In this document: in pieces, positions 1 to 64,000 of the stretch | Layout of the letters: each line of letters begins with the position of its first letter | Position numbering within the stretch: position 1 is the first letter of the stretch | Origin: an uncultured Bryobacteraceae bacterium | Lineage (GTDB): Bacteria > Acidobacteriota > Terriglobia > Bryobacterales > Bryobacteraceae | NCBI GenBank assembly: GCA_938003835.1 | Contig: CALKXJ010000006.1 | Location: 62,001 to 126,000, forward strand | DNA length: 64,000 nucleotides | Reading direction: 5' to 3' | Notes under the pieces: model-generated | Seen by the model: the letters and a program-made list of their open reading frames with translations, nothing else | What the model was told of the DNA's origin: nothing | Databases searched by the model: none | Program-made: the position numbers and the translations under genes

Positions 1-39
1 TCGGGACCTGCACCGCGAACAGCGGACCGGCGCCGGCAT
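1..39 (-). CDS. possible start of a further operon gene, running off the left edge
   Basis: On the minus strand an ATG at 39-37 overlaps by one base the TGA (41-39) of the ArnT-like gene, in the TGATG arrangement typical of translational coupling. Only 13 codons are visible and they are open to the window edge. This is too little to identify a family or even to be sure the ORF is real. It would be the seventh gene of the minus-strand lipid-modification operon. Confidence 0.3.
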   Translation of the reverse strand, partial: MPAPVRCSRCRSR

Positions 40-1739
40 CAACGGCGTGGATAGTCCATAAGGGGCACCGGTTTGTTGGTCACCAGCAGGCGGCCTGCCG
101 ACTCGGCCGCCACGAACGCCGGCTCGAGCCTGAGCTCCGCGACGCGAGCTGCCCGGACGATCAGCCACGTGCGTCCCGGTTGACGCCATCGTGCGAGGAG
201 TTCCTCGCGCTCCATGAGCAGGCGCGGGGCGTCCGGATAGCGCAGGCCGGCCGCCAGGGACGGCGCATCCCCTTCGCAGACGTGTAGGAGAACGGGGGCA
301 TAGAAGTTGACCGAGTTGGCCGTCTCATAGTCGCCGAAAACGGCCACAAGATCCTCCGGTCGCGCCTGGCTCGCCAGCACCAGACCGAAGGGCTTCGAGG
401 AGACTACCGGCTCGGCGGCCCGGATGCTATAAGCGGCAGCACCTCCGAAGACCATCATGCCCGCGGTGAGAGCGGCCACGCTCCAGCGGCGCGCGAGGAA
501 AAATCCCGCCGCGAGAGCCAGCGAAACCACCGCGGCCACCATTGCAAGCTGCCGGAGTAGCTCCGGCGGGAAGTCCGTGAGGATGCTGAAGTCTCTGGCG
601 TGAGTTCGTTCCGGATGGCCGTTGCTGGCGTCGAGGCCGTAGCCGGTGATCGAAACGAGCGCCAGCAAAACTGCCGCCGCAGCCAGCAGGATGCCCAAAG
701 TTGCCAAAGCTTTTCGCTCCCAGACGGACGCGCCCGGCGCGCCCGCCAGCCTCATCCCCGCCAGGATGGCCAGCGGGGGCAGCATGGGAAATGCGTAGTG
801 CTCGAGGCGCGAAGAGGCGGAGAAGAACACGAACGCCAGGCCGACCCAACAAGCCGGCAAAACGGCCGCCCGTCCAAGGCGGCGTGCTCCGACCAGAAAC
901 AAGCTCCAAGGGAACGCCCATACCGGCAGCAGCGCCCAGAACAGCACGAGCGGCACGGACTCATAGTCCACCGGTTCCCGCTTGCCCAGGAAGCGCAGAA
1001 TCTGCTCCTGGTAAAAATAGACGCGCAGGAAGCCGGGATTGCGCCACTCCATCGCGATGTGCCAGGGAAGCGCGAGCGCGGCAAATAGCAGGGCTCCGGC
1101 GAGCAGCCAGCGCCACGGGAGCTTCGGCAACCGGCGTTGAACCGCAGCCTGGAGGGCGATGACGCCGGCGGCCAGAGCTGGGCCGAGCAGACCTTTGGCG
1201 AGAAAGGCCCCGGCGGCGGCGGCGAAGAGGCCGAGCACCGCAGGCGGGCGCGGACGCTCGGCCCGGTCCACAAGGACAGAGCAGTACATGGCGAGCGTCA
1301 AGAAGAACACGAGCAGGATGTCGTGCATCACTTCGAGAGTGAACAGGAAGGTTCCCACCGAGAGGGCAAAGGCGAGACCGGCCGCCATCCCGGCTTGGGG
1401 GCCCGCCAGCAGCTTGCCGATCCGCTGGACGAGAAACGTGGTGCCACAGACGCCGGCGATCGACGGGATGCGGGCGGCGAACTCGCTTTGTCCGAACAGA
1501 GTGTAGGAAAGGGCAATCAACCAGTACAGCAGCGGCGGTTTGTCGAACGACCGGACGCCGTTGACATAGGGGGTAATCCAATCACCCCGCTCGAGCATCT
1601 GCTGCGGGATGTGCACATAGATGCCCTCGTCGGCGTCGGCGATCGCACGCCCGATTGGGGTGAGCCCGTAGACGGCCGCCGCCGCGAGAACCGGGAGCCA
1701 CCCGGCCGGCCCTTTGGAGAGAGAGGCTAAACCCCCCAC
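39..1739 (-). CDS. ArnT/PMT-like membrane glycosyltransferase (GT39/GT83 superfamily)
   Basis: A 566-residue polytopic membrane protein of the GT-C fold. Such enzymes transfer a sugar from a polyprenyl-phosphate donor to a lipid or protein on the outer face of the inner membrane. The N-terminal hydrophobic helix is followed by the family's acidic loop motif DADEGIY (residues 35-41), the likely catalytic Asp/Glu, and by FDKPPLLYW (about 65-73), typical of ArnT and related PMTs. Many hydrophobic helices and a soluble C-terminal region follow. The start is GTG at 1739, overlapping the end of the epimerase gene by 13 bp, so the two are probably coupled. Downstream of an aminotransferase, an epimerase and an EamA half-transporter, it probably does the final sugar transfer of this operon. 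The acceptor (lipid A, hopanoid or other) cannot be read from sequence. Confidence 0.85.
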   Translation of the reverse strand: MGGLASLSKGPAGWLPVLAAAAVYGLTPIGRAIADADEGIYVHIPQQMLERGDWITPYVNGVRSFDKPPLLYWLIALSYTLFGQSEFAARIPSIAGVCGTTFLVQRIGKLLAGPQAGMAAGLAFALSVGTFLFTLEVMHDILLVFFLTLAMYCSVLVDRAERPRPPAVLGLFAAAAGAFLAKGLLGPALAAGVIALQAAVQRRLPKLPWRWLLAGALLFAALALPWHIAMEWRNPGFLRVYFYQEQILRFLGKREPVDYESVPLVLFWALLPVWAFPWSLFLVGARRLGRAAVLPACWVGLAFVFFSASSRLEHYAFPMLPPLAILAGMRLAGAPGASVWERKALATLGILLAAAAVLLALVSITGYGLDASNGHPERTHARDFSILTDFPPELLRQLAMVAAVVSLALAAGFFLARRWSVAALTAGMMVFGGAAAYSIRAAEPVVSSKPFGLVLASQARPEDLVAVFGDYETANSVNFYAPVLLHVCEGDAPSLAAGLRYPDAPRLLMEREELLARWRQPGRTWLIVRAARVAELRLEPAFVAAESAGRLLVTNKPVPLMDYPRR

Positions 1740-2644
1740 TTGGCCCGGAACCAGTCCACCGTGCGGCGCAGCCCTTCCTTGAACTCGATGAGGGGCTCCC
1801 AGCCGAGCTCGCGACGCGCTTTCTCGAAGCTGACCTCTTTGCCCGGGAAGTCGCCCGCCCGCGCGGGAACGAACTCGATGCGCACCTGCTCGCCGAGAAT
1901 CTCGCGGATGCCCTCGGCCACCTCGAGCACCGTGACGCGCCGCGCCCCCTCGATGTTGTAGGTTTCGTTCGCCGCCCGCTCGTCCATGGCCAGCAGGTGC
2001 GCCCGTGCCAGATCGGTCACATAGAGGAACTTGCGGAACTGATCGCCTTTGCCTGAGACGGTGAGGGGCTCGCCGCGCAACGCTTTGCGGATGAAGATCG
2101 GCATCAGCAGCTCCTCGCGCATCCGCGGGCCGTAGGGGATGCCGTAGCGCAGGATGGTCACCGGCAGGCCGTAGAGCTGCTGGTAGTTGTGGCAGAGCAT
2201 CTCGGCGGCGATCTTCGAGCTGGTGTAGATATGGCCGGCGCCGTTCAGATAAAACGGCACCGCTTCATCGACGGCGATGCCGTTCGGCGCGCCGTTATAG
2301 ACCCACACCGTCGAGGCCAGATAAAACCGTTTGACGCCGTTCAGCCGTGCCGCTTCGAGCGCGTGCGCCGTGCCCATGACGTTGAGTCCGGTGGCGTACA
2401 CCGGATACTTGTGCGCCACGTTCACGTTGGAGACCGCCGCCAGGTGGAAGACGTGCTCGGCGCCCCGCGTGGCCGTCAGCACGCCCGAGAAATCCATCAG
2501 ATCGACGTCCTCGAAGCGCACGTCGTCGCGGTGCGGCTTGACGCGGTGGTCGATCACCGTCACTTCATGGCCGGCCTCGACGAGCGCGTCCACCACATGA
2601 GAGCCGATGAACCCGCTTCCTCCGGTCACCACCGTCTTCGCCAT
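1727..2644 (-). CDS. NAD-dependent epimerase/dehydratase (extended SDR)
   Basis: A 305-residue extended short-chain dehydrogenase acting on nucleotide sugars. The NAD-binding glycine motif GGSGFIG lies at residues 8-14 and the catalytic Tyr-X3-Lys at about Tyr140 and Lys144 (YTSSK). Length fits UDP-glucose 4-epimerase-like enzymes. I chose the ATG at 2644: a GGGAGG ribosome-binding site sits 7 bases upstream, whereas the TTG 15 bases earlier lies inside the end of the aminotransferase gene. The operon context suggests that it prepares, or oxidises to a 4-keto form, the sugar that the neighbouring aminotransferase aminates. The substrate is inferred only. Confidence 0.85.
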   Translation of the reverse strand: MAKTVVTGGSGFIGSHVVDALVEAGHEVTVIDHRVKPHRDDVRFEDVDLMDFSGVLTATRGAEHVFHLAAVSNVNVAHKYPVYATGLNVMGTAHALEAARLNGVKRFYLASTVWVYNGAPNGIAVDEAVPFYLNGAGHIYTSSKIAAEMLCHNYQQLYGLPVTILRYGIPYGPRMREELLMPIFIRKALRGEPLTVSGKGDQFRKFLYVTDLARAHLLAMDERAANETYNIEGARRVTVLEVAEGIREILGEQVRIEFVPARAGDFPGKEVSFEKARRELGWEPLIEFKEGLRRTVDWFRAKWGV

Positions 2645-2655
2645 GTACGCCTCCC

Positions 2656-3804
2656 TCAACCAAAGAACGCCGCCAGCGCTTCGATGACCTGGCGCGCCTC
2701 GTCGTCTTCCATGCCGGAGTAAACGGGCAGGCAGATGTGCCGGGCGCAGAGATCCTCGGCTACCGGGAGCGGCCCGCCGGCATACGAGGCAAAAACCGGC
2801 TGCTTGTGCAGGGGCTCCTCGTAGACTTCGCCCGAGAGCGAGACACCGAAGCCCTCGCGTAGCCGGCGCTTGAGTTCCTGTCGGTCCCGCCGCTCGCGCA
2901 TCACCGCGATGTACTTGTAGTAGTTCGAGACGCCTCCCTCGGGCACGCGCAGCGGCTGGAGCCCGCGGAAACCGGCGAGCGCGTCGTCATAGAGGGCGGC
3001 GATGCGCTGCCGGTCGGCGATCATTTCCGGCAGCCGCTCCAGGTGCCGCAGCCCGATGATGGCGTGCGGCTCCGACATCCGCCAGTTGTGGCCCATCCGC
3101 GTGTGCGCGTTCACCAGGAAACTGGCCTTGCCCTGGTCGCGGTAAATGACGGCCTCCTCGGCGATGCGGTCGTCGTTGGTCACCAGCATCCCGCCTTCGG
3201 CCGAAGTCATCACTTTCGTGGGATAGAAGCTGAAGGCGGCGGCCAGACCGAAGGCGCCGGCCATCGTCCCCTGATAGGAGGAGCCGTGCGCATGAGCGGC
3301 GTCCTCGACCAGCGGGATTCCCTTTCGCCGGCACAGCTCCACGAGTTCCGGCAACCGCTCGGAGACCACCCCGCCGATGTGCACCACCACGACGGCCGCC
3401 GTCCTTGCGGTTAGAGCGCGCTCGACGTCCTCCGGCCGGATGGCGAAGCTCGCCGGATCCATGTCGATGAAGACCGGCCGGGCGCCGGCGTGCACCACTG
3501 CGGCGGCGGTGGCAAAGAAGGTGTTGGTCGGCACGACGACCTCCTTGCCTTCCACCCCGATGGCGCGCAAGGCGATCTCGAGCGCCGCCGTGCCGCTCCC
3601 CACCGAGACGGCATGTTTGGTGCCGCACAGGGCGGCGAAGCGCCGCTCGAACTCCTTGCCGTAGCGGCCGAGCGTGAGCATGCCGCTCGCCAGCACTTCG
3701 TCGATCTTTTCCACTATCCAGGCCCGATCCTCCGCCAAGAACTGAACGCGCGCCGCCGGGATCTTTCGCGCGGCCGCGGAAACGGGTGTGTTACTGGCGC
3801 TCAA
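2656..3804 (-). CDS. DegT/DnrJ/EryC1/StrS family PLP aminotransferase (ArnB-like role)
   Basis: A 382-residue PLP-dependent sugar aminotransferase. These enzymes move an amino group from glutamate or glutamine onto a keto-sugar nucleotide. The PLP-binding lysine is Lys197 in SFYPTKVMTSAEGG. Upstream are the substrate and cofactor motifs GSGTAALEIAL (about 69-79), PTNTFFATA (92-100) and EDAAHAHG (167-174). The ATG start at 3804 lies 14 bases inside the end of the EamA half-transporter, and its stop abuts the epimerase. In the arn system ArnB does this step for 4-amino-4-deoxy-L-arabinose. A comparable role here is inference; QuiNAc4N- or perosamine-type sugars are equally possible. Confidence 0.9.
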   Translation of the reverse strand: MSASNTPVSAAARKIPAARVQFLAEDRAWIVEKIDEVLASGMLTLGRYGKEFERRFAALCGTKHAVSVGSGTAALEIALRAIGVEGKEVVVPTNTFFATAAAVVHAGARPVFIDMDPASFAIRPEDVERALTARTAAVVVVHIGGVVSERLPELVELCRRKGIPLVEDAAHAHGSSYQGTMAGAFGLAAAFSFYPTKVMTSAEGGMLVTNDDRIAEEAVIYRDQGKASFLVNAHTRMGHNWRMSEPHAIIGLRHLERLPEMIADRQRIAALYDDALAGFRGLQPLRVPEGGVSNYYKYIAVMRERRDRQELKRRLREGFGVSLSGEVYEEPLHKQPVFASYAGGPLPVAEDLCARHICLPVYSGMEDDEARQVIEALAAFFG

Positions 3805-4234
3805 GATATGCGCTCCCTTTCGTTCGTTGCATGCTGATCTTTGCCTCCGGGGCGGACCTCTCGCCTCCGGCCGTGATGAGGATCACACCCACGATGACGA
3901 AGGCAATCCCCGCCCACCGCATCGGCGGAACTGCTTCCTTCAGGAGCGTGACGGCTAGAACAGCAGTGAAGGCATATTCTAGCGCAGTGAGCGGCACCGC
4001 CACCGTCACTTCACTCCAGGAGAGCGCGGCCAGGATGCAGAAGTAAAAGACCGCGCTCAGGGCCGTCCCGGCGATCACGTATGGCTGGCAGAGGGCTTTC
4101 CAGAAATAGGCCAGCACCTCGAGCGGCATGTAGCTTTCCATCGATCCGACGATCTGCATGCCTCGCCGCAAAAAGATCTGTCCCACCGCTCCGGCGAGCG
4201 TGGCGACCACCACCGCGATCAGTGTACGCAGCAA
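3791..4234 (-). CDS. small EamA/DMT half-transporter (ArnE/ArnF-like)
   Basis: A 147-residue membrane protein with four or five hydrophobic helices, half the size of a full EamA permease and comparable to ArnE/ArnF, the paired flippase subunits for undecaprenyl-phosphate-linked L-Ara4N. The C-terminal tail (about residues 125-147) is polar. The only start consistent with the upstream region is TTG at 4234, preceded at 10 bases by AGGAGG. It overlaps the HpnK-like gene (16 bp) and the aminotransferase gene (14 bp). Only one half-subunit is visible, so it would work as a homodimer or with a partner outside the window. Flipping a lipid-linked amino sugar is a context-based inference. Confidence 0.8.
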   Translation of the reverse strand: MLRTLIAVVVATLAGAVGQIFLRRGMQIVGSMESYMPLEVLAYFWKALCQPYVIAGTALSAVFYFCILAALSWSEVTVAVPLTALEYAFTAVLAVTLLKEAVPPMRWAGIAFVIVGVILITAGGERSAPEAKISMQRTKGSAYLERQ

Positions 4235-5061
4235 CGTTCTTGTTCCTCCTGATGGAGCCTTAGGCGGCGAAAGCTCGTGAGCTCGGCCCCGGCGATCTCG
4301 ATCGCCCGGCGGACCTCTTCGCTCACCAGCGCTTCATATTCAGCCCGGCAGCGGTAGCCCGGCAGCGCCTGCTCGATGGCGGGCGAGGGCCGCGTCGCCG
4401 GATGAAAGTAAATCTCGGTCACGCCGTCAGGAAGCCGGCCGAGCAGCTCGATGAGGCGCGCCGTGTCCATGGCGCCCGAGTGCTCGAGGCCCAGCACCCA
4501 GTCGTTAGTGACCATTCCCGCCCCGCGAAGCCGCCGGCGCAGCAGCGCTAGCCACGGGGCCAGCGCCCAACTGCCGCCCGGTTCGGCCGGCAGCCGCATC
4601 GACCGCATTCCGTAATCGCGCCCGATCTCGAGCACCAGGGCCAGGATCGTCGGATGCAAGTGCATGTGGTTGTGCACGTCGACGTGCCCCGGCTCGAGCC
4701 CCGTGCGGGCGAACGCCTCGAACTGGGCCCGGATCTCACGCTCCAACTGGCGCCGCGCCGCCGGAAGGAAGAAAAACGCGACGCCCGCCCGCACGAGGTT
4801 CCAGTGAAATTCGCCGTTGCGGTCCACCAGATCCGGAACCTCGGCCGGAGGCAACACGGGGCGCCCCCGCACGAGCGTGACGTGCAGGCCCACTTCGAGC
4901 GTGCCGAGGCGCCGCGCCCGCTCGACGGCGTCTTGCGCTGCCGGGGCGCCCACCATCAGGCCGGCGGTGGTGAGCACGCCCCGGCGGTGCGCCTCCTCGA
5001 CGGCCTCGTTCACCGCGACATCCAGCCCGAAATCATCCGCCGTGACGATCAGCTTACGCAC
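4219..5061 (-). CDS. hpnK: HpnK/YdjC-ChbG-like carbohydrate deacetylase
   Basis: A 280-residue member of the YdjC/ChbG deacetylase family, close in style to hopanoid-associated HpnK, which removes the acetyl group from GlcNAc-bacteriohopanetetrol. The metal and catalytic motif TADDFG is at residues 7-12, and a His-rich motif (H126, D128, H130, H132, H134) matches the family's metal site. I chose the GTG at 5061, four bases past the HpnI stop with a GGGGG stretch as possible Shine-Dalgarno; the longer reading to 5109 would lie inside hpnI. The adjacent HpnI-like transferase supports the HpnK reading. HpnJ, the radical-SAM partner that would make the cyclitol ether, is not in the window. Confidence 0.85.
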   Translation of the reverse strand: MRKLIVTADDFGLDVAVNEAVEEAHRRGVLTTAGLMVGAPAAQDAVERARRLGTLEVGLHVTLVRGRPVLPPAEVPDLVDRNGEFHWNLVRAGVAFFFLPAARRQLEREIRAQFEAFARTGLEPGHVDVHNHMHLHPTILALVLEIGRDYGMRSMRLPAEPGGSWALAPWLALLRRRLRGAGMVTNDWVLGLEHSGAMDTARLIELLGRLPDGVTEIYFHPATRPSPAIEQALPGYRCRAEYEALVSEEVRRAIEIAGAELTSFRRLRLHQEEQERCCVH

Positions 5062-5065
5062 CTGG

Positions 5066-6235
5066 TCAACCCCCGAGCTCCGACTGCTTGGCCAGGAGCC
5101 GGCCGTCACGCGTCAGGATGAAGTCGGCGCCCCGCCAGTGGGTGGTTCCTTTGACGAAGGAAAGCAGCCAGGAGGCGAAACCCGCCAGGTCGCGCAACGG
5201 CAGCAGCCACAGGGCTCGCACGCCTTCGCGATCGTTGAAGCCCCAGCCGAGGATGAAGGCTGCCGTGGCCAGCCGCCATGCCACACTCGAGGCCAGCAGG
5301 CTGGAGCCCGCGGCATCGAAACCGCGCGCCATCCAGGCCAGCAGCGCAAACGGAACCATCCGGATGATCAGCGTCAGAAAGAAGGCCACGGGCCGCGCCG
5401 CGCGCGTGTTCTGATCCCAGTACACCTGGTGCCTCCACCATTGCGCCGCCGTCTTCAAGTCGACCATCGTGTCGATCACGGGCGGCACGAAGGCGTAGCC
5501 GTAGCCGAGCTCTCGGATCCGGCGGCCGAGCTCGTAATCTTCGACCAGATAGTCCGCCAGGGCCGCCAGCCCGCCGATCTTCTCGAGCATCTCGGTGCGG
5601 AGCGCAATCGAGGCGCCCAAACAGAACGCCGACAGGCCGGTCTCATAGGCGAAGATCACGCTCGGCATGAAGTCGGCGTTCAGCGACAGCAGCTCCAGCT
5701 TCTCGAACCAGCGATCCGCGCAAGCGGCCTTATAGGGGGTGCAGACGTAACCGAGGCGCTCGTCGGCCACCAGGGGCGCCACAATGGCTTTCAAATAGCC
5801 CGGCTCCAGGCGCACGTCGCTGTCGCTGATCACCAGCACCGGATGGCGCACGTAGGGCATGGCGCCGAGCATGTTGTTGATCTTGCCGTTGGCGCCGGCG
5901 CGCTGCTCGTCGACGGCGACGATGACCTTATCGGGGCCGAACTCGCGCTGGACCTCGTAGAGCAGTCCGAGCGCCGGGTCGTCACGCCGCTGCACCGAGA
6001 AGATGACTTCGAACTCGGGGTAGTCCTGCATCACCGTGGAGCGCAGATTCTCTCGCAGGTTCTTCTCGAGCCCTGTGACGGGCTTGACGACGCTCACCGC
6101 CGGCCAGCGCCGGGGCGGAGGTGCGGGCCGGCGCAAGCGCCAGCGGACCATGGCGGCGACACAAAGCAGGTGATAGAGCGCCCCGGCCGCCACCGGAACC
6201 AGCAGGATCCACCCGAGTGCGTTCCACCAGGACAT
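5066..6235 (-). CDS. hpnI: HpnI-like glycosyltransferase (GT2/GT21, ceramide-glucosyltransferase type)
   Basis: A 389-residue membrane-anchored glycosyltransferase. An N-terminal helix (about 5-30) precedes the GT-A domain with VSVVKPVTG (48-55), the DXD-like SDSD (137-140), a third acidic motif ED (232-233) and a QVYWDQ stretch (270-275) equivalent to the (Q/R)XXRW motif. Hydrophobic helices close the protein. This layout is that of GT21 and of HpnI, which adds N-acetylglucosamine to bacteriohopanetetrol. The ATG start is at 6235. It is the first gene of the six-gene minus-strand operon, followed after 4 bp by the HpnK-like deacetylase. Whether the acceptor is a hopanoid or another polyprenoid lipid is unresolved. 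Confidence 0.85.
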   Translation of the reverse strand: MSWWNALGWILLVPVAAGALYHLLCVAAMVRWRLRRPAPPPRRWPAVSVVKPVTGLEKNLRENLRSTVMQDYPEFEVIFSVQRRDDPALGLLYEVQREFGPDKVIVAVDEQRAGANGKINNMLGAMPYVRHPVLVISDSDVRLEPGYLKAIVAPLVADERLGYVCTPYKAACADRWFEKLELLSLNADFMPSVIFAYETGLSAFCLGASIALRTEMLEKIGGLAALADYLVEDYELGRRIRELGYGYAFVPPVIDTMVDLKTAAQWWRHQVYWDQNTRAARPVAFFLTLIIRMVPFALLAWMARGFDAAGSSLLASSVAWRLATAAFILGWGFNDREGVRALWLLPLRDLAGFASWLLSFVKGTTHWRGADFILTRDGRLLAKQSELGG

Positions 6236-6342
6236 CGAAGAGTCGCTCGAGAAGCGGGCGCGCAGCCGTCAGCGCCGCGGCAAGCTCATTTCCGGAGTAT
6301 AACATCCACTGCTGCCCGGGGTTTCTCGTACACTGGAAGGCT

Positions 6343-7548
6343 ATGAAACTTCACGATCTGATGCGCTCCCTCCACACCGACAACGGCTCGAAGATCGTGC
6401 TCGTGGTCTCCGACGGCCTAGGCGGCTTGCCGGTGGAGCCGGGCGGGCCCACGGAACTCGAAGCGGCCTCCACGCCCAACCTCGACGCGCTGGCGGCGGC
6501 CAACGTTTGCGGGCTTTCCATCCCCGTTCTGCCCGGCATCACGCCCGGTTCCGGACCCGGCCATCTGGCCCTGTTCGGCTACGATCCCCTGGAGTTTCTC
6601 ATCGGGCGGGGTCTGCTCGAGGCGCTGGGCGTCGACCTCGAGGTCGGTCCCGGCGACGTGGCCATTCGCGGCAACTTCTGCACGGTGAACGAGGAGGGCC
6701 TGATCACCGACCGGCGCGCCGGGCGCATCCCCACCGAAACCTGCGCGCGCCTGGTGGACAAGCTCCGCCAGATCCGCCTCGACGGCGTCGAGATCATCCT
6801 CCGGCCGGTGCGCGAATATCGCTTCGCGATGATCCTGCGCGGCGAGGGCCTCGAGGACGGCGTCGGCGATACCGACCCGCAGGGGACCGGCGTCGCGCCG
6901 CTGGCGCCCCGGGCCCGGGACGCCGCCAGCGAGCGCACCGCCCAGCTCGCCGCCGAATTCATTCGCCAGGCCGCGGAGCTGCTCAGGGACGAAAGCCCGG
7001 CCAACATGCTCACTCTGCGCGGCTTCGCCAAGCGCCCGCCGATGCCGAGCTTCGCCGAGCTGTACGGGCTGCGCGCGCTGGCTCTTGCCGTCTATCCGAT
7101 GTACCGCGGCCTGGCACGGCTGGTCGGCATGACGGTCGCCGGTGACGTCTCGAACCTGGCCGAGCAGGTGGCCGCGCTGCGGGCCAACTGGTCGAGCTAC
7201 GACTTTTTCTTCCTGCACTTCAAGTACACGGACTCGACCGGCGAGGATGGCAAGTTTCCTGAGAAGGTGAAGCGCATCGAGGAGCTCGACGCCGCCATAC
7301 CCGAAATCGTCGCCCTCAAGCCCGACGTGCTCATCGTCACCGGCGACCACAGCACGCCGTGCGCCTGGCGCAGCCATAGCTGGCATCCCGTGCCGGTGCT
7401 CTTGGCTTCGCGCGTGGCGCGTCCGGACCGCGCACAGCGTTTCTCGGAATCCGAGTGCCTCGCCGGCGGGCTGGGACAGTTCGAGGCCAAGTACCTGATG
7501 TCGCTCGCCCTGGCGCACGCCGGGCGCTTGCAAAAGTTCGGGGCCTAG
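6343..7548 (+). CDS. apgM: 2,3-bisphosphoglycerate-independent phosphoglycerate mutase, archaeal type (ApgM)
   Basis: A 401-residue cytoplasmic enzyme of the alkaline-phosphatase superfamily that interconverts 3- and 2-phosphoglycerate in glycolysis and gluconeogenesis. The first metal-binding Asp is D24 in VVSDGLGG; the motifs PGSGPGHLALFGYD (about 67-80) and VTGDHSTPCAWRSHSWHPVP near the C-terminus (about 330-349) carry other metal ligands. Length fits ApgM (about 400-410), not the 510-residue GpmI form. The ATG at 6343 is preceded by GGAAGG. It converges on the lipid kinase, sharing the CTAG stop overlap at 7545-7548. Confidence 0.9.
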   Translation: MKLHDLMRSLHTDNGSKIVLVVSDGLGGLPVEPGGPTELEAASTPNLDALAAANVCGLSIPVLPGITPGSGPGHLALFGYDPLEFLIGRGLLEALGVDLEVGPGDVAIRGNFCTVNEEGLITDRRAGRIPTETCARLVDKLRQIRLDGVEIILRPVREYRFAMILRGEGLEDGVGDTDPQGTGVAPLAPRARDAASERTAQLAAEFIRQAAELLRDESPANMLTLRGFAKRPPMPSFAELYGLRALALAVYPMYRGLARLVGMTVAGDVSNLAEQVAALRANWSSYDFFFLHFKYTDSTGEDGKFPEKVKRIEELDAAIPEIVALKPDVLIVTGDHSTPCAWRSHSWHPVPVLLASRVARPDRAQRFSESECLAGGLGQFEAKYLMSLALAHAGRLQKFGA

Positions 7549-8465
7549 CCGCTGCGGATTTGCGGCGGCATCAACAGGGTGAGCGCCTCCGGCACGAGCT
7601 CGACGCGCGCCGGGAGTTGCCCGGCCGGCTCGCCGTCCACCTGAACGAGGATCTGCTGGCCCTCCGGCGGGTCGAAGCAGGCTTCGCGCACCTGCTGGAT
7701 GGAGACCCCTTCCATCTTGTCATGGACGCTGGCCAGCACCCCGGTGAGATATTTGAGATATCGGAACGAGTCTTCTCCCTCGAAGCAGACCAGTTCGAAA
7801 TAGTCTTCGAGCAGAGTTACTTTCTTGGCGATTTCCAGATCGCCTCCGTAGTTGCGCACCCGGCTGGCCAGAGCGAAGCTGCTGCGCAGAACCTCCCCGT
7901 TTACCCGCACCCTGAACTCCGGGAAGCGCCGGCCGAGCTGGCCGAATCCGCCCAGCCAGTAGGCGAGCTTGCCCAGGCGCTTCTTGAGCTCCGGGTCGAT
8001 GGTCGCCACGATGTGCGCGTCCAGCCCGACGCCGGCCATCAGGAGGAAGTAGCGCGGCGGGATGCCGGTGGCCTCCAGGCGGCCGACGCAGATGCGGCGC
8101 GGCACCAGTTGAGGGATCACCTCGGCCACTGCCGCCGGGCTCCGGGCGAGGCTGAATTCACTGGCCAGCACGTTGGCGGTGCCCGCCGGCAGCACGCCGA
8201 GCGTCACGGGCGTGTGAACCAGCCCGTTGATCGCCTCGTTCAGCACGCCGTCGCCGCTGGCGACCAGCACCAGATCCGCCCCGGCTCGAGCCGCCTCACG
8301 CGCCAGCTCCGTGCCGTGCCCGGGCGCTTCCGTCGCCCGTACGGTAACCTCCGCCCCCTGGTTTCGCAGGATGGTCTCCAGGCGGGGAATCAATGACGCG
8401 CGCGAACGGACCAACCGCCCGGCCGTGGGATTCCAAATCAGGTGAATGTTACGATAAGTAGCGAT
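7545..8465 (-). CDS. diacylglycerol kinase-family lipid kinase (YegS/DagK-like), probable ATC start
   Basis: A protein of about 306 residues with the DAGK catalytic domain. The nucleotide-binding signature GDGVLNEAING is clear, followed by GVLPAGTANVLA. The N-terminal family motif NPTAG is encoded around 8430, upstream of the first in-frame ATG/GTG/TTG (a TTG at 8414), so a start there would delete the motif. The frame is open only back to 8480, after an in-frame TGA, and contains no ATG, GTG or TTG. The best candidate is ATC at 8465-8463, with GGAAGG seven bases upstream and a TATAAT box at 8490-8485. It probably phosphorylates diacylglycerol or a sphingoid/hopanoid-like lipid. The start is inferred. 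Confidence 0.85.
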   Translation of the reverse strand: MATYRNIHLIWNPTAGRLVRSRASLIPRLETILRNQGAEVTVRATEAPGHGTELAREAARAGADLVLVASGDGVLNEAINGLVHTPVTLGVLPAGTANVLASEFSLARSPAAVAEVIPQLVPRRICVGRLEATGIPPRYFLLMAGVGLDAHIVATIDPELKKRLGKLAYWLGGFGQLGRRFPEFRVRVNGEVLRSSFALASRVRNYGGDLEIAKKVTLLEDYFELVCFEGEDSFRYLKYLTGVLASVHDKMEGVSIQQVREACFDPPEGQQILVQVDGEPAGQLPARVELVPEALTLLMPPQIRSG

Positions 8466-8484
8466 CTTGGAACCTTCCAGTCAC

Positions 8485-8490
8485 ATTATA
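8485..8490 (-). promoter_or_regulatory. probable -10 box for the lipid kinase gene
   Basis: On the minus strand a perfect TATAAT lies 19 bases before the proposed ATC start of the lipid kinase. It falls in the short divergent gap with ligA, whose ATG begins at 8498. No good -35 element is visible at the right spacing; that position would fall inside the ligA start. A transcript starting near 8478 would have a leader of only about 13 bases, carrying the GGAAGG motif. Confidence 0.5.
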
Positions 8491-8491
8491 G

Positions 8492-11081
<2,590 letters not shown>

Positions 11082-11093
11082 AATGGCGCTGTG

Positions 11094-12515
11094 ATGCCTT
11101 TTAGCCGCCGCCAGTTTCTCAAAACGGCTCTTGCTGCGCCGGCCATCGTGGGCTGTTCGCGCCAGGCGGCCCGCGAGGTGCGCATCGAGGAAATCCGGAG
11201 CGAATATGAGGATTTCCTCTACCGGACGCCCATCAAGTTCGCCGGCACGGCGGTCGACCGCGTGACGCTGCTCAACGTCCATTGCGTCGTGCGCAACCGC
11301 CGCGGGCGGACCGCGAAAGGATTCGGCTCGATGCCGCTCGGCAACATCTGGGCCTATCCGGCGCCGCAGATGGGCTATGAGGGTACGCTCCGAGCCATGA
11401 AGCTCCTGGCCGGGCGCATCGAGCAGATCACCCGGGACTGGCGCGAATACGGCCACCCGGTGGACATCAACGTCGCGCTCGAGCCGGCCTATCTGGCCGC
11501 GGCTGCCGAGATCTCGGCCGGCGAGCGGTTGCCCGTGCCGATTCCGAAGCTGGCCGTGCTGGTCGTGGCCAGCCCGTTCGATGCCGCCGTGCACGACGCC
11601 TACGGCAAGCTCCACGGCGTCAGCTCCTACCATACCTATGGTCCGGAGTTCATGCGGTACGATTTGGCCCATTACCTGAACCAGGAATTCCGCGGCGAGT
11701 ATCTCGAGCAATATGTCACCCGCGAACCCAAGCCCCGGATGCCGCTCTACCACTTAGTCGGGGCGCTCGACCCACTTACCGACGCCGATATCAAACAGCG
11801 GATCAACGACGGCCTGCCGGAAACCCTGCCCGAGTGGATCCGTTACAGCGGCCTGACTCACCTGAAGATCAAGTTGAACGGTGATGACCTGAACTGGGAC
11901 GTCGAGCGCGTCTTGGCAGTGGACCGCATAACCGCCCAGACGCAGGCCGAGCGCGGCATCAAGGAGTGGTATTATTCGGCGGACTTCAACGAGCGTTGCC
12001 CGAACGTCGGCTACCTTATCGAGTTTCTCCGCCGCATCAAGGAGCGGGCGCCCGAGGGATTCGAGCGCATCCAGTACATCGAACAGCCGACCAAGCGCGA
12101 CCTGAGAGCAGACCGGCAAAACGTCATGCACGAGGCGGCAAAGCTCCGTCCCGTGGTCATCGACGAATCGCTCACGGATTTCGAAATGCTGCTGCTCGCG
12201 CGCGAGATGGGATACACCGGCGTGGCGCTGAAGGCCTGCAAAGGCCAGTCGCAGGCCTTGCTCAACGCCGCGGCCGCGCAGAAGTACAAGATGTTCCTCT
12301 GCGTCCAGGATCTGACCTGTCCGGGCGCTTCGCTGATTCACTCGGCCGGGCTGGCCGCGCATGTCCCCGGCGTGGCTGCCATCGAAGCGAACGCCCGCCA
12401 GTACGTGCCGGCGGCAAATAAAGGTTGGGAGGAGCGCTTCCCCGGCGTTTTCGACGTCCGGGACGGCTACGTCAACACGGCGCTGCTCAACAAGCCGGGC
12501 CTCAGCGCGGTCTGA
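11094..12515 (+). CDS. Tat-exported enolase-superfamily (mandelate racemase/muconate lactonizing-like) enzyme
   Basis: A 473-residue protein starting with a twin-arginine signal (SRRQFLK, residues 4-10), a hydrophobic stretch and a Cys in a lipobox-like IVGCSR, so it is probably exported and perhaps lipid-anchored. The barrel carries the enolase-superfamily residues: Lys258-X-Lys260 (LKIKLNG) and metal-ligand candidates in SADFNE, YIEQPT and VIDESL, with ALKACKG after them. It should abstract the alpha-proton of a carboxylate substrate, probably as a sugar-acid dehydratase or epimerase; the substrate is unknown. An extracytoplasmic location is unusual for this superfamily. The ATG 11094 is preferred, the GTG 11091 being the alternative. 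Together with the next three genes it forms a plus-strand cluster. Confidence 0.8.
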   Translation: MPFSRRQFLKTALAAPAIVGCSRQAAREVRIEEIRSEYEDFLYRTPIKFAGTAVDRVTLLNVHCVVRNRRGRTAKGFGSMPLGNIWAYPAPQMGYEGTLRAMKLLAGRIEQITRDWREYGHPVDINVALEPAYLAAAAEISAGERLPVPIPKLAVLVVASPFDAAVHDAYGKLHGVSSYHTYGPEFMRYDLAHYLNQEFRGEYLEQYVTREPKPRMPLYHLVGALDPLTDADIKQRINDGLPETLPEWIRYSGLTHLKIKLNGDDLNWDVERVLAVDRITAQTQAERGIKEWYYSADFNERCPNVGYLIEFLRRIKERAPEGFERIQYIEQPTKRDLRADRQNVMHEAAKLRPVVIDESLTDFEMLLLAREMGYTGVALKACKGQSQALLNAAAAQKYKMFLCVQDLTCPGASLIHSAGLAAHVPGVAAIEANARQYVPAANKGWEERFPGVFDVRDGYVNTALLNKPGLSAV

Positions 12516-12562
12516 TGCGCCCGGGACGCGTCATGGAGCGGATCCGCATGGGACATTGCTTG

Positions 12563-13486
12563 ATGAACCGGCGGGGTTTCCTCAGAACCGCTGCGGCGCT
12601 GGGCGTTGCGGCGCCCGCCTCCTCCGGCCGGCCGCTCAGAGTTTCGATTTTCTCCAAGCACCTGCAATTCCTGGAGGGCCGCCGCATGGCCCTGGCCGCA
12701 CGCGAGCTCGGCTTCGACGCTGTGGATCTGACAGTGCGTCCCGGCGGTCACGTCGGGCCCGAGCGCGTGGCCGAAGAGCTGCCGCCGCTGGTCCGTCTGA
12801 TCCGCGAGGAAGGGCTCGAGGTGGAGATGGTGACCAGCGGCATCGTCGACGCTGAGACGCCTCACGCCGAAGCCGTCCTGGCCACGCTGGCCGAGCTTGG
12901 CATCCGCCGCTACCGCTGGGGCGGCTTCGACTACGCACCCACGGGTTCCATCCCGGCGCAACTCGAAGCGCTCAGGCCGCGCGTCGAGCGCCTGGCCCGG
13001 CTCAACGCCCGCTACAAAGTCTGCGCGATGTATCACACTCACTCTGGCATCGGACGCGTGGGCGCCTCGATCTGGGATCTTTATCTCTTGCTCAAGGAGT
13101 TCGACCCCGAGCTGGTCAGCGTCAACTACGATACGGCGCACGCCACGGTGGAAGGCGGCTTCGGCGGCTGGATCCACAGCCTGCGCCTGGTGGGCCCAAT
13201 GCTCAAAGGCGTTGCGGTGAAGGACTTTCGCTGGACGCGCGACGAGCGCGGGCGCTGGCGTCCCCAGTGGTGCCCGCTCGGTGAGGGTATGGTCGACTTC
13301 CCGAAGTTTTTCGAGATGCTGGCCGGTCTCAATTTTCAAGGGCCGCTTCAGGTCCATTACGAATATCCGCTCGGCGGTGCCGATACCGGGCAGAGAAGGC
13401 TCACGATGCCGGAATCGGAGGTATTCGCGGCGATGAAGCGCGACCTGGAGCGGTTGCGCGGCTGGCTCCGGCAGGCGGGCCTGTGA
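12563..13486 (+). CDS. Tat-tagged sugar phosphate isomerase/epimerase-like TIM-barrel protein
   Basis: A protein of about 307 residues of the xylose isomerase-like TIM-barrel (AP endonuclease 2) family. It begins with NRRGFLRTAAALG, a Tat-like signal. Metal-ligand-like segments include YHTHSGIGRVG, VNYDTAHA and VHYEYPLGG. Family members isomerise or epimerise sugars or inositols; the substrate here is unknown. I chose ATG 12563 because it places the Arg pair at the right distance from the N-terminus; in-frame ATGs at 12514 and 12532 would lengthen it. It directly follows the enolase-superfamily gene, whose stop at 12513-12515 overlaps the 12514 ATG, and precedes the glycosidase-like gene. Confidence 0.75.
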   Translation: MNRRGFLRTAAALGVAAPASSGRPLRVSIFSKHLQFLEGRRMALAARELGFDAVDLTVRPGGHVGPERVAEELPPLVRLIREEGLEVEMVTSGIVDAETPHAEAVLATLAELGIRRYRWGGFDYAPTGSIPAQLEALRPRVERLARLNARYKVCAMYHTHSGIGRVGASIWDLYLLLKEFDPELVSVNYDTAHATVEGGFGGWIHSLRLVGPMLKGVAVKDFRWTRDERGRWRPQWCPLGEGMVDFPKFFEMLAGLNFQGPLQVHYEYPLGGADTGQRRLTMPESEVFAAMKRDLERLRGWLRQAGL

Positions 13487-13507
13487 GCCGCTCGAGGCGA
13501 GGATTCC

Positions 13508-16351
13508 TTGCTCGAAGCGCTCCGTAGCTACCGGCGGCCGGCCGCCGGGGTACTGGCGGGCCTTGCGGTGGCCGGCTCGCTCGCCGCCGGGCCGCTCGAA
13601 TTCGGCCTGGCCGAGCTCGAGCGCGCCGTCAGCGAGCGGCGCCTGAACCCGCGGCTTTTCCGCATCCGCACGGAGATCTCCACCGGCGATCCGGAGACGT
13701 ACCGGATCTCGGGAACGCTCGTCACCGGCGGCGATCTGCGCGGGTTGATGTACGGCCTGCTCGAGGCGGCCGAGCAGATCCGCGCGCGCGGGTATCTGGT
13801 GGCGACAGCCGGCAAGCCCGCTACACCGATCCGCGGCATCCGCCGCTTCCTCCACAACCGCGACCTCGAACAGGACTGGTATTACTCCCGGGACTACTGG
13901 ACCGCGTATCTGCGCATGCTCGCCCGGAATCGGTTCAACCGCCTCAACCTGGTCTTCGCTCACCAGACCGACTATCTTGCTCCGCCTTACCCGTACTGGG
14001 TGAAACTGGAGGACTTTCCCGAAGTCCGCGTGCCGGGCCTGACGGAGGATGAGCGGCGCCGAAACCTCGAGACCCTGTGTTTCGTCGCCCAGACGGCTGC
14101 CGATCACGGCATCGACTTCACGCTGGGCATCTGGCAGCACGACGTCCAGCGGGACCGCGGCCAGACGGCATCCGTAGAGGGCCTGACCCCCGACAACATC
14201 GGCCCTTACAGCTACGCCGCCCTGAGGCAGGTACTGGCGGCCTGCCCGGCGATCCGCGCCGTCCAGGTGCGTACCAACAGCGAATCCGGCATCCCTCCCG
14301 AGCGCCAGGTCGCCTTCTTCCGCGATTCGGTGTTTCGCGCCGTGCGGGATGCCGGGCGCCGCGTGACACTCGAGCTTCGCGGGTGGCTGATTGAGGAGGG
14401 GATGCTTGAGTCCGCGCTGAGCGCCGGCGTGCCCCTGCGCCTCTCCTCGAAGTTCTGGGCCGAGCACATGGGCCGGCCCTACCAGCCCGCCGAGACCTTC
14501 CCCAATTACAGCTTTCTCGACTTCCTGCGCCGGCCGCGGCCCTACGAGTTCTTCTGGGAGATCTGGGCGCTTGGCTCGAACCGCCTCTTGCTGTGGGGCG
14601 ATCCCGAGCATGTGCGGCGCACCGTGCCGATGCTCGTGCTTTCGGACACGCAGGGCTTCGAGATCGACGAGCCGCTGGCGCAGAAGGGCTTCGGAAACCG
14701 GCCGGGCAAATGGGGCATTTTCACGCCCGCGCACCAGGACCGCGTCTTCTGGAAATACGAGTTCGAGCGGTACTGGCTCTTCTACCTGCTGTGGGGGCGG
14801 TTGAGCTATGACCCCAAGACGCCGGAGCGCGTCTGGCGCGGCGAGCTCGAGCGGCGCTTCGGGGTAGCCGCCCCGGATGTGCTCGAGGCTTATGCCCAGG
14901 CGAGCCGCGTGCTGCCCGAGCTTTCGGCAGCTCACATGCCCGATCCCAACATGTACGTCTGGCCGGAGATCAACCCCGGTGGGCTGATCGACGTGTACAA
15001 AGACGTGTTGCCGGGGGACTGGCGCTTCGTGGCTTCGCCCGCTGAGGCGGTCCGGAACCGGCTGAAAGGCGTGCCCGGCGCCAAACAGACGCCCCGGGAG
15101 ACCGCCGCGCGCCTGGAGGGGCTCGCGCAGGCCATCGAGACGGCGGTGTCGCGCGCGCGCTCCCGGCTCGGCGAAGTTCACCGCGAATGGCGCGGAACGG
15201 AGCCTGACTTCGAGGTGCTGGCCGCCCTGGCCCGCTACCACGCGCACAAGCAGCGGGCCGCCGAAGCGCTCGCCGCCTTTTATGAGACGAGCGATCCGGC
15301 GGCGCTCGATGAGGCACGCGCCGAATTGAACGGCGCCTTCGGTGTGTGGGAACGGCTTGTCCGGCTCACCGACGGGCTGTATCCCGATGAGATGGCCTTC
15401 GGTCCCGCCGATACCGGCCACTGGAAAGACAAGCTGCCCTATGTGCGGCACGATCTGGCGGCACTTGACGAGCGCGAGAGCGTTTGGAAGCGCTTCGGCG
15501 ATTTCGTCGCCGGATTCGATTTCGGAGCGGAGCTTGAGGTGCGCCGCGGCCCGGCCTATCGCACTCTGCCATCGCTTGTTTCCAACACGGTGGAGCCACG
15601 CTTCCGTCCCGTCGGCCCGAAGACGGAGTATGACGAGGCGCGCGGCTACGGCTGGGTGACCCCGGGCGCGCGCGCCGCAGTTCCCCTGGAGGAGTTTCCT
15701 CTCGAAGTTCTGCGTGCGACCGCAAGGAACCCCACCCGGCTGCCTGCCGGCCTGCTTTTCGGGGATTGGATCCGGGGCCTGGGCCCTCACGTGTTTCGGA
15801 TCCGGCTGCCGGCAGGGGGCTCCGGTGAAGAGTCCGATTACACCGTGCTGCTGCTGTTGCCGGACGGCCGGGAGATCACCCGCCGCCTGCGAGCCTCGCA
15901 CGGAATTCTGGACGTCGTTTTTCCGGAGGACAGTTGGGCGGTGGCCGGCCTGGTTGTCAAGGGATCGGCCCCCAGGTCCGCGCCTGCTCCGAGGCGCGCT
16001 TTTCCCAAGGGTCCCCGGCCCCCGGTCTCCCATCTCGTGCCGCGCTTTGCGCAGGCGGGCCGGCCGCTCTCGCTGCGGCTGTCTGTCGGCGCCCCGGGGC
16101 GCGTCGCCTCCGTCCGCCTGCACTACCGGCCGCTCAACCAGCTCGAGAAGTTCCGCACCGTGGAGGCGCCGGCAACCGGGGCTGTCTTCACGATCGCGGG
16201 CGAGGAGCTCGACGGGCGCTTCGATCTCCAGTATTATTTCGAGCTCCTGGCGCCCGACGGGGTGGGCTGGTTCTACCCGGACCCGGCCGAGGCGACGCCC
16301 TATCTCGTCGTCGAAGTGCGCGGTTCGAGCGATGGCGCTCCCAAGCGATAG
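13508..16351 (+). CDS. large secreted glycoside hydrolase-like protein
   Basis: A 947-residue protein with a possible signal (hydrophobic stretch about 14-28 ending in SLAAG). A GH20b/GH67-type N-terminal alpha/beta domain (GGDLRGLMYGLLEAAEQI style, about 75-97) precedes a probable TIM barrel starting near PIRGIRRFLHNRDLEQDWYY. The C-terminal third has beta-rich segments and lacks an obvious carbohydrate-binding module. Similar folds occur in alpha-glucuronidases, but the GH67 catalytic residues could not be confirmed by eye, so the substrate stays open. The TTG start at 13508 has GAGG upstream and lies 21 bp after the isomerase-like gene. The 3' end overlaps the next gene by 20 bp. Polysaccharide or glycoconjugate degradation is inferred. 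Confidence 0.6.
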   Translation: MLEALRSYRRPAAGVLAGLAVAGSLAAGPLEFGLAELERAVSERRLNPRLFRIRTEISTGDPETYRISGTLVTGGDLRGLMYGLLEAAEQIRARGYLVATAGKPATPIRGIRRFLHNRDLEQDWYYSRDYWTAYLRMLARNRFNRLNLVFAHQTDYLAPPYPYWVKLEDFPEVRVPGLTEDERRRNLETLCFVAQTAADHGIDFTLGIWQHDVQRDRGQTASVEGLTPDNIGPYSYAALRQVLAACPAIRAVQVRTNSESGIPPERQVAFFRDSVFRAVRDAGRRVTLELRGWLIEEGMLESALSAGVPLRLSSKFWAEHMGRPYQPAETFPNYSFLDFLRRPRPYEFFWEIWALGSNRLLLWGDPEHVRRTVPMLVLSDTQGFEIDEPLAQKGFGNRPGKWGIFTPAHQDRVFWKYEFERYWLFYLLWGRLSYDPKTPERVWRGELERRFGVAAPDVLEAYAQASRVLPELSAAHMPDPNMYVWPEINPGGLIDVYKDVLPGDWRFVASPAEAVRNRLKGVPGAKQTPRETAARLEGLAQAIETAVSRARSRLGEVHREWRGTEPDFEVLAALARYHAHKQRAAEALAAFYETSDPAALDEARAELNGAFGVWERLVRLTDGLYPDEMAFGPADTGHWKDKLPYVRHDLAALDERESVWKRFGDFVAGFDFGAELEVRRGPAYRTLPSLVSNTVEPRFRPVGPKTEYDEARGYGWVTPGARAAVPLEEFPLEVLRATARNPTRLPAGLLFGDWIRGLGPHVFRIRLPAGGSGEESDYTVLLLLPDGREITRRLRASHGILDVVFPEDSWAVAGLVVKGSAPRSAPAPRRAFPKGPRPPVSHLVPRFAQAGRPLSLRLSVGAPGRVASVRLHYRPLNQLEKFRTVEAPATGAVFTIAGEELDGRFDLQYYFELLAPDGVGWFYPDPAEATPYLVVEVRGSSDGAPKR

Positions 16352-17966
16352 AGCCCGGTTTGCCCTCGCCGCTGGTGCGCTGCTGGCGATGATGGCGGCG
16401 GCGATGCTCAGCGCCGCACTCGAGGAAAACGACGCTTACGATGAGGCCGGACATCTTGTCGCGGGCTACGCGTATCTGGCGATCCAGGACTTCGGCTTCA
16501 ACGCCGAGCATCCGCCGCTCGGCAACATGCTGTCGGCGCTCCCTCTGCTCGCCCTGAGGCCACGGCTGCCCTCGGAGCACCCTGCCTGGCGGATGAGGGC
16601 CGCTCCCATCGCCGGCGCGCTCTTCCTCTACCGGAACCGCATCCGGCCGGATATGTTGCTGACGGCCGGCCGCGCGGTCACGATGCTGTTTGCCCTCCTG
16701 CTCGGCCTCGTGCTGGCGTTGTGGATGCGGCGGCGCTTCTCTGGGGCGGCCGCGCTCTTTGCCCTCTTCCTCTATGCGACCGATCCAAACTTCCTCGCCC
16801 ATGGCCATTACGTCACTACGGATCTGTTCGCCACCTTCTTCATCTTCTGCGCGTGTCTCGGCTGGTGGCGCTACCTCGAGACGCGGCGTGTGCGCGAGCT
16901 TCTGGCGGCTGGGCTGCTGGCCGGACTCGCCCTCGCCGTCAAATTCTCCGCCGTAGTCCTGCTACCCGTCTTCGCCGCTTTGGGCTTGGCGCATAGCCGC
17001 AGGCTGCGCGTGCGCATGGCGGCAAGCCTGGCCGTTGTCGCCGCGCTGTCTGTCGTCGTGATCGGTTCCGCCTATTGGTCCGAGACCTGGCAGGTGCTTC
17101 GAGGAGCGCTTCCGCCATCCCGGCATTCCTTCGTGCTCGGCCTCGGCTACCTGGCTGAGCATAACCGCGAGGGCCGGCCGACCTACCTGCTCGGAGAGGT
17201 GGCCAATCACGGCTGGTGGTCCTACTTTCCCGTGGCGTTCCTGGTGAAAACCCCGGCGGCGGTGGTGATGCTTGCCGCCGTCGCCGTGGCAATCGCGCTC
17301 CGGCGGCGACTGGCCCACTCCAGCCTGCTCATCATCCCCGCCGGCATGTACTTCGCCATGAGCCTCGCCAGCAACCTGAACCTGGGCATACGGCACCTGT
17401 TGCCCGTCTACCCGTTCTTGTTCGCGCTCGCCGGCGCCGCGGTTTTCCACGCGGGCTGGAGCCGGCGCACCCGCCTGGCGGTAGTCGTCTTCGTCATTAC
17501 CCTTCAACTGGCGGAGGTGGGCCGCGCCCACCCGCACCACCTTGCCTTCTTCAACACGCTGGCCGGCGGCAGCGCCAACGGCTGGAAGTATCTTGCGGAT
17601 TCGAACCTCGACTGGGGCCAGGACGTCAAGAAGCTCAAGAAACACCTCGACCGCCTCGGAACGAACGAGGTCTGTTTTGCCTATTTCGGGACGACGGATG
17701 TTGCTTATCACGGCCTCCGGCGGCGCCCGCTGCCCACCAGCCGCCAGGTGGAAGCGAGCGGCCCGCCGGACTGTGTCGCCGCCATCAGCATGAACCTGCT
17801 GCTCGGCCTCTACGTCGAGCCGGGCAGCTACGACTGGTTACGGGGTCTCGAGCCGGACGCCGTCATCGGCCACTCGATCCGCGTCTACGATTTTCGGAAG
17901 AGCGGGGCGCAGCGCGCTCAAAAGCCCAGCCGGATGCCCGCCGTGGCCCAGATGCCGGGGGTATAG
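16332..17966 (+). CDS. PMT-type (GT39) membrane glycosyltransferase
   Basis: A 544-residue polytopic membrane protein. The first extracytoplasmic loop carries an acidic motif (ENDAYDEAGHLVAGYAY, about 31-47) followed by NAEHPPLGNMLSALP, resembling the DE and HPPL motifs of GT-C enzymes. Repeated hydrophobic helices follow and a soluble C-terminal region begins near DSNLDWGQDVKKLKK. It probably uses a polyprenyl-phosphate sugar donor; the acceptor is unknown. The ATG at 16332 lies inside the end of the preceding gene. The last 16 codons overlap the 3' end of the convergent TonB receptor gene by 49 bp. Confidence 0.75.
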   Translation: MALPSDRARFALAAGALLAMMAAAMLSAALEENDAYDEAGHLVAGYAYLAIQDFGFNAEHPPLGNMLSALPLLALRPRLPSEHPAWRMRAAPIAGALFLYRNRIRPDMLLTAGRAVTMLFALLLGLVLALWMRRRFSGAAALFALFLYATDPNFLAHGHYVTTDLFATFFIFCACLGWWRYLETRRVRELLAAGLLAGLALAVKFSAVVLLPVFAALGLAHSRRLRVRMAASLAVVAALSVVVIGSAYWSETWQVLRGALPPSRHSFVLGLGYLAEHNREGRPTYLLGEVANHGWWSYFPVAFLVKTPAAVVMLAAVAVAIALRRRLAHSSLLIIPAGMYFAMSLASNLNLGIRHLLPVYPFLFALAGAAVFHAGWSRRTRLAVVVFVITLQLAEVGRAHPHHLAFFNTLAGGSANGWKYLADSNLDWGQDVKKLKKHLDRLGTNEVCFAYFGTTDVAYHGLRRRPLPTSRQVEASGPPDCVAAISMNLLLGLYVEPGSYDWLRGLEPDAVIGHSIRVYDFRKSGAQRAQKPSRMPAVAQMPGV

Positions 17967-20335
17967 AATCCCGCCTCGTAGAATTCGCGGTCGAAGAGGT
18001 TCTCGATGCGCGTGAACAGGCGCAGGCTCCGCGCCTCGGCGAGGGGCTTTTCGTAGCTCAAGACCAGGTCAGCTCGCTTGGGCCCCGGGAATCGATACGC
18101 CCGGCTGCCGGCGGCGGTGAACATCGGGAAGTAGTAGTTGCCGGCCGTGAAGAGATCGAATGTTGCGTCGAAGCGCCGCCAGATGCGCCGCGTCGCCATC
18201 AGCGTGAACATGTGTTCAGGGATATTGAACGCGCGGAGCGTGCCGTCGGTGGTGCTCGAGACCCGGTTCAACGTGCGCGTGTAAGTGTAAGAACCATGGA
18301 TGCGGGTCCCGGCGGCGGGCGTGGCCTCGAAGCTCGCCTCCAGTCCGCGCGCCAGGCCCCCGCCCGAGTTGCGGTAGCCGCCGAAGCGCCCGTAGGGATC
18401 GGTGGCCGGATTGATGGCGCCGCTGAAGTCGAAGACGATCACCTCCTGCAAGCGCGTGTAGAAATACGTGGCGCTGAGCCGCAGCCGGTTCGCCAGCAGG
18501 AACTGATCCAGGCCGCCGTCGAAGGCGATGGAGCGTTCCGGATTGAGGCGCGGATCGCCATACGGGCTGAAGAAGCCGAAGAAGAAGGAAGCGCCGAGCC
18601 GTTCATAAAGCGACGGTGCGCGGTAACCGTTACCGGCATGGGCACGCAATTTCGTGCCGGTGCGCGGAACCAGGTAGGCGACGGCGACATCGCCCGTATA
18701 GGCGTTCGGTGGCGGACTCAGGCGCAGACCGGCATAGGCCGGCGGGCCCCCTTCGAACTGAGGTTGGCGGACCCGGAACGTCTGCCAGCGCCCGGATACG
18801 GAGACGAGCAGGCGTTCGGAGAGTCCCCGCAGCTGGTTCTGCACAAATAGGGCGTGGGAGCGCTGGGAGGCCCGGGTGAGCGCTCGGCTGCGCTGGGCCG
18901 GATCCGGATTCTCGTCCGCGGCCAGCGTATCGTAGCGCTCCCGCTCGAACTCCCAGCCCGCCGAAAGGCGGTTGTGCGCGCCGGCATGCACGTCGGCCCT
19001 CGCTTCGACCGTGTCGATCCGCCCGTCGTAGCGATATTCATTGTTGAACGTCGGCTCGAAATAGCGTCCCGCCGGGCCGTCGCGGCTGGTGCGGCGCGTG
19101 GCCAGCCCGTGGTAGGCGGCGCGCAAGGAGGCGCGCCCGCCGAGCTGTTGCGTGAAAGAGGCCAGGCCGGAGTAGAAGCCCGAAGCGCGCCGCGCGTCCG
19201 GGTCATTGGCGGAGGGGACAAAGGTGGCGCTGCCATAGTTGACGGGCAGCCCCGCCTCCCACCGCTTCACCTGCTCGCGCGCAAGGGCGATTGCTGGGAT
19301 TACGCCCGTGGCGGGCAGATTCACCGGCGCGGCAAACGGGCTGTCATTGAGCTGGAGAAAGGCGTCATTGCCCAGGAAACGGCCACTCAGGCGCGAGGTG
19401 TTGCTCAGGCGGAGTTGAGCGAAGCCGTGGCCGGAGCTGTTTCGTGTCCGGTCGTCACTGTCGACGCCGCGGAGCACGTTGAGATGTGTTCCGCCCCCGC
19501 TGAACAGCAGGCGCTCCCCGGCGGCGCTGCCGCCGAATCGGGCGGAGCCGCGCATTAGGCCCAGCCCGCCGCCCTCGGCCTCGACTTCGCCCCGAAGCGG
19601 ACCCCCGCCCGGATCGGTGACGAGGTTCACCACGCCGGCGACGGCATGCGTGCCGTAAAGCGATGAGCCGGACCCCCGCAGCACTTCGACGCGGTCGGCA
19701 TTCACCAGCAGCATCTCGGCGAGGAAGCCGCCGCCCTCCCCCTGGGGCGCCGCCGCATCGCGGAAGCGAAAACCGTCGATCAATACCGCCGTGTCAAACG
19801 ACCGCATGCCCCGGATGTGAACCGAGGTCAGCGCGCCCGGCCCGCCGTTCTGCATCACGCGCAGGCCGGCCGTCAGGCGCAGGGCCTCGACCAGGGAATA
19901 CTCCGCCCGGCGCTCGATCTCGCTCCGGTCGACGAGATCGAAGGCCTTCTGCACCTCCGCGGTCGATTGCGCCGAGGCCGCGGCGGTCACCGAGACACGA
20001 GCGGTGAGCTGAGCCAGCTTCAGCCGGAGTTCGATATCGAGGCGTCCGTCGCTGAGGTTGACCTCCTGCGGTTCCGAACCCGAAAAGCCGGGAGCCTCGG
20101 CTTCGACGAGATAGCCGCCTGCGGCCAGCCCCGAGACGCAGAATTCGCCCGAGGGGCTCGTGGCGCTCCTGCTGGCCACTGGCGTACCGCGGGCCTCGAT
20201 CCGGACGGAGGCGCCCGGGACGGCGGCGCCTGAAGGGTCGAGCACCCGGCCGCAGATTTGGGCCGCCGGCGCCGCTGCCGGCAATACTGTCAGGGAAAAA
20301 ACGATCGCGTGGAAAAATCGGGTCGTGCGGTGCAA
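17918..20335 (-). CDS. btuB: TonB-dependent outer-membrane receptor, BtuB-like, under a cobalamin riboswitch
   Basis: An 805-residue outer-membrane receptor. A signal peptide (about 1-25) is followed by a carboxypeptidase-regulatory-like beta domain (about 26-105), then the plug (TAEVQKAFDLVDRSEI region with VHIRGMRSFDTAVLIDG and RVEVLRGSGSSLYGTHAVAGVVNL), then a beta-barrel ending in GIRLGF with the C-terminal Phe needed for outer-membrane insertion. The TTG start at 20335 has an excellent GGGGAGG six bases before it. An upstream cobalamin riboswitch (20370-20575) makes corrinoid uptake the likely job; the sequence alone does not prove the ligand. The N-terminal regulatory-like domain is absent from E. 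coli BtuB but common in Acidobacteriota and Bacteroidota. Confidence 0.85.
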   Translation of the reverse strand: MHRTTRFFHAIVFSLTVLPAAAPAAQICGRVLDPSGAAVPGASVRIEARGTPVASRSATSPSGEFCVSGLAAGGYLVEAEAPGFSGSEPQEVNLSDGRLDIELRLKLAQLTARVSVTAAASAQSTAEVQKAFDLVDRSEIERRAEYSLVEALRLTAGLRVMQNGGPGALTSVHIRGMRSFDTAVLIDGFRFRDAAAPQGEGGGFLAEMLLVNADRVEVLRGSGSSLYGTHAVAGVVNLVTDPGGGPLRGEVEAEGGGLGLMRGSARFGGSAAGERLLFSGGGTHLNVLRGVDSDDRTRNSSGHGFAQLRLSNTSRLSGRFLGNDAFLQLNDSPFAAPVNLPATGVIPAIALAREQVKRWEAGLPVNYGSATFVPSANDPDARRASGFYSGLASFTQQLGGRASLRAAYHGLATRRTSRDGPAGRYFEPTFNNEYRYDGRIDTVEARADVHAGAHNRLSAGWEFERERYDTLAADENPDPAQRSRALTRASQRSHALFVQNQLRGLSERLLVSVSGRWQTFRVRQPQFEGGPPAYAGLRLSPPPNAYTGDVAVAYLVPRTGTKLRAHAGNGYRAPSLYERLGASFFFGFFSPYGDPRLNPERSIAFDGGLDQFLLANRLRLSATYFYTRLQEVIVFDFSGAINPATDPYGRFGGYRNSGGGLARGLEASFEATPAAGTRIHGSYTYTRTLNRVSSTTDGTLRAFNIPEHMFTLMATRRIWRRFDATFDLFTAGNYYFPMFTAAGSRAYRFPGPKRADLVLSYEKPLAEARSLRLFTRIENLFDREFYEAGFYTPGIWATAGIRLGF

Positions 20336-20369
20336 CTTAACCTCCCCATCGTAGGTTCAAGTTCTCAAG

Positions 20370-20575
20370 CGCGCCAAGCGCGCACCGCCGGCAGGTCTTC
20401 GGGCTTGCAGGCATCCTTGGCTTGCCTACTCGCCGCCGCTTCCCAGCCCTTGTCTCGGACCAGTGCGTTTCTGCGGCTTTCGTTCCTGCTCACCGCTGCG
20501 GGGCAGCCCCGGACTCGCACCGGGTTCCCTTTTCGACGCCTGTGGCGTACCGGCAGCCTGTCCAGCATACCACGG
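20370..20575 (-). ncRNA. cobalamin (AdoCbl-type) riboswitch
   Basis: Reading the minus strand, the leader of the TonB receptor carries the cobalamin riboswitch signatures in order: GGGAACCCGGTGCGAGTCC, then GGGGCTGCCCCGCAGCGGTGA, and finally the B12 box AAGCCCGAAGACCTGCC at about 20405-20390. A small GC hairpin (GCGCGC-TTG-GCGCGC, 20383-20369) sits between the B12 box and the GGGGAGG ribosome-binding site and could be part of the expression platform. Binding should lower receptor expression when cobalamin is plentiful. No clear terminator U-tract follows, which suggests translational control. That last point is inference. Confidence 0.93.
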
Positions 20576-20611
20576 CCGGAGCGCTTTGCTAAAATCGAAG
20601 GGCAAACCCCT

Positions 20612-21169
20612 ATGATTCAAGCGACACAACTGCGCCCGGGCATGATTATCGAGTTCAACGGGGAGCTGTACTCGATCTTCAGAACCGAGCACCGGACCCC
20701 GGGCAACCTCCGCGGCTTCGTTCAGGCCAGGATGCGCAATCTGCGCACCGGCGCCATGATCGACCATCGGTTCGCTTCCACCGACTTTGTCGAGCGGGCC
20801 TTCCTGGAGGAGCAGGAGGTGGAGTACCTCTACGAAGACGGCGGCACCTACTATTTCATGAACACGGAGGACTTTTCCCAGATCGCGCTAACCGGGGAGC
20901 AGCTCGGTGACGCGGTGAATTACCTGGTGCCGCAGCTTCACCTCAAGGTGGAGTTCTACGAGGGCAAGCCGATCGGCGTGTCGCTGCCGCCCACCGTGGA
21001 TCTCACCGTGGTGGAGACCGAACCCGGCTTGCGAGGCGCCACCGTCTCCAACGTGACCAAGCCGGCAAAGCTCGAAACCGGCCTGGTGGTTCAGGTGCCC
21101 CCCTTCATTAACGAAGGCGATCGCATCCGGGTCAACACCGAAGAGGGGACATATCTGGAGCGCGCCTGA
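20612..21169 (+). CDS. efp: translation elongation factor P, with Asn at the tip of the modified loop
   Basis: A 185-residue EF-P of standard three-domain length. It relieves ribosome stalling at polyproline. The N-terminal KOW domain, the central OB domain and the C-terminal OB domain (QVPPFINEGDRIRVNTEEGTYL-like ending) are all present. The domain-I loop reads TPGNLRGF; aligned to the E. coli KPGKGQAF loop, the position of modified Lys34 is Asn32. Neither the lysine nor the arginine used by the known modification pathways is there. The ATG at 20612 has a possible -10 TAAAAT at 20590-20595. The gene diverges from btuB and converges on selA. Confidence 0.95.
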   Translation: MIQATQLRPGMIIEFNGELYSIFRTEHRTPGNLRGFVQARMRNLRTGAMIDHRFASTDFVERAFLEEQEVEYLYEDGGTYYFMNTEDFSQIALTGEQLGDAVNYLVPQLHLKVEFYEGKPIGVSLPPTVDLTVVETEPGLRGATVSNVTKPAKLETGLVVQVPPFINEGDRIRVNTEEGTYLERA

Positions 21170-21176
21170 GCCGATC

Positions 21177-22501
<1,325 letters not shown>

Positions 22502-22505
<4 letters not shown>

Positions 22506-23389
22506 CGCGGGAACAGCCGGTCGAGCTCTTCCAGGCTGGGCCGGCTGCCGTATTCGCACAGCTCGAAGGCTTCCCAGCGCTGGACCTGACTCGCTTTCTC
22601 GGCGCCGTAGCGCTTGGCGAGCGCGGCGCGGATCTCCTCGCTCATGCGCGGCTGGCGGCTTGCGGCCAGCCACTTCTTGCGCGCCGCCGGATCCTTCGGC
22701 ACCTCGCTCCAGCGGCCGTCCACCCACGGCAGCCATTCGTACATCTGCGAGGTGTGCGCGTCCAGCCCGTCGACCTTCGCCTCCCAGACATCGTCGATCG
22801 CCACGACCACGTCCGGCCGGAAGGGCGCCGGCTTCTGAAAGCCGTCTTCGTAGTAAATGAAGATCGGATTCTTGCGCAGCGCCGGGACGTCGGAGACTAG
22901 GTTCGGCACCACCACCATGTAGGCGGCATCCTGCACCAGCACGCCGGTGTAACGGTGATCCGGATGATAGTCGTTCGGGCGCGGGCCCAGCACGACGTCG
23001 GCGCGCCACTCTCGGATGGCCCGGATGATCTGTTTACGGACCTCGAGCGTGGGCATCAGCTCCCCGTCCGGATTATCGAAGACCTCGTATGCGGCGATGC
23101 CGAAGCGCCGCGCCGCCTCCTGCGTCTCCGCGTGGCGGCGCCGGGCCAGTATCCCGCCACCCATCTCGTGATGGCCCGCGTTGCCGTTGGTGACCGAGAC
23201 GAACTTGACGGCGTGGCCGGCCCGGGCGAACTTGATGGCCGTGCCGCCGAACCGGAAGTCGCAATCGTCCGGGTGGGCGCCGAAAGCGATGATGCGCAGT
23301 TTCGCCTGCTGGCCGAATGCGGCGCATGTCGCCAGCAAGAGCAGGCCGAAGCTGAGCCGCAGAGGGCGGCTGCCGGATCGGTTTCTCAT
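22502..23389 (-). CDS. exported PIG-L/LmbE-family deacetylase
   Basis: A 295-residue zinc-dependent N-deacetylase-like protein, probably exported: the first 27 residues form a signal peptide ending near AAFGQQ. The zinc motif AHPDD (H39, D41, D42) and the distal HPDHR motif, whose His completes the zinc site, are both present. The family deacetylates GlcNAc-type substrates such as GlcNAc-PI, mycothiol and bacillithiol precursors, or small glycans. I chose ATG 23389 because GGAGG stands eight bases upstream. The gene is coupled to selA by a 4-bp overlap; no functional link is known. Confidence 0.85.
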
Positions 23390-23408
23390 TGCGTTCCTCC
23401 CTCGGGTT

Positions 23409-24563
23409 TCAGCCGCGGATGCCGTAAAGCCCTTTCCAGGTGACTTCCCTGCCACTATAGATCGCCTCGCGGCCGAGTATGGCGATCATGGTGCTCAGCG
23501 CCGAACGCACGGCGACGTTCTCCACCTTGCCGCTCTCGATCTTGCCGAGGAAAGCCTCGATGGCGTCGTAAGTGATATCGCGCTTGGAGTCGATGGTTTC
23601 GCGGTCGTTCGGCCCGCGAATGTGCACCATCTGCTGGCGCGAAACCGCCAGGAAAGACTTCGTGCCGGTGAACTCCTCGCCGATGCGGCTGAATCCACGG
23701 GGCGTGATCTGGTTGGCTTCGAAGTTGACGAACATGCCCCCGGGCCACTCGAAGGTCAGGCTCAGGTGGTCGAGGATATCCATGCCGGTGCGCACCTTCG
23801 TGCCGCCCCAGCCCACGGCGCGCAGCGGCAAGCCGCCCAGGAACCAGTGCAGCACGTCGAAGTTGTGGCAGTCCTGCTCGACGATGATGTCGCCTGACAG
23901 GTCTTTGTAGGAGAACCAGTTGCGCAGCTTGGCGATGCGCGGATCCGGATAGGGCTTCCGCTGCCACGGATCGCCGCCGATCCAGAAGGCCCGGGCGTTG
24001 GCCAGCTCGCCGATCTCGCCTGTCTGGACGCGCCGGTACGCCTCGAGATAAACCGGCCCGTAGCGCTGCTGGAAGCCCACGGAGATGCACTTGGTCGGGT
24101 CGGCCTTCTCGGCGGCGGCGATCACCTGAAAGCAGCCTTCGGCATCCACGCCGATCGGCTTCTCGCAGAAGACGTGCTTGCGCGCCTCGATGGCCGCCAC
24201 CAGCATGCGCGGGTGCTCGAAAGGGGGAGTGGCGATCAGCACCGCGTCGACGCCAGAGGCGAGCAGCTTCTCGAAATCCCTGTAGACGGCGGGCTTGTCC
24301 AGACCCAGCTTCTGCTTGCCCACCTCGATGCGGTCATCGAAAAGGTCGCACAGCGCGGTGACGCGCGCCCGCGGATCCGACTGCACGATCGTCGCGTCAT
24401 AGACGCCGCGCCCGCCGACGCCGATGAGGCCCACCGAAATTCTGGAATTGGCCTGCGAACCGCGGACGAGCTCCGGTTTGATGACGCTGAAGCCGCCTGC
24501 GGCGAGCGCTCCGCCCGTTTTCAGGATCGTCCTTCGGCTGAGACTGGTCTCGCCAGAGCTCAT
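23409..24563 (-). CDS. Tat-tagged Gfo/Idh/MocA-family oxidoreductase
   Basis: A 384-residue NAD(P)-dependent sugar oxidoreductase. It begins with a twin-arginine signal (LSRRTILKTGGALAAGG, about 8-24), then the Rossmann motif GLIGVGGRGVYD (about 46-57) and the family motif CEKP (about 132-135), where the Lys is catalytic. Such proteins oxidise sugars, inositols or N-acetyl sugars; exported forms are frequent in Acidobacteriota and Planctomycetes, and some act as glycosidases. The ATG at 24563 has GAGGAGG upstream; the GTG 15 bases earlier overlaps that site. It lies 19 bp before the PIG-L gene on the same strand, so they may share a transcript. Confidence 0.88.
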   Translation of the reverse strand: MSSGETSLSRRTILKTGGALAAGGFSVIKPELVRGSQANSRISVGLIGVGGRGVYDATIVQSDPRARVTALCDLFDDRIEVGKQKLGLDKPAVYRDFEKLLASGVDAVLIATPPFEHPRMLVAAIEARKHVFCEKPIGVDAEGCFQVIAAAEKADPTKCISVGFQQRYGPVYLEAYRRVQTGEIGELANARAFWIGGDPWQRKPYPDPRIAKLRNWFSYKDLSGDIIVEQDCHNFDVLHWFLGGLPLRAVGWGGTKVRTGMDILDHLSLTFEWPGGMFVNFEANQITPRGFSRIGEEFTGTKSFLAVSRQQMVHIRGPNDRETIDSKRDITYDAIEAFLGKIESGKVENVAVRSALSTMIAILGREAIYSGREVTWKGLYGIRG

Positions 24564-24657
24564 GAAGCCTCCTCGCACAGATGTCCTGCTAGGAGGGAAT
24601 TATATTCCAAGCTCCGGAGATCACGGGCAGGCGCCCGGGCTTTTGACAGATCGTGCC

Positions 24658-25449
24658 TTAGCTGGAACGCCTCCGCCGGCGCATCAGCAGAGCGACGGCC
24701 GCCAAGCCCGCACCTACGAGCCCCGTGGTGGCCGGTTCAGGCACAACGGTGAATTCCACAGCACACTCGGTCCAGCCGACGTTGTCCGGGCGACGGTCGC
24801 CGGGAGTGTTGAGTGTCGAGGTGTTCACCCCGTCGCACTCGAGCAACTGTTGCCCGAAGGTGACCAGCGGGCCCACGCCCGAAAACCCCGGCCCGCTGCC
24901 GTACACGACAACACGGTTCTGCCCGGCAACCGTGGTTCTCGGCATGTAGAAGAGGGCGAGCCGGTAGGTGTACGTCCCGGTCTGGACCAGCGAGATATCG
25001 TCGATCAACCCGCCGTAGCCGGCGCCGGCCGCGGGCCCCTCCGCTGCAAAGGTGAACAGGTGAGGGGCGCCCCTGAGCATCACAGCCTGCTGGATTGCGG
25101 ACGCCGAGGTGCCAAGGGTCGGATGGGGATGGCTATCGAGTTCGATGTAGTACAGACCCGAGCGCGGCGTAATCCCGAGCACCTGCTCGACCTGCACCTC
25201 CACACCCACGCCCGCCACCACCTGCCAGCTCGGCAGCGAACTATAGACTCCCGCAAAGCCCAAAGCCGGCAATTGATCGAGCGGCCGCGGCTGGGGCGGG
25301 CCGCTAAAGGGTCCGGGCGACGGATAGCCGGTCACGTTCAATCGGCCGTCCACCGTCTCGAAGTCGCCGTTCGTGAAGAGGTTGGCATAGCCAAGCGAAC
25401 TCAGCATCAACAGGATTGCCGCCAAGACTGCCACGCGTCGCATCGTCAT
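24658..25449 (-). CDS. PEP-CTERM sorting domain-containing secreted protein
   Basis: A 263-residue secreted protein. A signal peptide (about 1-22) precedes a beta-rich extracellular domain beginning NLFTNGDFE, a pattern of exosortase-dependent proteins with a jelly-roll-like fold. The C-terminus is a canonical PEP-CTERM signal: VPEPATTGLVGAG, a hydrophobic helix, and a terminal Arg cluster. Exosortase (EpsH) should recognise it and anchor or export the protein; no exosortase is in this window. The ATG at 25449 and one at 25443 are both possible, preceded by AAGGAG. A TPR lipoprotein of the PEP-CTERM-associated type starts divergently 232 bp away. Confidence 0.85.
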   Translation of the reverse strand: MTMRRVAVLAAILLMLSSLGYANLFTNGDFETVDGRLNVTGYPSPGPFSGPPQPRPLDQLPALGFAGVYSSLPSWQVVAGVGVEVQVEQVLGITPRSGLYYIELDSHPHPTLGTSASAIQQAVMLRGAPHLFTFAAEGPAAGAGYGGLIDDISLVQTGTYTYRLALFYMPRTTVAGQNRVVVYGSGPGFSGVGPLVTFGQQLLECDGVNTSTLNTPGDRRPDNVGWTECAVEFTVVPEPATTGLVGAGLAAVALLMRRRRRSS

Positions 25450-25681
25450 CTCACTCCTTGACCGGCTGGCCCTAATCAGACCTTGCCTTCTTCTAGATTG
25501 TGCTCAATTTCTCCAAAAATTGCAAGCGGTTTTTCCGCCAAAACCTTCCGTCGAGACGAACGGGTCAAAAACCCTGGCCGGCAATTGCGGCACAGCGGCC
25601 GCCTGTGTGACAGTGTGAAGGAGATCTGCCGCGCCGGACTGGCCCGCCGGTTCGAGCAGGCCTGTTCGGCCGGTGAGGCCC
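25450..25681. other. divergent control region between the PEP-CTERM gene and the TPR lipoprotein gene
   Basis: This 232-bp gap separates divergent genes. On the minus strand TTGCAA at about 25526-25521 and CACAAT at about 25503-25498 are 17 bases apart and could be the PEP-CTERM promoter. A small GC inverted repeat (GCGGAAAAACCGC on the minus strand) lies around 25528-25540. The plus side shows a sigma-54-like TGG...TTGC pair near 25576-25589 with one base too few between GG and GC, so I do not call it a promoter. No small gene is evident. Confidence 0.4.
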
Positions 25682-27985
25682 ATGCGGAAAGTACAGATTG
25701 TTTCGCTTGCTCTGCTGATTGCGATAGCGGGCTGCTCCACCGACCCCGAGGCCCGAAAGGCCCAACTGCTCGCTACGGGCAAATCCTACTACGAGAAGGG
25801 AAAGTTCAAGGAAGCGTCGCTGATCTTCCGCCGGGCGCTTCAATACGACGCGCGCTTCGCGGCGGCCTACCACCGGCTGGGACTGGCCGAGCTGGCGCTG
25901 GGGCGTTACTGGGAGGCCATGCAGGCCTTCCAGCGCGCCGCCGACCTCGAGCCCGGCAATGCCGAATCTTACGAACAACTTTCCGATCTGTACCTGACCG
26001 TCTACCAAACGGATGCCAAACGCTTCACCCAGCTCCTGGACGAACTGGAAAGCCTGACCCGCCGCGCCGAGGACTCTCAAGTGCCGCCCCCGTTAACTTT
26101 ACGGGTGCGGGGGTTCATCGAAATTGGCCGGCAGAATCTGGACAAGGCCGTTGGGTATTTTCAGCAAGCCCGGCGGCTGAATCCCGCCGACCAGCGCGTG
26201 GTTCTGGGGCTGGCAGGTGCTCTGAGCCGTTTGCGACGATACCCGGAGGCCGAGCGGCTGCTCGTCGAGGTCATCGAGACGCAGCCCGCCTTCGAGACTG
26301 CCTACGATCTGCTCTACGACCTCTACCTCCTTCAAGGCCAGCGGGCGCGCGCGGAGGCGATCCTCGTCCGCCGGCTCGAAGCCATGCCCTCCAGTCTCGC
26401 CGCGCATCTCAAGCTCGCCGAGCACCACCACAACGCCGGCAGGGCCGAAGCCCGGGACCGCCTGCTCGAACGGGTTGCTGCGGATCCGGCGGCCTTTCCG
26501 GACGGGCGGCTCGCTGCGGGGGATTTCTGCCTGCGCGTGGGACTGCCGGCGCAAGCCGAGCGCTACTACCGCGCCGGCGCGGAGACGAATGGGCCGCAGC
26601 GCGTGACCTGCCGGCTGCGCCTCGCCCATGTGCTCGCCTACCAGGGGCGCTCTGCCGAGGCGCTGAAGATCGCCGACGAGATCCTCGAGGAGGATCGGAG
26701 TAATCTGGAGGCTCGGCACCTGCGCGGTGCGCTTCTGGTCGAGACGGGCAGCCGGAAGGCGATCCAGGAGGCGACCGCCGAACTGGAGGCGCTTGTCCTT
26801 CGCCAGCGCGATAACCCGGTCCTGCGTTACAACCTCGCCCGCGCTTACGTGGCCGCCGGCGATCTCGACCGGGCGATCCCTCACCTGCTCGAGGCCGCCC
26901 AGGTGCGGGAGTATCTGGCGCCCCGTTACGAGCTCGGACGCATCTATCTGGCCAAGCAGCAGCCCGAGCTCGCCGTCCAGCTCGCCTCGGAGATTCTCGA
27001 ACTCCATCCGGCCAGCATCACCGCGGCGATGCTCAAAGCCACGGCGCTGCTCGAGACCAAAAACGCGCACCAGGCGCGCCAGATCCTGGAGCAGGTGCTC
27101 CGCCGGCAGCCGGGCAACCGCCAGGCGCAGTTTCTGCTGGCGAGCCTGGATGTTCGCGAGAAACGGTATCGCGAGGCGGAGCCGGTCTTGCGCCGCCTCT
27201 ACGAAAGCGCGCCCGAGCAGCCGCAGTATTGGTGGAATCTGAGCCAGCTCTATCTGGCTCAGGGCCGCGTCGAACAGGCGCTGGAGATCCTGAATCGCCC
27301 GCTGCGCGATAATCCGCGCTCCCCGGAACTGCTGCTCGCCCGGGCCACCGTGGCTGCCAACGCCAGGCGCTTCGATGCCGCTCTCCGCGACTTCGAGCAG
27401 CTTCTCGAGCTCGCCCCAAACGATGCGCGGGTGCACGAGCGGCTGGCTACCACCTATTACTTTCGGGGTGACTTGCGCTCGGCCGAGGCCCACTACCGCA
27501 GGGCGCTGGAGCTCGACCGGAACAATGCCACCGCCACGCTGCGGCTGGCCCTGTTGCTCGGCGAACTCGGGCGGAAGGAGGAATCCGTGACCCTTTTGCG
27601 TGAGGCGCTGGAGCTCGAGCCCGATCATCCGGTGGCGCTCAACAACCTGGCGCACTGGCTTGCCGAGTCGCCCGAGGGTCTGGACGAGGCGCTCCGGCTG
27701 GCGCAGAAGGCCTACCAGAAGGCGCCGGCGAGTCCCACCGTGGCCGAGACGCTCGGCTCGATCTACCTGAAGCGCAACATGAACGACGAGGCCATCCAGC
27801 TCTACCGGCGGCTGGCCGAGCAGGATCCGCGCCGGCCGCGCTGGCTCTCTCAACTCGCCCAGGCGTATCTCCAGAAAGGCGACCCGAGCCAGGCGATCCG
27901 GCAGCTCGAGCGTGCGCTCGCCCTTCGTCCCTCGCCCGAGGAAGAGAAGCGCATCCGAACCCTGCTCGAGCAGGCCCGCCGTTAA
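25682..27985 (+). CDS. TPR-repeat lipoprotein (PrsT-like, PEP-CTERM-associated family)
   Basis: A 767-residue lipoprotein made almost entirely of tetratricopeptide repeats (about 20 helical hairpins with the A-Y-LG-A/Y-A pattern). The lipobox is LIAIAGCST, with Cys18 as the lipidated residue. TPR lipoproteins of this size are a recognised component of PEP-CTERM/exopolysaccharide systems (PrsT). Here a PEP-CTERM protein gene lies directly opposite, supporting that reading; a general scaffold role is the alternative. I chose the ATG at 25682 over the GTG at 25673. The stop overlaps that of the convergent methyltransferase (TTAA, 27982-27985). Confidence 0.75.
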   Translation: MRKVQIVSLALLIAIAGCSTDPEARKAQLLATGKSYYEKGKFKEASLIFRRALQYDARFAAAYHRLGLAELALGRYWEAMQAFQRAADLEPGNAESYEQLSDLYLTVYQTDAKRFTQLLDELESLTRRAEDSQVPPPLTLRVRGFIEIGRQNLDKAVGYFQQARRLNPADQRVVLGLAGALSRLRRYPEAERLLVEVIETQPAFETAYDLLYDLYLLQGQRARAEAILVRRLEAMPSSLAAHLKLAEHHHNAGRAEARDRLLERVAADPAAFPDGRLAAGDFCLRVGLPAQAERYYRAGAETNGPQRVTCRLRLAHVLAYQGRSAEALKIADEILEEDRSNLEARHLRGALLVETGSRKAIQEATAELEALVLRQRDNPVLRYNLARAYVAAGDLDRAIPHLLEAAQVREYLAPRYELGRIYLAKQQPELAVQLASEILELHPASITAAMLKATALLETKNAHQARQILEQVLRRQPGNRQAQFLLASLDVREKRYREAEPVLRRLYESAPEQPQYWWNLSQLYLAQGRVEQALEILNRPLRDNPRSPELLLARATVAANARRFDAALRDFEQLLELAPNDARVHERLATTYYFRGDLRSAEAHYRRALELDRNNATATLRLALLLGELGRKEESVTLLREALELEPDHPVALNNLAHWLAESPEGLDEALRLAQKAYQKAPASPTVAETLGSIYLKRNMNDEAIQLYRRLAEQDPRRPRWLSQLAQAYLQKGDPSQAIRQLERALALRPSPEEEKRIRTLLEQARR

Positions 27986-29202
27986 CCGCGCCGCAGCCGC
28001 ACCACGCTCTCGATGTGCGAGGTCTGGGGAAACAGATCGACCAGCGTGATCTTCTCGACCTCGTAGCCGGCTTCCCGGAGAGACTTCAAGTCCCGCGCCA
28101 GAGTGGCCGGGTCGCACGAAACCAGGGTGAGTGCGGGTGCCTTCAGCCGTGCCAGGTGGCGAACCACCCCTCTACCCAGCCCGGCGCGGGGCGGGTCGGC
28201 GATCAGCCAATCGGGCGGCGTCTCCAGCGTCTCCAGATACGACTCGGCGCTCATTTGCCGGGCCGTCACCGGCAGGGCGGCGCGCTCGGCGTTGAACCGC
28301 AGATCCTCGGCGGCAGCCCGGCTGGTTTCGATCGCATCGACGCGGCCCAGCCGCCTGGCCATCGGCAGCGAAAACAGGCCCACACCCGCGTACAGATCCA
28401 CGCCCCAGTCGCCCTCCACCCCTTCGAGAGCCGTCTGGACCAGCCTGTCGATGAGAAACCGGTTCGTCTGAAAGAACGAGCCGTGACTGACGCGGAACGT
28501 CTCGCCCGCGGCGCGATAGTCGAGCGCCGCCACATGCTTGCCCGGGATCCTCGCGGCGCACCACTCGAAAAAGGTCCGCGCCACGCGCTTGCCCGAGGTC
28601 TCGAGCACGTTGATCTGCACTTGCTCCTCGTCGGTGAAGACCTCCAGGCGCCGCAGAAACTCGGGGAACCGCGGCTGCCGGATCATCCGCCGCAGGGCGC
28701 CGAGGGCCTCGTTGATCCGGGGCGAGGAGATCGGACACTGCTCGATGGCGCACAGCCGGCGCGAGTGCGCCTGATGATAGCCGATCCGCCCTCCGGCGAT
28801 GTGCCATTGCGTCCGGTTGCGGTACTCGAACGGCGGGCCCGAGACCGTTCCGATGTCGCCAACCTCCAGCTTGCCGACCCGCCGCAGCACGTCGCGGAGG
28901 ATCTCCCGTTTCTGTGCGAGCTGGTAGGCGTACTCGGCGTGCTGATACTGGCAGCCGCCGCAGCGCATGAAGTAGGGACAACTCGGCTCGACGCGCTCCG
29001 GCGCCGGCGCCGTAACCTCGACGAGCTCCGCCTCGATCAGTCCCGGCTTCTCCGCAACCGGGCGCACGCGCGCCGTCTCGCCGGGCAGCACGAAGCCAAC
29101 CAGCACCACCTTGCCGTCCAGCCTTCCGAGGCCTTGCCCGCCGTAGACGAGTTTCTCCACGCGGATTTCGTTTACGATGGTATTCTGTCTCCCTAACGGC
29201 AT
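27982..29202 (-). CDS. rlmD: TRAM-domain 23S rRNA (uracil-5-)-methyltransferase (RlmD/RumA family)
   Basis: A SAM-dependent RNA methyltransferase of about 406 residues. An N-terminal TRAM domain (about 9-65) precedes a 4Fe-4S motif (C75-X5-C81-GG-C84, with the fourth Cys in IEQCPIS), a central domain, and the catalytic domain with DLYAGVGLF (SAM binding) and the nucleophile Cys in TLVSCDPATL. Start choice is uncertain: the ATG at 29202 shares CATG with trpS on the other strand and leaves an eight-residue extension before the TRAM domain. An ATC at 29178, nine bases after AGGGAGA, would start exactly at IVNEIR. The gene ends convergently with the TPR lipoprotein. Confidence 0.88.
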   Translation of the reverse strand: MPLGRQNTIVNEIRVEKLVYGGQGLGRLDGKVVLVGFVLPGETARVRPVAEKPGLIEAELVEVTAPAPERVEPSCPYFMRCGGCQYQHAEYAYQLAQKREILRDVLRRVGKLEVGDIGTVSGPPFEYRNRTQWHIAGGRIGYHQAHSRRLCAIEQCPISSPRINEALGALRRMIRQPRFPEFLRRLEVFTDEEQVQINVLETSGKRVARTFFEWCAARIPGKHVAALDYRAAGETFRVSHGSFFQTNRFLIDRLVQTALEGVEGDWGVDLYAGVGLFSLPMARRLGRVDAIETSRAAAEDLRFNAERAALPVTARQMSAESYLETLETPPDWLIADPPRAGLGRGVVRHLARLKAPALTLVSCDPATLARDLKSLREAGYEVEKITLVDLFPQTSHIESVVRLRRG

Positions 29203-30193
29203 GAAACCACGCGTCTTTTCAGGGGTCCAGCCCTCCGGCGACCTCCATATCGGAAACTATCTCGGCGCGCTCAAGAACTGGGTAAAGATGCAGGCCGATT
29301 ACGAATGCATCTACTGCATCGTCGACCTGCACGCTGTCACAATCTACCAGATCCCCTCGGAGCTGCGCGCCAAGATCCGCGAACTCGCCGGGCTGTTCCT
29401 GGCCGTAGGCATCGACCCCAAGCAGGCCACCGTCATGGTCCAGTCGAGCGTCCCCGCGCATGCCGAGCTGGCCTGGATGCTCACCTGCGTGACTCCCGTC
29501 GGCTGGCTCCAGCGGATGACGCAGTACAAGGCCAAGGCGGCCACCCAGGAGACCGTCGGCGACGGCCTGCTCCAGTATCCGGTGCTGATGGCTGCCGATA
29601 TCCTGCTCTACCAGGCGCAGATCGTGCCGGTAGGCGATGATCAGACGCAGCATCTCGAGCTGACGCGCGACATCGCCCAGCGCTTTAACTCGCTTTACGG
29701 CGAGACGTTCGTCATGCCCCAGACGCACCTGCCGCTGGTGGGCGCGCGGATCATGGGACTCGATGATCCGGAGTCGAAGATGAGCAAGTCCTCTTCGGCG
29801 CCCGGCCATGCCGTCGCCCTGCTCGATCCGCCGGACGTCATCCGCAAGAAGATTATGCGCGCCACCACCGATTCCAGGCCGGCGGTAAATTTCGACGACC
29901 TCGGCCCGGGCGTGCGAAACTTGCTGAACATCTTCCAGGCCTTCAGCGACTGGAGCGACGCCGAGATGCGCGCTCACTTCGAGGGTCTGGGTTACGGCGA
30001 GACCAAGAAACGCGTGGCTGAGATGGTAATCGCCTCGCTCGAGCCGATCCAGCGCCGCTATCGCGAGGTGTGCGCCGAGCCGGGCTATATTGATCGTGTG
30101 CTCCGCGAGGGCGCCGAACGCGTCCTGCCGATCGCCAACTCGACCATCGAGCTGGTTAAAGAACGCATGGGCCTGTACACGTTCGCCTCTTAA
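29201..30193 (+). CDS. trpS: tryptophanyl-tRNA synthetase
   Basis: A 330-residue class I tRNA synthetase that charges tRNA(Trp). The HIGH-type motif is HIGN at residues 16-19 and the KMSKS loop spans residues 193-197 (KMSKS). Length is typical (about 330). I chose the ATG at 29201 because the family starts MKPRVFSGVQPSG; the ATG at 29177 would add eight residues without family support. No clear Shine-Dalgarno precedes it; TATTCT at 29181-29186 could be a -10 box for a short-leader mRNA. It is followed after 1 bp by the MFS transporter gene. Confidence 0.97.
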   Translation: MKPRVFSGVQPSGDLHIGNYLGALKNWVKMQADYECIYCIVDLHAVTIYQIPSELRAKIRELAGLFLAVGIDPKQATVMVQSSVPAHAELAWMLTCVTPVGWLQRMTQYKAKAATQETVGDGLLQYPVLMAADILLYQAQIVPVGDDQTQHLELTRDIAQRFNSLYGETFVMPQTHLPLVGARIMGLDDPESKMSKSSSAPGHAVALLDPPDVIRKKIMRATTDSRPAVNFDDLGPGVRNLLNIFQAFSDWSDAEMRAHFEGLGYGETKKRVAEMVIASLEPIQRRYREVCAEPGYIDRVLREGAERVLPIANSTIELVKERMGLYTFAS

Positions 30194-30194
30194 A

Positions 30195-31475
30195 ATGGCT
30201 GCCGGGCCGGTCTCGCTCTCCGCCTACTGGCGGCTGCTTCGGAGCAACCGGAACTTCCGCCTCCTCTGGCTGGCGCAGATGGTGAGCGAGATCGGCGACT
30301 GGTTCTACTCGATCGCCGTCTTCAGCCTCCTGCTCGAATTCACCGGCAGCGCCAAAGCCGTGGCCGTCGCCGTCGTCTTGCAGGTGCTCCCCCAGTTTTT
30401 CATCGCGCCTCTGGCCGGCGTCATCAACGACCGGATGAGCCGGCGCCGGGTGATGATCTTCGCCGATCTGGCGCGCGCCGCCATCGTGCTCGGCATGCTC
30501 ACGGTCCGCTCCGCCGAGATGGTCCCGGTCGTCTACCTCCTGCTGCTGCTTCAGACTTTCATGTGGAGCTTTTTCGAGCCCGGTCGCACGGCGGTGGTGC
30601 CTACCATCACCTCGGGGGAGGAAGAGACCCTGGTGGCCAATGCGCTCTCCTCCACCACCTGGTCCTTCAATCTCATGTTCGGCTCGGCGCTGGGCGGCCT
30701 GGTGGCCGTCGCTCTGGGCCGCGAGGCGGTCTTCGTCATCAACTCGCTCACTTTCCTCGTCTCAGCCCTGTTCCTGCGGCGCATGCAGTTCACCGAGCGC
30801 CACACCGAGATGGCGCGGCCCTTTCGCCTGCGCGATCTGGCCGACTTCTCGCCGGCGCTTGAAGGGCTCCGTTACGTGCTGAGCGATGCCCGCCTGCTGG
30901 CCACACTCCTCGTCAAGGCCGGCTTGGGATGCATGGGCGCCCACTGGGTGATCCTGCCCATCTTCGGCGAACGCGTCTTTCCCCTGCGGCTCGGCGCGCT
31001 CGACGAGAGCCGCGCCGCAATGCTCGGCATGAGCGTGCTCATGGGTTGCCGCGGCGCCGGCGCCCTGATCGGTCCGTTAATCGGCGGCTACTGGGCGGGC
31101 CGCGACCGCTCCCGGCTGCTCACCGGCATTCTTGTCGGCTTTCTTGCCATCGCCTGCGGCTACACGGCGCTCGGCTTGGCGCCCACCATCTTGCTCGCCG
31201 CTGCCGCCGTCATCCTGGCGCACGCCGGCGGCTCGCTGATTTGGGTCTTCTCGACCACGTTGCTGCATTTCCAGGCCGAAGACCGGTTCCGCGGGCGCGT
31301 CTTCTCGGCCGACTTCGCCTTCCTGGTCTTGACCATGTCGCTCGTCTCCTACGTCGCCGGGCTTGCCATCGACTTGAGCTTCTCGGTTCGCACCATCGCC
31401 ATCTTCACCGGCTTGCTGGCGCTGGTGCCGGCCGCTCTCTGGGGGCTCTTTGCCATCCCGCTGTTCCGGCGGTAG
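30195..31475 (+). CDS. MFS transporter (EntS-like / MFS_3 type)
   Basis: A 426-residue protein with about 12 transmembrane segments. The N-terminal half contains the MFS loop-2/3 motif variant GVINDRMSRRRVM (about 75-87). The arrangement resembles the EntS/MFS_3 export group. The substrate is unknown; siderophore or drug export are family options, not shown here. The ATG at 30195 directly follows the trpS stop. It converges on the kinase gene with 3 bp between the stop codons. Confidence 0.85.
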   Translation: MAAGPVSLSAYWRLLRSNRNFRLLWLAQMVSEIGDWFYSIAVFSLLLEFTGSAKAVAVAVVLQVLPQFFIAPLAGVINDRMSRRRVMIFADLARAAIVLGMLTVRSAEMVPVVYLLLLLQTFMWSFFEPGRTAVVPTITSGEEETLVANALSSTTWSFNLMFGSALGGLVAVALGREAVFVINSLTFLVSALFLRRMQFTERHTEMARPFRLRDLADFSPALEGLRYVLSDARLLATLLVKAGLGCMGAHWVILPIFGERVFPLRLGALDESRAAMLGMSVLMGCRGAGALIGPLIGGYWAGRDRSRLLTGILVGFLAIACGYTALGLAPTILLAAAAVILAHAGGSLIWVFSTTLLHFQAEDRFRGRVFSADFAFLVLTMSLVSYVAGLAIDLSFSVRTIAIFTGLLALVPAALWGLFAIPLFRR

Positions 31476-31478
31476 ACG

Positions 31479-31928
31479 TCAACTCTCCTGCTTGATTATC
31501 CAGACCCGCGCGAAGCCCTCGGTGCGGCTCGGCCGCACCAGACGCGCCGCCATGGCGTCGATCACCTCGTCGGGCACCACGCGCGGCCGGCTGCGGTTGC
31601 GCTGCTTGCACACCTCGGGCGGCACATCGAAGAACAGTGCCTCCACCTGAAAGCCGAGACGCTGGCCCATGACGATATACGGCCTGCGCTCGGCCGGCGT
31701 CAGATGCGTGGCGTCGATGTAAGTGACCGGCCGGCCGATGGCTATCCGCTGCCGCAGCAGGTAGCGGATCGCCGCGAAGACCCGGCCGTGGATCGACTGG
31801 TCCGTTTCATCGTCGGCGAGCAGTTGTCGCAGCGCGTCGGAGGAGAGCGCGGGCAGGTTGTACCGCTTGAGGTAGGTGGACTTGCCCGAGCCGGGCAGAC
31901 CGACGAGCACGATGACGCGCGGCCGCAC
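31479..31928 (-). CDS. small P-loop kinase/AAA-family ATPase (polynucleotide-kinase-like)
   Basis: A 149-residue single-domain NTPase. The Walker A motif GLPGSGKST stands near the N-terminus (about 10-18) and a YIDATHLTPAERR segment follows, typical of the PNKP/Zeta-like kinase fold that phosphorylates nucleic-acid 5' ends or small molecules. No other domain is present, so the substrate is open. The GTG start at 31928 lies just past the acyl-CoA dehydrogenase stop; the ORF could be extended into that gene but without conserved residues. It is probably co-transcribed with the beta-oxidation genes, without an obvious role there. Confidence 0.7.
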   Translation of the reverse strand: MRPRVIVLVGLPGSGKSTYLKRYNLPALSSDALRQLLADDETDQSIHGRVFAAIRYLLRQRIAIGRPVTYIDATHLTPAERRPYIVMGQRLGFQVEALFFDVPPEVCKQRNRSRPRVVPDEVIDAMAARLVRPSRTEGFARVWIIKQES

Positions 31929-31933
31929 AGCCG

Positions 31934-33685
31934 TCAGACCAGGTAGCGACCGGCTTCGAGCAGCCGGTGGGCGATCCGGCGCCTTGCGGCAAAACCGTCG
32001 GCCGGCTCCGTCACCGCCAGCCGCCTGAGGATCGCCAGGTTCACCCTGAGCTCGTCCCCTTCGCAGCAGGCGGCCAGCACGGAGCGCCCAGCCTCCTCCA
32101 GGCGCCGCATCGCCTCCTCTGCATAGCAGCCGGCGAGATCGGCCGCGTGCGCGTGGCCACGGAGCTTTTGAGCCCGCAGCGCCGCCGATTCGAGGCCCAG
32201 CGCCGCCATCGCCATGTCTGCCAGAGCCGCCAGGATCTCTTGCTGCTCCTCGAGCCCGTCCTGATAGCGACGAAAGGCTGCGCCGAGAACAAACAGGGTC
32301 GCCTTCTTCGCCCGCTCGGCCAGAATCGCAGGATCCGCCGAAGGCGGCCGCGGTTCGAGCAGTTGTTCCTGAAGCGCCTTGACAGCCTCCGCCAGCGCCA
32401 AACGGCCGCGCCGCGCGCGCTTGATCAGCATCCCGATTGCCAGCATCCGGTTGATTTCGTTCGTTCCCTCGAAGATGCGGTTGATTCGGGAATCCCGATA
32501 ACTCCACTCGATCTCGTAATCGTGGTGAAAGCCGTAGCCGCCGTGGATCTGCACGCCCTCGTCGACGACGTAATCCAGCACTTCGCTGGTGAAGACCTTC
32601 ACCATGGCGCACTCGGAGGCGAACTCCTCGAAGGCCTCCAAGTGCCGCCGCTCTGCCTCGGGCTCTTGCCAGGGCGCCGGGCCCAGCCACGCCTCGATGG
32701 CGCCTGCGACGCGCCAGACCGTCGATTCGGCGGCGAAGATCCGCACCGCCATCTCGCCGAGCTTCTGTTGGATCAGCCCGAACTCTCCAATTGCCCGGCC
32801 GAAAGCCCGGCGCTCCCTGGCGTACATGAGCGAAAGCGCCAGGGCGTGCTTGGCTGCTCCCACCACGCCGGCGCCAAGCTTTAGCCGCCCCAGATTGAGG
32901 CAATTGTAGGCGATGCGCAGCCCGTCGCCCACCGCCCCAAGCAGGTTCTCCGCCGGCACCCGCACCCGGTCCAGGTACAGGGCGCAGGTCGAGCTGCCCT
33001 TGATGCCCATTTTTTTCTCTTCTGCTCCGATCGAGAGCCCCTCGGCCTCGCGCTCCACCAGGAAGGCGGAAAACTTTTCCCCATCCGCCTTGGCGAAGAC
33101 GGTAAACAGGCCCGCCCCGCCCGCATTGGTGATCCACATCTTCTGGCCGTCGAGCACCCAGTGGCGGCCGTCTTCGCTCAGCGTGGCGCGTGTCCGGATC
33201 CCCTGCACGTCCGAGCCTGCGTGGGGCTCCGTCAGAGCATAGGCGCCGATCAACTCCCCGCTCGCCATCCGCGGCAGGTACCTCTGCTTCTGTTCCTCCG
33301 TGCCGAACAGCAGCAGAGGCATGGTGGCGATGCCGCTATGCGCCGAGTGCCATACGCCGTAGGAGCCGTTCCGGCCGAGCTGCTCGGCCACGATCAGCGC
33401 CGAGATGAGGTCCATCTCCATTCCGCCGTATCGCTCGGGAACAGCGACGCCCGCCAGGCCGAGCTCGGCCGCCTTGCGCAACACCGGGATGGCGGCCAGC
33501 GGATCCTCCTCGATCGTCCGGAGTTGCGGGGCCACCTCTCTCCAATAGAATTCTTCCGTCGTCTTGGCCACCGCCCGGTGCTCTTCGCTGAAGTCCTCCG
33601 GCGTGAAGACCTCTTCCGGCGCCGCCGGCGCGATGAGGTATTCGCCTCCGCGCTTCTTTGCTCCTGCCGGCTGTGTGCTGTTCAC
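31934..33685 (-). CDS. acyl-CoA dehydrogenase (VLCAD/ACAD9-like, long form)
   Basis: A 583-residue FAD enzyme catalysing the first dehydrogenation of fatty acyl-CoA beta-oxidation. The N-terminal helical domain is followed by FAD-binding segments (YALTEPHAGSDVQ, WITNAG), and the C-terminal domain has QIHGGYGFHHDYEIEWSYRD, which carries the catalytic Glu region, then RIFEGTNEINR. About 190 extra residues follow the core, as in VLCAD-type enzymes, so it probably acts on long chains. ATG start at 33685. It is the third gene of the operon, after the FadB-like gene and the thiolase gene. Confidence 0.93.
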   Translation of the reverse strand: MNSTQPAGAKKRGGEYLIAPAAPEEVFTPEDFSEEHRAVAKTTEEFYWREVAPQLRTIEEDPLAAIPVLRKAAELGLAGVAVPERYGGMEMDLISALIVAEQLGRNGSYGVWHSAHSGIATMPLLLFGTEEQKQRYLPRMASGELIGAYALTEPHAGSDVQGIRTRATLSEDGRHWVLDGQKMWITNAGGAGLFTVFAKADGEKFSAFLVEREAEGLSIGAEEKKMGIKGSSTCALYLDRVRVPAENLLGAVGDGLRIAYNCLNLGRLKLGAGVVGAAKHALALSLMYARERRAFGRAIGEFGLIQQKLGEMAVRIFAAESTVWRVAGAIEAWLGPAPWQEPEAERRHLEAFEEFASECAMVKVFTSEVLDYVVDEGVQIHGGYGFHHDYEIEWSYRDSRINRIFEGTNEINRMLAIGMLIKRARRGRLALAEAVKALQEQLLEPRPPSADPAILAERAKKATLFVLGAAFRRYQDGLEEQQEILAALADMAMAALGLESAALRAQKLRGHAHAADLAGCYAEEAMRRLEEAGRSVLAACCEGDELRVNLAILRRLAVTEPADGFAARRRIAHRLLEAGRYLV

Positions 33686-33722
33686 GCTTGCCTCCTCCGG
33701 AAATTGGGGAAAGAGTATACTG

Positions 33723-34901
<1,179 letters not shown>

Positions 34902-34910
34902 GGCCACCTC

Positions 34911-37235
34911 CTAATTCTTCAGCGGCTTGCCCGTCTTGAGCATGTGGCGTATGCGCTCGCGCGTCTTCTCCATGCCGCACAGGCTCAGGAAGGCCTCGCA
35001 TTCAAGATCGAGCAGATACTGCTCGGAAACCCTCTGCCGGCCGCTCAACCGGCCCCCGCTCAGCACCCACGCAAGCTTGTCCGCTATCACCAGATCATGA
35101 TCGGAGATCTGCCCCGCTTGGTGCGCCAGCCATGCCTTGAGCTTCAAGGCCGCGTAGACGCCGTCGCCGCCCACCTCGATGTCCTCGCGCGGCCTCAGCG
35201 GGACGTGGTTCGGTACGAGCGCCAGCGCAAGCCCTTTGGCATCGCCGATCAGCCTCTCCGGGTTCATGGTGATGCCGTCGCAATCGCCTAGCAGCCCCAG
35301 CCGGCGCGCATCGGCGGCGCTCGCGGAGACCTTCGCCATGCCGATCAGCTCGAAGACCCGCTCCGCATCGCGCAGCTTGACGAGCATCTGCTTGGTGCCG
35401 CCGCCGGCCGGAATCAGGCCGACTCCGACCTCGACCAGGCCCATGTACGTTTCCGCCGAGGCCTGCGCTCGCGTCGTATGCAGGACCACCTCGGCGCCTC
35501 CCCCCAGCGTGTAGCCGAACGGCGCCGAAACCACCGGCTTCGGGGCGCACCGCAGCGCCATGTTCATCTGCTGGAAGCGGCGCAGGAAGCGCTCGATCTG
35601 GTCCCAGGCGGCCTCCTCGGCCGCCAGAAGAAGCAGGCTGAGGTTGGCGCCCGCGCTGAAGGCCTCGCCTTCGTTGGCGATCACCATCGCCTCGAAGTTC
35701 TTTCTGAGCTCCTCGAGGCCCGCCATCACCATGTGTATGGCGTCCAGTCCCAGGCTGTTCATCTTGCTGTGGAACTCGACGCAGAGGACGCCGTCGCCGA
35801 TATCGATGAGCGAGGCGCCCGCGTTGCGTTCGAGCACCCCGCGCGCCCGCTTGAGATCGGCCAGCACAAGGACGCCCGGCCGCGGCTCGAGCGCCTGGTA
35901 CTGCGCCCGCCGGAAATCGAAATATTCCGTGCGCGCCACTCCCGCGACGTCGGCCGGCCGGTAGAATGCTTTCGCCCCGGCGCCGAGCATCCGCGCTACG
36001 TTCTCCGGCAGGGCGCCGCCCTCTTTTTCGACGCGGCGCGCCACGGCTTCCAATCCGAGCGCATCCCACATCTCGAAGGGACCCAGGCGGAAGTTGTAGC
36101 CCCACCGCATGGCGCGGTCCACCTCGACCACGCGGTCGGCGATCTCCGGGATCCTCTGCGCGGAGTACACGAACAGATCGCGCAGCAGCTTCCAGAGGAA
36201 GGCCCCGGCGCGGTCTTCGGCCTGCACCAGGAAACGAAGGCGCGCCGCCAGGTCTTCGATGGCTCGCGCCGTCTCGGCCGGCGGCAGGCTGGGGGCCCGG
36301 CGCGGGTGATACTCGAGCGCCTTCCAGTCGAGAACTTCGATCTCGCCCGCCGCCGTGCGCCGGTAGAAGCCTTGCCCCGTTTTCTCGCCCAGCCAGCCGC
36401 GCCGGATCATCTCGCTCAGGAAGGGCGGCGGCGCGAAGCGCTCGCGCCAGGCGTCCTCGACGGCCTGCTGCTCCAGGGTCTTGAGCACGGCCGCCCAGAC
36501 GTCCAGCCCGACAAGATCGAGCAGGCGGAAGCTTGCCGTGCGCGGCAGCCCGATCAGTGGCCCGGTGAGCTCGTCGACCTCCTCGATCGTGTAGTCGCCC
36601 TCCATCATCAGCCGGTGCACCGTCGCCCCGAAGAAGCAGCCGATGCGGTTGGCGATGAAGTTCGGCGTCTCCTTGGCCTCGACGACGCCCTTGCCCAGCC
36701 GCAGCTCGCAAAAGCGCGCCACCGCGCGGACGAGTTCGGGCTCGGTTTCCGCCGCCGGCACGAGCTCGACCAGATGGAGGTAGCGGGGCGGATTGAAAAA
36801 GTGCGTGCCGAGGAAACGCCGGCGCGCGCCCGGCTCCAGGTGCGCCGCAATTTCCGACGGCCGGAGCCCGCTGGTGTTGGTCGAGAGGATCGCCTCCGGG
36901 CGCGCCAGCGGCGCCGCCCTCTCCCAGAGCGCCCGCTTGATCTCGAGATCCTCGACGACGGCCTCGATCACCCAGTCGCAGTCGCCGATGCGCTTCAGAT
37001 CGTCCTCGAAGTTGCCAGGCTCGACCAGCCGCGCCGCCTCTTCGGTGAAGAACGCCCCGGGGCGCTGCTTCATGGCGGTCTCCACCGCTTTGCGCGCCAG
37101 CCGGCTGCGGTCGCCTTCGCCCTCCGGCACGAGATCGAGCAGCAGCGCGCGAACCCCCGCGTTGGCAAAATGCGCCGCGATGCGCGATCCCATCGTGCCT
37201 GCACCGAGCACCGCCACCCGTTCGATGATCCTCAT
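34911..37235 (-). CDS. bifunctional 3-hydroxyacyl-CoA dehydrogenase/enoyl-CoA hydratase (FadB/FadN-like)
   Basis: A 774-residue two-domain enzyme in the FadN order: N-terminal NAD-binding hydroxyacyl-CoA dehydrogenase ([14 protein letters not shown], about 9-22; helical dimerisation domain to about 440), then a crotonase-fold enoyl-CoA hydratase domain ([15 protein letters not shown] and [12 protein letters not shown] near 500-560). It performs the hydration and second oxidation of beta-oxidation. The start at 37235 (ATG, MRIIERV) fits the family; the longer reading to 37286 adds unconserved residues. First gene of the beta-oxidation operon. Confidence 0.92.
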
Positions 37236-37288
37236 ATCGCTCGCGTCCCAGTCTGGGAGTTTATCGGAAACCGGCCCGCCGATCATCT

Positions 37289-39889
37289 ATGATGGGGCAT
37301 GAGATCGTGATCCGCCTGTGCCTCCTCGCCTTGCCGGCGCTTTCGATCGCCTTCGCCCAGCAACCGCCGGCCGCCGAACCGCCTCCGGCTGAGCCGGCCC
37401 CCTCTGCGGAAGAGAGCAAGCGGATCGAGCTCAACCTGCTCGGGAAGACGAACGTCGCTGCGGGCGAGAGCCGGAGAAACGAGAACATTCAGTTCAACCT
37501 GGTGGACAACAACGCCCTCAAGGAGCTCAACGTGCGCCTGGGAGCGGCGGTCACCGTCATCGAGGAGTTTCGGGTCGAGGCGGATTACTTCGGCGCCGAG
37601 TTCGGCAATCCGCCTTCGACCGTGCTTCATGTAGCGCCTTCCTCGGGCGCCGGGCGCCACGGCAGCCTCTGGTACGAGCACTTGAACAGCGTCACGAGTG
37701 CCCGCTCTTTCTTCCAGGTCGGCGATGTCAAGCCGGCGCGGGAGAACCGCTACGGCTTCACCGTCGAGACGCCCGCCTGGCGCGGCGCTCGCTGGAGGCT
37801 GGACGGAAGCCAGGAGAAACTGCGCGGCAGCGTCAACGGAAATGTGCTGGTGCCGCGTGCGGACGAACGGACGCCGCTTGCTCTGGATCCCGCCCGGCGC
37901 GCCATCGTTGCGCGATTTCTCGCCGCCTTCCCGGCGGAGCCGCCGAACCGCACCGACATCAACCCGCGGGCTCTCAACACGAACTCGCCTCAGGTGATCG
38001 ACAACCAGGACGGCGGCGCTCGCCTGGATCAGGCGCTCGGTGCGCGCGACCGGCTGGTGGCCGACTACCGGTTCCTGTCCCAGAGCGTCGAAGCCTTCCA
38101 GCTCGTGGCCGGCCAGAACCCGAACACCGACACTAGGAGCCACCGGGCGCGCCTGAGCTGGAACCGCGCCTGGAGCCCTGCTACGGTCACGGATCTCTCG
38201 GCCGGCTTCGATCGCATTGGCTCGCTGCTCGTGCCGGACGATGGCGCTGTCGGCCCCATGGTGATCGTCGCGGGGCTAACCATCCTGGGTCCGGGCGGGG
38301 AAATTCCCATCGATCGCGCGCAGAACCTCTTTCGCGCCGGAGCGCAGATGAGGCAGACCCGCGCCGCCCACAATCTGACGGCCGGCTTCGAACTGGCGCG
38401 GCGGCAGATCAACGGCGAGGAGACCGACGCGCACCGGGGCTTTTTCTCCTTTTCGAACGACTTCGGCCGCACCGGCATCGAGAACCTGCGCTGGGGTACC
38501 CCGAGCCAGCACATCATCTCGATCGGCAACGTCCATCGCGGCTACCGGCAATGGCGCGGGCGCCTGTATGCGGGCGACGCCGTCAAGCTCGCACGCAACT
38601 TCGATCTGCGCCTCGGCCTGCGCCTGGAGCCGGTGACGCGCCCCATCGAGGTCAACGCCATCGACCGCGTTCCCTACGATTCCGACTGGAATAACCTGGC
38701 GCCGCAGTTCGGCTTCGCCTGGCAGCCTTCGCAACGCTGGGGCGTTTTCCGCGGCGCATACGGGATTCATTACGGCGACATCTTTCCCGTAACTTTCGGC
38801 CAGGTGCGTTTCAGCCCGCCGGGCAGCGTCAAGTACGCCACGCCGGCGCCCGATCTGCTCGATCCGTTGAGCGGCCGCGCGGACGTGCGCGGCAATCTCT
38901 ACCTGCTCGACCCCGAGCTGGCGACGCCCTATTCGCACCAGTACAACTTCAGTTGGCGGCCGCCGTCGTTTGGGCCCTTGCGGCTCGAACTCGGCTACGT
39001 GGGCAGCCGCTCGCACAAGCTGCTCATCATGTGGTATCTCAACCGCGCGCATCCGGTGCCGGGCATCCCGCAGACGACGGAGACGATCAACCAGCGCCGC
39101 GCTCGCGCCGACGTCGCCGAGATCCGCTGGGTGCTCAACGGCTCGCGCGGCTACTACGATGCGGCCCGCGTCTCCCTGGTCGGATCCCGCTGGCGGGGCC
39201 TCGCCTTCGATGCCGCTTACTGGTTCAGCAAGGCGATCGACCTGGGCGCCGACTACACCAATACGGCCGCGCATGGCGATTCGCGCCTGTCGCGCAACCA
39301 GTGGGAGTTCGAGGCACACCGGGACCGCAAGGCGTTGAGCAACTTCGACCAGCCGCACGCCTTCCTGCTGCGGGCCTCTTACGAGCCCACTCCGGCGGGC
39401 GGCTCCGGTGCGGCGCGCCTGATTCGCGGATGGGCCCTCACCGGCGCGCTGCTTCTCAAAAAGGGCACGCCCTTCAGCGTCACAACGCCCGACGGCCCCG
39501 GTTACGGCAACGTGGACGGCAACGGCGGTGACCGGCCGAACCTGCTCGATCCCGCCATTCTCGGCCGCACCATCGGCCACCCGGACACCTCCGTGCGGCT
39601 GCTGCCCGCTTCCGCCTTCGCCTTCATCGCGCCGACGGACAAGGCCGGCAACCTGGGCGCCAACACCTTCCGCAAAGGCGGCATCCGCAACCTCAATGCC
39701 TCCGTGGCCCGTTCCTGGCAGGCGAACTCCCACCTGCGGCTCACCCTGCGGGCCGAGTCGATCAACCTGCTCAACACGCCGCAATTCGCCGAGCCGGGCA
39801 ACCAGCTCGGCACACCCGATTTCGCCTACATCACCAACACGCTCAACGATGGAAGAACGTTCCGCTTCCGCCTCGAGCTGGGCTGGTGA
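37289..39889 (+). CDS. TonB-dependent receptor-like outer-membrane beta-barrel protein
   Basis: An 866-residue outer-membrane protein of the Oar/TonB receptor type found in Acidobacteriota. A signal peptide (about 1-23) and a Pro/Ala-rich spacer precede a shortened plug-like region ([20 protein letters not shown]) and a long barrel ending in RLELGW, a C-terminal aromatic insertion signal. Unlike most of these proteins it lacks the N-terminal carboxypeptidase-regulatory-like domain and much of the canonical plug. Start choice is open (ATG 37289 or 37292; GTG 37308). Transport substrate unknown. It diverges from the beta-oxidation operon; a lipid substrate is a guess only. Confidence 0.75.
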
Positions 39890-39908
39890 GCCGCAGGGAA
39901 GCGCGCCG

Positions 39909-40322
39909 GTGCCGCTCTGGCTGCGCTATACGATCCTGACGGCAATCCTCTGGGGCCTCTGGGGCTTCGAGTCCAAGCTGCTCGTTGATCGCACTTCGCC
40001 CTACGTGGGGCAGATTCTCTTCACCGTGGGACTGGCGGTGCCTGTCTCGTTCGTGTTGTTATCGCGCAGGAGGTTCGCCGGCGCCCGGCCGCGCGCGGGT
40101 CTCGCCCTAGCCGTCCTGACCGGACTGCTCGGCGGGCTGGGCAATCTCGCCTTTTTCGCCGCGCTGGAGCGCGCGAGCGCCTCTGTGGTCGTCCCGCTGA
40201 CCTCGCTCTCGCCGCTCGTCACGGTGCTGGTCGGTGTCGTGGTCCTCAAGGAATCGATGCGGTGGCGCCAGTGGGCCGGCGTCGCGCTCGCCCTCGTCGC
40301 CATCTACCTGCTGAGTCTCTGA
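39909..40322 (+). CDS. EamA-type half transporter, first of a split pair
   Basis: A 137-residue membrane protein with about five hydrophobic helices, equal to one EamA repeat (full permeases have two). Motifs of the EamA domain (ILWGLWGFESKLL near the N-terminus and VVVPLTSLSPLVTVLVGVVVLKES near the C-terminus) are present. The GTG at 39909 is preceded by AGGGAAG. The second half follows after one base, in the same direction. It probably works as a heterodimer exporting a small metabolite; substrate unknown. Confidence 0.8.
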   Translation: MPLWLRYTILTAILWGLWGFESKLLVDRTSPYVGQILFTVGLAVPVSFVLLSRRRFAGARPRAGLALAVLTGLLGGLGNLAFFAALERASASVVVPLTSLSPLVTVLVGVVVLKESMRWRQWAGVALALVAIYLLSL

Positions 40323-40323
40323 G

Positions 40324-40740
40324 ATGGATCACTGGCTTGCCCTGTCACTCCTCGCGCTCGTCTTCTGGGGCATCACCGGCAACACGCAGAGGCTCGCCAC
40401 GAATCACGTCTCCGCCCAGTTTTCCTTTCTGGGCTTCGCCGCCGCCTTCGTGCCGGTGGCGTTTCTGATTGCGGCGCTCGTTCCCATCGACGGCCCTGTG
40501 AGTGCGGAGGTGCTCATACTCGGCGTGGCCGGCGGCGTGCTCAACGCCTTCGGCGCCCTGACAAGCTTCGCCGCCTTCGAAGCCGGCGCCAAATCCTCCG
40601 TGGCCGTGCCCATCATGTACCTCTATCCTTTGATCACCAGCCTGCTGGCGCACACAATTTTGGGCGAGCAGATCCGCACGGAGCACTGGGCGGGCATCTG
40701 CCTGGCGCCGGTGGCGGCCTGGCTGCTCGCTAGCGACTGA
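40324..40740 (+). CDS. EamA-type half transporter, second of a split pair
   Basis: A 138-residue membrane protein, the second EamA repeat as a separate gene. It has the matching N-terminal WGITGN and C-terminal VAVPIMYLYPLITSLLAHTILGE segments. It begins one base after the stop of its partner (TGA then ATG), so expression should be coupled. The 3' end overlaps by 11 bp the end of the truncated alcohol dehydrogenase on the other strand. The pair fits ancestral unfused DMT transporters. Confidence 0.8.
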   Translation: MDHWLALSLLALVFWGITGNTQRLATNHVSAQFSFLGFAAAFVPVAFLIAALVPIDGPVSAEVLILGVAGGVLNAFGALTSFAAFEAGAKSSVAVPIMYLYPLITSLLAHTILGEQIRTEHWAGICLAPVAAWLLASD

Positions 40741-41140
40741 AGCGGGAATCGACGCGCTCGGGCGCCACCAGCCACTCGCACCAGGCGCCGTCGCGCGTGA
40801 TGCCGAACTCGCTTCCTTCGGGGCAGAACTGCGTGGCGCCCCGCAGGCACCAGGAGCAGGCGCCGCAGCCGACCACGGAGTCGCACTTGACCCGGTCGCC
40901 CGGCCGCACGCGTTTCACCGCAGGGCCGCACTCCTCGACCACGCCCGCGAACTCGTGACCGAGCACTAGGGGCGGCTCGACGAAGCGGACCTTGCCCTGG
41001 ATAATGTGCACGTCGGTGCCGCAGACGCCTGCGGCCGTTATGCGGAGGCGAACCTCGTCAGGCTTCGTAACGGCGGGCGGACCCTCCCCGTCCTGTACGA
41101 ACTCGAGGACCTCCCGGCCCCGCCAGATGACCTTGCGCAT
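40730..41140 (-). pseudogene. truncated zinc-dependent alcohol dehydrogenase (only the GroES-like domain)
   Basis: A 136-residue ORF matching only the N-terminal catalytic domain of medium-chain alcohol dehydrogenases (about 340 residues in full). The zinc-site Cys and His (GVCGTDVH, GHEFAGVVEE) and the structural-zinc pattern C-X2-C-X2-C-X7-C are intact. The reading stops where the Rossmann NAD-binding domain should begin (after WLVAPERV), and the sequence beyond is the end of the convergent EamA gene. Without its cofactor domain it cannot be a normal dehydrogenase. It is most simply a remnant of a gene whose 3' part was lost; a stand-alone protein is less likely. Confidence 0.75.
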
Positions 41141-41197
41141 CAGTCGCCAACCCTTTCGCCCTAAATCTTATGCGGGACCCCTCCGGGCAGTCCGGCA

Positions 41198-44100
41198 TTA
41201 CCTGAGAGTCACGAGGATCTCCACCGGCGCGGCCGATTTCGGCAACCGGATCCGCGAGCGCGAGCGGTCAAAATCCTTCCAGGGCTTGCCGTCGATGGTT
41301 ACCGCAGCGATCCCGCCGCCGGGCGCGCGCACGGTGAGCCAGGCATCCCGGTAGGGGTTGCGGCGGGGCAGTTCGATCCGTCCGCGAACCGCGCCCGGCT
41401 CGCCGCGCAGCGTGTAGCCGGCCGGGCCGAAATGGGTGGGCGCCTCCCGCACGACGATCTCACTTCCCGGCTCGAGCCAGCGCTCGGGCGCGGCTGCCGC
41501 CAAAAGCAGATCGCCCTCGTATTCGGTGATCAGCGCATCGCGTAGCCGGTGGACGAACTTGGCCTCGTCCGGGGTCTTGTAGAACGGTCCGGAGGGCGAG
41601 CGCCACTGGCGATACTCTTCCGTGAACAGGTTGACGGTCGGGTAGTAGCAGGCGACGAAGCCGTTATAGAGGTGGCGAATGGCGGCGCGGGCCTCGAGGC
41701 GGCGCACGTAAGTGCGGACCGGATTTTGCAGGTTGGCCTGAAAGACCATCCCGCCCCGGCTGAACCAGTACTCCTCGTCCACCCAGCCGTGCACGTGCAG
41801 CCCCAGGGGCTCCGACATGGTCAGGTTGTCCTCCCAGTCGTCGAGCAACCATTCCCCCGGCCGCTCCCGGGCGTCGAAGATGCCTGTATCGACTAAGATC
41901 AGCGGGCCGTAGAGTAACTCGCGGGTTGCCGAGAGCCGGTAAGTCGGCAGCACTTTCTCGGGATATCTGGAGTAGAGATCCCTCCGCAGGGGGCCGAACA
42001 GGCGGATCCGCTGGTGCGCCCGCGTGGGGACGTAGGGAACCCAGGTGTTGTCGCGCAGACGAATGACGGGCGCGGAAGCGGCGGCCCGGAGGACGGCGCG
42101 GCGCAGGTCGGCGCGATAGAGCTCGGCCTGCCGGCGGTAGCGCGCCGCATCGGGATCGCCAGCGTCGGCGAGCGCCTGCGCGAGCGATGTCAGCCCCAGG
42201 CTGGCGTAAGCGTTGACCGAGAACCAGTGGCCCCAGTCGCGGTTGTCCTCGAGATGCCCGGCGGGCAGCAGGCCGTATTCCGGGCAAGGTTCCCCGTCCA
42301 CCTCCACCCGCGTGAGGGCCCGCTGCTCGATGATCCAGTCGGCGGCGCGCTTCATGCTGGGCGCGACGCGGTCGAGCCACTCCCGGTCGCGCGTGACGAG
42401 ATAGTGCTCGGCCAGGGTCCAGAGCACCGTGCCGTGATCGAGGTTGTAGTCGTGCGCGGTGTAGTCGTACTCCGCGTCGATGCGCGCGCCGTGATAGACC
42501 GCCCTCTGATCGCCCGTATACGTTCCGGGGAAGGGCTTGGAGCCCTGCATGGCGACGAGGCCCTCGAGGTAAGTGCGCGCCTGCTCATGCCGTCCCGCCA
42601 GATCGAGAAGCTGCGCCTGGAAGGCCGCCTCGTTAGCGAACATCCTGTAGTTGTAAGACGCGGCCGGAACGATGTATATCCCGCTTCTCGGGTCTTTGGT
42701 CACCGAGATGCGAATGCGGGCGAGCAGTCCCTTCGCGAACAGGTTGAACCGCTCCTCCGGCACGCGAAAGGGCACGCCGGCGCCCACGACGCCGCGCCAG
42801 TAGTCGATGACGCGCGCCCGTTCGGCTCTATAATCGAGCTCCTTGAGGCGCGCCCGTTCCGCCGCAGCCAGGCCCGGAATGAACGGCAGAGCGAAGTGAG
42901 TGACCGCCGCATTGCCTGGGGCGACGGGCGCGCTGAGGTGCAGGGCCGCATCCCCGATTCGTGCAGTGGCCGAGGGCGGGGCATGCACCGCGGCGCGCAC
43001 CGGGCGGCCGCCCTCGGCCGTAAGCAGTCCACCGTCGAAAGCGAGAGGCTCGGCGGATTCCATGCCGAGCCGCACATGGAGGGATTCGGGCCTGCCGGAG
43101 CGATTGCGCGCCTCGAGCCGCACCATCAGCACCGCCGGGGTCTGCTCACTGCGCCCTGGGTCCTCAGGCGCCAGCGGGCCCTCGAGCAGCGTGGCGAAGG
43201 CCTCTTCTTCATACTCGAAGCTGTCGTCGCGCCACCGCGCAAGGGCTACGGGCAGGTGGTCCTCGAGCGTCGTGAGCGTCGAGTCCCCGGCCCGCGGGCG
43301 GAAGTTCGGCGCCGCGCCCGTCCCGATGCGCCAGCCGATGCGGTCGCCCGGCCAGGTGAGGCGCTCGAGCTCGCGGCCCAGCGCCTTGGTGCCCCGCTTG
43401 CTGATGAAGACATTGCCGCCCCACTCGAAGGCGAACTTCTGCCAGCTCGAATCGGCCGCCAGCACCAGATACAGCCGGCCGCCCTGGCGCTCGACCGGAT
43501 CGAGCGGCGGGATTTCGCGCGAGGCGCGCTCGAAGCTCTGCTCCGGCTCCACCGCCAGCCGCTCGCGGATCCGGGCGCACTTGCGCACTGCCTCGCCGGC
43601 CTTCGCCCCGTCGCCCTCGAGCGTGATGAAGGCATCGAAGTCCGGCACATACATGCCGCCGGGAGCCACGTCGGCCGAGGCAAAGGCGAACGAGCGCTCG
43701 CCGTTCTCCACCTCGATCACGGTGACGTCGTTCGACCCCGGAGGCTTGGGATCAGCGACGCGGGCCGCGAGCAGAAACCCGCCGCTCGCCGCCTGAACCC
43801 GGTCGATGGCGCCGTTATACGCCGCAAAGCGTGGCTTCCCGCCCACGCGGACATGAAGGCGAAGGGGCCGGAGGGTGGTTTCGCTAAAGACCTGCACCGC
43901 TTCGATGGCCGGCGGCGGCGCGGGGAAAATCAGCCGGAACTTCAAGGTCCGCCGGTACGGCAGGCCGGGCAGGTTCTGAGCCCGCTTGTTCTCCTCCGCG
44001 GCGAGCGGCTCGAAGCGAATGCGGCAGAGGCGCCCCTCGCAGTCGGCCCGCGTGCGGGCCACAAGCCATTCCCCCTGCCAGGGATCGTCCACCGGGTCCT

Positions 44101-44410
44101 CGATCGCGGGCATTCGCGGCGGCGTGTACGGCCAGTGTCCGGCCCAATACTGGAGCCGCACGGAGCGGCCGTCGTACGGCTGCGCGAATCGCACGGCCAC
44201 CTCGAAAATGTCCCGCTCCTCTGCCCACTGGAGCCCGTAGATGGAGCGCCCGTCCGGCGCCTGGATGAGCCCGCGCGGGTGCCTGTAGTCGAAAAGCGTT
44301 TGCAGCCGGTAGGCGTCCTCCGCGCAGCAGGGCCGGGCGAACGGCGCCAGATCGAGGCGTTCGGCTGGAAGCATCGCGGCGAACGCGGCGAAAAGAGCGA
44401 GGCGGCGCAT
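41198..44410 (-). CDS. very large secreted glycosidase-like protein (six-hairpin-type), unassigned
   Basis: A 1070-residue protein with a short signal peptide (about 1-17). I do not recognise a named family. The first half (about 20-530) is beta-rich. The second half (about 540-980) has alternating helices with segments such as PAASYNYRMFANEAAFQAQLLDLAGRHEQA and HDYNLDHGTVLWTLAEHYLV that look like an (alpha/alpha)6 barrel, as in many glycosidases and lyases. A beta domain ends the protein. Glycan hydrolysis is therefore a fold-based guess. It diverges from lpdA with a 97-bp gap and ends 58 bp from the truncated alcohol dehydrogenase start. Confidence 0.5.
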   Translation of the reverse strand: MRRLALFAAFAAMLPAERLDLAPFARPCCAEDAYRLQTLFDYRHPRGLIQAPDGRSIYGLQWAEERDIFEVAVRFAQPYDGRSVRLQYWAGHWPYTPPRMPAIEDPVDDPWQGEWLVARTRADCEGRLCRIRFEPLAAEENKRAQNLPGLPYRRTLKFRLIFPAPPPAIEAVQVFSETTLRPLRLHVRVGGKPRFAAYNGAIDRVQAASGGFLLAARVADPKPPGSNDVTVIEVENGERSFAFASADVAPGGMYVPDFDAFITLEGDGAKAGEAVRKCARIRERLAVEPEQSFERASREIPPLDPVERQGGRLYLVLAADSSWQKFAFEWGGNVFISKRGTKALGRELERLTWPGDRIGWRIGTGAAPNFRPRAGDSTLTTLEDHLPVALARWRDDSFEYEEEAFATLLEGPLAPEDPGRSEQTPAVLMVRLEARNRSGRPESLHVRLGMESAEPLAFDGGLLTAEGGRPVRAAVHAPPSATARIGDAALHLSAPVAPGNAAVTHFALPFIPGLAAAERARLKELDYRAERARVIDYWRGVVGAGVPFRVPEERFNLFAKGLLARIRISVTKDPRSGIYIVPAASYNYRMFANEAAFQAQLLDLAGRHEQARTYLEGLVAMQGSKPFPGTYTGDQRAVYHGARIDAEYDYTAHDYNLDHGTVLWTLAEHYLVTRDREWLDRVAPSMKRAADWIIEQRALTRVEVDGEPCPEYGLLPAGHLEDNRDWGHWFSVNAYASLGLTSLAQALADAGDPDAARYRRQAELYRADLRRAVLRAAASAPVIRLRDNTWVPYVPTRAHQRIRLFGPLRRDLYSRYPEKVLPTYRLSATRELLYGPLILVDTGIFDARERPGEWLLDDWEDNLTMSEPLGLHVHGWVDEEYWFSRGGMVFQANLQNPVRTYVRRLEARAAIRHLYNGFVACYYPTVNLFTEEYRQWRSPSGPFYKTPDEAKFVHRLRDALITEYEGDLLLAAAAPERWLEPGSEIVVREAPTHFGPAGYTLRGEPGAVRGRIELPRRNPYRDAWLTVRAPGGGIAAVTIDGKPWKDFDRSRSRIRLPKSAAPVEILVTLR

Positions 44411-44494
44411 TGATCCTCCGTGGGGCTGAAGACAGGCATTATCGGGAAACTGCCGCCTGAAGGCAAGCGTGGCGGCAGCGCGCGCCGCGGGTGC

Positions 44495-44500
44495 TAGAAT
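44495..44500 (+). promoter_or_regulatory. lpdA: candidate -10 box of a leaderless lpdA mRNA
   Basis: TAGAAT ends seven bases before the lpdA ATG at 44508, the usual distance from a -10 box to the first transcribed base. No Shine-Dalgarno is seen between them. The simplest reading is a leaderless mRNA beginning at or near the ATG. No clear -35 is visible. Confidence 0.45.
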
Positions 44501-44507
44501 CGGATAA

Positions 44508-45902
44508 ATGGCTTACGATGTTGTGGTTATCGGGAGCGGTCCGGGCGGCTACACGGCGGCCATCCGGGCCGGGCAGTACGGGCTGAAGACGGCCATCATC
44601 GAGAAGGACCCCAAGCTCGGCGGCACCTGCCTGCATGTGGGCTGCATCCCCACCAAGGCGCTGCTTCACACTGCGGAGGTCTTCAACCGCGTCAAACACG
44701 GCGAGGAGGAGGGAATCCTTTGCGAGAATCCTCGCCTGGACCTCAAGCGCGTCCATGACCGCAAGAACGGCATCGTCAACCGTCACGCCAAGGGCATCGA
44801 GTTCCTGATGAAAAAGAACAAGGTGGACTGGATTCGCGGCCGCGGCGTGATTGTCGGGAAAGGGCAGGTCGAGGTGCTGAGCGGCCGTGACGCCCAGGTG
44901 CTCGAAACGAAAAACATCATCGTGGCCACGGGCTCGGCGGCGCGCATGCTCCCGGGCCTGAAGCCGGATCCGGAGCGCGTGCTGACGAATATCGAGATCC
45001 TCAGCCTGGAGCGCATCCCCGAGCATCTGGTGGTGATCGGCGCGGGCGCCGTCGGCGTGGAGTTCGCCTCTATCTACAACCGCTTCGGCTCGAAGGTCAC
45101 CCTGATCGAGATGCTCCCGCGGCTGGTGCCGCTCGAGGACGAGGAAATCTCGCGTGAGCTCCAGCGCTATTTCCGCAAGACAGGGATCCGCTGCGAGCCG
45201 GGCGCAAAGGCCGAGGACATCCGCGTCACTGAAACAGGCGTCGAGCTCGATGTGACGCTTGCAAGCGGCAAGCACGAGAAAATCGCCGGGGACGCGCTGC
45301 TGGTGGCCGTGGGACGCCGTCCTGTGACGGAGAACCTGGGGCTCGAGCGCACGCGCGTGGATCTCGATCGGGGCTTCATCAAGGTCAACGAGTGGCAGCA
45401 GACGGCCGAGCCGGGCATCTACGCCATCGGCGACGTTGTGGCCGGCACGCCGCAACTGGCGCATGTGGCGGCGATGGAGGGCCTGGTCGCCGTCGCGCAC
45501 ATCGCCGGCAAGCCGGCACGCCCGGTCAACAAGAACCGGATTCCGAATGTCACCTACTGCGAGCCGGGTATCGGCAGCGTGGGGCTCACCGAGGCCCAGG
45601 CGCGCGCGCAGGGCTACAAGGTCCGGGTCGGCAAGTTCCCGTTTCTGGCCAACAGCAAGGCGTCGATCGAAGGACTGCACGACGGCTTCGTCAAAGTCGT
45701 GGCTGACGAGACTTACGGAGAGATCCTGGGCGTGCACATCATCGGGCCGCACGGCTATGAGTTGGTTGGGGAGGCGGTGGCGGCGATCGAGGCCGAAGCC
45801 ACCGTGGAGACGATGATGCACACCATACACGCCCACCCGACGCTTTATGAGGCGCTCGGCGAGGCGTTCAATGCTGTCTACGGGCTGGCCATCAATGCGT
45901 AG
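44508..45902 (+). CDS. lpdA: dihydrolipoyl dehydrogenase (E3)
   Basis: A 464-residue FAD enzyme that reoxidises dihydrolipoyl groups of 2-oxo acid dehydrogenase complexes. FAD motif GSGPGG at 9-14, redox-active disulfide C41-X4-C46 in GGTCLHVGCIPT, NAD motif GAGAVGVEFASIY (about 182-194), and the C-terminal catalytic HIHAHPTLYEALGEAFN-like segment (here TIHAHPTLYE) with the His-Glu dyad. Length is normal. It begins a run of plus-strand genes with lipB and an E2, a lipoyl-enzyme module. The lipB start overlaps its end by 8 bp. Confidence 0.97.
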   Translation: MAYDVVVIGSGPGGYTAAIRAGQYGLKTAIIEKDPKLGGTCLHVGCIPTKALLHTAEVFNRVKHGEEEGILCENPRLDLKRVHDRKNGIVNRHAKGIEFLMKKNKVDWIRGRGVIVGKGQVEVLSGRDAQVLETKNIIVATGSAARMLPGLKPDPERVLTNIEILSLERIPEHLVVIGAGAVGVEFASIYNRFGSKVTLIEMLPRLVPLEDEEISRELQRYFRKTGIRCEPGAKAEDIRVTETGVELDVTLASGKHEKIAGDALLVAVGRRPVTENLGLERTRVDLDRGFIKVNEWQQTAEPGIYAIGDVVAGTPQLAHVAAMEGLVAVAHIAGKPARPVNKNRIPNVTYCEPGIGSVGLTEAQARAQGYKVRVGKFPFLANSKASIEGLHDGFVKVVADETYGEILGVHIIGPHGYELVGEAVAAIEAEATVETMMHTIHAHPTLYEALGEAFNAVYGLAINA

Positions 45903-46671
45903 GTGCGAGCTGCGGGATCTGGGGCGCCTGCCTTACGGGGAGGCGCTCGCGCTCCAGGCCGAACTGGTGGAACGCCGCAAGCTGGGCGCGATCCCCGACC
46001 AGTTGCTCCTCGTCGAGCACCCGCACGTGATCACCATGGGACGCAACGGGCGGCACGAGCACCTCTTGGCGCGCCCGGAGATGCTCGAGCGCGCCGGCAT
46101 CGAGTTTTTCGAGACGGACCGCGGCGGTGACGTCACCTATCACGGCCCGGGGCAGGTGGTGGGCTACCCGATTCTCGATCTGCGCGACTGGAAGCGGGAC
46201 GTGGTGGCATATATTCGCGGCCTCGAGCAGGTTCTGATCGACGCACTGGCCGAATTCGGTTTGGCGGCCGGCCGGCTGGCCGGTGCCACCGGCGTCTGGA
46301 TCGAAGACCGCAAGATCGCCGCTATCGGCGTGCACATCAGCCGGTGGATTACCTCGCACGGCTTCGCCCTGAATGTCGAGACGGATCTCGACTACTTCCG
46401 CTACATCGTGCCGTGCGGGCTCAGCCGGCCCGTGACCTCGATGGCGGCCGAGGGCGTTCGCGCCGGCCGCGCGGAGCTGATCGCCGCGATCGCCCGAAGT
46501 TTCGCCAATGTGTTTGAATGTGAGGTCGTGCAGGGCGCGACCGAGTTGAGGAGAGATTCCGATGATCGACGTAGTGATGCCCCAGATGGGCGAGAGTATC
46601 ACCGAGGGGACTCTGACCAAGTGGCGGAAGAAGCGCGGGGACCGGGTCGAACAGGACGAGCCGCTCTTTGA
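45895..46671 (+). CDS. lipB: lipoyl(octanoyl) transferase, 3' end overlapping the E2 gene
   Basis: A 258-residue enzyme that moves octanoate from acyl carrier protein to the lipoyl domains of E2 subunits. RGGDVTYHGPGQVVGYP (about 77-93), the catalytic Cys174 in VPCGLSRPVTSM and the Lys in RKIAAIGVHI (about 139) are present. The ATG at 45895 overlaps the lpdA stop. The stop at 46671 lies 110 bp inside the E2 gene: the last 36 residues are read out of frame from the E2 lipoyl domain and are Arg/Asp/Gly-rich, unlike any LipB end I know. Normal LipB would finish near 46560. Confidence 0.9.
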   Translation: MRRCELRDLGRLPYGEALALQAELVERRKLGAIPDQLLLVEHPHVITMGRNGRHEHLLARPEMLERAGIEFFETDRGGDVTYHGPGQVVGYPILDLRDWKRDVVAYIRGLEQVLIDALAEFGLAAGRLAGATGVWIEDRKIAAIGVHISRWITSHGFALNVETDLDYFRYIVPCGLSRPVTSMAAEGVRAGRAELIAAIARSFANVFECEVVQGATELRRDSDDRRSDAPDGREYHRGDSDQVAEEARGPGRTGRAAL

Positions 46672-47938
46672 GATCTCCACCGACAAGGTGGATACCGAAA
46701 TCCCCTCGCCGGCCGCCGGCATTCTGGCTGAGGTGCTGGTGGAGGAGGGCGCGACAGTCGCGATCAACACGGTTGTCGCCCGCATCCAGGAGGCGGGCGA
46801 CGGCGCCGGCATCGCCGCGGCGCCGGTGGAAGAGGCGCCGGCGGTTAAGCCGGCTGCTCCGCCGTCAGAGGCCCCGGTGCCGGCTGCCGAGGCGGCTCCG
46901 CCGCCACCAGCGCCGGCTCCTTCGCCGGCGCCGGAGGCTGCCGCCCCGGCCGCGCCCGAGGTCGTTGCCGCGGCGGAGGCCGAGGAGGGCCTGGGACCGA
47001 TCTCGCCGCTGGTTCGCCGCATGGCGCGCGAACATAACATTGACCTACGGCAGGTCAAGGGGACGGGACTGGGGGGCCGCATCACGAAGGCGGACGTGGA
47101 GGCCTACCTGGCAGCGCGCGCGGCCGCGGCGGCTCCTCCCTCTCCTGCTCCCGCCGCCCCGGCGGCGGCTCCGGCTGCACCTCCACCCGTGATGCCCCCA
47201 CCGCCGGCGGCGGAGGAGGTCAAGCCGGTGGCGCCGCCGGCAGCGCCGCGCACCCGCGTCGAGCCGATGAGCATCATGAGGCAAAAGATCGCCGAGCACA
47301 TGATCTACAGCCGGCGCACCTCGGCCCATGTCACCACGGTGCACCGGACGGACATGACGGCGATCGTCAGACTTCGTTCGGCTCTCAAGGACCAGTTCCA
47401 GGCTCGTTACGGATTCGGCCTGACCTACCTGCCGTTCTTCGTGCGCGCGGCGGCCCAGGCGCTCCGGGAATTTCCCTTGTTGAACGCTTCGATCGAGGGG
47501 ACCAACATCCTCTACCACAACGACATCAACATCGGCATCGCCGTGGCGCTCGACAACGGTCTCATCGTGCCGGTGATCCGCCGCGCCGACGAGCTGAGTA
47601 TCGTGGGCATCCAGCGGGCGATCGTCGATCTGGCCCACCGGGCGCGCTCGCGGCAGCTCAAACCCGATGAGGTCCAGGGCGGGACCTTCTCGATCACCAA
47701 CTTCGGCAGCTTCGGAAGCCTGTTTGCCACGCCGATCATCAATCAGCCGCAGGTGGCCATCCTGGGCGTGGGGGCTGTGACGAAGGAGCCCGTGATTATC
47801 GATGACGCCATCGCGATTCGCTCGGTCTGCTACCTGGGGCTGACATTCGACCATCGCCTGATCGACGGGGCGCTGGCCGACCAGTTCTGCCAGAAGGTTA
47901 AATCGGTTCTCGAGACCTGGTCCGAGCAGGTGCTCTGA
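46562..47938 (+). CDS. 2-oxo acid dehydrogenase E2 (dihydrolipoamide acyltransferase)
   Basis: A 458-residue E2. One lipoyl domain (about 1-75, lipoyl Lys42 in EISTDKVDTEI) is followed by an Ala/Pro-rich linker, the E1/E3-binding domain (ISPLVRRMAREHNIDL to ITKADVEAYL, about 143-183), a second Ala/Pro linker and the catalytic domain ending in the HXXXDG motif DHRLIDGA (His431, Asp435). Which E1 it serves (2-oxoglutarate, pyruvate or branched-chain) cannot be told from sequence; no E1 is in the window. The ATG at 46562 has GGAGAG upstream. Its first 110 bp overlap the end of lipB in another frame. Confidence 0.93.
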   Translation: MIDVVMPQMGESITEGTLTKWRKKRGDRVEQDEPLFEISTDKVDTEIPSPAAGILAEVLVEEGATVAINTVVARIQEAGDGAGIAAAPVEEAPAVKPAAPPSEAPVPAAEAAPPPPAPAPSPAPEAAAPAAPEVVAAAEAEEGLGPISPLVRRMAREHNIDLRQVKGTGLGGRITKADVEAYLAARAAAAAPPSPAPAAPAAAPAAPPPVMPPPPAAEEVKPVAPPAAPRTRVEPMSIMRQKIAEHMIYSRRTSAHVTTVHRTDMTAIVRLRSALKDQFQARYGFGLTYLPFFVRAAAQALREFPLLNASIEGTNILYHNDINIGIAVALDNGLIVPVIRRADELSIVGIQRAIVDLAHRARSRQLKPDEVQGGTFSITNFGSFGSLFATPIINQPQVAILGVGAVTKEPVIIDDAIAIRSVCYLGLTFDHRLIDGALADQFCQKVKSVLETWSEQVL

Positions 47939-47949
47939 GCCCCAAGGCG

Positions 47950-48465
47950 ATGGCTGCGGAGCAGGTCTTCCTTGATTTCTCCGCACGCAAACTGGAGCAG
48001 CTCGCCGGTCGGATCGACGATTGCCTCGGGAAGTTGACGGGTGAGCAGCTCTGGCGTCGGGGCTCGGAGGCGGAGAACGCCGTCGGCAACCTCGTGCTCC
48101 ACCTGTGCGGCAATCTCAGGCAGTGGATCGGCTCGGCCGTGGCGGGCTTGCCCGATATCCGCGACCGCGACGGCGAATTTGCCGCCCGCGGCGGCGTCGA
48201 GCCGGCCGAGTTGCGCCGGCGGCTGGCTGCGGCGGTGAGCGAGGCGGTGGCGACGATCCGCAGCCTCGCCCCCGGTCGCCTGCTCGAGCCGGTCGAGGTG
48301 CAGCACTACCGTCTCACCGTGCTCGAAGCCGTCTATCACGTCGTCGAGCACTTCGCCCAGCATACCGGCCAGATCCTGTTCGCCACCAAGCAGATGACGC
48401 AGCAGGATCTGGGCTATTACCGGCACCTGGAGCCGCAGACGAAGCACGGCGAAACCACCCCGTGA
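47950..48465 (+). CDS. DinB-like/DUF1572 four-helix-bundle protein
   Basis: A 171-residue protein of the DinB/YfiT-like superfamily, probably a metal-binding helical bundle. Conserved elements seen are NLVLHLCGNLRQWI (about 38-51) and AVYHVVEHFAQHTGQIL (about 124-140), whose His residues would form the metal site. Members include thiol-dependent transferases; no activity is known for this one. It stands between E2 and the membrane glycosyltransferase, whose ATG overlaps its TGA by one base. Confidence 0.75.
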   Translation: MAAEQVFLDFSARKLEQLAGRIDDCLGKLTGEQLWRRGSEAENAVGNLVLHLCGNLRQWIGSAVAGLPDIRDRDGEFAARGGVEPAELRRRLAAAVSEAVATIRSLAPGRLLEPVEVQHYRLTVLEAVYHVVEHFAQHTGQILFATKQMTQQDLGYYRHLEPQTKHGETTP

Positions 48466-50060
48466 TGCGATTGCGCTGGATCGTCGCCGCGGCGATGGGG
48501 TTCCATCTTGCGGCGGGCCTGCTCATCCTGCCCTATCCGGGCATCGAGGCCGATGAGGCCCTCTTTGCGGGCGGCATCTACTCCCCGGAGCGGATGGCGG
48601 CTGCCGTCGAGCTAGGCGGGCGACCGGTGGCTACGATGGTCATGGGCTACATAGGGGCTCTCAAGGCTTGGCTCTATGCGCCTGTCTTTTCGCTTCTCGG
48701 CGTCTCGGTCTGGACGCTCCGGGCTCCGGTCCTGCTCGCAGGGGCGGCTACCGTCTGGCTGTTTGGGAGCCTGCTCGCCCGCCTCGGCGGGCCATGGGCG
48801 GCCGCCATCGGCGCCCTGCTGCTCGCCACCGATCCGATCTTCCTCACCACGACGGTCTTTGACTGGGGGCCGGTGGCGCTCCAGCAGCTCCTTCTCGTCG
48901 GAGCCATGCTCGCCCTCGTCCGTTTCGCTGAGGGGCGCAAGGAGCGCGATCTGTTGATCGGATGCTTCGCCCTGGGGCTAGCCCTCTGGCACAAGGCTGT
49001 CTTCCTGTGGCTCCTGGTTGCGATGGCGGCCTCGGCCGCGGCGCTCGCAGGACGCCAACTTCGCGGGCTCGCAATACGCTACTGGCCCCGCGCCGCCGGC
49101 GCCTTCCTTCTTGGGGCTCTGCCGTTCATCTTTTACAACCTCGATCAGCCGGGCCAGGCCTGGAGCGGCCGCCGGCTGGGCCTTCAGGACTTTGCGGAGA
49201 AGGTCGAGGTGATGAAGCGCAGCGTCCGCGGCGACGCCATGGCGGGTTTTCTCGTGGCCGCCGATGGCCACCGGGAGGGGCCGGCTGCGGCGACCAGGAT
49301 CGAGCGGGTTTCGCTCTGGCTCAGCGACCGCGCCGGACGGCGGATTTCGGGCATCCAGCTCTGGCTTATGCCGGCGGCCGCCGCAGGACTGTTCTTCCGC
49401 CGATGCCGCCGCCCGCTTCTGTTCTTCGCCCTCGCCTTCCTGGTGGCCTGGGCGCAGATGCTCATCACGGTCGAGGCCGGCGGCGGCGTGCATCACACCG
49501 TTATGCTCTGGCCGTTCGTTCACGCTTTTCTCGCGGTCGGCCTCGCCGCCGTCGCCTCGGTTTCCCGCCGGGTTGCTCGCTTGTGCGCCTTTGTGGTGCT
49601 GCTGGCTGCGTCGATGAATGCCTTGGCGACGAACGAATATCTGGCCCGCCTGATTCGCTACGGACCGGAGCGCATGTGGACCGATGCCATCTTCGAGCTG
49701 GCCCACAGGGTGCGCGACTCGGGCGCACGCTACTTCCATCCCGCCGACTGGGGCATGGGGGATCAGGTGCGGCTGCTCACGGCGGGCAGCATCGTTGTCG
49801 AGGAGGCCGTGCAACCCTTCAGCCGGGAGTCGCTCGACGAGGAGGAGCGGCGGCTTGTCCTCGAGCGGATCGGGCGCCGAGACGCTGTTTTCGCCCGGTA
49901 CGTGCCCGGCTGGGGCTATTTTCCCGCCGCCACCCGCCTGCTCGAAGAGACGGCCCGCGAGGCGGGCTTCGAGCTTGCACCGATCGGAATCGTTCAGGAT
50001 CGCCGCGGGCGGCCGGTCTTCGAGCTCTTCGCCTTCCGGCCGGGCGCGATACAATTTTAG
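48465..50060 (+). CDS. PMT-type (GT39) membrane glycosyltransferase
   Basis: A 531-residue polytopic membrane protein. It shows the acidic first-loop motif IEADEALFAGGIY (about 25-37) typical of GT-C enzymes, multiple hydrophobic helices, and a soluble C-terminal domain (about 400-531). Likely substrate is a polyprenyl-phosphate sugar, acceptor unknown. The ATG at 48465 overlaps the DinB-like gene stop (TGATG). It is the third such enzyme in the window; the other two are at 39-1739 and 16332-17966. Confidence 0.75.
   Translation: MRLRWIVAAAMGFHLAAGLLILPYPGIEADEALFAGGIYSPERMAAAVELGGRPVATMVMGYIGALKAWLYAPVFSLLGVSVWTLRAPVLLAGAATVWLFGSLLARLGGPWAAAIGALLLATDPIFLTTTVFDWGPVALQQLLLVGAMLALVRFAEGRKERDLLIGCFALGLALWHKAVFLWLLVAMAASAAALAGRQLRGLAIRYWPRAAGAFLLGALPFIFYNLDQPGQAWSGRRLGLQDFAEKVEVMKRSVRGDAMAGFLVAADGHREGPAAATRIERVSLWLSDRAGRRISGIQLWLMPAAAAGLFFRRCRRPLLFFALAFLVAWAQMLITVEAGGGVHHTVMLWPFVHAFLAVGLAAVASVSRRVARLCAFVVLLAASMNALATNEYLARLIRYGPERMWTDAIFELAHRVRDSGARYFHPADWGMGDQVRLLTAGSIVVEEAVQPFSRESLDEEERRLVLERIGRRDAVFARYVPGWGYFPAATRLLEETAREAGFELAPIGIVQDRRGRPVFELFAFRPGAIQF
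50050..50055 (+). promoter_or_regulatory. candidate -10 box for the small basic-protein gene
   Basis: TACAAT spans the last codons of the glycosyltransferase gene, 38 bases before the TTG start of the small ORF. It would give a leader of about 32 bases containing GGAG at 50080-50083. No convincing -35 is visible. Confidence 0.3.
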
Positions 50061-50093
50061 AGAACCATTTCTTCGGATTGGAGACAACAACCG

Positions 50094-50225
50094 TTGCCTG
50101 ACGACAAGCTCTATCGTGCGGAGTATCTCGGAAGCGGAACGTTCATCATTCACAAACCCAAGCGGAAGGCGCACAAGCGGCGCCAGCAGCGGTTGAAGAA
50201 CCCTCGTCCGGGCATGCGCAAGTAG
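50094..50225 (+). CDS. small basic protein (43 residues), unrecognised
   Basis: A complete short ORF in the 186-bp space between the glycosyltransferase and glucarate dehydratase genes. It starts at TTG 50094, with GGAG ten bases upstream, and ends at TAG 50223-50225. The N-terminal half is mixed (PDDKLYRAEYLGSGTFIIH); the C-terminal half is extremely basic (KPKRKAHKRRQQRLKNPRP), 15 Lys/Arg in the last 23 residues. It has no membrane segment, no signal and no cysteine. Such composition fits nucleic-acid or ribosome binding. I do not recognise a family. Confidence 0.6.
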   Translation: MPDDKLYRAEYLGSGTFIIHKPKRKAHKRRQQRLKNPRPGMRK

Positions 50226-50246
50226 GTGCGCGGAGGCGCCCTCGGG

Positions 50247-51548
50247 ATGCGCATCGCCGAACTTCGCCTTCATCCGGTTGCGGTGGCCGACCCGCCGCTG
50301 AGGAGCTCCTACGGCCGCCATGCTCCTTACGCGCTGCGCACCATCGTCGAGATCCGGACGGCGGACGGCATCACGGGGATCAGCGAAACCTACGGCGGTG
50401 ACGGGCCCCTGGCGGCGCTCGAGGCGCTGCGTCCCGAGATTCTGGGGCGCGACCCCTTCCAGCTTGCCGGGCTCTGGCGGAAGCTCAAGGCGGAGGCGCC
50501 CGAGGGTGACCGCAGCCAGACGCGCCTCGTGCCCGGCGAGAATCCTCTCGACCAGCACGCCCGGAGTTTTGCCGCCATCGAGATCGCCTGTCTCGATGCG
50601 ATCGGAAAGGCTTTGGGCCGGCCGGTCTGCGACCTGCTCGGCGGCCGCGCCCGGGACGAGGTGCCGTTCTCGGCCTACCTCTTTTACAAGCACGCCGGCG
50701 GAGGTGGGCTGGGCGAGGACGCGCGCGAAGACAAGTACGGCGAGTGTCTCGACCCGGCCTCGATGGTGCGCCAGGCCCGCCAGATGGTGGACGAGTACGG
50801 CTTCCGGGAGATCAAGCTCAAGGGCGGGGTGCTCGAACCGGAGCTCGAGATCACTACGATCCAGGCGCTCCGTGAAGAGTTCGGGCCGAACTATCCGCTG
50901 CGCATCGACCCCAATTGCGCCTGGTCGGTGGAAACCTCGGTCCGCGTCGGGCTGGCGCTCAAGGAGGAGCTGGCCGGAGGCGGGTATCTGGAAGATCCGA
51001 CGGCGACGCTCGAAGGAATGGCCGAAGTGCGGCGGCGGCTGCTCAAGCATGGCGCCGACATTCCGCAGGCGAGCAATGTGGCCGTCACGGCTTTCGCCGA
51101 CGTGCTGGAAGCTTGGCGGCTTGGCGCCGTCCAGATCGTGCTATCGGATCCGCATTACTGGGGCGGTGTGCGGGCCATCGACCAGCTTTCGCGCTTGTGC
51201 GAGCTGCTCGGCCTGGGCATGTCGATGCACTCGAACAACCACCTGGGCGTCAGCCTGATGGCGATGGCGCACGCAGCCGCCGCGGCGCCCCTTCTCACGC
51301 ACGCCTGCGACACGCATTACCCGTGGCAGGCCGCGGAAGACGAGGTGGTGGTCGGGGGGCGGATACCGATCCAAGGAGGGAGCGTGCGCATCCCTGACGC
51401 TCCGGGCCTGGGCGTCGAACTCGACTACGATCAGCTCGCCCGACTCGGGGAGCGCTATCGAAAGCTGCCGTACCGCAAGCGGGACGATGAAGCTGAAATG
51501 CGGCTTCATGTGGACCCGAACTGGCGGCGCCTCCTGCCCCGATGGTGA
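50247..51548 (+). CDS. glucarate dehydratase-family enzyme (enolase superfamily)
   Basis: A 433-residue enzyme of the GlucD subgroup that dehydrates D-glucarate or L-idarate to 5-dehydro-4-deoxyglucarate. Catalytic Lys190-X-Lys192 (IKLKGG), metal ligand Asp221 with Asn223 (RIDPNCAW) and the general base His332 in SMHSNNHLGVS agree with the family. The ATG at 50247 has GGAGG about ten bases upstream. The next gene encodes the dehydratase that uses its product, which supports this substrate. It has no signal peptide, unlike the enolase-superfamily enzyme at 11094. Confidence 0.88.
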   Translation: MRIAELRLHPVAVADPPLRSSYGRHAPYALRTIVEIRTADGITGISETYGGDGPLAALEALRPEILGRDPFQLAGLWRKLKAEAPEGDRSQTRLVPGENPLDQHARSFAAIEIACLDAIGKALGRPVCDLLGGRARDEVPFSAYLFYKHAGGGGLGEDAREDKYGECLDPASMVRQARQMVDEYGFREIKLKGGVLEPELEITTIQALREEFGPNYPLRIDPNCAWSVETSVRVGLALKEELAGGGYLEDPTATLEGMAEVRRRLLKHGADIPQASNVAVTAFADVLEAWRLGAVQIVLSDPHYWGGVRAIDQLSRLCELLGLGMSMHSNNHLGVSLMAMAHAAAAAPLLTHACDTHYPWQAAEDEVVVGGRIPIQGGSVRIPDAPGLGVELDYDQLARLGERYRKLPYRKRDDEAEMRLHVDPNWRRLLPRW

Positions 51549-51552
51549 GCTT

Positions 51553-52458
51553 ATGGATCAAGCCGAACTGAGACGGCGCATGCGCGGGATCATCTGCTTC
51601 CCGCTTGCCCCGTTCACTGAAGACGACCAACTGGACCTGGCCGCGCTCGAGCGGGATGTGGATGAGCTGCTTCGCCATCCCTTCTGCGCCATCAACGCCC
51701 CGGCGGGCATCTCGGAGATCTTCTCGCTCGACGTCGAGGAAGCGGTCGCCATCGTCCGCAAGACGGTGGAGCTCGTGCGCGGCCGCATGCCGGTGATCGG
51801 CAGCGTTTGCTTCAACACGCCCCTGGCTCGGGCGATGGCGCGTGGCATGGAAGAGGCCGGCGCCGACGCGCTTCTCGTGTTGCCACCCTACTATGTGCAG
51901 CCGGCGGAAGAGGGGCTTTTGGCTTACTATCGCCGGATCGGAGAGACGTGCGGCTTGCCCCTGATCATCTACAGCCGCGGCTGGGCGGCCTTCACCCCCG
52001 ACCAGGTGGCGCGGCTGGCCGAAACCGTCCCCACACTCGAGATGTGGAAGGACGGGCAGGCCGACGGGCGCACCTTGCAGCGGATCATGGCGAAGGTGGG
52101 CGACCGGCTCGTCTGGATCGGCGGGGCGGGCGACGACTGCGGAGCCGTCTATGCGGGCATCGGCATCCGGGCCTTCACCTCGAGCGTTTCAGCCATCCTT
52201 CCCCGCCTGGCGCTGGCCTGGGGAGAGGCCGCGCTCGCGGGCGATTTCGACCGGCTGAATTCGCTACTGGCGCGCTACGTTCACCCCCTGTTTGCCCTGC
52301 GCGGGCGTAAACGCGGCTATGAGGTGGCGGTGATGAAAAAAGCGGCGGAGTTGGTCGGCAGACCCTGCGGCCGGCCACGCCCTCCCATTCCCGAGCTGAG
52401 TCCGGCGGAGGTGAAAGAGCTGGAGCGCTGGCTGGCCAGTTGCGCCGAGTTTGCGTGA
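51553..52458 (+). CDS. kdgD: 5-dehydro-4-deoxyglucarate dehydratase (KdgD, DapA family)
   Basis: A 301-residue Schiff-base lyase-type enzyme that dehydrates and decarboxylates 5-dehydro-4-deoxyglucarate to 2,5-dioxopentanoate. The Schiff-base lysine is K166 in EMWKDGQADG and the catalytic Tyr is Y140 in LIIYSRG. Length is normal for KdgD. It starts 4 bp after glucarate dehydratase, so both form a glucarate catabolic pair; the final semialdehyde dehydrogenase is not in view. Its stop codon lies in the left arm of a long inverted repeat. Confidence 0.87.
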   Translation: MDQAELRRRMRGIICFPLAPFTEDDQLDLAALERDVDELLRHPFCAINAPAGISEIFSLDVEEAVAIVRKTVELVRGRMPVIGSVCFNTPLARAMARGMEEAGADALLVLPPYYVQPAEEGLLAYYRRIGETCGLPLIIYSRGWAAFTPDQVARLAETVPTLEMWKDGQADGRTLQRIMAKVGDRLVWIGGAGDDCGAVYAGIGIRAFTSSVSAILPRLALAWGEAALAGDFDRLNSLLARYVHPLFALRGRKRGYEVAVMKKAAELVGRPCGRPRPPIPELSPAEVKELERWLASCAEFA

Positions 52459-52594
52459 GGAAGGGAACTCGACGCTTGGTGTGGAGCTCGCTCCTTTCAC
52501 TAGAGCGGGAAGGAATCGCAGAAAGGAAATCTTCGGTGGCCGTGAGGGAGTCAGACAGCGGAATCAACGCGCGGGATCGAGTTCCCTCTCACGC
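52453..52594. repeat. long imperfect inverted repeat downstream of kdgD
   Basis: The left arm (52453-52472) and right arm (52577-52594) are reverse complements over 18 pairs, with two unpaired bases (GA) in the left arm; the core AGGGAACTCGA/TCGAGTTCCCT is perfect. The spacer is 104 bases. The kdgD stop codon is inside the left arm. It could fold as an RNA hairpin with a large loop, or be the ends of a small non-autonomous mobile element; no transposase is present and no direct repeat was identified at the edges. Confidence 0.6.
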
Positions 52595-52686
52595 CTTTGA
52601 GCATAAACGCCGAGGCATAGGCCGAGGATCTTGCTGGTATTCAACTTCAAGAAAAGACGTGATTTATTTTTTTCGACCGGACGTGA

Positions 52687-54495
52687 TCAGAAAATGAAGC
52701 TCAGCCCGCCCCGCACGGCCCGCGGATTCTGGATCAAAAACAGCTTGCGGCCGTCCATCGTCGAGACGGGCACGTAGCCCTGCGCCAGCAGGTTCCGCAG
52801 CTCGGCGCTCGCCTCCAACCGGGCCGACCACAGGCTTAAAGCCGGCAGCGGCTGGCGGATCCTCAAATTCAAACCGATCTCAGGCTGGAAGCTCTGCGTC
52901 AGAAACAGATGGGTGGGCGAAAGCGTGCGGTAGTCGGTCCACTGATAGCTGACCGCCAGGCGCGTTCCGGTGGTAGGCGCGACGGCCGTGGCCCGCATCG
53001 CCAGCCACGTGCGCCGGCCGGAGCGCATCTGGCCGCGCAACTCGCCTGGGTTGTTGCCGACCGGGTTCGTCTCGTCGAAGGTGAGCACGCCGCTGGCGCC
53101 CGCCGCCAGCGCCACGCTGATCTCGTCGCTTAACTTCTGGGTCACGCTCGCGACGTAGCCCTGGCGACGGTAATGGCCGAGGTTAAAGACCGAGCTGTTG
53201 GAAGAAAGATCCGGCAGCAGGTCCGATGGCGCATAGAAGCCCGCCGGAGCTGCCATCACGATCGCAGCGTTCTTCACCGCCTCGCGGTAGACGCCTGCGC
53301 TGAACGAGCGGCTTCCCAGCACTTTACGGTAGGCGAGCTCAAAGTTTTCGGTGCGCTGCACGCGGGCCGCGCCCCCGGCAAGCGACACCCGCGGGAACAG
53401 GGCCAGCACGGAGAGGCTTTGATTCAGATCCGCCTCTGGCTGCTCGCTGGCTGAAAGGAGCTCCACCGGCGGCGTGCCCGAGCTGTAGGCGAACTGGAAC
53501 GCCCCGATCCCGCCGGCGTCATAGGTCAGGCGCCCGTACGGGCTGAAGAAGTTCAACCGATCCAGGAACGCCACCGACTCGAGCGAGCCGCCATACTCGA
53601 GCGTGAGGTTGTCGCGAAGCTGGCGCTTGTCCAACGAGCTGATGGACAGCGTCCGGAGCGCCGGCGTGTTGTCAGCCGAGGCGCCGATGACGGCCGCGCC
53701 CACCCTTGCGGGCAGAAAGAGCTGCCGCATGGTCAGACTAACCTCGGGCATCCCGCCGAACGGATCGGGCCGGGAAAAGCCGGTGCGAAAGCCGGCGGCG
53801 GGAATCCCCGCGCTCGAGGAGTACGCTAGGCTGCCGGCGAACTCCAGATGATTGCTGCCGAAGAGCGAGGTTGCCAGAGCGAAAGCGGTGCCCAGATCGG
53901 CGTAGGTGCCGGCCGAGGCCAGCTCGCCGTACTCTCCCGTCGAGACGCGAAAGACGCCCCGGGTATCCCCAAAGATCTCCCGGCTTTCCTGCCTGCGCTC
54001 CTCCGACGGGCTGCTGATGTCGATCAGCGGACCGAACCGGAGCACGGGTCGGGTCGAGGAGGCCGTCCGCAGCACCCATTTCCAGTCGTCGCTCATGATC
54101 TTGGCCGTCCCGGGCGCGGAATAGACGAGTTCAATGGAGCTGAGGACACTCGCCAGGTTGATCGAAAGGAAGCTCCGCATGCCCGGTTGGATCCGGATGT
54201 TGCGTTTGACCGCCGGAACGAAGCTGGCGAGCGTTACGCGGACGGTGTACAGGCCGGGCGCCAGCGACTCGAAGGCGAACGCGCCGCGCTCGTTGGTCAG
54301 CGTCCGGCCCACCAGCCGCTCGTAATCGTTGTAGAGAAAGACCCCGGCGCCCATCTGGGGCACGCCGGCCTGGCTGGCTACGAAACCGATAAGGCTTCCG
54401 GATTGCGGCACGGGCGAGGCGGCCCGGGCGGATCCGGCGGCCGCCATGAGCATGGCCGCCACGCCGATCGCGCTCCGAACTGTCAGCCAGCGCAT
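52687..54495 (-). CDS. TonB-dependent receptor-like outer-membrane protein with carboxypeptidase-regulatory-like domain
   Basis: A 602-residue outer-membrane protein. A signal peptide (about 1-25) precedes a carboxypeptidase-regulatory-like beta domain (SGSLIGFVASQAGVPQMGAGV onward, about 32-105), then a barrel-like region ending in LSFIF with a C-terminal Phe. The canonical plug box is weak or absent, so true TonB dependence is uncertain. The ATG at 54495 is preferred. A TATTAT box on the minus strand overlaps the GWxTD stop and could be its promoter, 57 bp after that gene, so co-transcription is also possible. The barrel function is unknown. Confidence 0.7.
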   Translation of the reverse strand: MRWLTVRSAIGVAAMLMAAAGSARAASPVPQSGSLIGFVASQAGVPQMGAGVFLYNDYERLVGRTLTNERGAFAFESLAPGLYTVRVTLASFVPAVKRNIRIQPGMRSFLSINLASVLSSIELVYSAPGTAKIMSDDWKWVLRTASSTRPVLRFGPLIDISSPSEERRQESREIFGDTRGVFRVSTGEYGELASAGTYADLGTAFALATSLFGSNHLEFAGSLAYSSSAGIPAAGFRTGFSRPDPFGGMPEVSLTMRQLFLPARVGAAVIGASADNTPALRTLSISSLDKRQLRDNLTLEYGGSLESVAFLDRLNFFSPYGRLTYDAGGIGAFQFAYSSGTPPVELLSASEQPEADLNQSLSVLALFPRVSLAGGAARVQRTENFELAYRKVLGSRSFSAGVYREAVKNAAIVMAAPAGFYAPSDLLPDLSSNSSVFNLGHYRRQGYVASVTQKLSDEISVALAAGASGVLTFDETNPVGNNPGELRGQMRSGRRTWLAMRATAVAPTTGTRLAVSYQWTDYRTLSPTHLFLTQSFQPEIGLNLRIRQPLPALSLWSARLEASAELRNLLAQGYVPVSTMDGRKLFLIQNPRAVRGGLSFIF

Positions 54496-54551
54496 TCCGG
54501 ATGAGCCCTCTCGCCCCGGGGCGCCGAGTTCGTCCCCTGGGGCCACCGACC

Positions 54552-56225
54552 CTATAATACCGTGAAGGTAGCTTCCGGAGTCAGCGTCTCGTTGCGGACC
54601 TTGTCGGTGATCCGCATCCGCAACGTGTACTGGCCGGGCTCCAGATTCTGCAACGGCAACACCTTTTCGATTACCGTCTGTGTGGGGGAGGCCCCCTCGA
54701 TCGAGTTCAGATCCTCAGCGAACTCGAAGATCTTCGTGTTGTCACCCTTCTTGACCACCTCGTATTCGATGACCGCGTCGGGCTTCTTGGTGGTCTGATC
54801 GATCGCGAAATTATAGAGCTGGAGATAAATCCCCATCTTCTCGCCGCGGCGGAAGACTTCGTCGATTCGCGGCCGGACCTTCGAGGTGCCGATGACGAAC
54901 TGGCCGGTGCCGATCGAACGGCTGGGCACCTTCTCGATCAGGTCGGCCAGGATCAGCGAACTCATGCCGAACTCCTCGTCGTCGTAGGCGGGCACGCGCA
55001 GCGCCATCTCGTAGTTGTTCATGTTGCCCCCGACGACGTCTTTGGCGACGACATTCAGGCGGTAGGTGCCCGGCGCCAGCGGAATCGACTTCTGGTAAAT
55101 GGAGGCGCCCTTGATGCCCTCGCCGAGCAGCGGCGTGGGCACCTCGACGGTGACGACGTCCTCGAAGACGTTCACCGGCCGGCGGGTCATCGAGGTGATG
55201 CGCCCGTAAATGTTCACGATGGCGCGCGAGACGCCGTTCTTGTCCTCGAACTGGAGATCCTTGCGGTCAAACTGGAGGGTGATGTTCGTCAGGATCGTCG
55301 AGTTCGTCATCTTGATGAAGTCGGCGCGCGCTTTCATCGGCAGGAGGTTGAACTTGATGTTCGAGGTGACGACCGCCTCGAGGTCCTTGAACTTCACCGG
55401 CGGCGCCTTCTGGAGGTCGGCGTAGATGCGCAACCGCTCGAACTGATTCATGCGGTGCGGCAGGGGCATGTTGCCCGTGCCCAGCCGCGTGCCGTCGGTG
55501 CGCGAGAAGCGGTCGGCCTTGCTCGCCAGCCCCATCTCCTCGAGCATCGTCAGACCGGCGTTGGGCACATAAAGCAAGGCATCCTTCTCGGAGGGATCCA
55601 TCGTCATGCGGTACTCGCCGGTCATCGTCGGGTCGACGAACTCGATCAGGATGTCCGAGCCGACGCCTTCGATCCAGCGATACCGCCAGATTTCGAAGGG
55701 ATAGGTGGACGTCGTGCCGCCTCCCTCCTCCCATGGCCGAACGTAGGAGCCGCCCGACGGATGTGACTCGATCTCATCGGGAGGCCCGAAGGTGATGTAA
55801 ATGCGGCCGCGGTCGGTCTTCCAGCCGGGAATTCCCGAGGCGAAGCGCTCATTGGCGTAGGCGATGCGCCGGTAGTGCTCTTCCTTGAACTCGTTCTCCG
55901 CCGTGTCCGGCGTCGGATCGCGGCGCAGCCAGAACTGCTCGACGAACTGCTCCATCTCCTCGGCGGTCTGGAGCTTCTTCCAGGCGGCGCGTTCCTCGTC
56001 GGTGATGATGTAGGCGACGTCCTCATTCAGCCACTTACGGTAGGGGGCCTCGAGCTCCTTGCGGAGCTTCTTCTCCCTCTCCCGCCGTTCCTTCTCGCTC
56101 AGCGGTTTGGCGACGGTTTCCCGCGGTGGAGCTTCCCGGCGGTCTTTCTGAGCGCCGAGCGGGAGGGAACCGACCAGGAGGCCAAGGGCGAGAAAGCAGA
56201 ACACGTGACGTGAATTCGCTTTCAT
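54552..56225 (-). CDS. GWxTD-domain exported protein
   Basis: A 557-residue protein with a signal peptide (about 1-26, ending SLPLGAQ), a charged helical region and the GWxTD domain: WLNEDVAYIITDEERAAWKKL (about 65-85) and the motif GWKTDRGRIYI (about 133-143). The remainder is beta-rich and repetitive. GWxTD domains are common in Acidobacteriota and of unknown activity. The ATG at 56225 was chosen over a GTG nine bases upstream. A good sigma-70 promoter lies upstream (TTGACG at 56292-56287, TAAAAT at 56268-56263). Confidence 0.85.
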   Translation of the reverse strand: MKANSRHVFCFLALGLLVGSLPLGAQKDRREAPPRETVAKPLSEKERREREKKLRKELEAPYRKWLNEDVAYIITDEERAAWKKLQTAEEMEQFVEQFWLRRDPTPDTAENEFKEEHYRRIAYANERFASGIPGWKTDRGRIYITFGPPDEIESHPSGGSYVRPWEEGGGTTSTYPFEIWRYRWIEGVGSDILIEFVDPTMTGEYRMTMDPSEKDALLYVPNAGLTMLEEMGLASKADRFSRTDGTRLGTGNMPLPHRMNQFERLRIYADLQKAPPVKFKDLEAVVTSNIKFNLLPMKARADFIKMTNSTILTNITLQFDRKDLQFEDKNGVSRAIVNIYGRITSMTRRPVNVFEDVVTVEVPTPLLGEGIKGASIYQKSIPLAPGTYRLNVVAKDVVGGNMNNYEMALRVPAYDDEEFGMSSLILADLIEKVPSRSIGTGQFVIGTSKVRPRIDEVFRRGEKMGIYLQLYNFAIDQTTKKPDAVIEYEVVKKGDNTKIFEFAEDLNSIEGASPTQTVIEKVLPLQNLEPGQYTLRMRITDKVRNETLTPEATFTVL

Positions 56226-56262
56226 ACGAGCCACCAGTCTGTCGAAGCTTCGAGCTACCTCA

Positions 56263-56292
56263 ATTTTATGCGTCCTTGACCGGGCGCGTCAA
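56263..56292 (-). promoter_or_regulatory. sigma-70-type promoter of the GWxTD gene
   Basis: On the minus strand TTGACG (-35, 5 of 6 consensus bases) and TAAAAT (-10, 5 of 6) are separated by 18 bases. The predicted start of transcription lies near 56256, about 30 bases before the ATG. Confidence 0.55.
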
Positions 56293-56430
56293 CCGGAATC
56301 GGCGCGCGGCCACCACGGCCGGACTGAACCGTCTTGTTTGACGCCGGTGGTGGCCTCCCGGTTGCGTCCCACCTTGTGACGGGCGGCGGGGCGCATGGCT
56401 ACGGTGAACGGTAGCGAAAGTTTCCAAAAA

Positions 56431-56466
56431 GCGGATTGAGGCGGGTGGGCAAGCCCGCCAATCCGC
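56431..56466. repeat. long interrupted inverted repeat in the sensor-kinase control region
   Basis: The outer arms GCGGATTG (56431-56438) and CAATCCGC (56459-56466) are perfect reverse complements. Inside them lie GCGGG (56441-56445) and CCCGC (56454-56458), with a two-base bulge and an eight-base loop. The element centres about 88 bases upstream of the predicted sigma-54 transcription start at about 56537, a normal distance for an activator binding site. No T-run follows, so a terminator is unlikely. Confidence 0.55.
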
Positions 56467-56510
56467 CAGAAACAGGCCACTTACCGCTTGCGGTGAATTT
56501 TTTTCGGAAT

Positions 56511-56526
56511 TGGTATCCGGTTTGCA
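56511..56526 (+). promoter_or_regulatory. sigma-54 promoter of the sensor-kinase/regulator pair
   Basis: The sequence TGGTATCCGGTTTGCA matches the sigma-54 pattern at the most conserved positions: GG at -24 (56512-56513) and GC at -12 (56524-56525), exactly ten bases apart, with TTTGCA at the -12 side. Transcription would begin near 56537, 34 bases before the GTG start of the histidine kinase. The downstream response regulator is itself a sigma-54 activator, so autoregulation is likely (inference). Confidence 0.65.
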
Positions 56527-56570
56527 AAAGCGAAACGGGTAGGGTGTATCCTGTCTAAAGGGATCCACTT

Positions 56571-59457
56571 GTGCGGGAGTTGAAAGCACAGCTCGTCGGG
56601 GCGCTGCTGGTGGTCCTGACCGCCGCCGCCGTCGTCTGTGCCGGCATCAACTTCCAGCAGCAGAGCAAGTTCCGCCTCCCGGAGGATGGGGTGATCTGGG
56701 TGGACCGCCCGGCAGGCGGCGGCCGCACTCAGGTCGTGGCGCTCGATGTCGCTCCCGGCGGTCCGGCCGACAAGGCGGGCCTCAAGTCCGGCGACGTGCT
56801 GCGCAAGATTGCCGGTACGCCAATCCCGCAGGCGACCGCGGTTCCTCGGGCGCTCGTAGCCGTGGGGGCCTGGAACAAGGCCGAGTACGTTTTCGAGCGC
56901 GGCGGCGTCGAGGTCCAGGCGACGGTTTATATCGGCGAGCACGTCCCCGACCGCGCCGTCTATTATCAGTACCTCGTCGGCCTGGCCTACCTGGCGATCG
57001 GCATCTTCGTTTATTTCCGGCGCGGCAAGGCGCCCCGGGCGCCGCATTTCTATGCCCTCTGCCTGGTCTCTTTCGTGCTTTCGACGTTCCACTACACCGG
57101 AAAACTGAACAACTTCGACAAGGTCATCTACTGGGGCAACGTGGCGGCCGGGCTGCTGGCGCCCACCCTGTTCCTGCACTTTGCCTTGTCATTCCCCGAA
57201 CCGCGGCGGTGGATCCGGGGCTGGGGACGGAGCCTGCTGCTTTATGCCCCGGCGGCGCTGATGATGGCGGCCTACCTGGCGCTGGCTTCGGGCCTTGTCC
57301 GGGTAACGGCGATGTCGCTCGTCGAGGTGCGCTGGACGATGGACCGGCTGTGGCTGGCCTTCCTGAGCACCTTCTACCTGCTCGGCGCCGCCGCCGTGGC
57401 GGCCGAGTTTCGCCGTGCCGAGGACCCGATCGTGCGCCAGCAGCTCAAGTGGCTGCGCAACGGAGCGGTCTGGGGCATCCTGCCCTTCACCCTTTTCTAT
57501 GTGATCCCCTACCTGCTCGGCGCCGTGCCCGGGCCGTACATGAAGCTGGCGATCTTCTCGCTTCCGCTGGTGCCGCTCACCTGGGCCTACGCCGTGTTGC
57601 GGTACCGGTTGATGGATGTCGACGTCATCTTTCAGCAAGGCTACGCCTACACGCTGGCGACGCTGGCGGTGCTGGGGGTCTTCTATGGCTTGATCTTCTC
57701 GGTGGGCCGCTTCGAGGATCTGAGCCCCACCGCGGTGGTGCTGCTGATTCTGATCGCCACCTTCGTCTTCCAGCCGATCCGCAACTGGATCCAGGAGCAG
57801 CTTGACCGCCATTATTTTTACAAGGACCGCTACGACTATCGCCAGACGCTGGTGGAATTTGGGCGCGAGCTCGGCGCCGAGACGGACCTGGAGCGGATGC
57901 TCGAGCTGGTGGCCGACCGGCTGATGCACACCCTTTCGATCCAGCATGTGGCCTTTTTCCTGGCCGACGCCGGCGAAGAGCGCTTCTATCTGGAAAAGAT
58001 CGTGGGGCGCGAAGCGCCCGGCGGGCGACTGGATCTCAGCTTTCTTTCGGCGCGGCCGGACAAACCTTATCTCTTCATCGAGCGGACCCGCCATCCGCTC
58101 GACGTCGTCTCGCAGGAGTGGCCGCCTTCGGTACGCAATACGATTGCCGCGCTCGATCTGACTTACTACGTCCCCTGCACGGTCCGGGGAAGGACCATCG
58201 CCTATCTCGGCGCCAGCCGCACCACCAAAGGGGACTTTCTCACCAGCGATGATCTGGACCTGCTGGTGACGCTGGCCGGCTATGTCGGCATCGCGATCGA
58301 GAACGCCCGGCTGTACCGCTCCCTGCAAAACAAGGTCGAGGAATACGAGCGGCTCAAGGAATTCAGCGAGAACATCGTCGAGTCGATCAACGTGGGCATC
58401 CTGGCGGTGGACTTGAACGACCGCGTCGAGAGCTGGAACACCCAGCTCGAGCATCTGACCGGCATTCCGCGCCAGGCGGCGCTCGGGCGGCGCTTGAGCG
58501 AGCTGCTGCCGGAGGCTCTGGTGACGGAGCTCGAGGCGAGCCGGCAGGACAACCAGATCCGCCACGTCTACAAGTTCACGCTGCGCCCAGAGATGTTCCC
58601 GCCGGAGGCGCGCCGGTTGCGCTCGCCGGGCAACGGCAACGGGACCGGTGCTCCGGTGGCCGAGAGCATCCTCAACATTGCAATTGCGCCGCTGGTGGCC
58701 CGTAACAGCGAACGGATCGGCCGGCTGGTGATCTTCGACGACATCACCGCCCGGGCCCAGCTCGAGCAGCAGTTGATGCAGGCCGAGAAACTCAGCTCGA
58801 TCGGGCTTCTGGCCGCCGGGGTGGCGCACGAGGTCAACACGCCCCTGGCCGTCATCTCCACCTACGCCCAGATGCTGGCGCGCCAGGTCTCCGGCGACGA
58901 GCAGAAGGCGCGCATCCTGGACAAGATCGCCAAGCAGACCTTCCGGGCGAGCGAGATCGTCAACTCGCTGCTCAACTTCTCGCGCACCTCACCGACCGAG
59001 TTCACCGAGGTCGACCTGAACCGCGTCATCCGCGAGACGCTCAGCCTGCTCGAGCACCAGCTCGAGGCAGGCGGCATCCGCGTCGAGCTGGCGCTCGAGG
59101 AGAACCTCCCGGCAATCAAGGGCAACTTCGGCAAGCTCCAGCAGGTCTTCCTGAACCTGTTCTTGAATGCGCGCGACGCCATGGAGGAGGGCGGCGTGCT
59201 GCGGGTGCGCACGGCCTTCTCGAACGGCTCGGCGCTGGTCGATGTGGCCGACAGCGGCAAGGGGATCCCCCGTGAAGCCTTAAGCCGGATCTACGACCCG
59301 TTTTTCACCACCAAGGCGGCGCGAAAAGGCACGGGTCTGGGACTTTCGGTCACCTACGGCATCGTCCGCGAACACGGCGGTACCATAGAAGTAGAGAGCC
59401 TGCCCGGGGCGGGCACCTGCTTCCATCTGGACTTCCCCGTGGCGGAAAAGCCGGTCA

Positions 59458-59465
<8 letters not shown>
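56571..59465 (+). CDS. PDZ-domain membrane histidine kinase (GAF/PAS, HisKA)
   Basis: A 964-residue sensor. An N-terminal helix (about 9-26) leads into a PDZ domain (VVALDVAPGGPADKAGLKSGDVLRKI region, about 50-115), then about seven to eight membrane helices (about 125-405), a GAF domain (about 430-590), a PAS domain (about 605-735), and the kinase core: phosphoacceptor His753 in GVAHEVNTPL, N-box FLNARDAMEEGG, G1 DSGKGIP, FFTTK and GTGLGLS. The combination of an extracytoplasmic PDZ with a seven-helix module suggests sensing of an envelope protein end or lipid. The GTG at 56571 has AGGG upstream. It overlaps its response regulator by 8 bp. Confidence 0.9.
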
Positions 59466-60918
<1,453 letters not shown>

Positions 60919-60936
60919 GCCGGCCGGCGAGCAGTT

Positions 60937-61908
60937 TCACACCCGAAAATGCGGCCGCAGCAGATCCATGATGCGATCGAGTTCGGCCAGATCGGCCGCG
61001 TCCATGGTGAAGCGCCGGGTGGTGCGCATCACCACGTTCCGGAAGATGCCGCGGCGGCGCAGGATCTCTTTCTGAAGCACGAAGCCGGTGCGCCGCTCCA
61101 GTACGGCCGCGGGCAGAAACTTCAGGAAAAGCTGGTAGGCCAGTCCGGCCCTGCCGGAGTGGTAAAGGTCCCAGATCTCCGCCTGAATGTCGGCCAACCC
61201 TGCGCCGGCCATCGTGCCGCCGGAGCCGCGCTCCATCTCGTTAAAAAGGTACAAGGCTCCGCCTCCGGTGGACGGGATCAGCTCGCGCTTAAGCTCCTGG
61301 AGCACCCGGGTGACATCGTGGGGAACGTTGGAGCCTTCGAGTTTCAGGATCCGCAGCGTCGGGATCCGGTCGGCCAAGCGCAACAGGAAGTCGACGGTCA
61401 TCCCCGGTGTGGACACTTGAACCGAAAGCGGGAGGCCCGAGACCGAGGCGATGGCAGTGAAGTAATCGGTGAGAATCTCCGGGTCGGAGCTCCCGTTGGA
61501 AGGACCCAGCGCGTGCAGGCCGTCGGCGCCGATCCGCTCGGCGTGGCGGGCGTAGTCCATCGCTTCGAACTTGTTGGCGCCGTGGACGCCGATCAGCACC
61601 GTCGTGCGGCCCGCAGCCGTCTTGACGATGGTTTCCGAGTGCCGCATCCGCTCCGGGTAGCTGAGCGACGTGGTTTCGCCGGCCCCGGCGGGCCAGACGA
61701 TGCCGTGGACGCGGGCACGGGCGAGGAAGTCGGTCTCGCGGCGCAGCGATTCCTCGTCGATTTCGAGCGACTCGAGAAAGGGCGTCTGCATGATGACGAA
61801 GATGCCCTTCCACAGTTTTTCGGCCTCCAGGGCCTGCCAGGCGCGGAGCGGACCTGCCAGGAGCGCCTGAAGGAAGAGCGCACGGCGCGACAGATCATCG
61901 GTTGGCAT
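60937..61908 (-). CDS. DapA-family protein with Tat-like signal, catalytic Tyr missing
   Basis: A 323-residue member of the DapA/N-acetylneuraminate lyase superfamily. A signal-like N-terminus with twin Arg (LSRRALFLQALLAG, 6-19) is unusual for the family. The Schiff-base lysine is probably K189 in RILKLEGSN. The usual Tyr-Asn pair of the YNxP motif is absent: the corresponding segment reads SVQVSTPG (162-169). The protein may be an exported, altered-specificity aldolase or have lost catalysis. The ATG at 61908 has AAAGG upstream. It faces the regulator gene convergently. Confidence 0.7.
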   Translation of the reverse strand: MPTDDLSRRALFLQALLAGPLRAWQALEAEKLWKGIFVIMQTPFLESLEIDEESLRRETDFLARARVHGIVWPAGAGETTSLSYPERMRHSETIVKTAAGRTTVLIGVHGANKFEAMDYARHAERIGADGLHALGPSNGSSDPEILTDYFTAIASVSGLPLSVQVSTPGMTVDFLLRLADRIPTLRILKLEGSNVPHDVTRVLQELKRELIPSTGGGALYLFNEMERGSGGTMAGAGLADIQAEIWDLYHSGRAGLAYQLFLKFLPAAVLERRTGFVLQKEILRRRGIFRNVVMRTTRRFTMDAADLAELDRIMDLLRPHFRV

Positions 61909-62008
61909 ACGCCTTTCTCTAGCACGGTTGAGACCTGCTTTGCCACCGCGCGTCCTGGTTCGCTACCGTGGAGAGGAATCCCTCGATGGCTCGCACCTGG
62001 GAGACGCG

Positions 62009-63103
62009 ATGCAGACTGCGGGCGCCCCGGAGTTGATGGCTGAGGCGGAGAAGACTCTTCCGGCGCAGCGCCGCTTCCGGCCGACCCGGGCGATGTGGTT
62101 CTACCTGGCCGCCGTGGGTGTGCTTTACGGAAGCGCCCTCCTGCTGCCGGCGCGCGAGGATCGCCAGGTGGAGGGCATCGCCGGCATCCTGTGGTCCGGC
62201 TATCGGGAGGCTGCGGCGATGCTGGCGGAACTGTTGCCTTACTGGCTGGTGGGGATGCTCGCCGGCACCGCGCTGGTCGTCTTCCTCTCCTGGGACCAAC
62301 TCAGCTCCAGGCTGGGCTCCGGAGGGCTGCGCGCCAGCCTGGTGGCGGCCTCCACCGGAGCGGTGGTGCCGATCTGCTCCTGCTCGGTGGTGCCTGTGTT
62401 GGCGGGCATGATCGGCGCCGGTGTGCCGCTCGGGCCCGCAGTTGCGTTTCTGATCGCCGCCCCGATGCTGAACGCCCAGTCCGTCGTTCTTACCGCAGGA
62501 GCACTCGGCTGGCAGTTGGCCGCGGCGCGGGTCGTGGCCACCTTCGCCATCGCGCTTGGCGTAGCAGGTCTGCTCGAAAGGTGGCAGAGCCGGCACGGCG
62601 ATCCGGTCCGGCTTCTCCGCCTGCCGGCTGCGGCGGCGCAGGCAAAGGCTTGCAGCCGCTTGCCGTCCGGCCGGAAAATGCGGGCGGGCTGGCGCGACAA
62701 ATGCGCCGAGCTGTTTGGCGCCACCCTGCGGCGGCTTATCGAGCTGAATGGCTATTTGCTTCTGGCGGTCGTGCTCGCCGCCGCCATTGAGACCTTCGTG
62801 CCGGAGCGGTGGATCGCGACTGCGGTCGGCGGAAGTGGCGCGGCGAGCGTCGTGACGGCGGCGGCCCTGGCCATACCTGTCTACGTCTGCACCTATGCCG
62901 AGGTCCCGACGGCGGTGGCTTTGGCGAGCAAAGGCATGGGGCCGGGCGCCGCGCTGGCGTACCTGCTGGGCGGCCCGGGTCTCTCGGCCGCTTCCATCGC
63001 CATGATCTCGGCTGTCTTTCGCCCGCGCGTCATCGCACTGTACGCCGCTTTAACCTTCACAGGGTGCGTCCTGGCGGGTTGGGTCTATAATCGGCTCGCG
63101 TGA
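62009..63103 (+). CDS. ArsP/DUF318-like permease
   Basis: A 364-residue membrane protein with eight or more helices. The family's CxC-type motif is PICSCSVVP (Cys123, Cys125), and a second conserved stretch TYAEVPTAVALASKGM followed by YLLGGPGLSAAS lies near the C-terminus. Members such as ArsP export organoarsenicals, but many are generic permeases of unknown substrate. The start at ATG 62009 has GGGAG upstream. No arsenic regulator or reductase is nearby, so an arsenic role is not supported by context. Confidence 0.75.
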   Translation: MQTAGAPELMAEAEKTLPAQRRFRPTRAMWFYLAAVGVLYGSALLLPAREDRQVEGIAGILWSGYREAAAMLAELLPYWLVGMLAGTALVVFLSWDQLSSRLGSGGLRASLVAASTGAVVPICSCSVVPVLAGMIGAGVPLGPAVAFLIAAPMLNAQSVVLTAGALGWQLAAARVVATFAIALGVAGLLERWQSRHGDPVRLLRLPAAAAQAKACSRLPSGRKMRAGWRDKCAELFGATLRRLIELNGYLLLAVVLAAAIETFVPERWIATAVGGSGAASVVTAAALAIPVYVCTYAEVPTAVALASKGMGPGAALAYLLGGPGLSAASIAMISAVFRPRVIALYAALTFTGCVLAGWVYNRLA

Positions 63104-63116
63104 GAGGGCCACCCGG

Positions 63117-64000
63117 ATGGGAGCTTTCGTCGGCTTCGTGCGGAATCCGGGGAGAAGGCGTTCGCAGGTTTGGGCGTGGCCGGCTCTTGCCGTGACGCTG
63201 GCTGCGGCCGCGGGGATTCTCGGGTGCCACCGGCCGAGCGGCGTCGCGACTCAGACCCAGACCGAGGCCAGCCTACCCCAGCAGGGCTTGGAACGGCTCC
63301 CGGCCCGCCGGGACGCCGACGACGTCGGACGCTTCCTCGCCGGCCTGCCCGGACGTCCTGGCAGCCCCTTCCTGGAACTCGAGCAGGAGGCCCCCTGGCA
63401 GGCGCACCGCGCCGAGCTCGACAAGCGGTGGCGGCGAATCGAGGCCGGCGCCTTGCCGGCCTTGCGGGCCTTCTATCAGGAAGAGCTCCGCCCGCATGGC
63501 GTCGGCGCCGGTTGCGTCTTCTATCCCTTCAGCGGCCCGGATGTTCTGTTCGTCACCGCGCTGTTTCCGGAAAGCCCGACCTATATCCTGGTTGCCTTGG
63601 AGCCGCCCGGGTCCCTGCCGCGGGCGGAACAGATTCTCAAACGCGGCCTCGAGACGTATCTCGCCGGGGTTCGCGCGAGCGTCGAGTCGGAGCTGCATCG
63701 CAGTTTCTTCATCACGCGCGAGATGGATCGCCAGTTCCGGGGCCAGTTGACCGACGGTTTGCTCCCCGCCATCGTCCACCTGCTGGTTCGCACCGGCCAC
63801 ACGATCGAGGGCTATCGCCTGGTGCGGCTGGACGACGAGGGGCGTCTGGTGGCACGGTTACCGGATGAAGCTCCGCCAGCGGGCCGCCCTCCCAATCGCG
63901 GCCTGGAACTCGACTTCCGTCCGGAGCAGGAGGCGACCGTCCGCAAGCTGTTCTACTTTGCGGTGAACCTCTCGGATGCGCGCCTGAAGCGCAACGCGCC
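63117..64000 (+). CDS. probable lipoprotein of unknown function, partial (runs off the right edge)
   Basis: An ORF open from ATG 63117 (GAGAGGG upstream) to the window end, at least 294 codons. The N-terminus has a basic region, a hydrophobic stretch and a lipobox ending AGILGCHRPSG, so the Cys (about residue 37) is likely lipidated. The rest is soluble with several Pro/Gly/Arg-rich spacers; I recognise no domain. A TATAAT at 63086-63091, inside the end of the permease gene, may be its -10 box. Function unknown. Confidence 0.75.
   Translation, partial: MGAFVGFVRNPGRRRSQVWAWPALAVTLAAAAGILGCHRPSGVATQTQTEASLPQQGLERLPARRDADDVGRFLAGLPGRPGSPFLELEQEAPWQAHRAELDKRWRRIEAGALPALRAFYQEELRPHGVGAGCVFYPFSGPDVLFVTALFPESPTYILVALEPPGSLPRAEQILKRGLETYLAGVRASVESELHRSFFITREMDRQFRGQLTDGLLPAIVHLLVRTGHTIEGYRLVRLDDEGRLVARLPDEAPPAGRPPNRGLELDFRPEQEATVRKLFYFAVNLSDARLKRNA

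Follow-up and report, generated by a model that had tools for sequence, protein, structure and literature searches.

The arn operon, which acts in the addition of L-Ara4N to lipid A, uses a GT2 glycosyltransferase, ArnC. In the Francisella FlmF2/NaxD/FlmK and Bordetella Lgm systems, a glycosyltransferase places HexNAc on undecaprenyl phosphate, a YdjC-type enzyme deacetylates it, an EamA transporter flips the product and an ArnT-like enzyme transfers the sugar to lipid A. According to excerpts of PMC8168481, glucosamine is added to lipid A phosphates by LgmB. Excerpts of PMC12583986 describe the synthesis of bacteriohopanetetrol (BHT) cyclitol ether via HpnI, HpnK and HpnJ, and the extensive use of bacteriohopanepolyol (BHP) derivatives as biomarkers.

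We compared these systems with an operon found in a 64,000-nucleotide stretch of DNA (the window; C6:62001-126000 of its genome), in whose numbering the operon coordinates are given. The operon is complete, spans window 39-6235 and consists of six overlapping minus-strand genes, which we abbreviate I, K, E, D, S and T:

5066..6235, minus strand: I, HpnI-type GT21 glycosyltransferase (TIGR03472, PF13506), predicted UDP-GlcNAc:bacteriohopanetetrol transferase
4219..5109, minus strand: K, HpnK (YdjC) deacetylase (TIGR03473), predicted product BHT-glucosamine
3791..4234, minus strand: E, half-size EamA transporter of 147 aa, single gene (PF00892, 37.5 bits; weak ArnE/ArnF matches), predicted flippase
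2656..3804, minus strand: D, DegT/DnrJ/EryC1/StrS PLP aminotransferase (PF01041, 374 bits)
1727..2659, minus strand: S, extended SDR of GalE/UXS type (PF01370, Epimerase), predicted NAD-dependent sugar oxidoreductase partnering D
39..1739, minus strand: T, ArnT-like GT-C transferase (PMT_2, NF009784), lineage-specific add-on

Like the BHT cyclitol ether pathway, the operon combines adjacent HpnI and HpnK genes of the same families in a genome that bears hopanoid genes, but it lacks HpnJ and carries four extra genes (EamA, DegT, SDR and ArnT-like). It resembles the arn operon in the outline of glycosyltransferase, deacetylase, half-transporter, aminotransferase, SDR and GT-C transferase; however, a GT21/HpnI protein stands in for ArnC and HpnK for ArnD, S lacks the ArnA/UXS catalytic Glu, and T scores far under the ArnT cut-off. 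A preliminary description of this DNA had read the operon as the full functional arn parts list, with a "nucleotide-sugar epimerase" as the ArnA equivalent. Given the GT21 identity of I, an S motif that does not look like that of ArnA, and close T homologues that were found in Acidobacteriota alone, we conclude that the analogy holds only in outline. The same description was accurate on the operon itself: all six overlapping genes lie where it placed them, profile matches agree with its gene families, including HpnI and HpnK, and HpnJ is absent, the best match in the genome scoring 84.2 bits against a cut-off of 577.6.

Operon layout and the HpnI and HpnK assignments

With the starts used here, the junctions overlap by 44 (I/K), 16 (K/E), 14 (E/D), 4 (D/S) and 13 (S/T) bases, sizes that are only approximate because several starts are GTG or TTG. 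Overlapping junctions of this kind suggest a single operon. A search for additional members beyond position 1, which had been proposed earlier, added no genes: the neighbor of T past this position is convergent (11243-12061, plus strand, of locus L004), so that the operon ends with T, and no further same-strand gene lies next to it. The sole match of the convergent gene is a sub-threshold one to DUF3943, and a homologue likewise lies beyond T in the closest relative, G033. A hairpin just after T was considered and rejected, as the RNA fold of window 1-60 was no better than that of shuffled sequences (z 0.44). A terminator scan returned 12 sites (shuffle mean, 4.5) and placed none immediately downstream of T, and a sigma-70 scan found no promoter.

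By score, the predicted HpnI label of I is marginal, at 311.2 bits against the TIGR03472 equivalog cut-off of 310 (a margin of 1.2 bits). In a survey of 34 loci plus G000, G029 and G033, this model exceeded its cut-off in 26 of the 37 genomes searched and in none of 14 controls; G033 (298 bits) and the deltaproteobacterial, Elusimicrobia and gammaproteobacterial carriers scored below it, at 286-308 bits. I is the sole HpnI at E<=1e-50 in its own genome. It is 57-58% identical to an HpnI that adjoins shc, hpnG, hpnA and hpnJ homologues (L079) and only ~30% identical to three Burkholderiales HpnI proteins. A quick HpnI tree of 83 rows left out L076, L094, L133, L138 and L145-L147. The score of K points strongly to HpnK (371.7 bits against a TIGR03473 cut-off of 232.6). 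K shares 47-56% identity with annotated HpnK proteins of Burkholderiales, retains the DDFG and HxHxHP-type stretches, and is at most 36% identical to other YdjC-type matches, apart from one unannotated Methylobacterium match at 48% (best 25 of 82 records).

Conservation of gene order and the fate of BHT-glucosamine

A search for the same gene order in relatives, proposed earlier as a test that might refute the pathway, did not refute it, since the order is conserved for five of the six genes, and across phyla: the order I-K-E-D-S occurs in five Nitrospirota loci and I-K-E-E-D-S in deltaproteobacterial bins, and Elusimicrobia have I-K-E-E with S and D opposed. The full six-gene order was seen in just one other genome (G033, locus L076) and is missing from most near relatives. 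Some Nitrospirota carry an LtaS-like enzyme in the place of T. Partial loci lack K beside I (L080), E (L078, L083, L137) or both D and S (L087). Two ORFs after I-K in L057 of G029 (10315-11856 and 11995-13176) were set aside because, on visual inspection, they resemble wrong-frame artefacts.

None of the 12 genomes that combine K with one E gene has HpnJ, and therefore BHT-glucosamine should meet another fate there; as HpnJ is present in 5 of 8 genomes with K and two E genes, the cassette cannot be read as a straightforward substitute for HpnJ. Another 17 loci (L058-L073, L075), with an HpnJ-EamA-EamA-HpnI arrangement, resemble the window in having EamA half-transporters by an HpnI-type glycosyltransferase (two in 14/17, one in 2/17). 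Unlike the window, they carry HpnJ in 16/17 and an adjacent HpnK in 1/17 (L069), and their HpnI is 33-38% identical to that of the window.

BHT-glucosamine could itself be the end product of HpnI and HpnK, exported by E, with the other genes as unrelated cargo. Rhodoligotrophos appendicifer, which lacks hpnJ, has 100% BHT glucosamine (excerpts of PMC12583986), and I-K-E occurs without D and S in L085, L086 and L087, although the contigs of L085 and L086 stop there. D, however, is conserved at 56-77% identity and keeps its place relative to I and K in different phyla, and we regard this explanation as somewhat unlikely. We consider it unlikely, too, that D and S leave the hopanoid untouched, being merely co-operonic with hpnI and hpnK, and supply T or some other glycoconjugate with a nucleotide amino sugar. 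Homologous D-S pairs do occur in non-hopanoid settings, one near galE and a sulfotransferase on an Anabaena plasmid and one in an APH(7'')-Ia-bearing cluster on a Streptomyces plasmid (L183), so the pair is not hopanoid-specific. The Streptomyces genes overlap, are 42% identical to D and S each, and share the same W in the SDR motif; the cluster differs in being of antibiotic type, and its annotated stretch names no HpnI, HpnK or EamA. A literature search linking the D-S pair to hygromycin or destomic acid gave nothing relevant among the matches listed. Against a separate role for D and S, Nitrospirota and deltaproteobacteria keep them with I-K in the absence of a close T homologue, and in six loci (marine-type or gammaproteobacterial) D is no more than ~8 kb away from homologues of HpnI and HpnL; five of these loci lack S.

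Predicted activities of E, D, S and T

Antiparallel half-transporters of the EamA/SMR type have a near-zero charge bias if single and unequal biases if paired. Assuming four helices, placed by hydrophobicity alone, we obtained a K+R bias of 0 for the window E and of -3 to +2 for single E proteins adjoining K (n=12, with L056 and L076 from one genome; L085 gave no value). In 8 cassette-type loci with K and two E genes, the bias was -4 to -10 for the first E and 0 to +3 for the second; several of the ORFs behind these values, single or paired, are over-extended at one end, and the second E of L072 (514 aa) is not trustworthy. Under the same helix assumption, these values agree with the pattern expected of antiparallel half-transporters.

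The best-scoring solved structures for D are perosamine synthetases, and D relatives in HpnI loci are 53-77% identical to it. In an alignment of S to UXS1, the catalytic TSEVY of UXS1 falls on TVWVY, and the motif ASTxWVY is present in 20/20 S rows (two from one genome). The catalytic Glu of TSE has a role in the ArnA decarboxylase active site, and RmlB carries an Asp-Glu pair. With the Glu missing from its motif, S was rejected as an ArnA-like decarboxylase; it was rejected as a 4,6-dehydratase since the required motif is missing. T aligns with the ArnT structure 5ezm and scores 134 bits against NF009784, far under the ArnT equivalog cut-off of 567. Among the 51 genomes searched, T homologues above 330 bits were found in 12/15 Acidobacteriota and 0/36 others; one genome (G032) has a close T and no close HpnI.

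A probable hopanoid acceptor and a proposed pathway

In the operon's own genome, a single cluster contains hpnC, an hpnD and an hpnG (these two scoring slightly below cut-off), hpnA and the squalene-hopene cyclase gene shc, and HpnH lies between the last two; shc scores 625 bits (TIGR01507) and HpnH 428 bits against a cut-off of 225. In raw counts uncorrected for phylogeny, 47/51 HpnI-bearing genomes have shc, 47/51 have HpnH and 49/51 have either, as do 24/25 of those in which I has K plus E or D in its neighbourhood. Neither gene was found in G165 (one of the 25) or in G168 (another of the 51), and HpnH was found in 0/14 control genomes. Of 72 loci, 49 (plus G000 and G029) entered the shc, HpnH, HpnJ and T counts; the 23 left out were L094 (its contig equals that of G029 in length), L097, L100-L104, L108, L111, L113, L117-L119, L121, L123, L125, L130, L133, L138 and L144-L147, those from L097 to L138 being all cyanobacterial except L123 and L144-L147 being 25-31% matches. 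Hopanoid genes also adjoin the cassette elsewhere: HpnA, above its model cut-off, directly follows S in deltaproteobacterial L124 and L127 and lies ~1.0 kb (L141) or ~2.7 kb (L132) past S, and L136 combines hpnA-I-K with shc in one locus. In a draw of Elusimicrobiota that excluded the centre genome, HpnI-like matches above 170 bits occurred in 5/8 shc+ and 0/110 shc- genomes; apart from the one in the centre genome, HpnI proteins of this phylum show 31-37% identity and are not of cassette type.

A lipid A hexosamine-modification system like those of Francisella or Bordetella would agree in outline with the glycosyltransferase, YdjC, EamA and ArnT-like parts and with the alignment of T to 5ezm, and LgmB offers a precedent for glucosamine on lipid A phosphates (excerpts of PMC8168481). 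This idea is weakened by the co-occurrence with shc or HpnH in 24/25 cassette genomes and by the kinship of K, which is closer to annotated HpnK (47-56%) than to other YdjC-type matches (at most 36% among the best 25 of 82, bar the 48% Methylobacterium protein). Profile models also call I and K HpnI and HpnK, and none of the non-Acidobacteriota among the 51 genomes has a T homologue above 330 bits, leaving a lipid A system very unlikely. A hopanoid rather than lipid A is thus well supported as the acceptor. The preliminary description, which we find partly supported overall, had offered hopanoid, lipid A and polyprenyl acceptors; the first is retained, the other two are disfavoured by the shc/hpnH co-occurrence, and its amino-sugar pathway is probable.

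We propose that the operon probably encodes a variant BHP head-group pathway in which a hopanoid, a sterol-like lipid of bacteria, is made with an amino-sugar head group and exported. By family-based assignment, HpnI would add N-acetylglucosamine to BHT and HpnK would deacetylate BHT-N-acetylglucosamine to BHT-glucosamine; HpnJ, the predicted converter of this product to cyclitol ether, is missing here. The chemistry that we infer for S, D, E and T is as follows. S may oxidise one sugar hydroxyl and D transaminate it to give a di-amino-sugar BHP, on either a UDP-sugar ahead of transfer or the BHT-glycoside. E, as an antiparallel dimer suggested by its family and charge bias, would flip the cationic glycolipid into the leaflet that faces the periplasm. 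Outside, the head group might be modified by T in Acidobacteriota or by the LtaS-like enzyme in some Nitrospirota, the weakest step of the scheme. More tentatively, the cassette could define a new hopanoid class, a diamino-sugar BHT glycoside made via HpnI-HpnK-S-D in Acidobacteriota, Nitrospirota, Deltaproteobacteria and Elusimicrobiota, with a dedicated EamA flippase and then ArnT-like (Acidobacteriota) or LtaS-like (Nitrospirota) extension outside; we regard this broader reading as possible but doubtful.

To our knowledge, no ArnT-type decoration of a triterpenoid and no inner-membrane BHP flippase has been assigned before; if the scheme is correct, T and E would be the first of each, and E is a candidate for flipping hopanoid glycolipids across the inner membrane. 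Neither "flippase" nor "EamA" appears in the main text of PMC12583986, the only paper searched for both terms. An unusual amino-sugar hopanoid would bear on the reading of hopanoids as environmental and fossil markers, and the cassette, which predicts that an amino-sugar BHP is made by Nitrospirota, Acidobacteriota and the few shc-bearing Elusimicrobia, would provide a source and a gene test for unassigned BHP peaks.

Operon content and hopanoid genes of the genome

We recovered the six-gene operon proposed in the preliminary description, on the minus strand at 39-6235 of the window (C6:62001-126000 of a 5.0 Mb genome in 38 contigs), with junctions that overlap by 4-44 bases with the starts as used. 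The search it suggested for further members beyond position 1 gave none next to T: the next gene is convergent and the operon ends at T. A homologue of this convergent gene, which has only a sub-threshold match to DUF3943, also lies beyond T in the relative G033.

Genes of the operon (39-6235, minus strand), with family-model scores, and the gene beyond it
I: HpnI, 311.2 bits (cut-off 310)
K: HpnK, 371.7 bits (cut-off 232.6)
E: EamA half-transporter, 37.5 bits
D: DegT, 374 bits
S: extended SDR, below the cut-off of each specific model listed
T: ArnT-like PMT protein, 134 bits (ArnT cut-off 567)
L004 11243-12061, plus strand: 272-aa gene just beyond window position 1, convergent with T

Judged on gene content, this genome is predicted to produce hopanoids. 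It contains a single HpnI at E<=1e-50 and one squalene-hopene cyclase (shc), clustered with HpnC, HpnD, HpnG-like and HpnA genes.

Genes of the shc cluster
HpnC: 339.8 bits (cut-off 250.5)
HpnD: 273.7 bits, slightly below the cut-off of 278.6
HpnG-like: 144.6 bits, below the cut-off of 187.1
HpnA: 455.9 bits (cut-off 367.7)
HpnH: C5:147331-148206, between hpnA and shc, 428 bits (cut-off 225)

The reported absence of HpnJ, the cyclitol ether-forming enzyme, also held genome-wide (best match 84.2 bits; cut-off 577.6). PMC12583986 assigns to HpnI and HpnK the successive conversion of bacteriohopanetetrol (BHT) to BHT-N-acetylglucosamine and BHT-glucosamine, and gives 100% BHT glucosamine for a strain without hpnJ; PMC5462960 describes subdivision 1 and 3 Acidobacteria as having hpnI and hpnJ and missing hpnK. 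In 17 loci of relatives (L058-L073, L075), HpnJ adjoins HpnI in 16 and HpnK does so in one, whereas the operon has the opposite set, with K beside I and HpnJ missing. The HpnI proteins of these 17 loci, with which L142 and L143 were grouped, are of a 33-38% identity type and lie beside one or two EamA genes in 16 cases; EamA with HpnI may thus represent the lineage's standard flippase pair for hopanoids.

Conservation of the cassette across phyla

A genome scan with the window HpnI protein yielded 72 loci, in which gene orders were read by tblastn with all six proteins. The complete order I-K-E-D-S-T was seen in L076 of G033, and I-K-E-D-S in five Nitrospirota loci (L082, L089, L090, L093, L095). 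Deltaproteobacterial bins carry I-K-E-E-D-S (L124, L131, L132, and L141 with a gap behind a truncated I) or I-K-D-S (L127). Elusimicrobia have I-K-E-E and, on the opposite strand, both S and D (L134, L139), S alone (L126) or neither of them (L135). Other Acidobacteriota have I-K-E-D (L081, L084), I-K-E (L085-L087), I-K-D (L078, L083, L137), I-K at a contig end (L077), or I-E-D-S-T with K missing at that locus (L080). Among 120 relatives and the own genome, a close HpnI was found in only G033 (72%) and G029 (55%), and of 20 genomes examined with the HpnK model TIGR03473, three exceeded its cut-off (G000, which is the own genome, G033 and G029). From this rarity of HpnI and HpnK, together with the tblastn orders, we conclude that the cassette is rare among near relatives and that its gene order is kept across phyla. 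The refuting condition set earlier, a lack of conserved order, did not hold, since five of the six genes keep their arrangement in other phyla, although most near relatives lack it and only one other genome (G033, L076) showed the full order. In a quick tree of 83 HpnI proteins, the window protein belongs to a clade of 19 rows (support 93) made up of L079, 15 cassette rows and three unclassed ones, and its nearest row is L056 (support 100).

Linkage with hopanoid genes

We searched 51 HpnI-bearing genomes (those of 49 of the 72 loci, the own genome and G029). Of these, 47 contained shc and 47 contained HpnH, with both in 45 and at least one in 49, the exceptions being G165 and G168; HpnH was found in 0 of 14 control genomes. 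Where K and E or D lie <=4 kb from I (n=25), shc or HpnH was present in 24 genomes and both in 20. In a draw of 119 Elusimicrobiota, shc occurred in nine genomes, and six genomes, every one shc-positive, had an HpnI-like protein scoring over 170 bits; with the centre genome removed, the counts were 5/8 shc-positive vs 0/110 shc-negative (Fisher p 3e-7), the five proteins being 31-37% identical and not of cassette type.

The linkage is direct, as cassette and hopanoid genes adjoin in several loci. HpnA (431-447 bits; cut-off 367.7) lies within 1 base behind S in L124, overlaps S in L127, and follows beyond S by ~1.0 kb in L141 and ~2.7 kb in L132, while in L136 an hpnA homologue precedes I-K and shc is in the same locus. 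A 58% identical I sits amid hpnA, hpnN, hpnG, shc and hpnJ homologues in L079, and relatives of D (53-62%) lie <=~8 kb from HpnI in six loci with HpnL homologues (L105, L106, L115, L120, L129, L140), where hpnN and hpnL are named by similarity to cluster members and HpnL alone was scanned by model, scoring below cut-off.

HpnJ was above cut-off in 25 of the 51 genomes: 0/12 with K and a single E near I, 5/8 with K and two E, and 20/31 others (single-E class vs rest, Fisher 9e-5 without kinship correction).

The genome with L129 (CAMCBY010000007.1) is labelled Klebsiella pneumoniae and carries shc and a hopanoid locus; its HpnI and the one from a Gammaproteobacteria bin (L140) are sisters, and the label is probably wrong. 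The Paraburkholderia graminis plasmid pPHS1_P (NZ_CP024936.1, typed conjugative) carries hpnJ-hpnI and a separate overlapping hpnI-hpnK pair, so bacteriohopanepolyol (BHP) head-group genes can be plasmid-borne.

The cassette was undescribed in the literature searched on hopanoids with EamA, DegT or amino sugars; its product may already appear in a 2022 nitrifier BHP study. For Leptospirillum, PMC12654047 lists a cluster in which shc accompanies genes of a B12/radical SAM enzyme, a glycosyl transferase and an EamA protein, and PMC7231039 names hpnI and hpnJ there and neither of them for Nitrospira marina. PMC10579370 records shc and hpnH for marine Nitrospirales.

Proposed roles of E, T, S and D

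With four helices assumed and positioned by hydrophobicity, the K+R bias of a single E beside K ran from -3 to +2 over 12 values, of which one genome supplied two. In cassette-type loci with K and two adjacent E genes (n=8), the first E ranged from -4 to -10 and the second from 0 to +3; of 16 other pairs, 13 had a second E at -5 or below. Such a pattern is typical of dual-topology proteins encoded singly and of paired antiparallel ones, and is consistent with a flippase built from two half-transporters, the predicted cargo being the hopanoid glycolipid.

Homologues of T above 330 bits occurred in 12 of 15 Acidobacteriota and 0 of 36 other genomes among the 51, the next best being 231 bits in G029. 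T lies near cassette genes in five of these 12 (G000, G121, G122, G125, G126), and the stretches retrieved for G123, G128-G132 and G164 showed none of the other query genes around it. Among the 120 relatives and the own genome, a close T was found in G000, G033 and G032; of these, G032 lacks a close HpnI. In four Nitrospirota loci (L089, L090, L093, L095), an LtaS-like sulfatase-fold gene lies behind S in place of T; none was found there in L082. Either enzyme would be a candidate modifier of the hopanoid. In L089 and L090, genes for sensor kinase and NtrC-type regulator proteins are found upstream, with an Omp85 gene on the downstream side; part of these assignments are by cluster membership only.

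Solved relatives of D include perosamine synthetases, QdtB and ArnB, and S resembles GalE and UXS. As S reads TVWVY where UXS1 has TSEVY, and ASTxWVY is found in 20/20 orthologue rows, S probably acts neither as a decarboxylase of the ArnA type nor as a 4,6-dehydratase. We propose that S would oxidise and D would then transaminate, on either a UDP-sugar or the lipid. A cyanobacterium is known to contain a 6-amino-6-deoxyglucosyl BHT.

Adjacent homologues of D (44%) and S (45%) on an Anabaena plasmid, and overlapping ones (both 42%) on a plasmid of Streptomyces sp. SAT1 (L183), keep the tryptophan of this motif. The Streptomyces pair is part of a cluster of aminoglycoside type that also contains APH(7'')-Ia and a radical SAM gene, which offers a lead to the chemistry of the D-S pair. 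A second DegT, ~50% identical to that of L128, occurs near HpnI in eight loci (L092, L098, L117, L119, L121, L122, L128, L130) that belong to cyanobacteria, one offshore Nitrospira bin and one deltaproteobacterial bin. An FAD-dependent oxidoreductase comes next to it downstream in five of them (L092, L098, L121, L128, L130), in what looks like another oxidise-and-transaminate pair.
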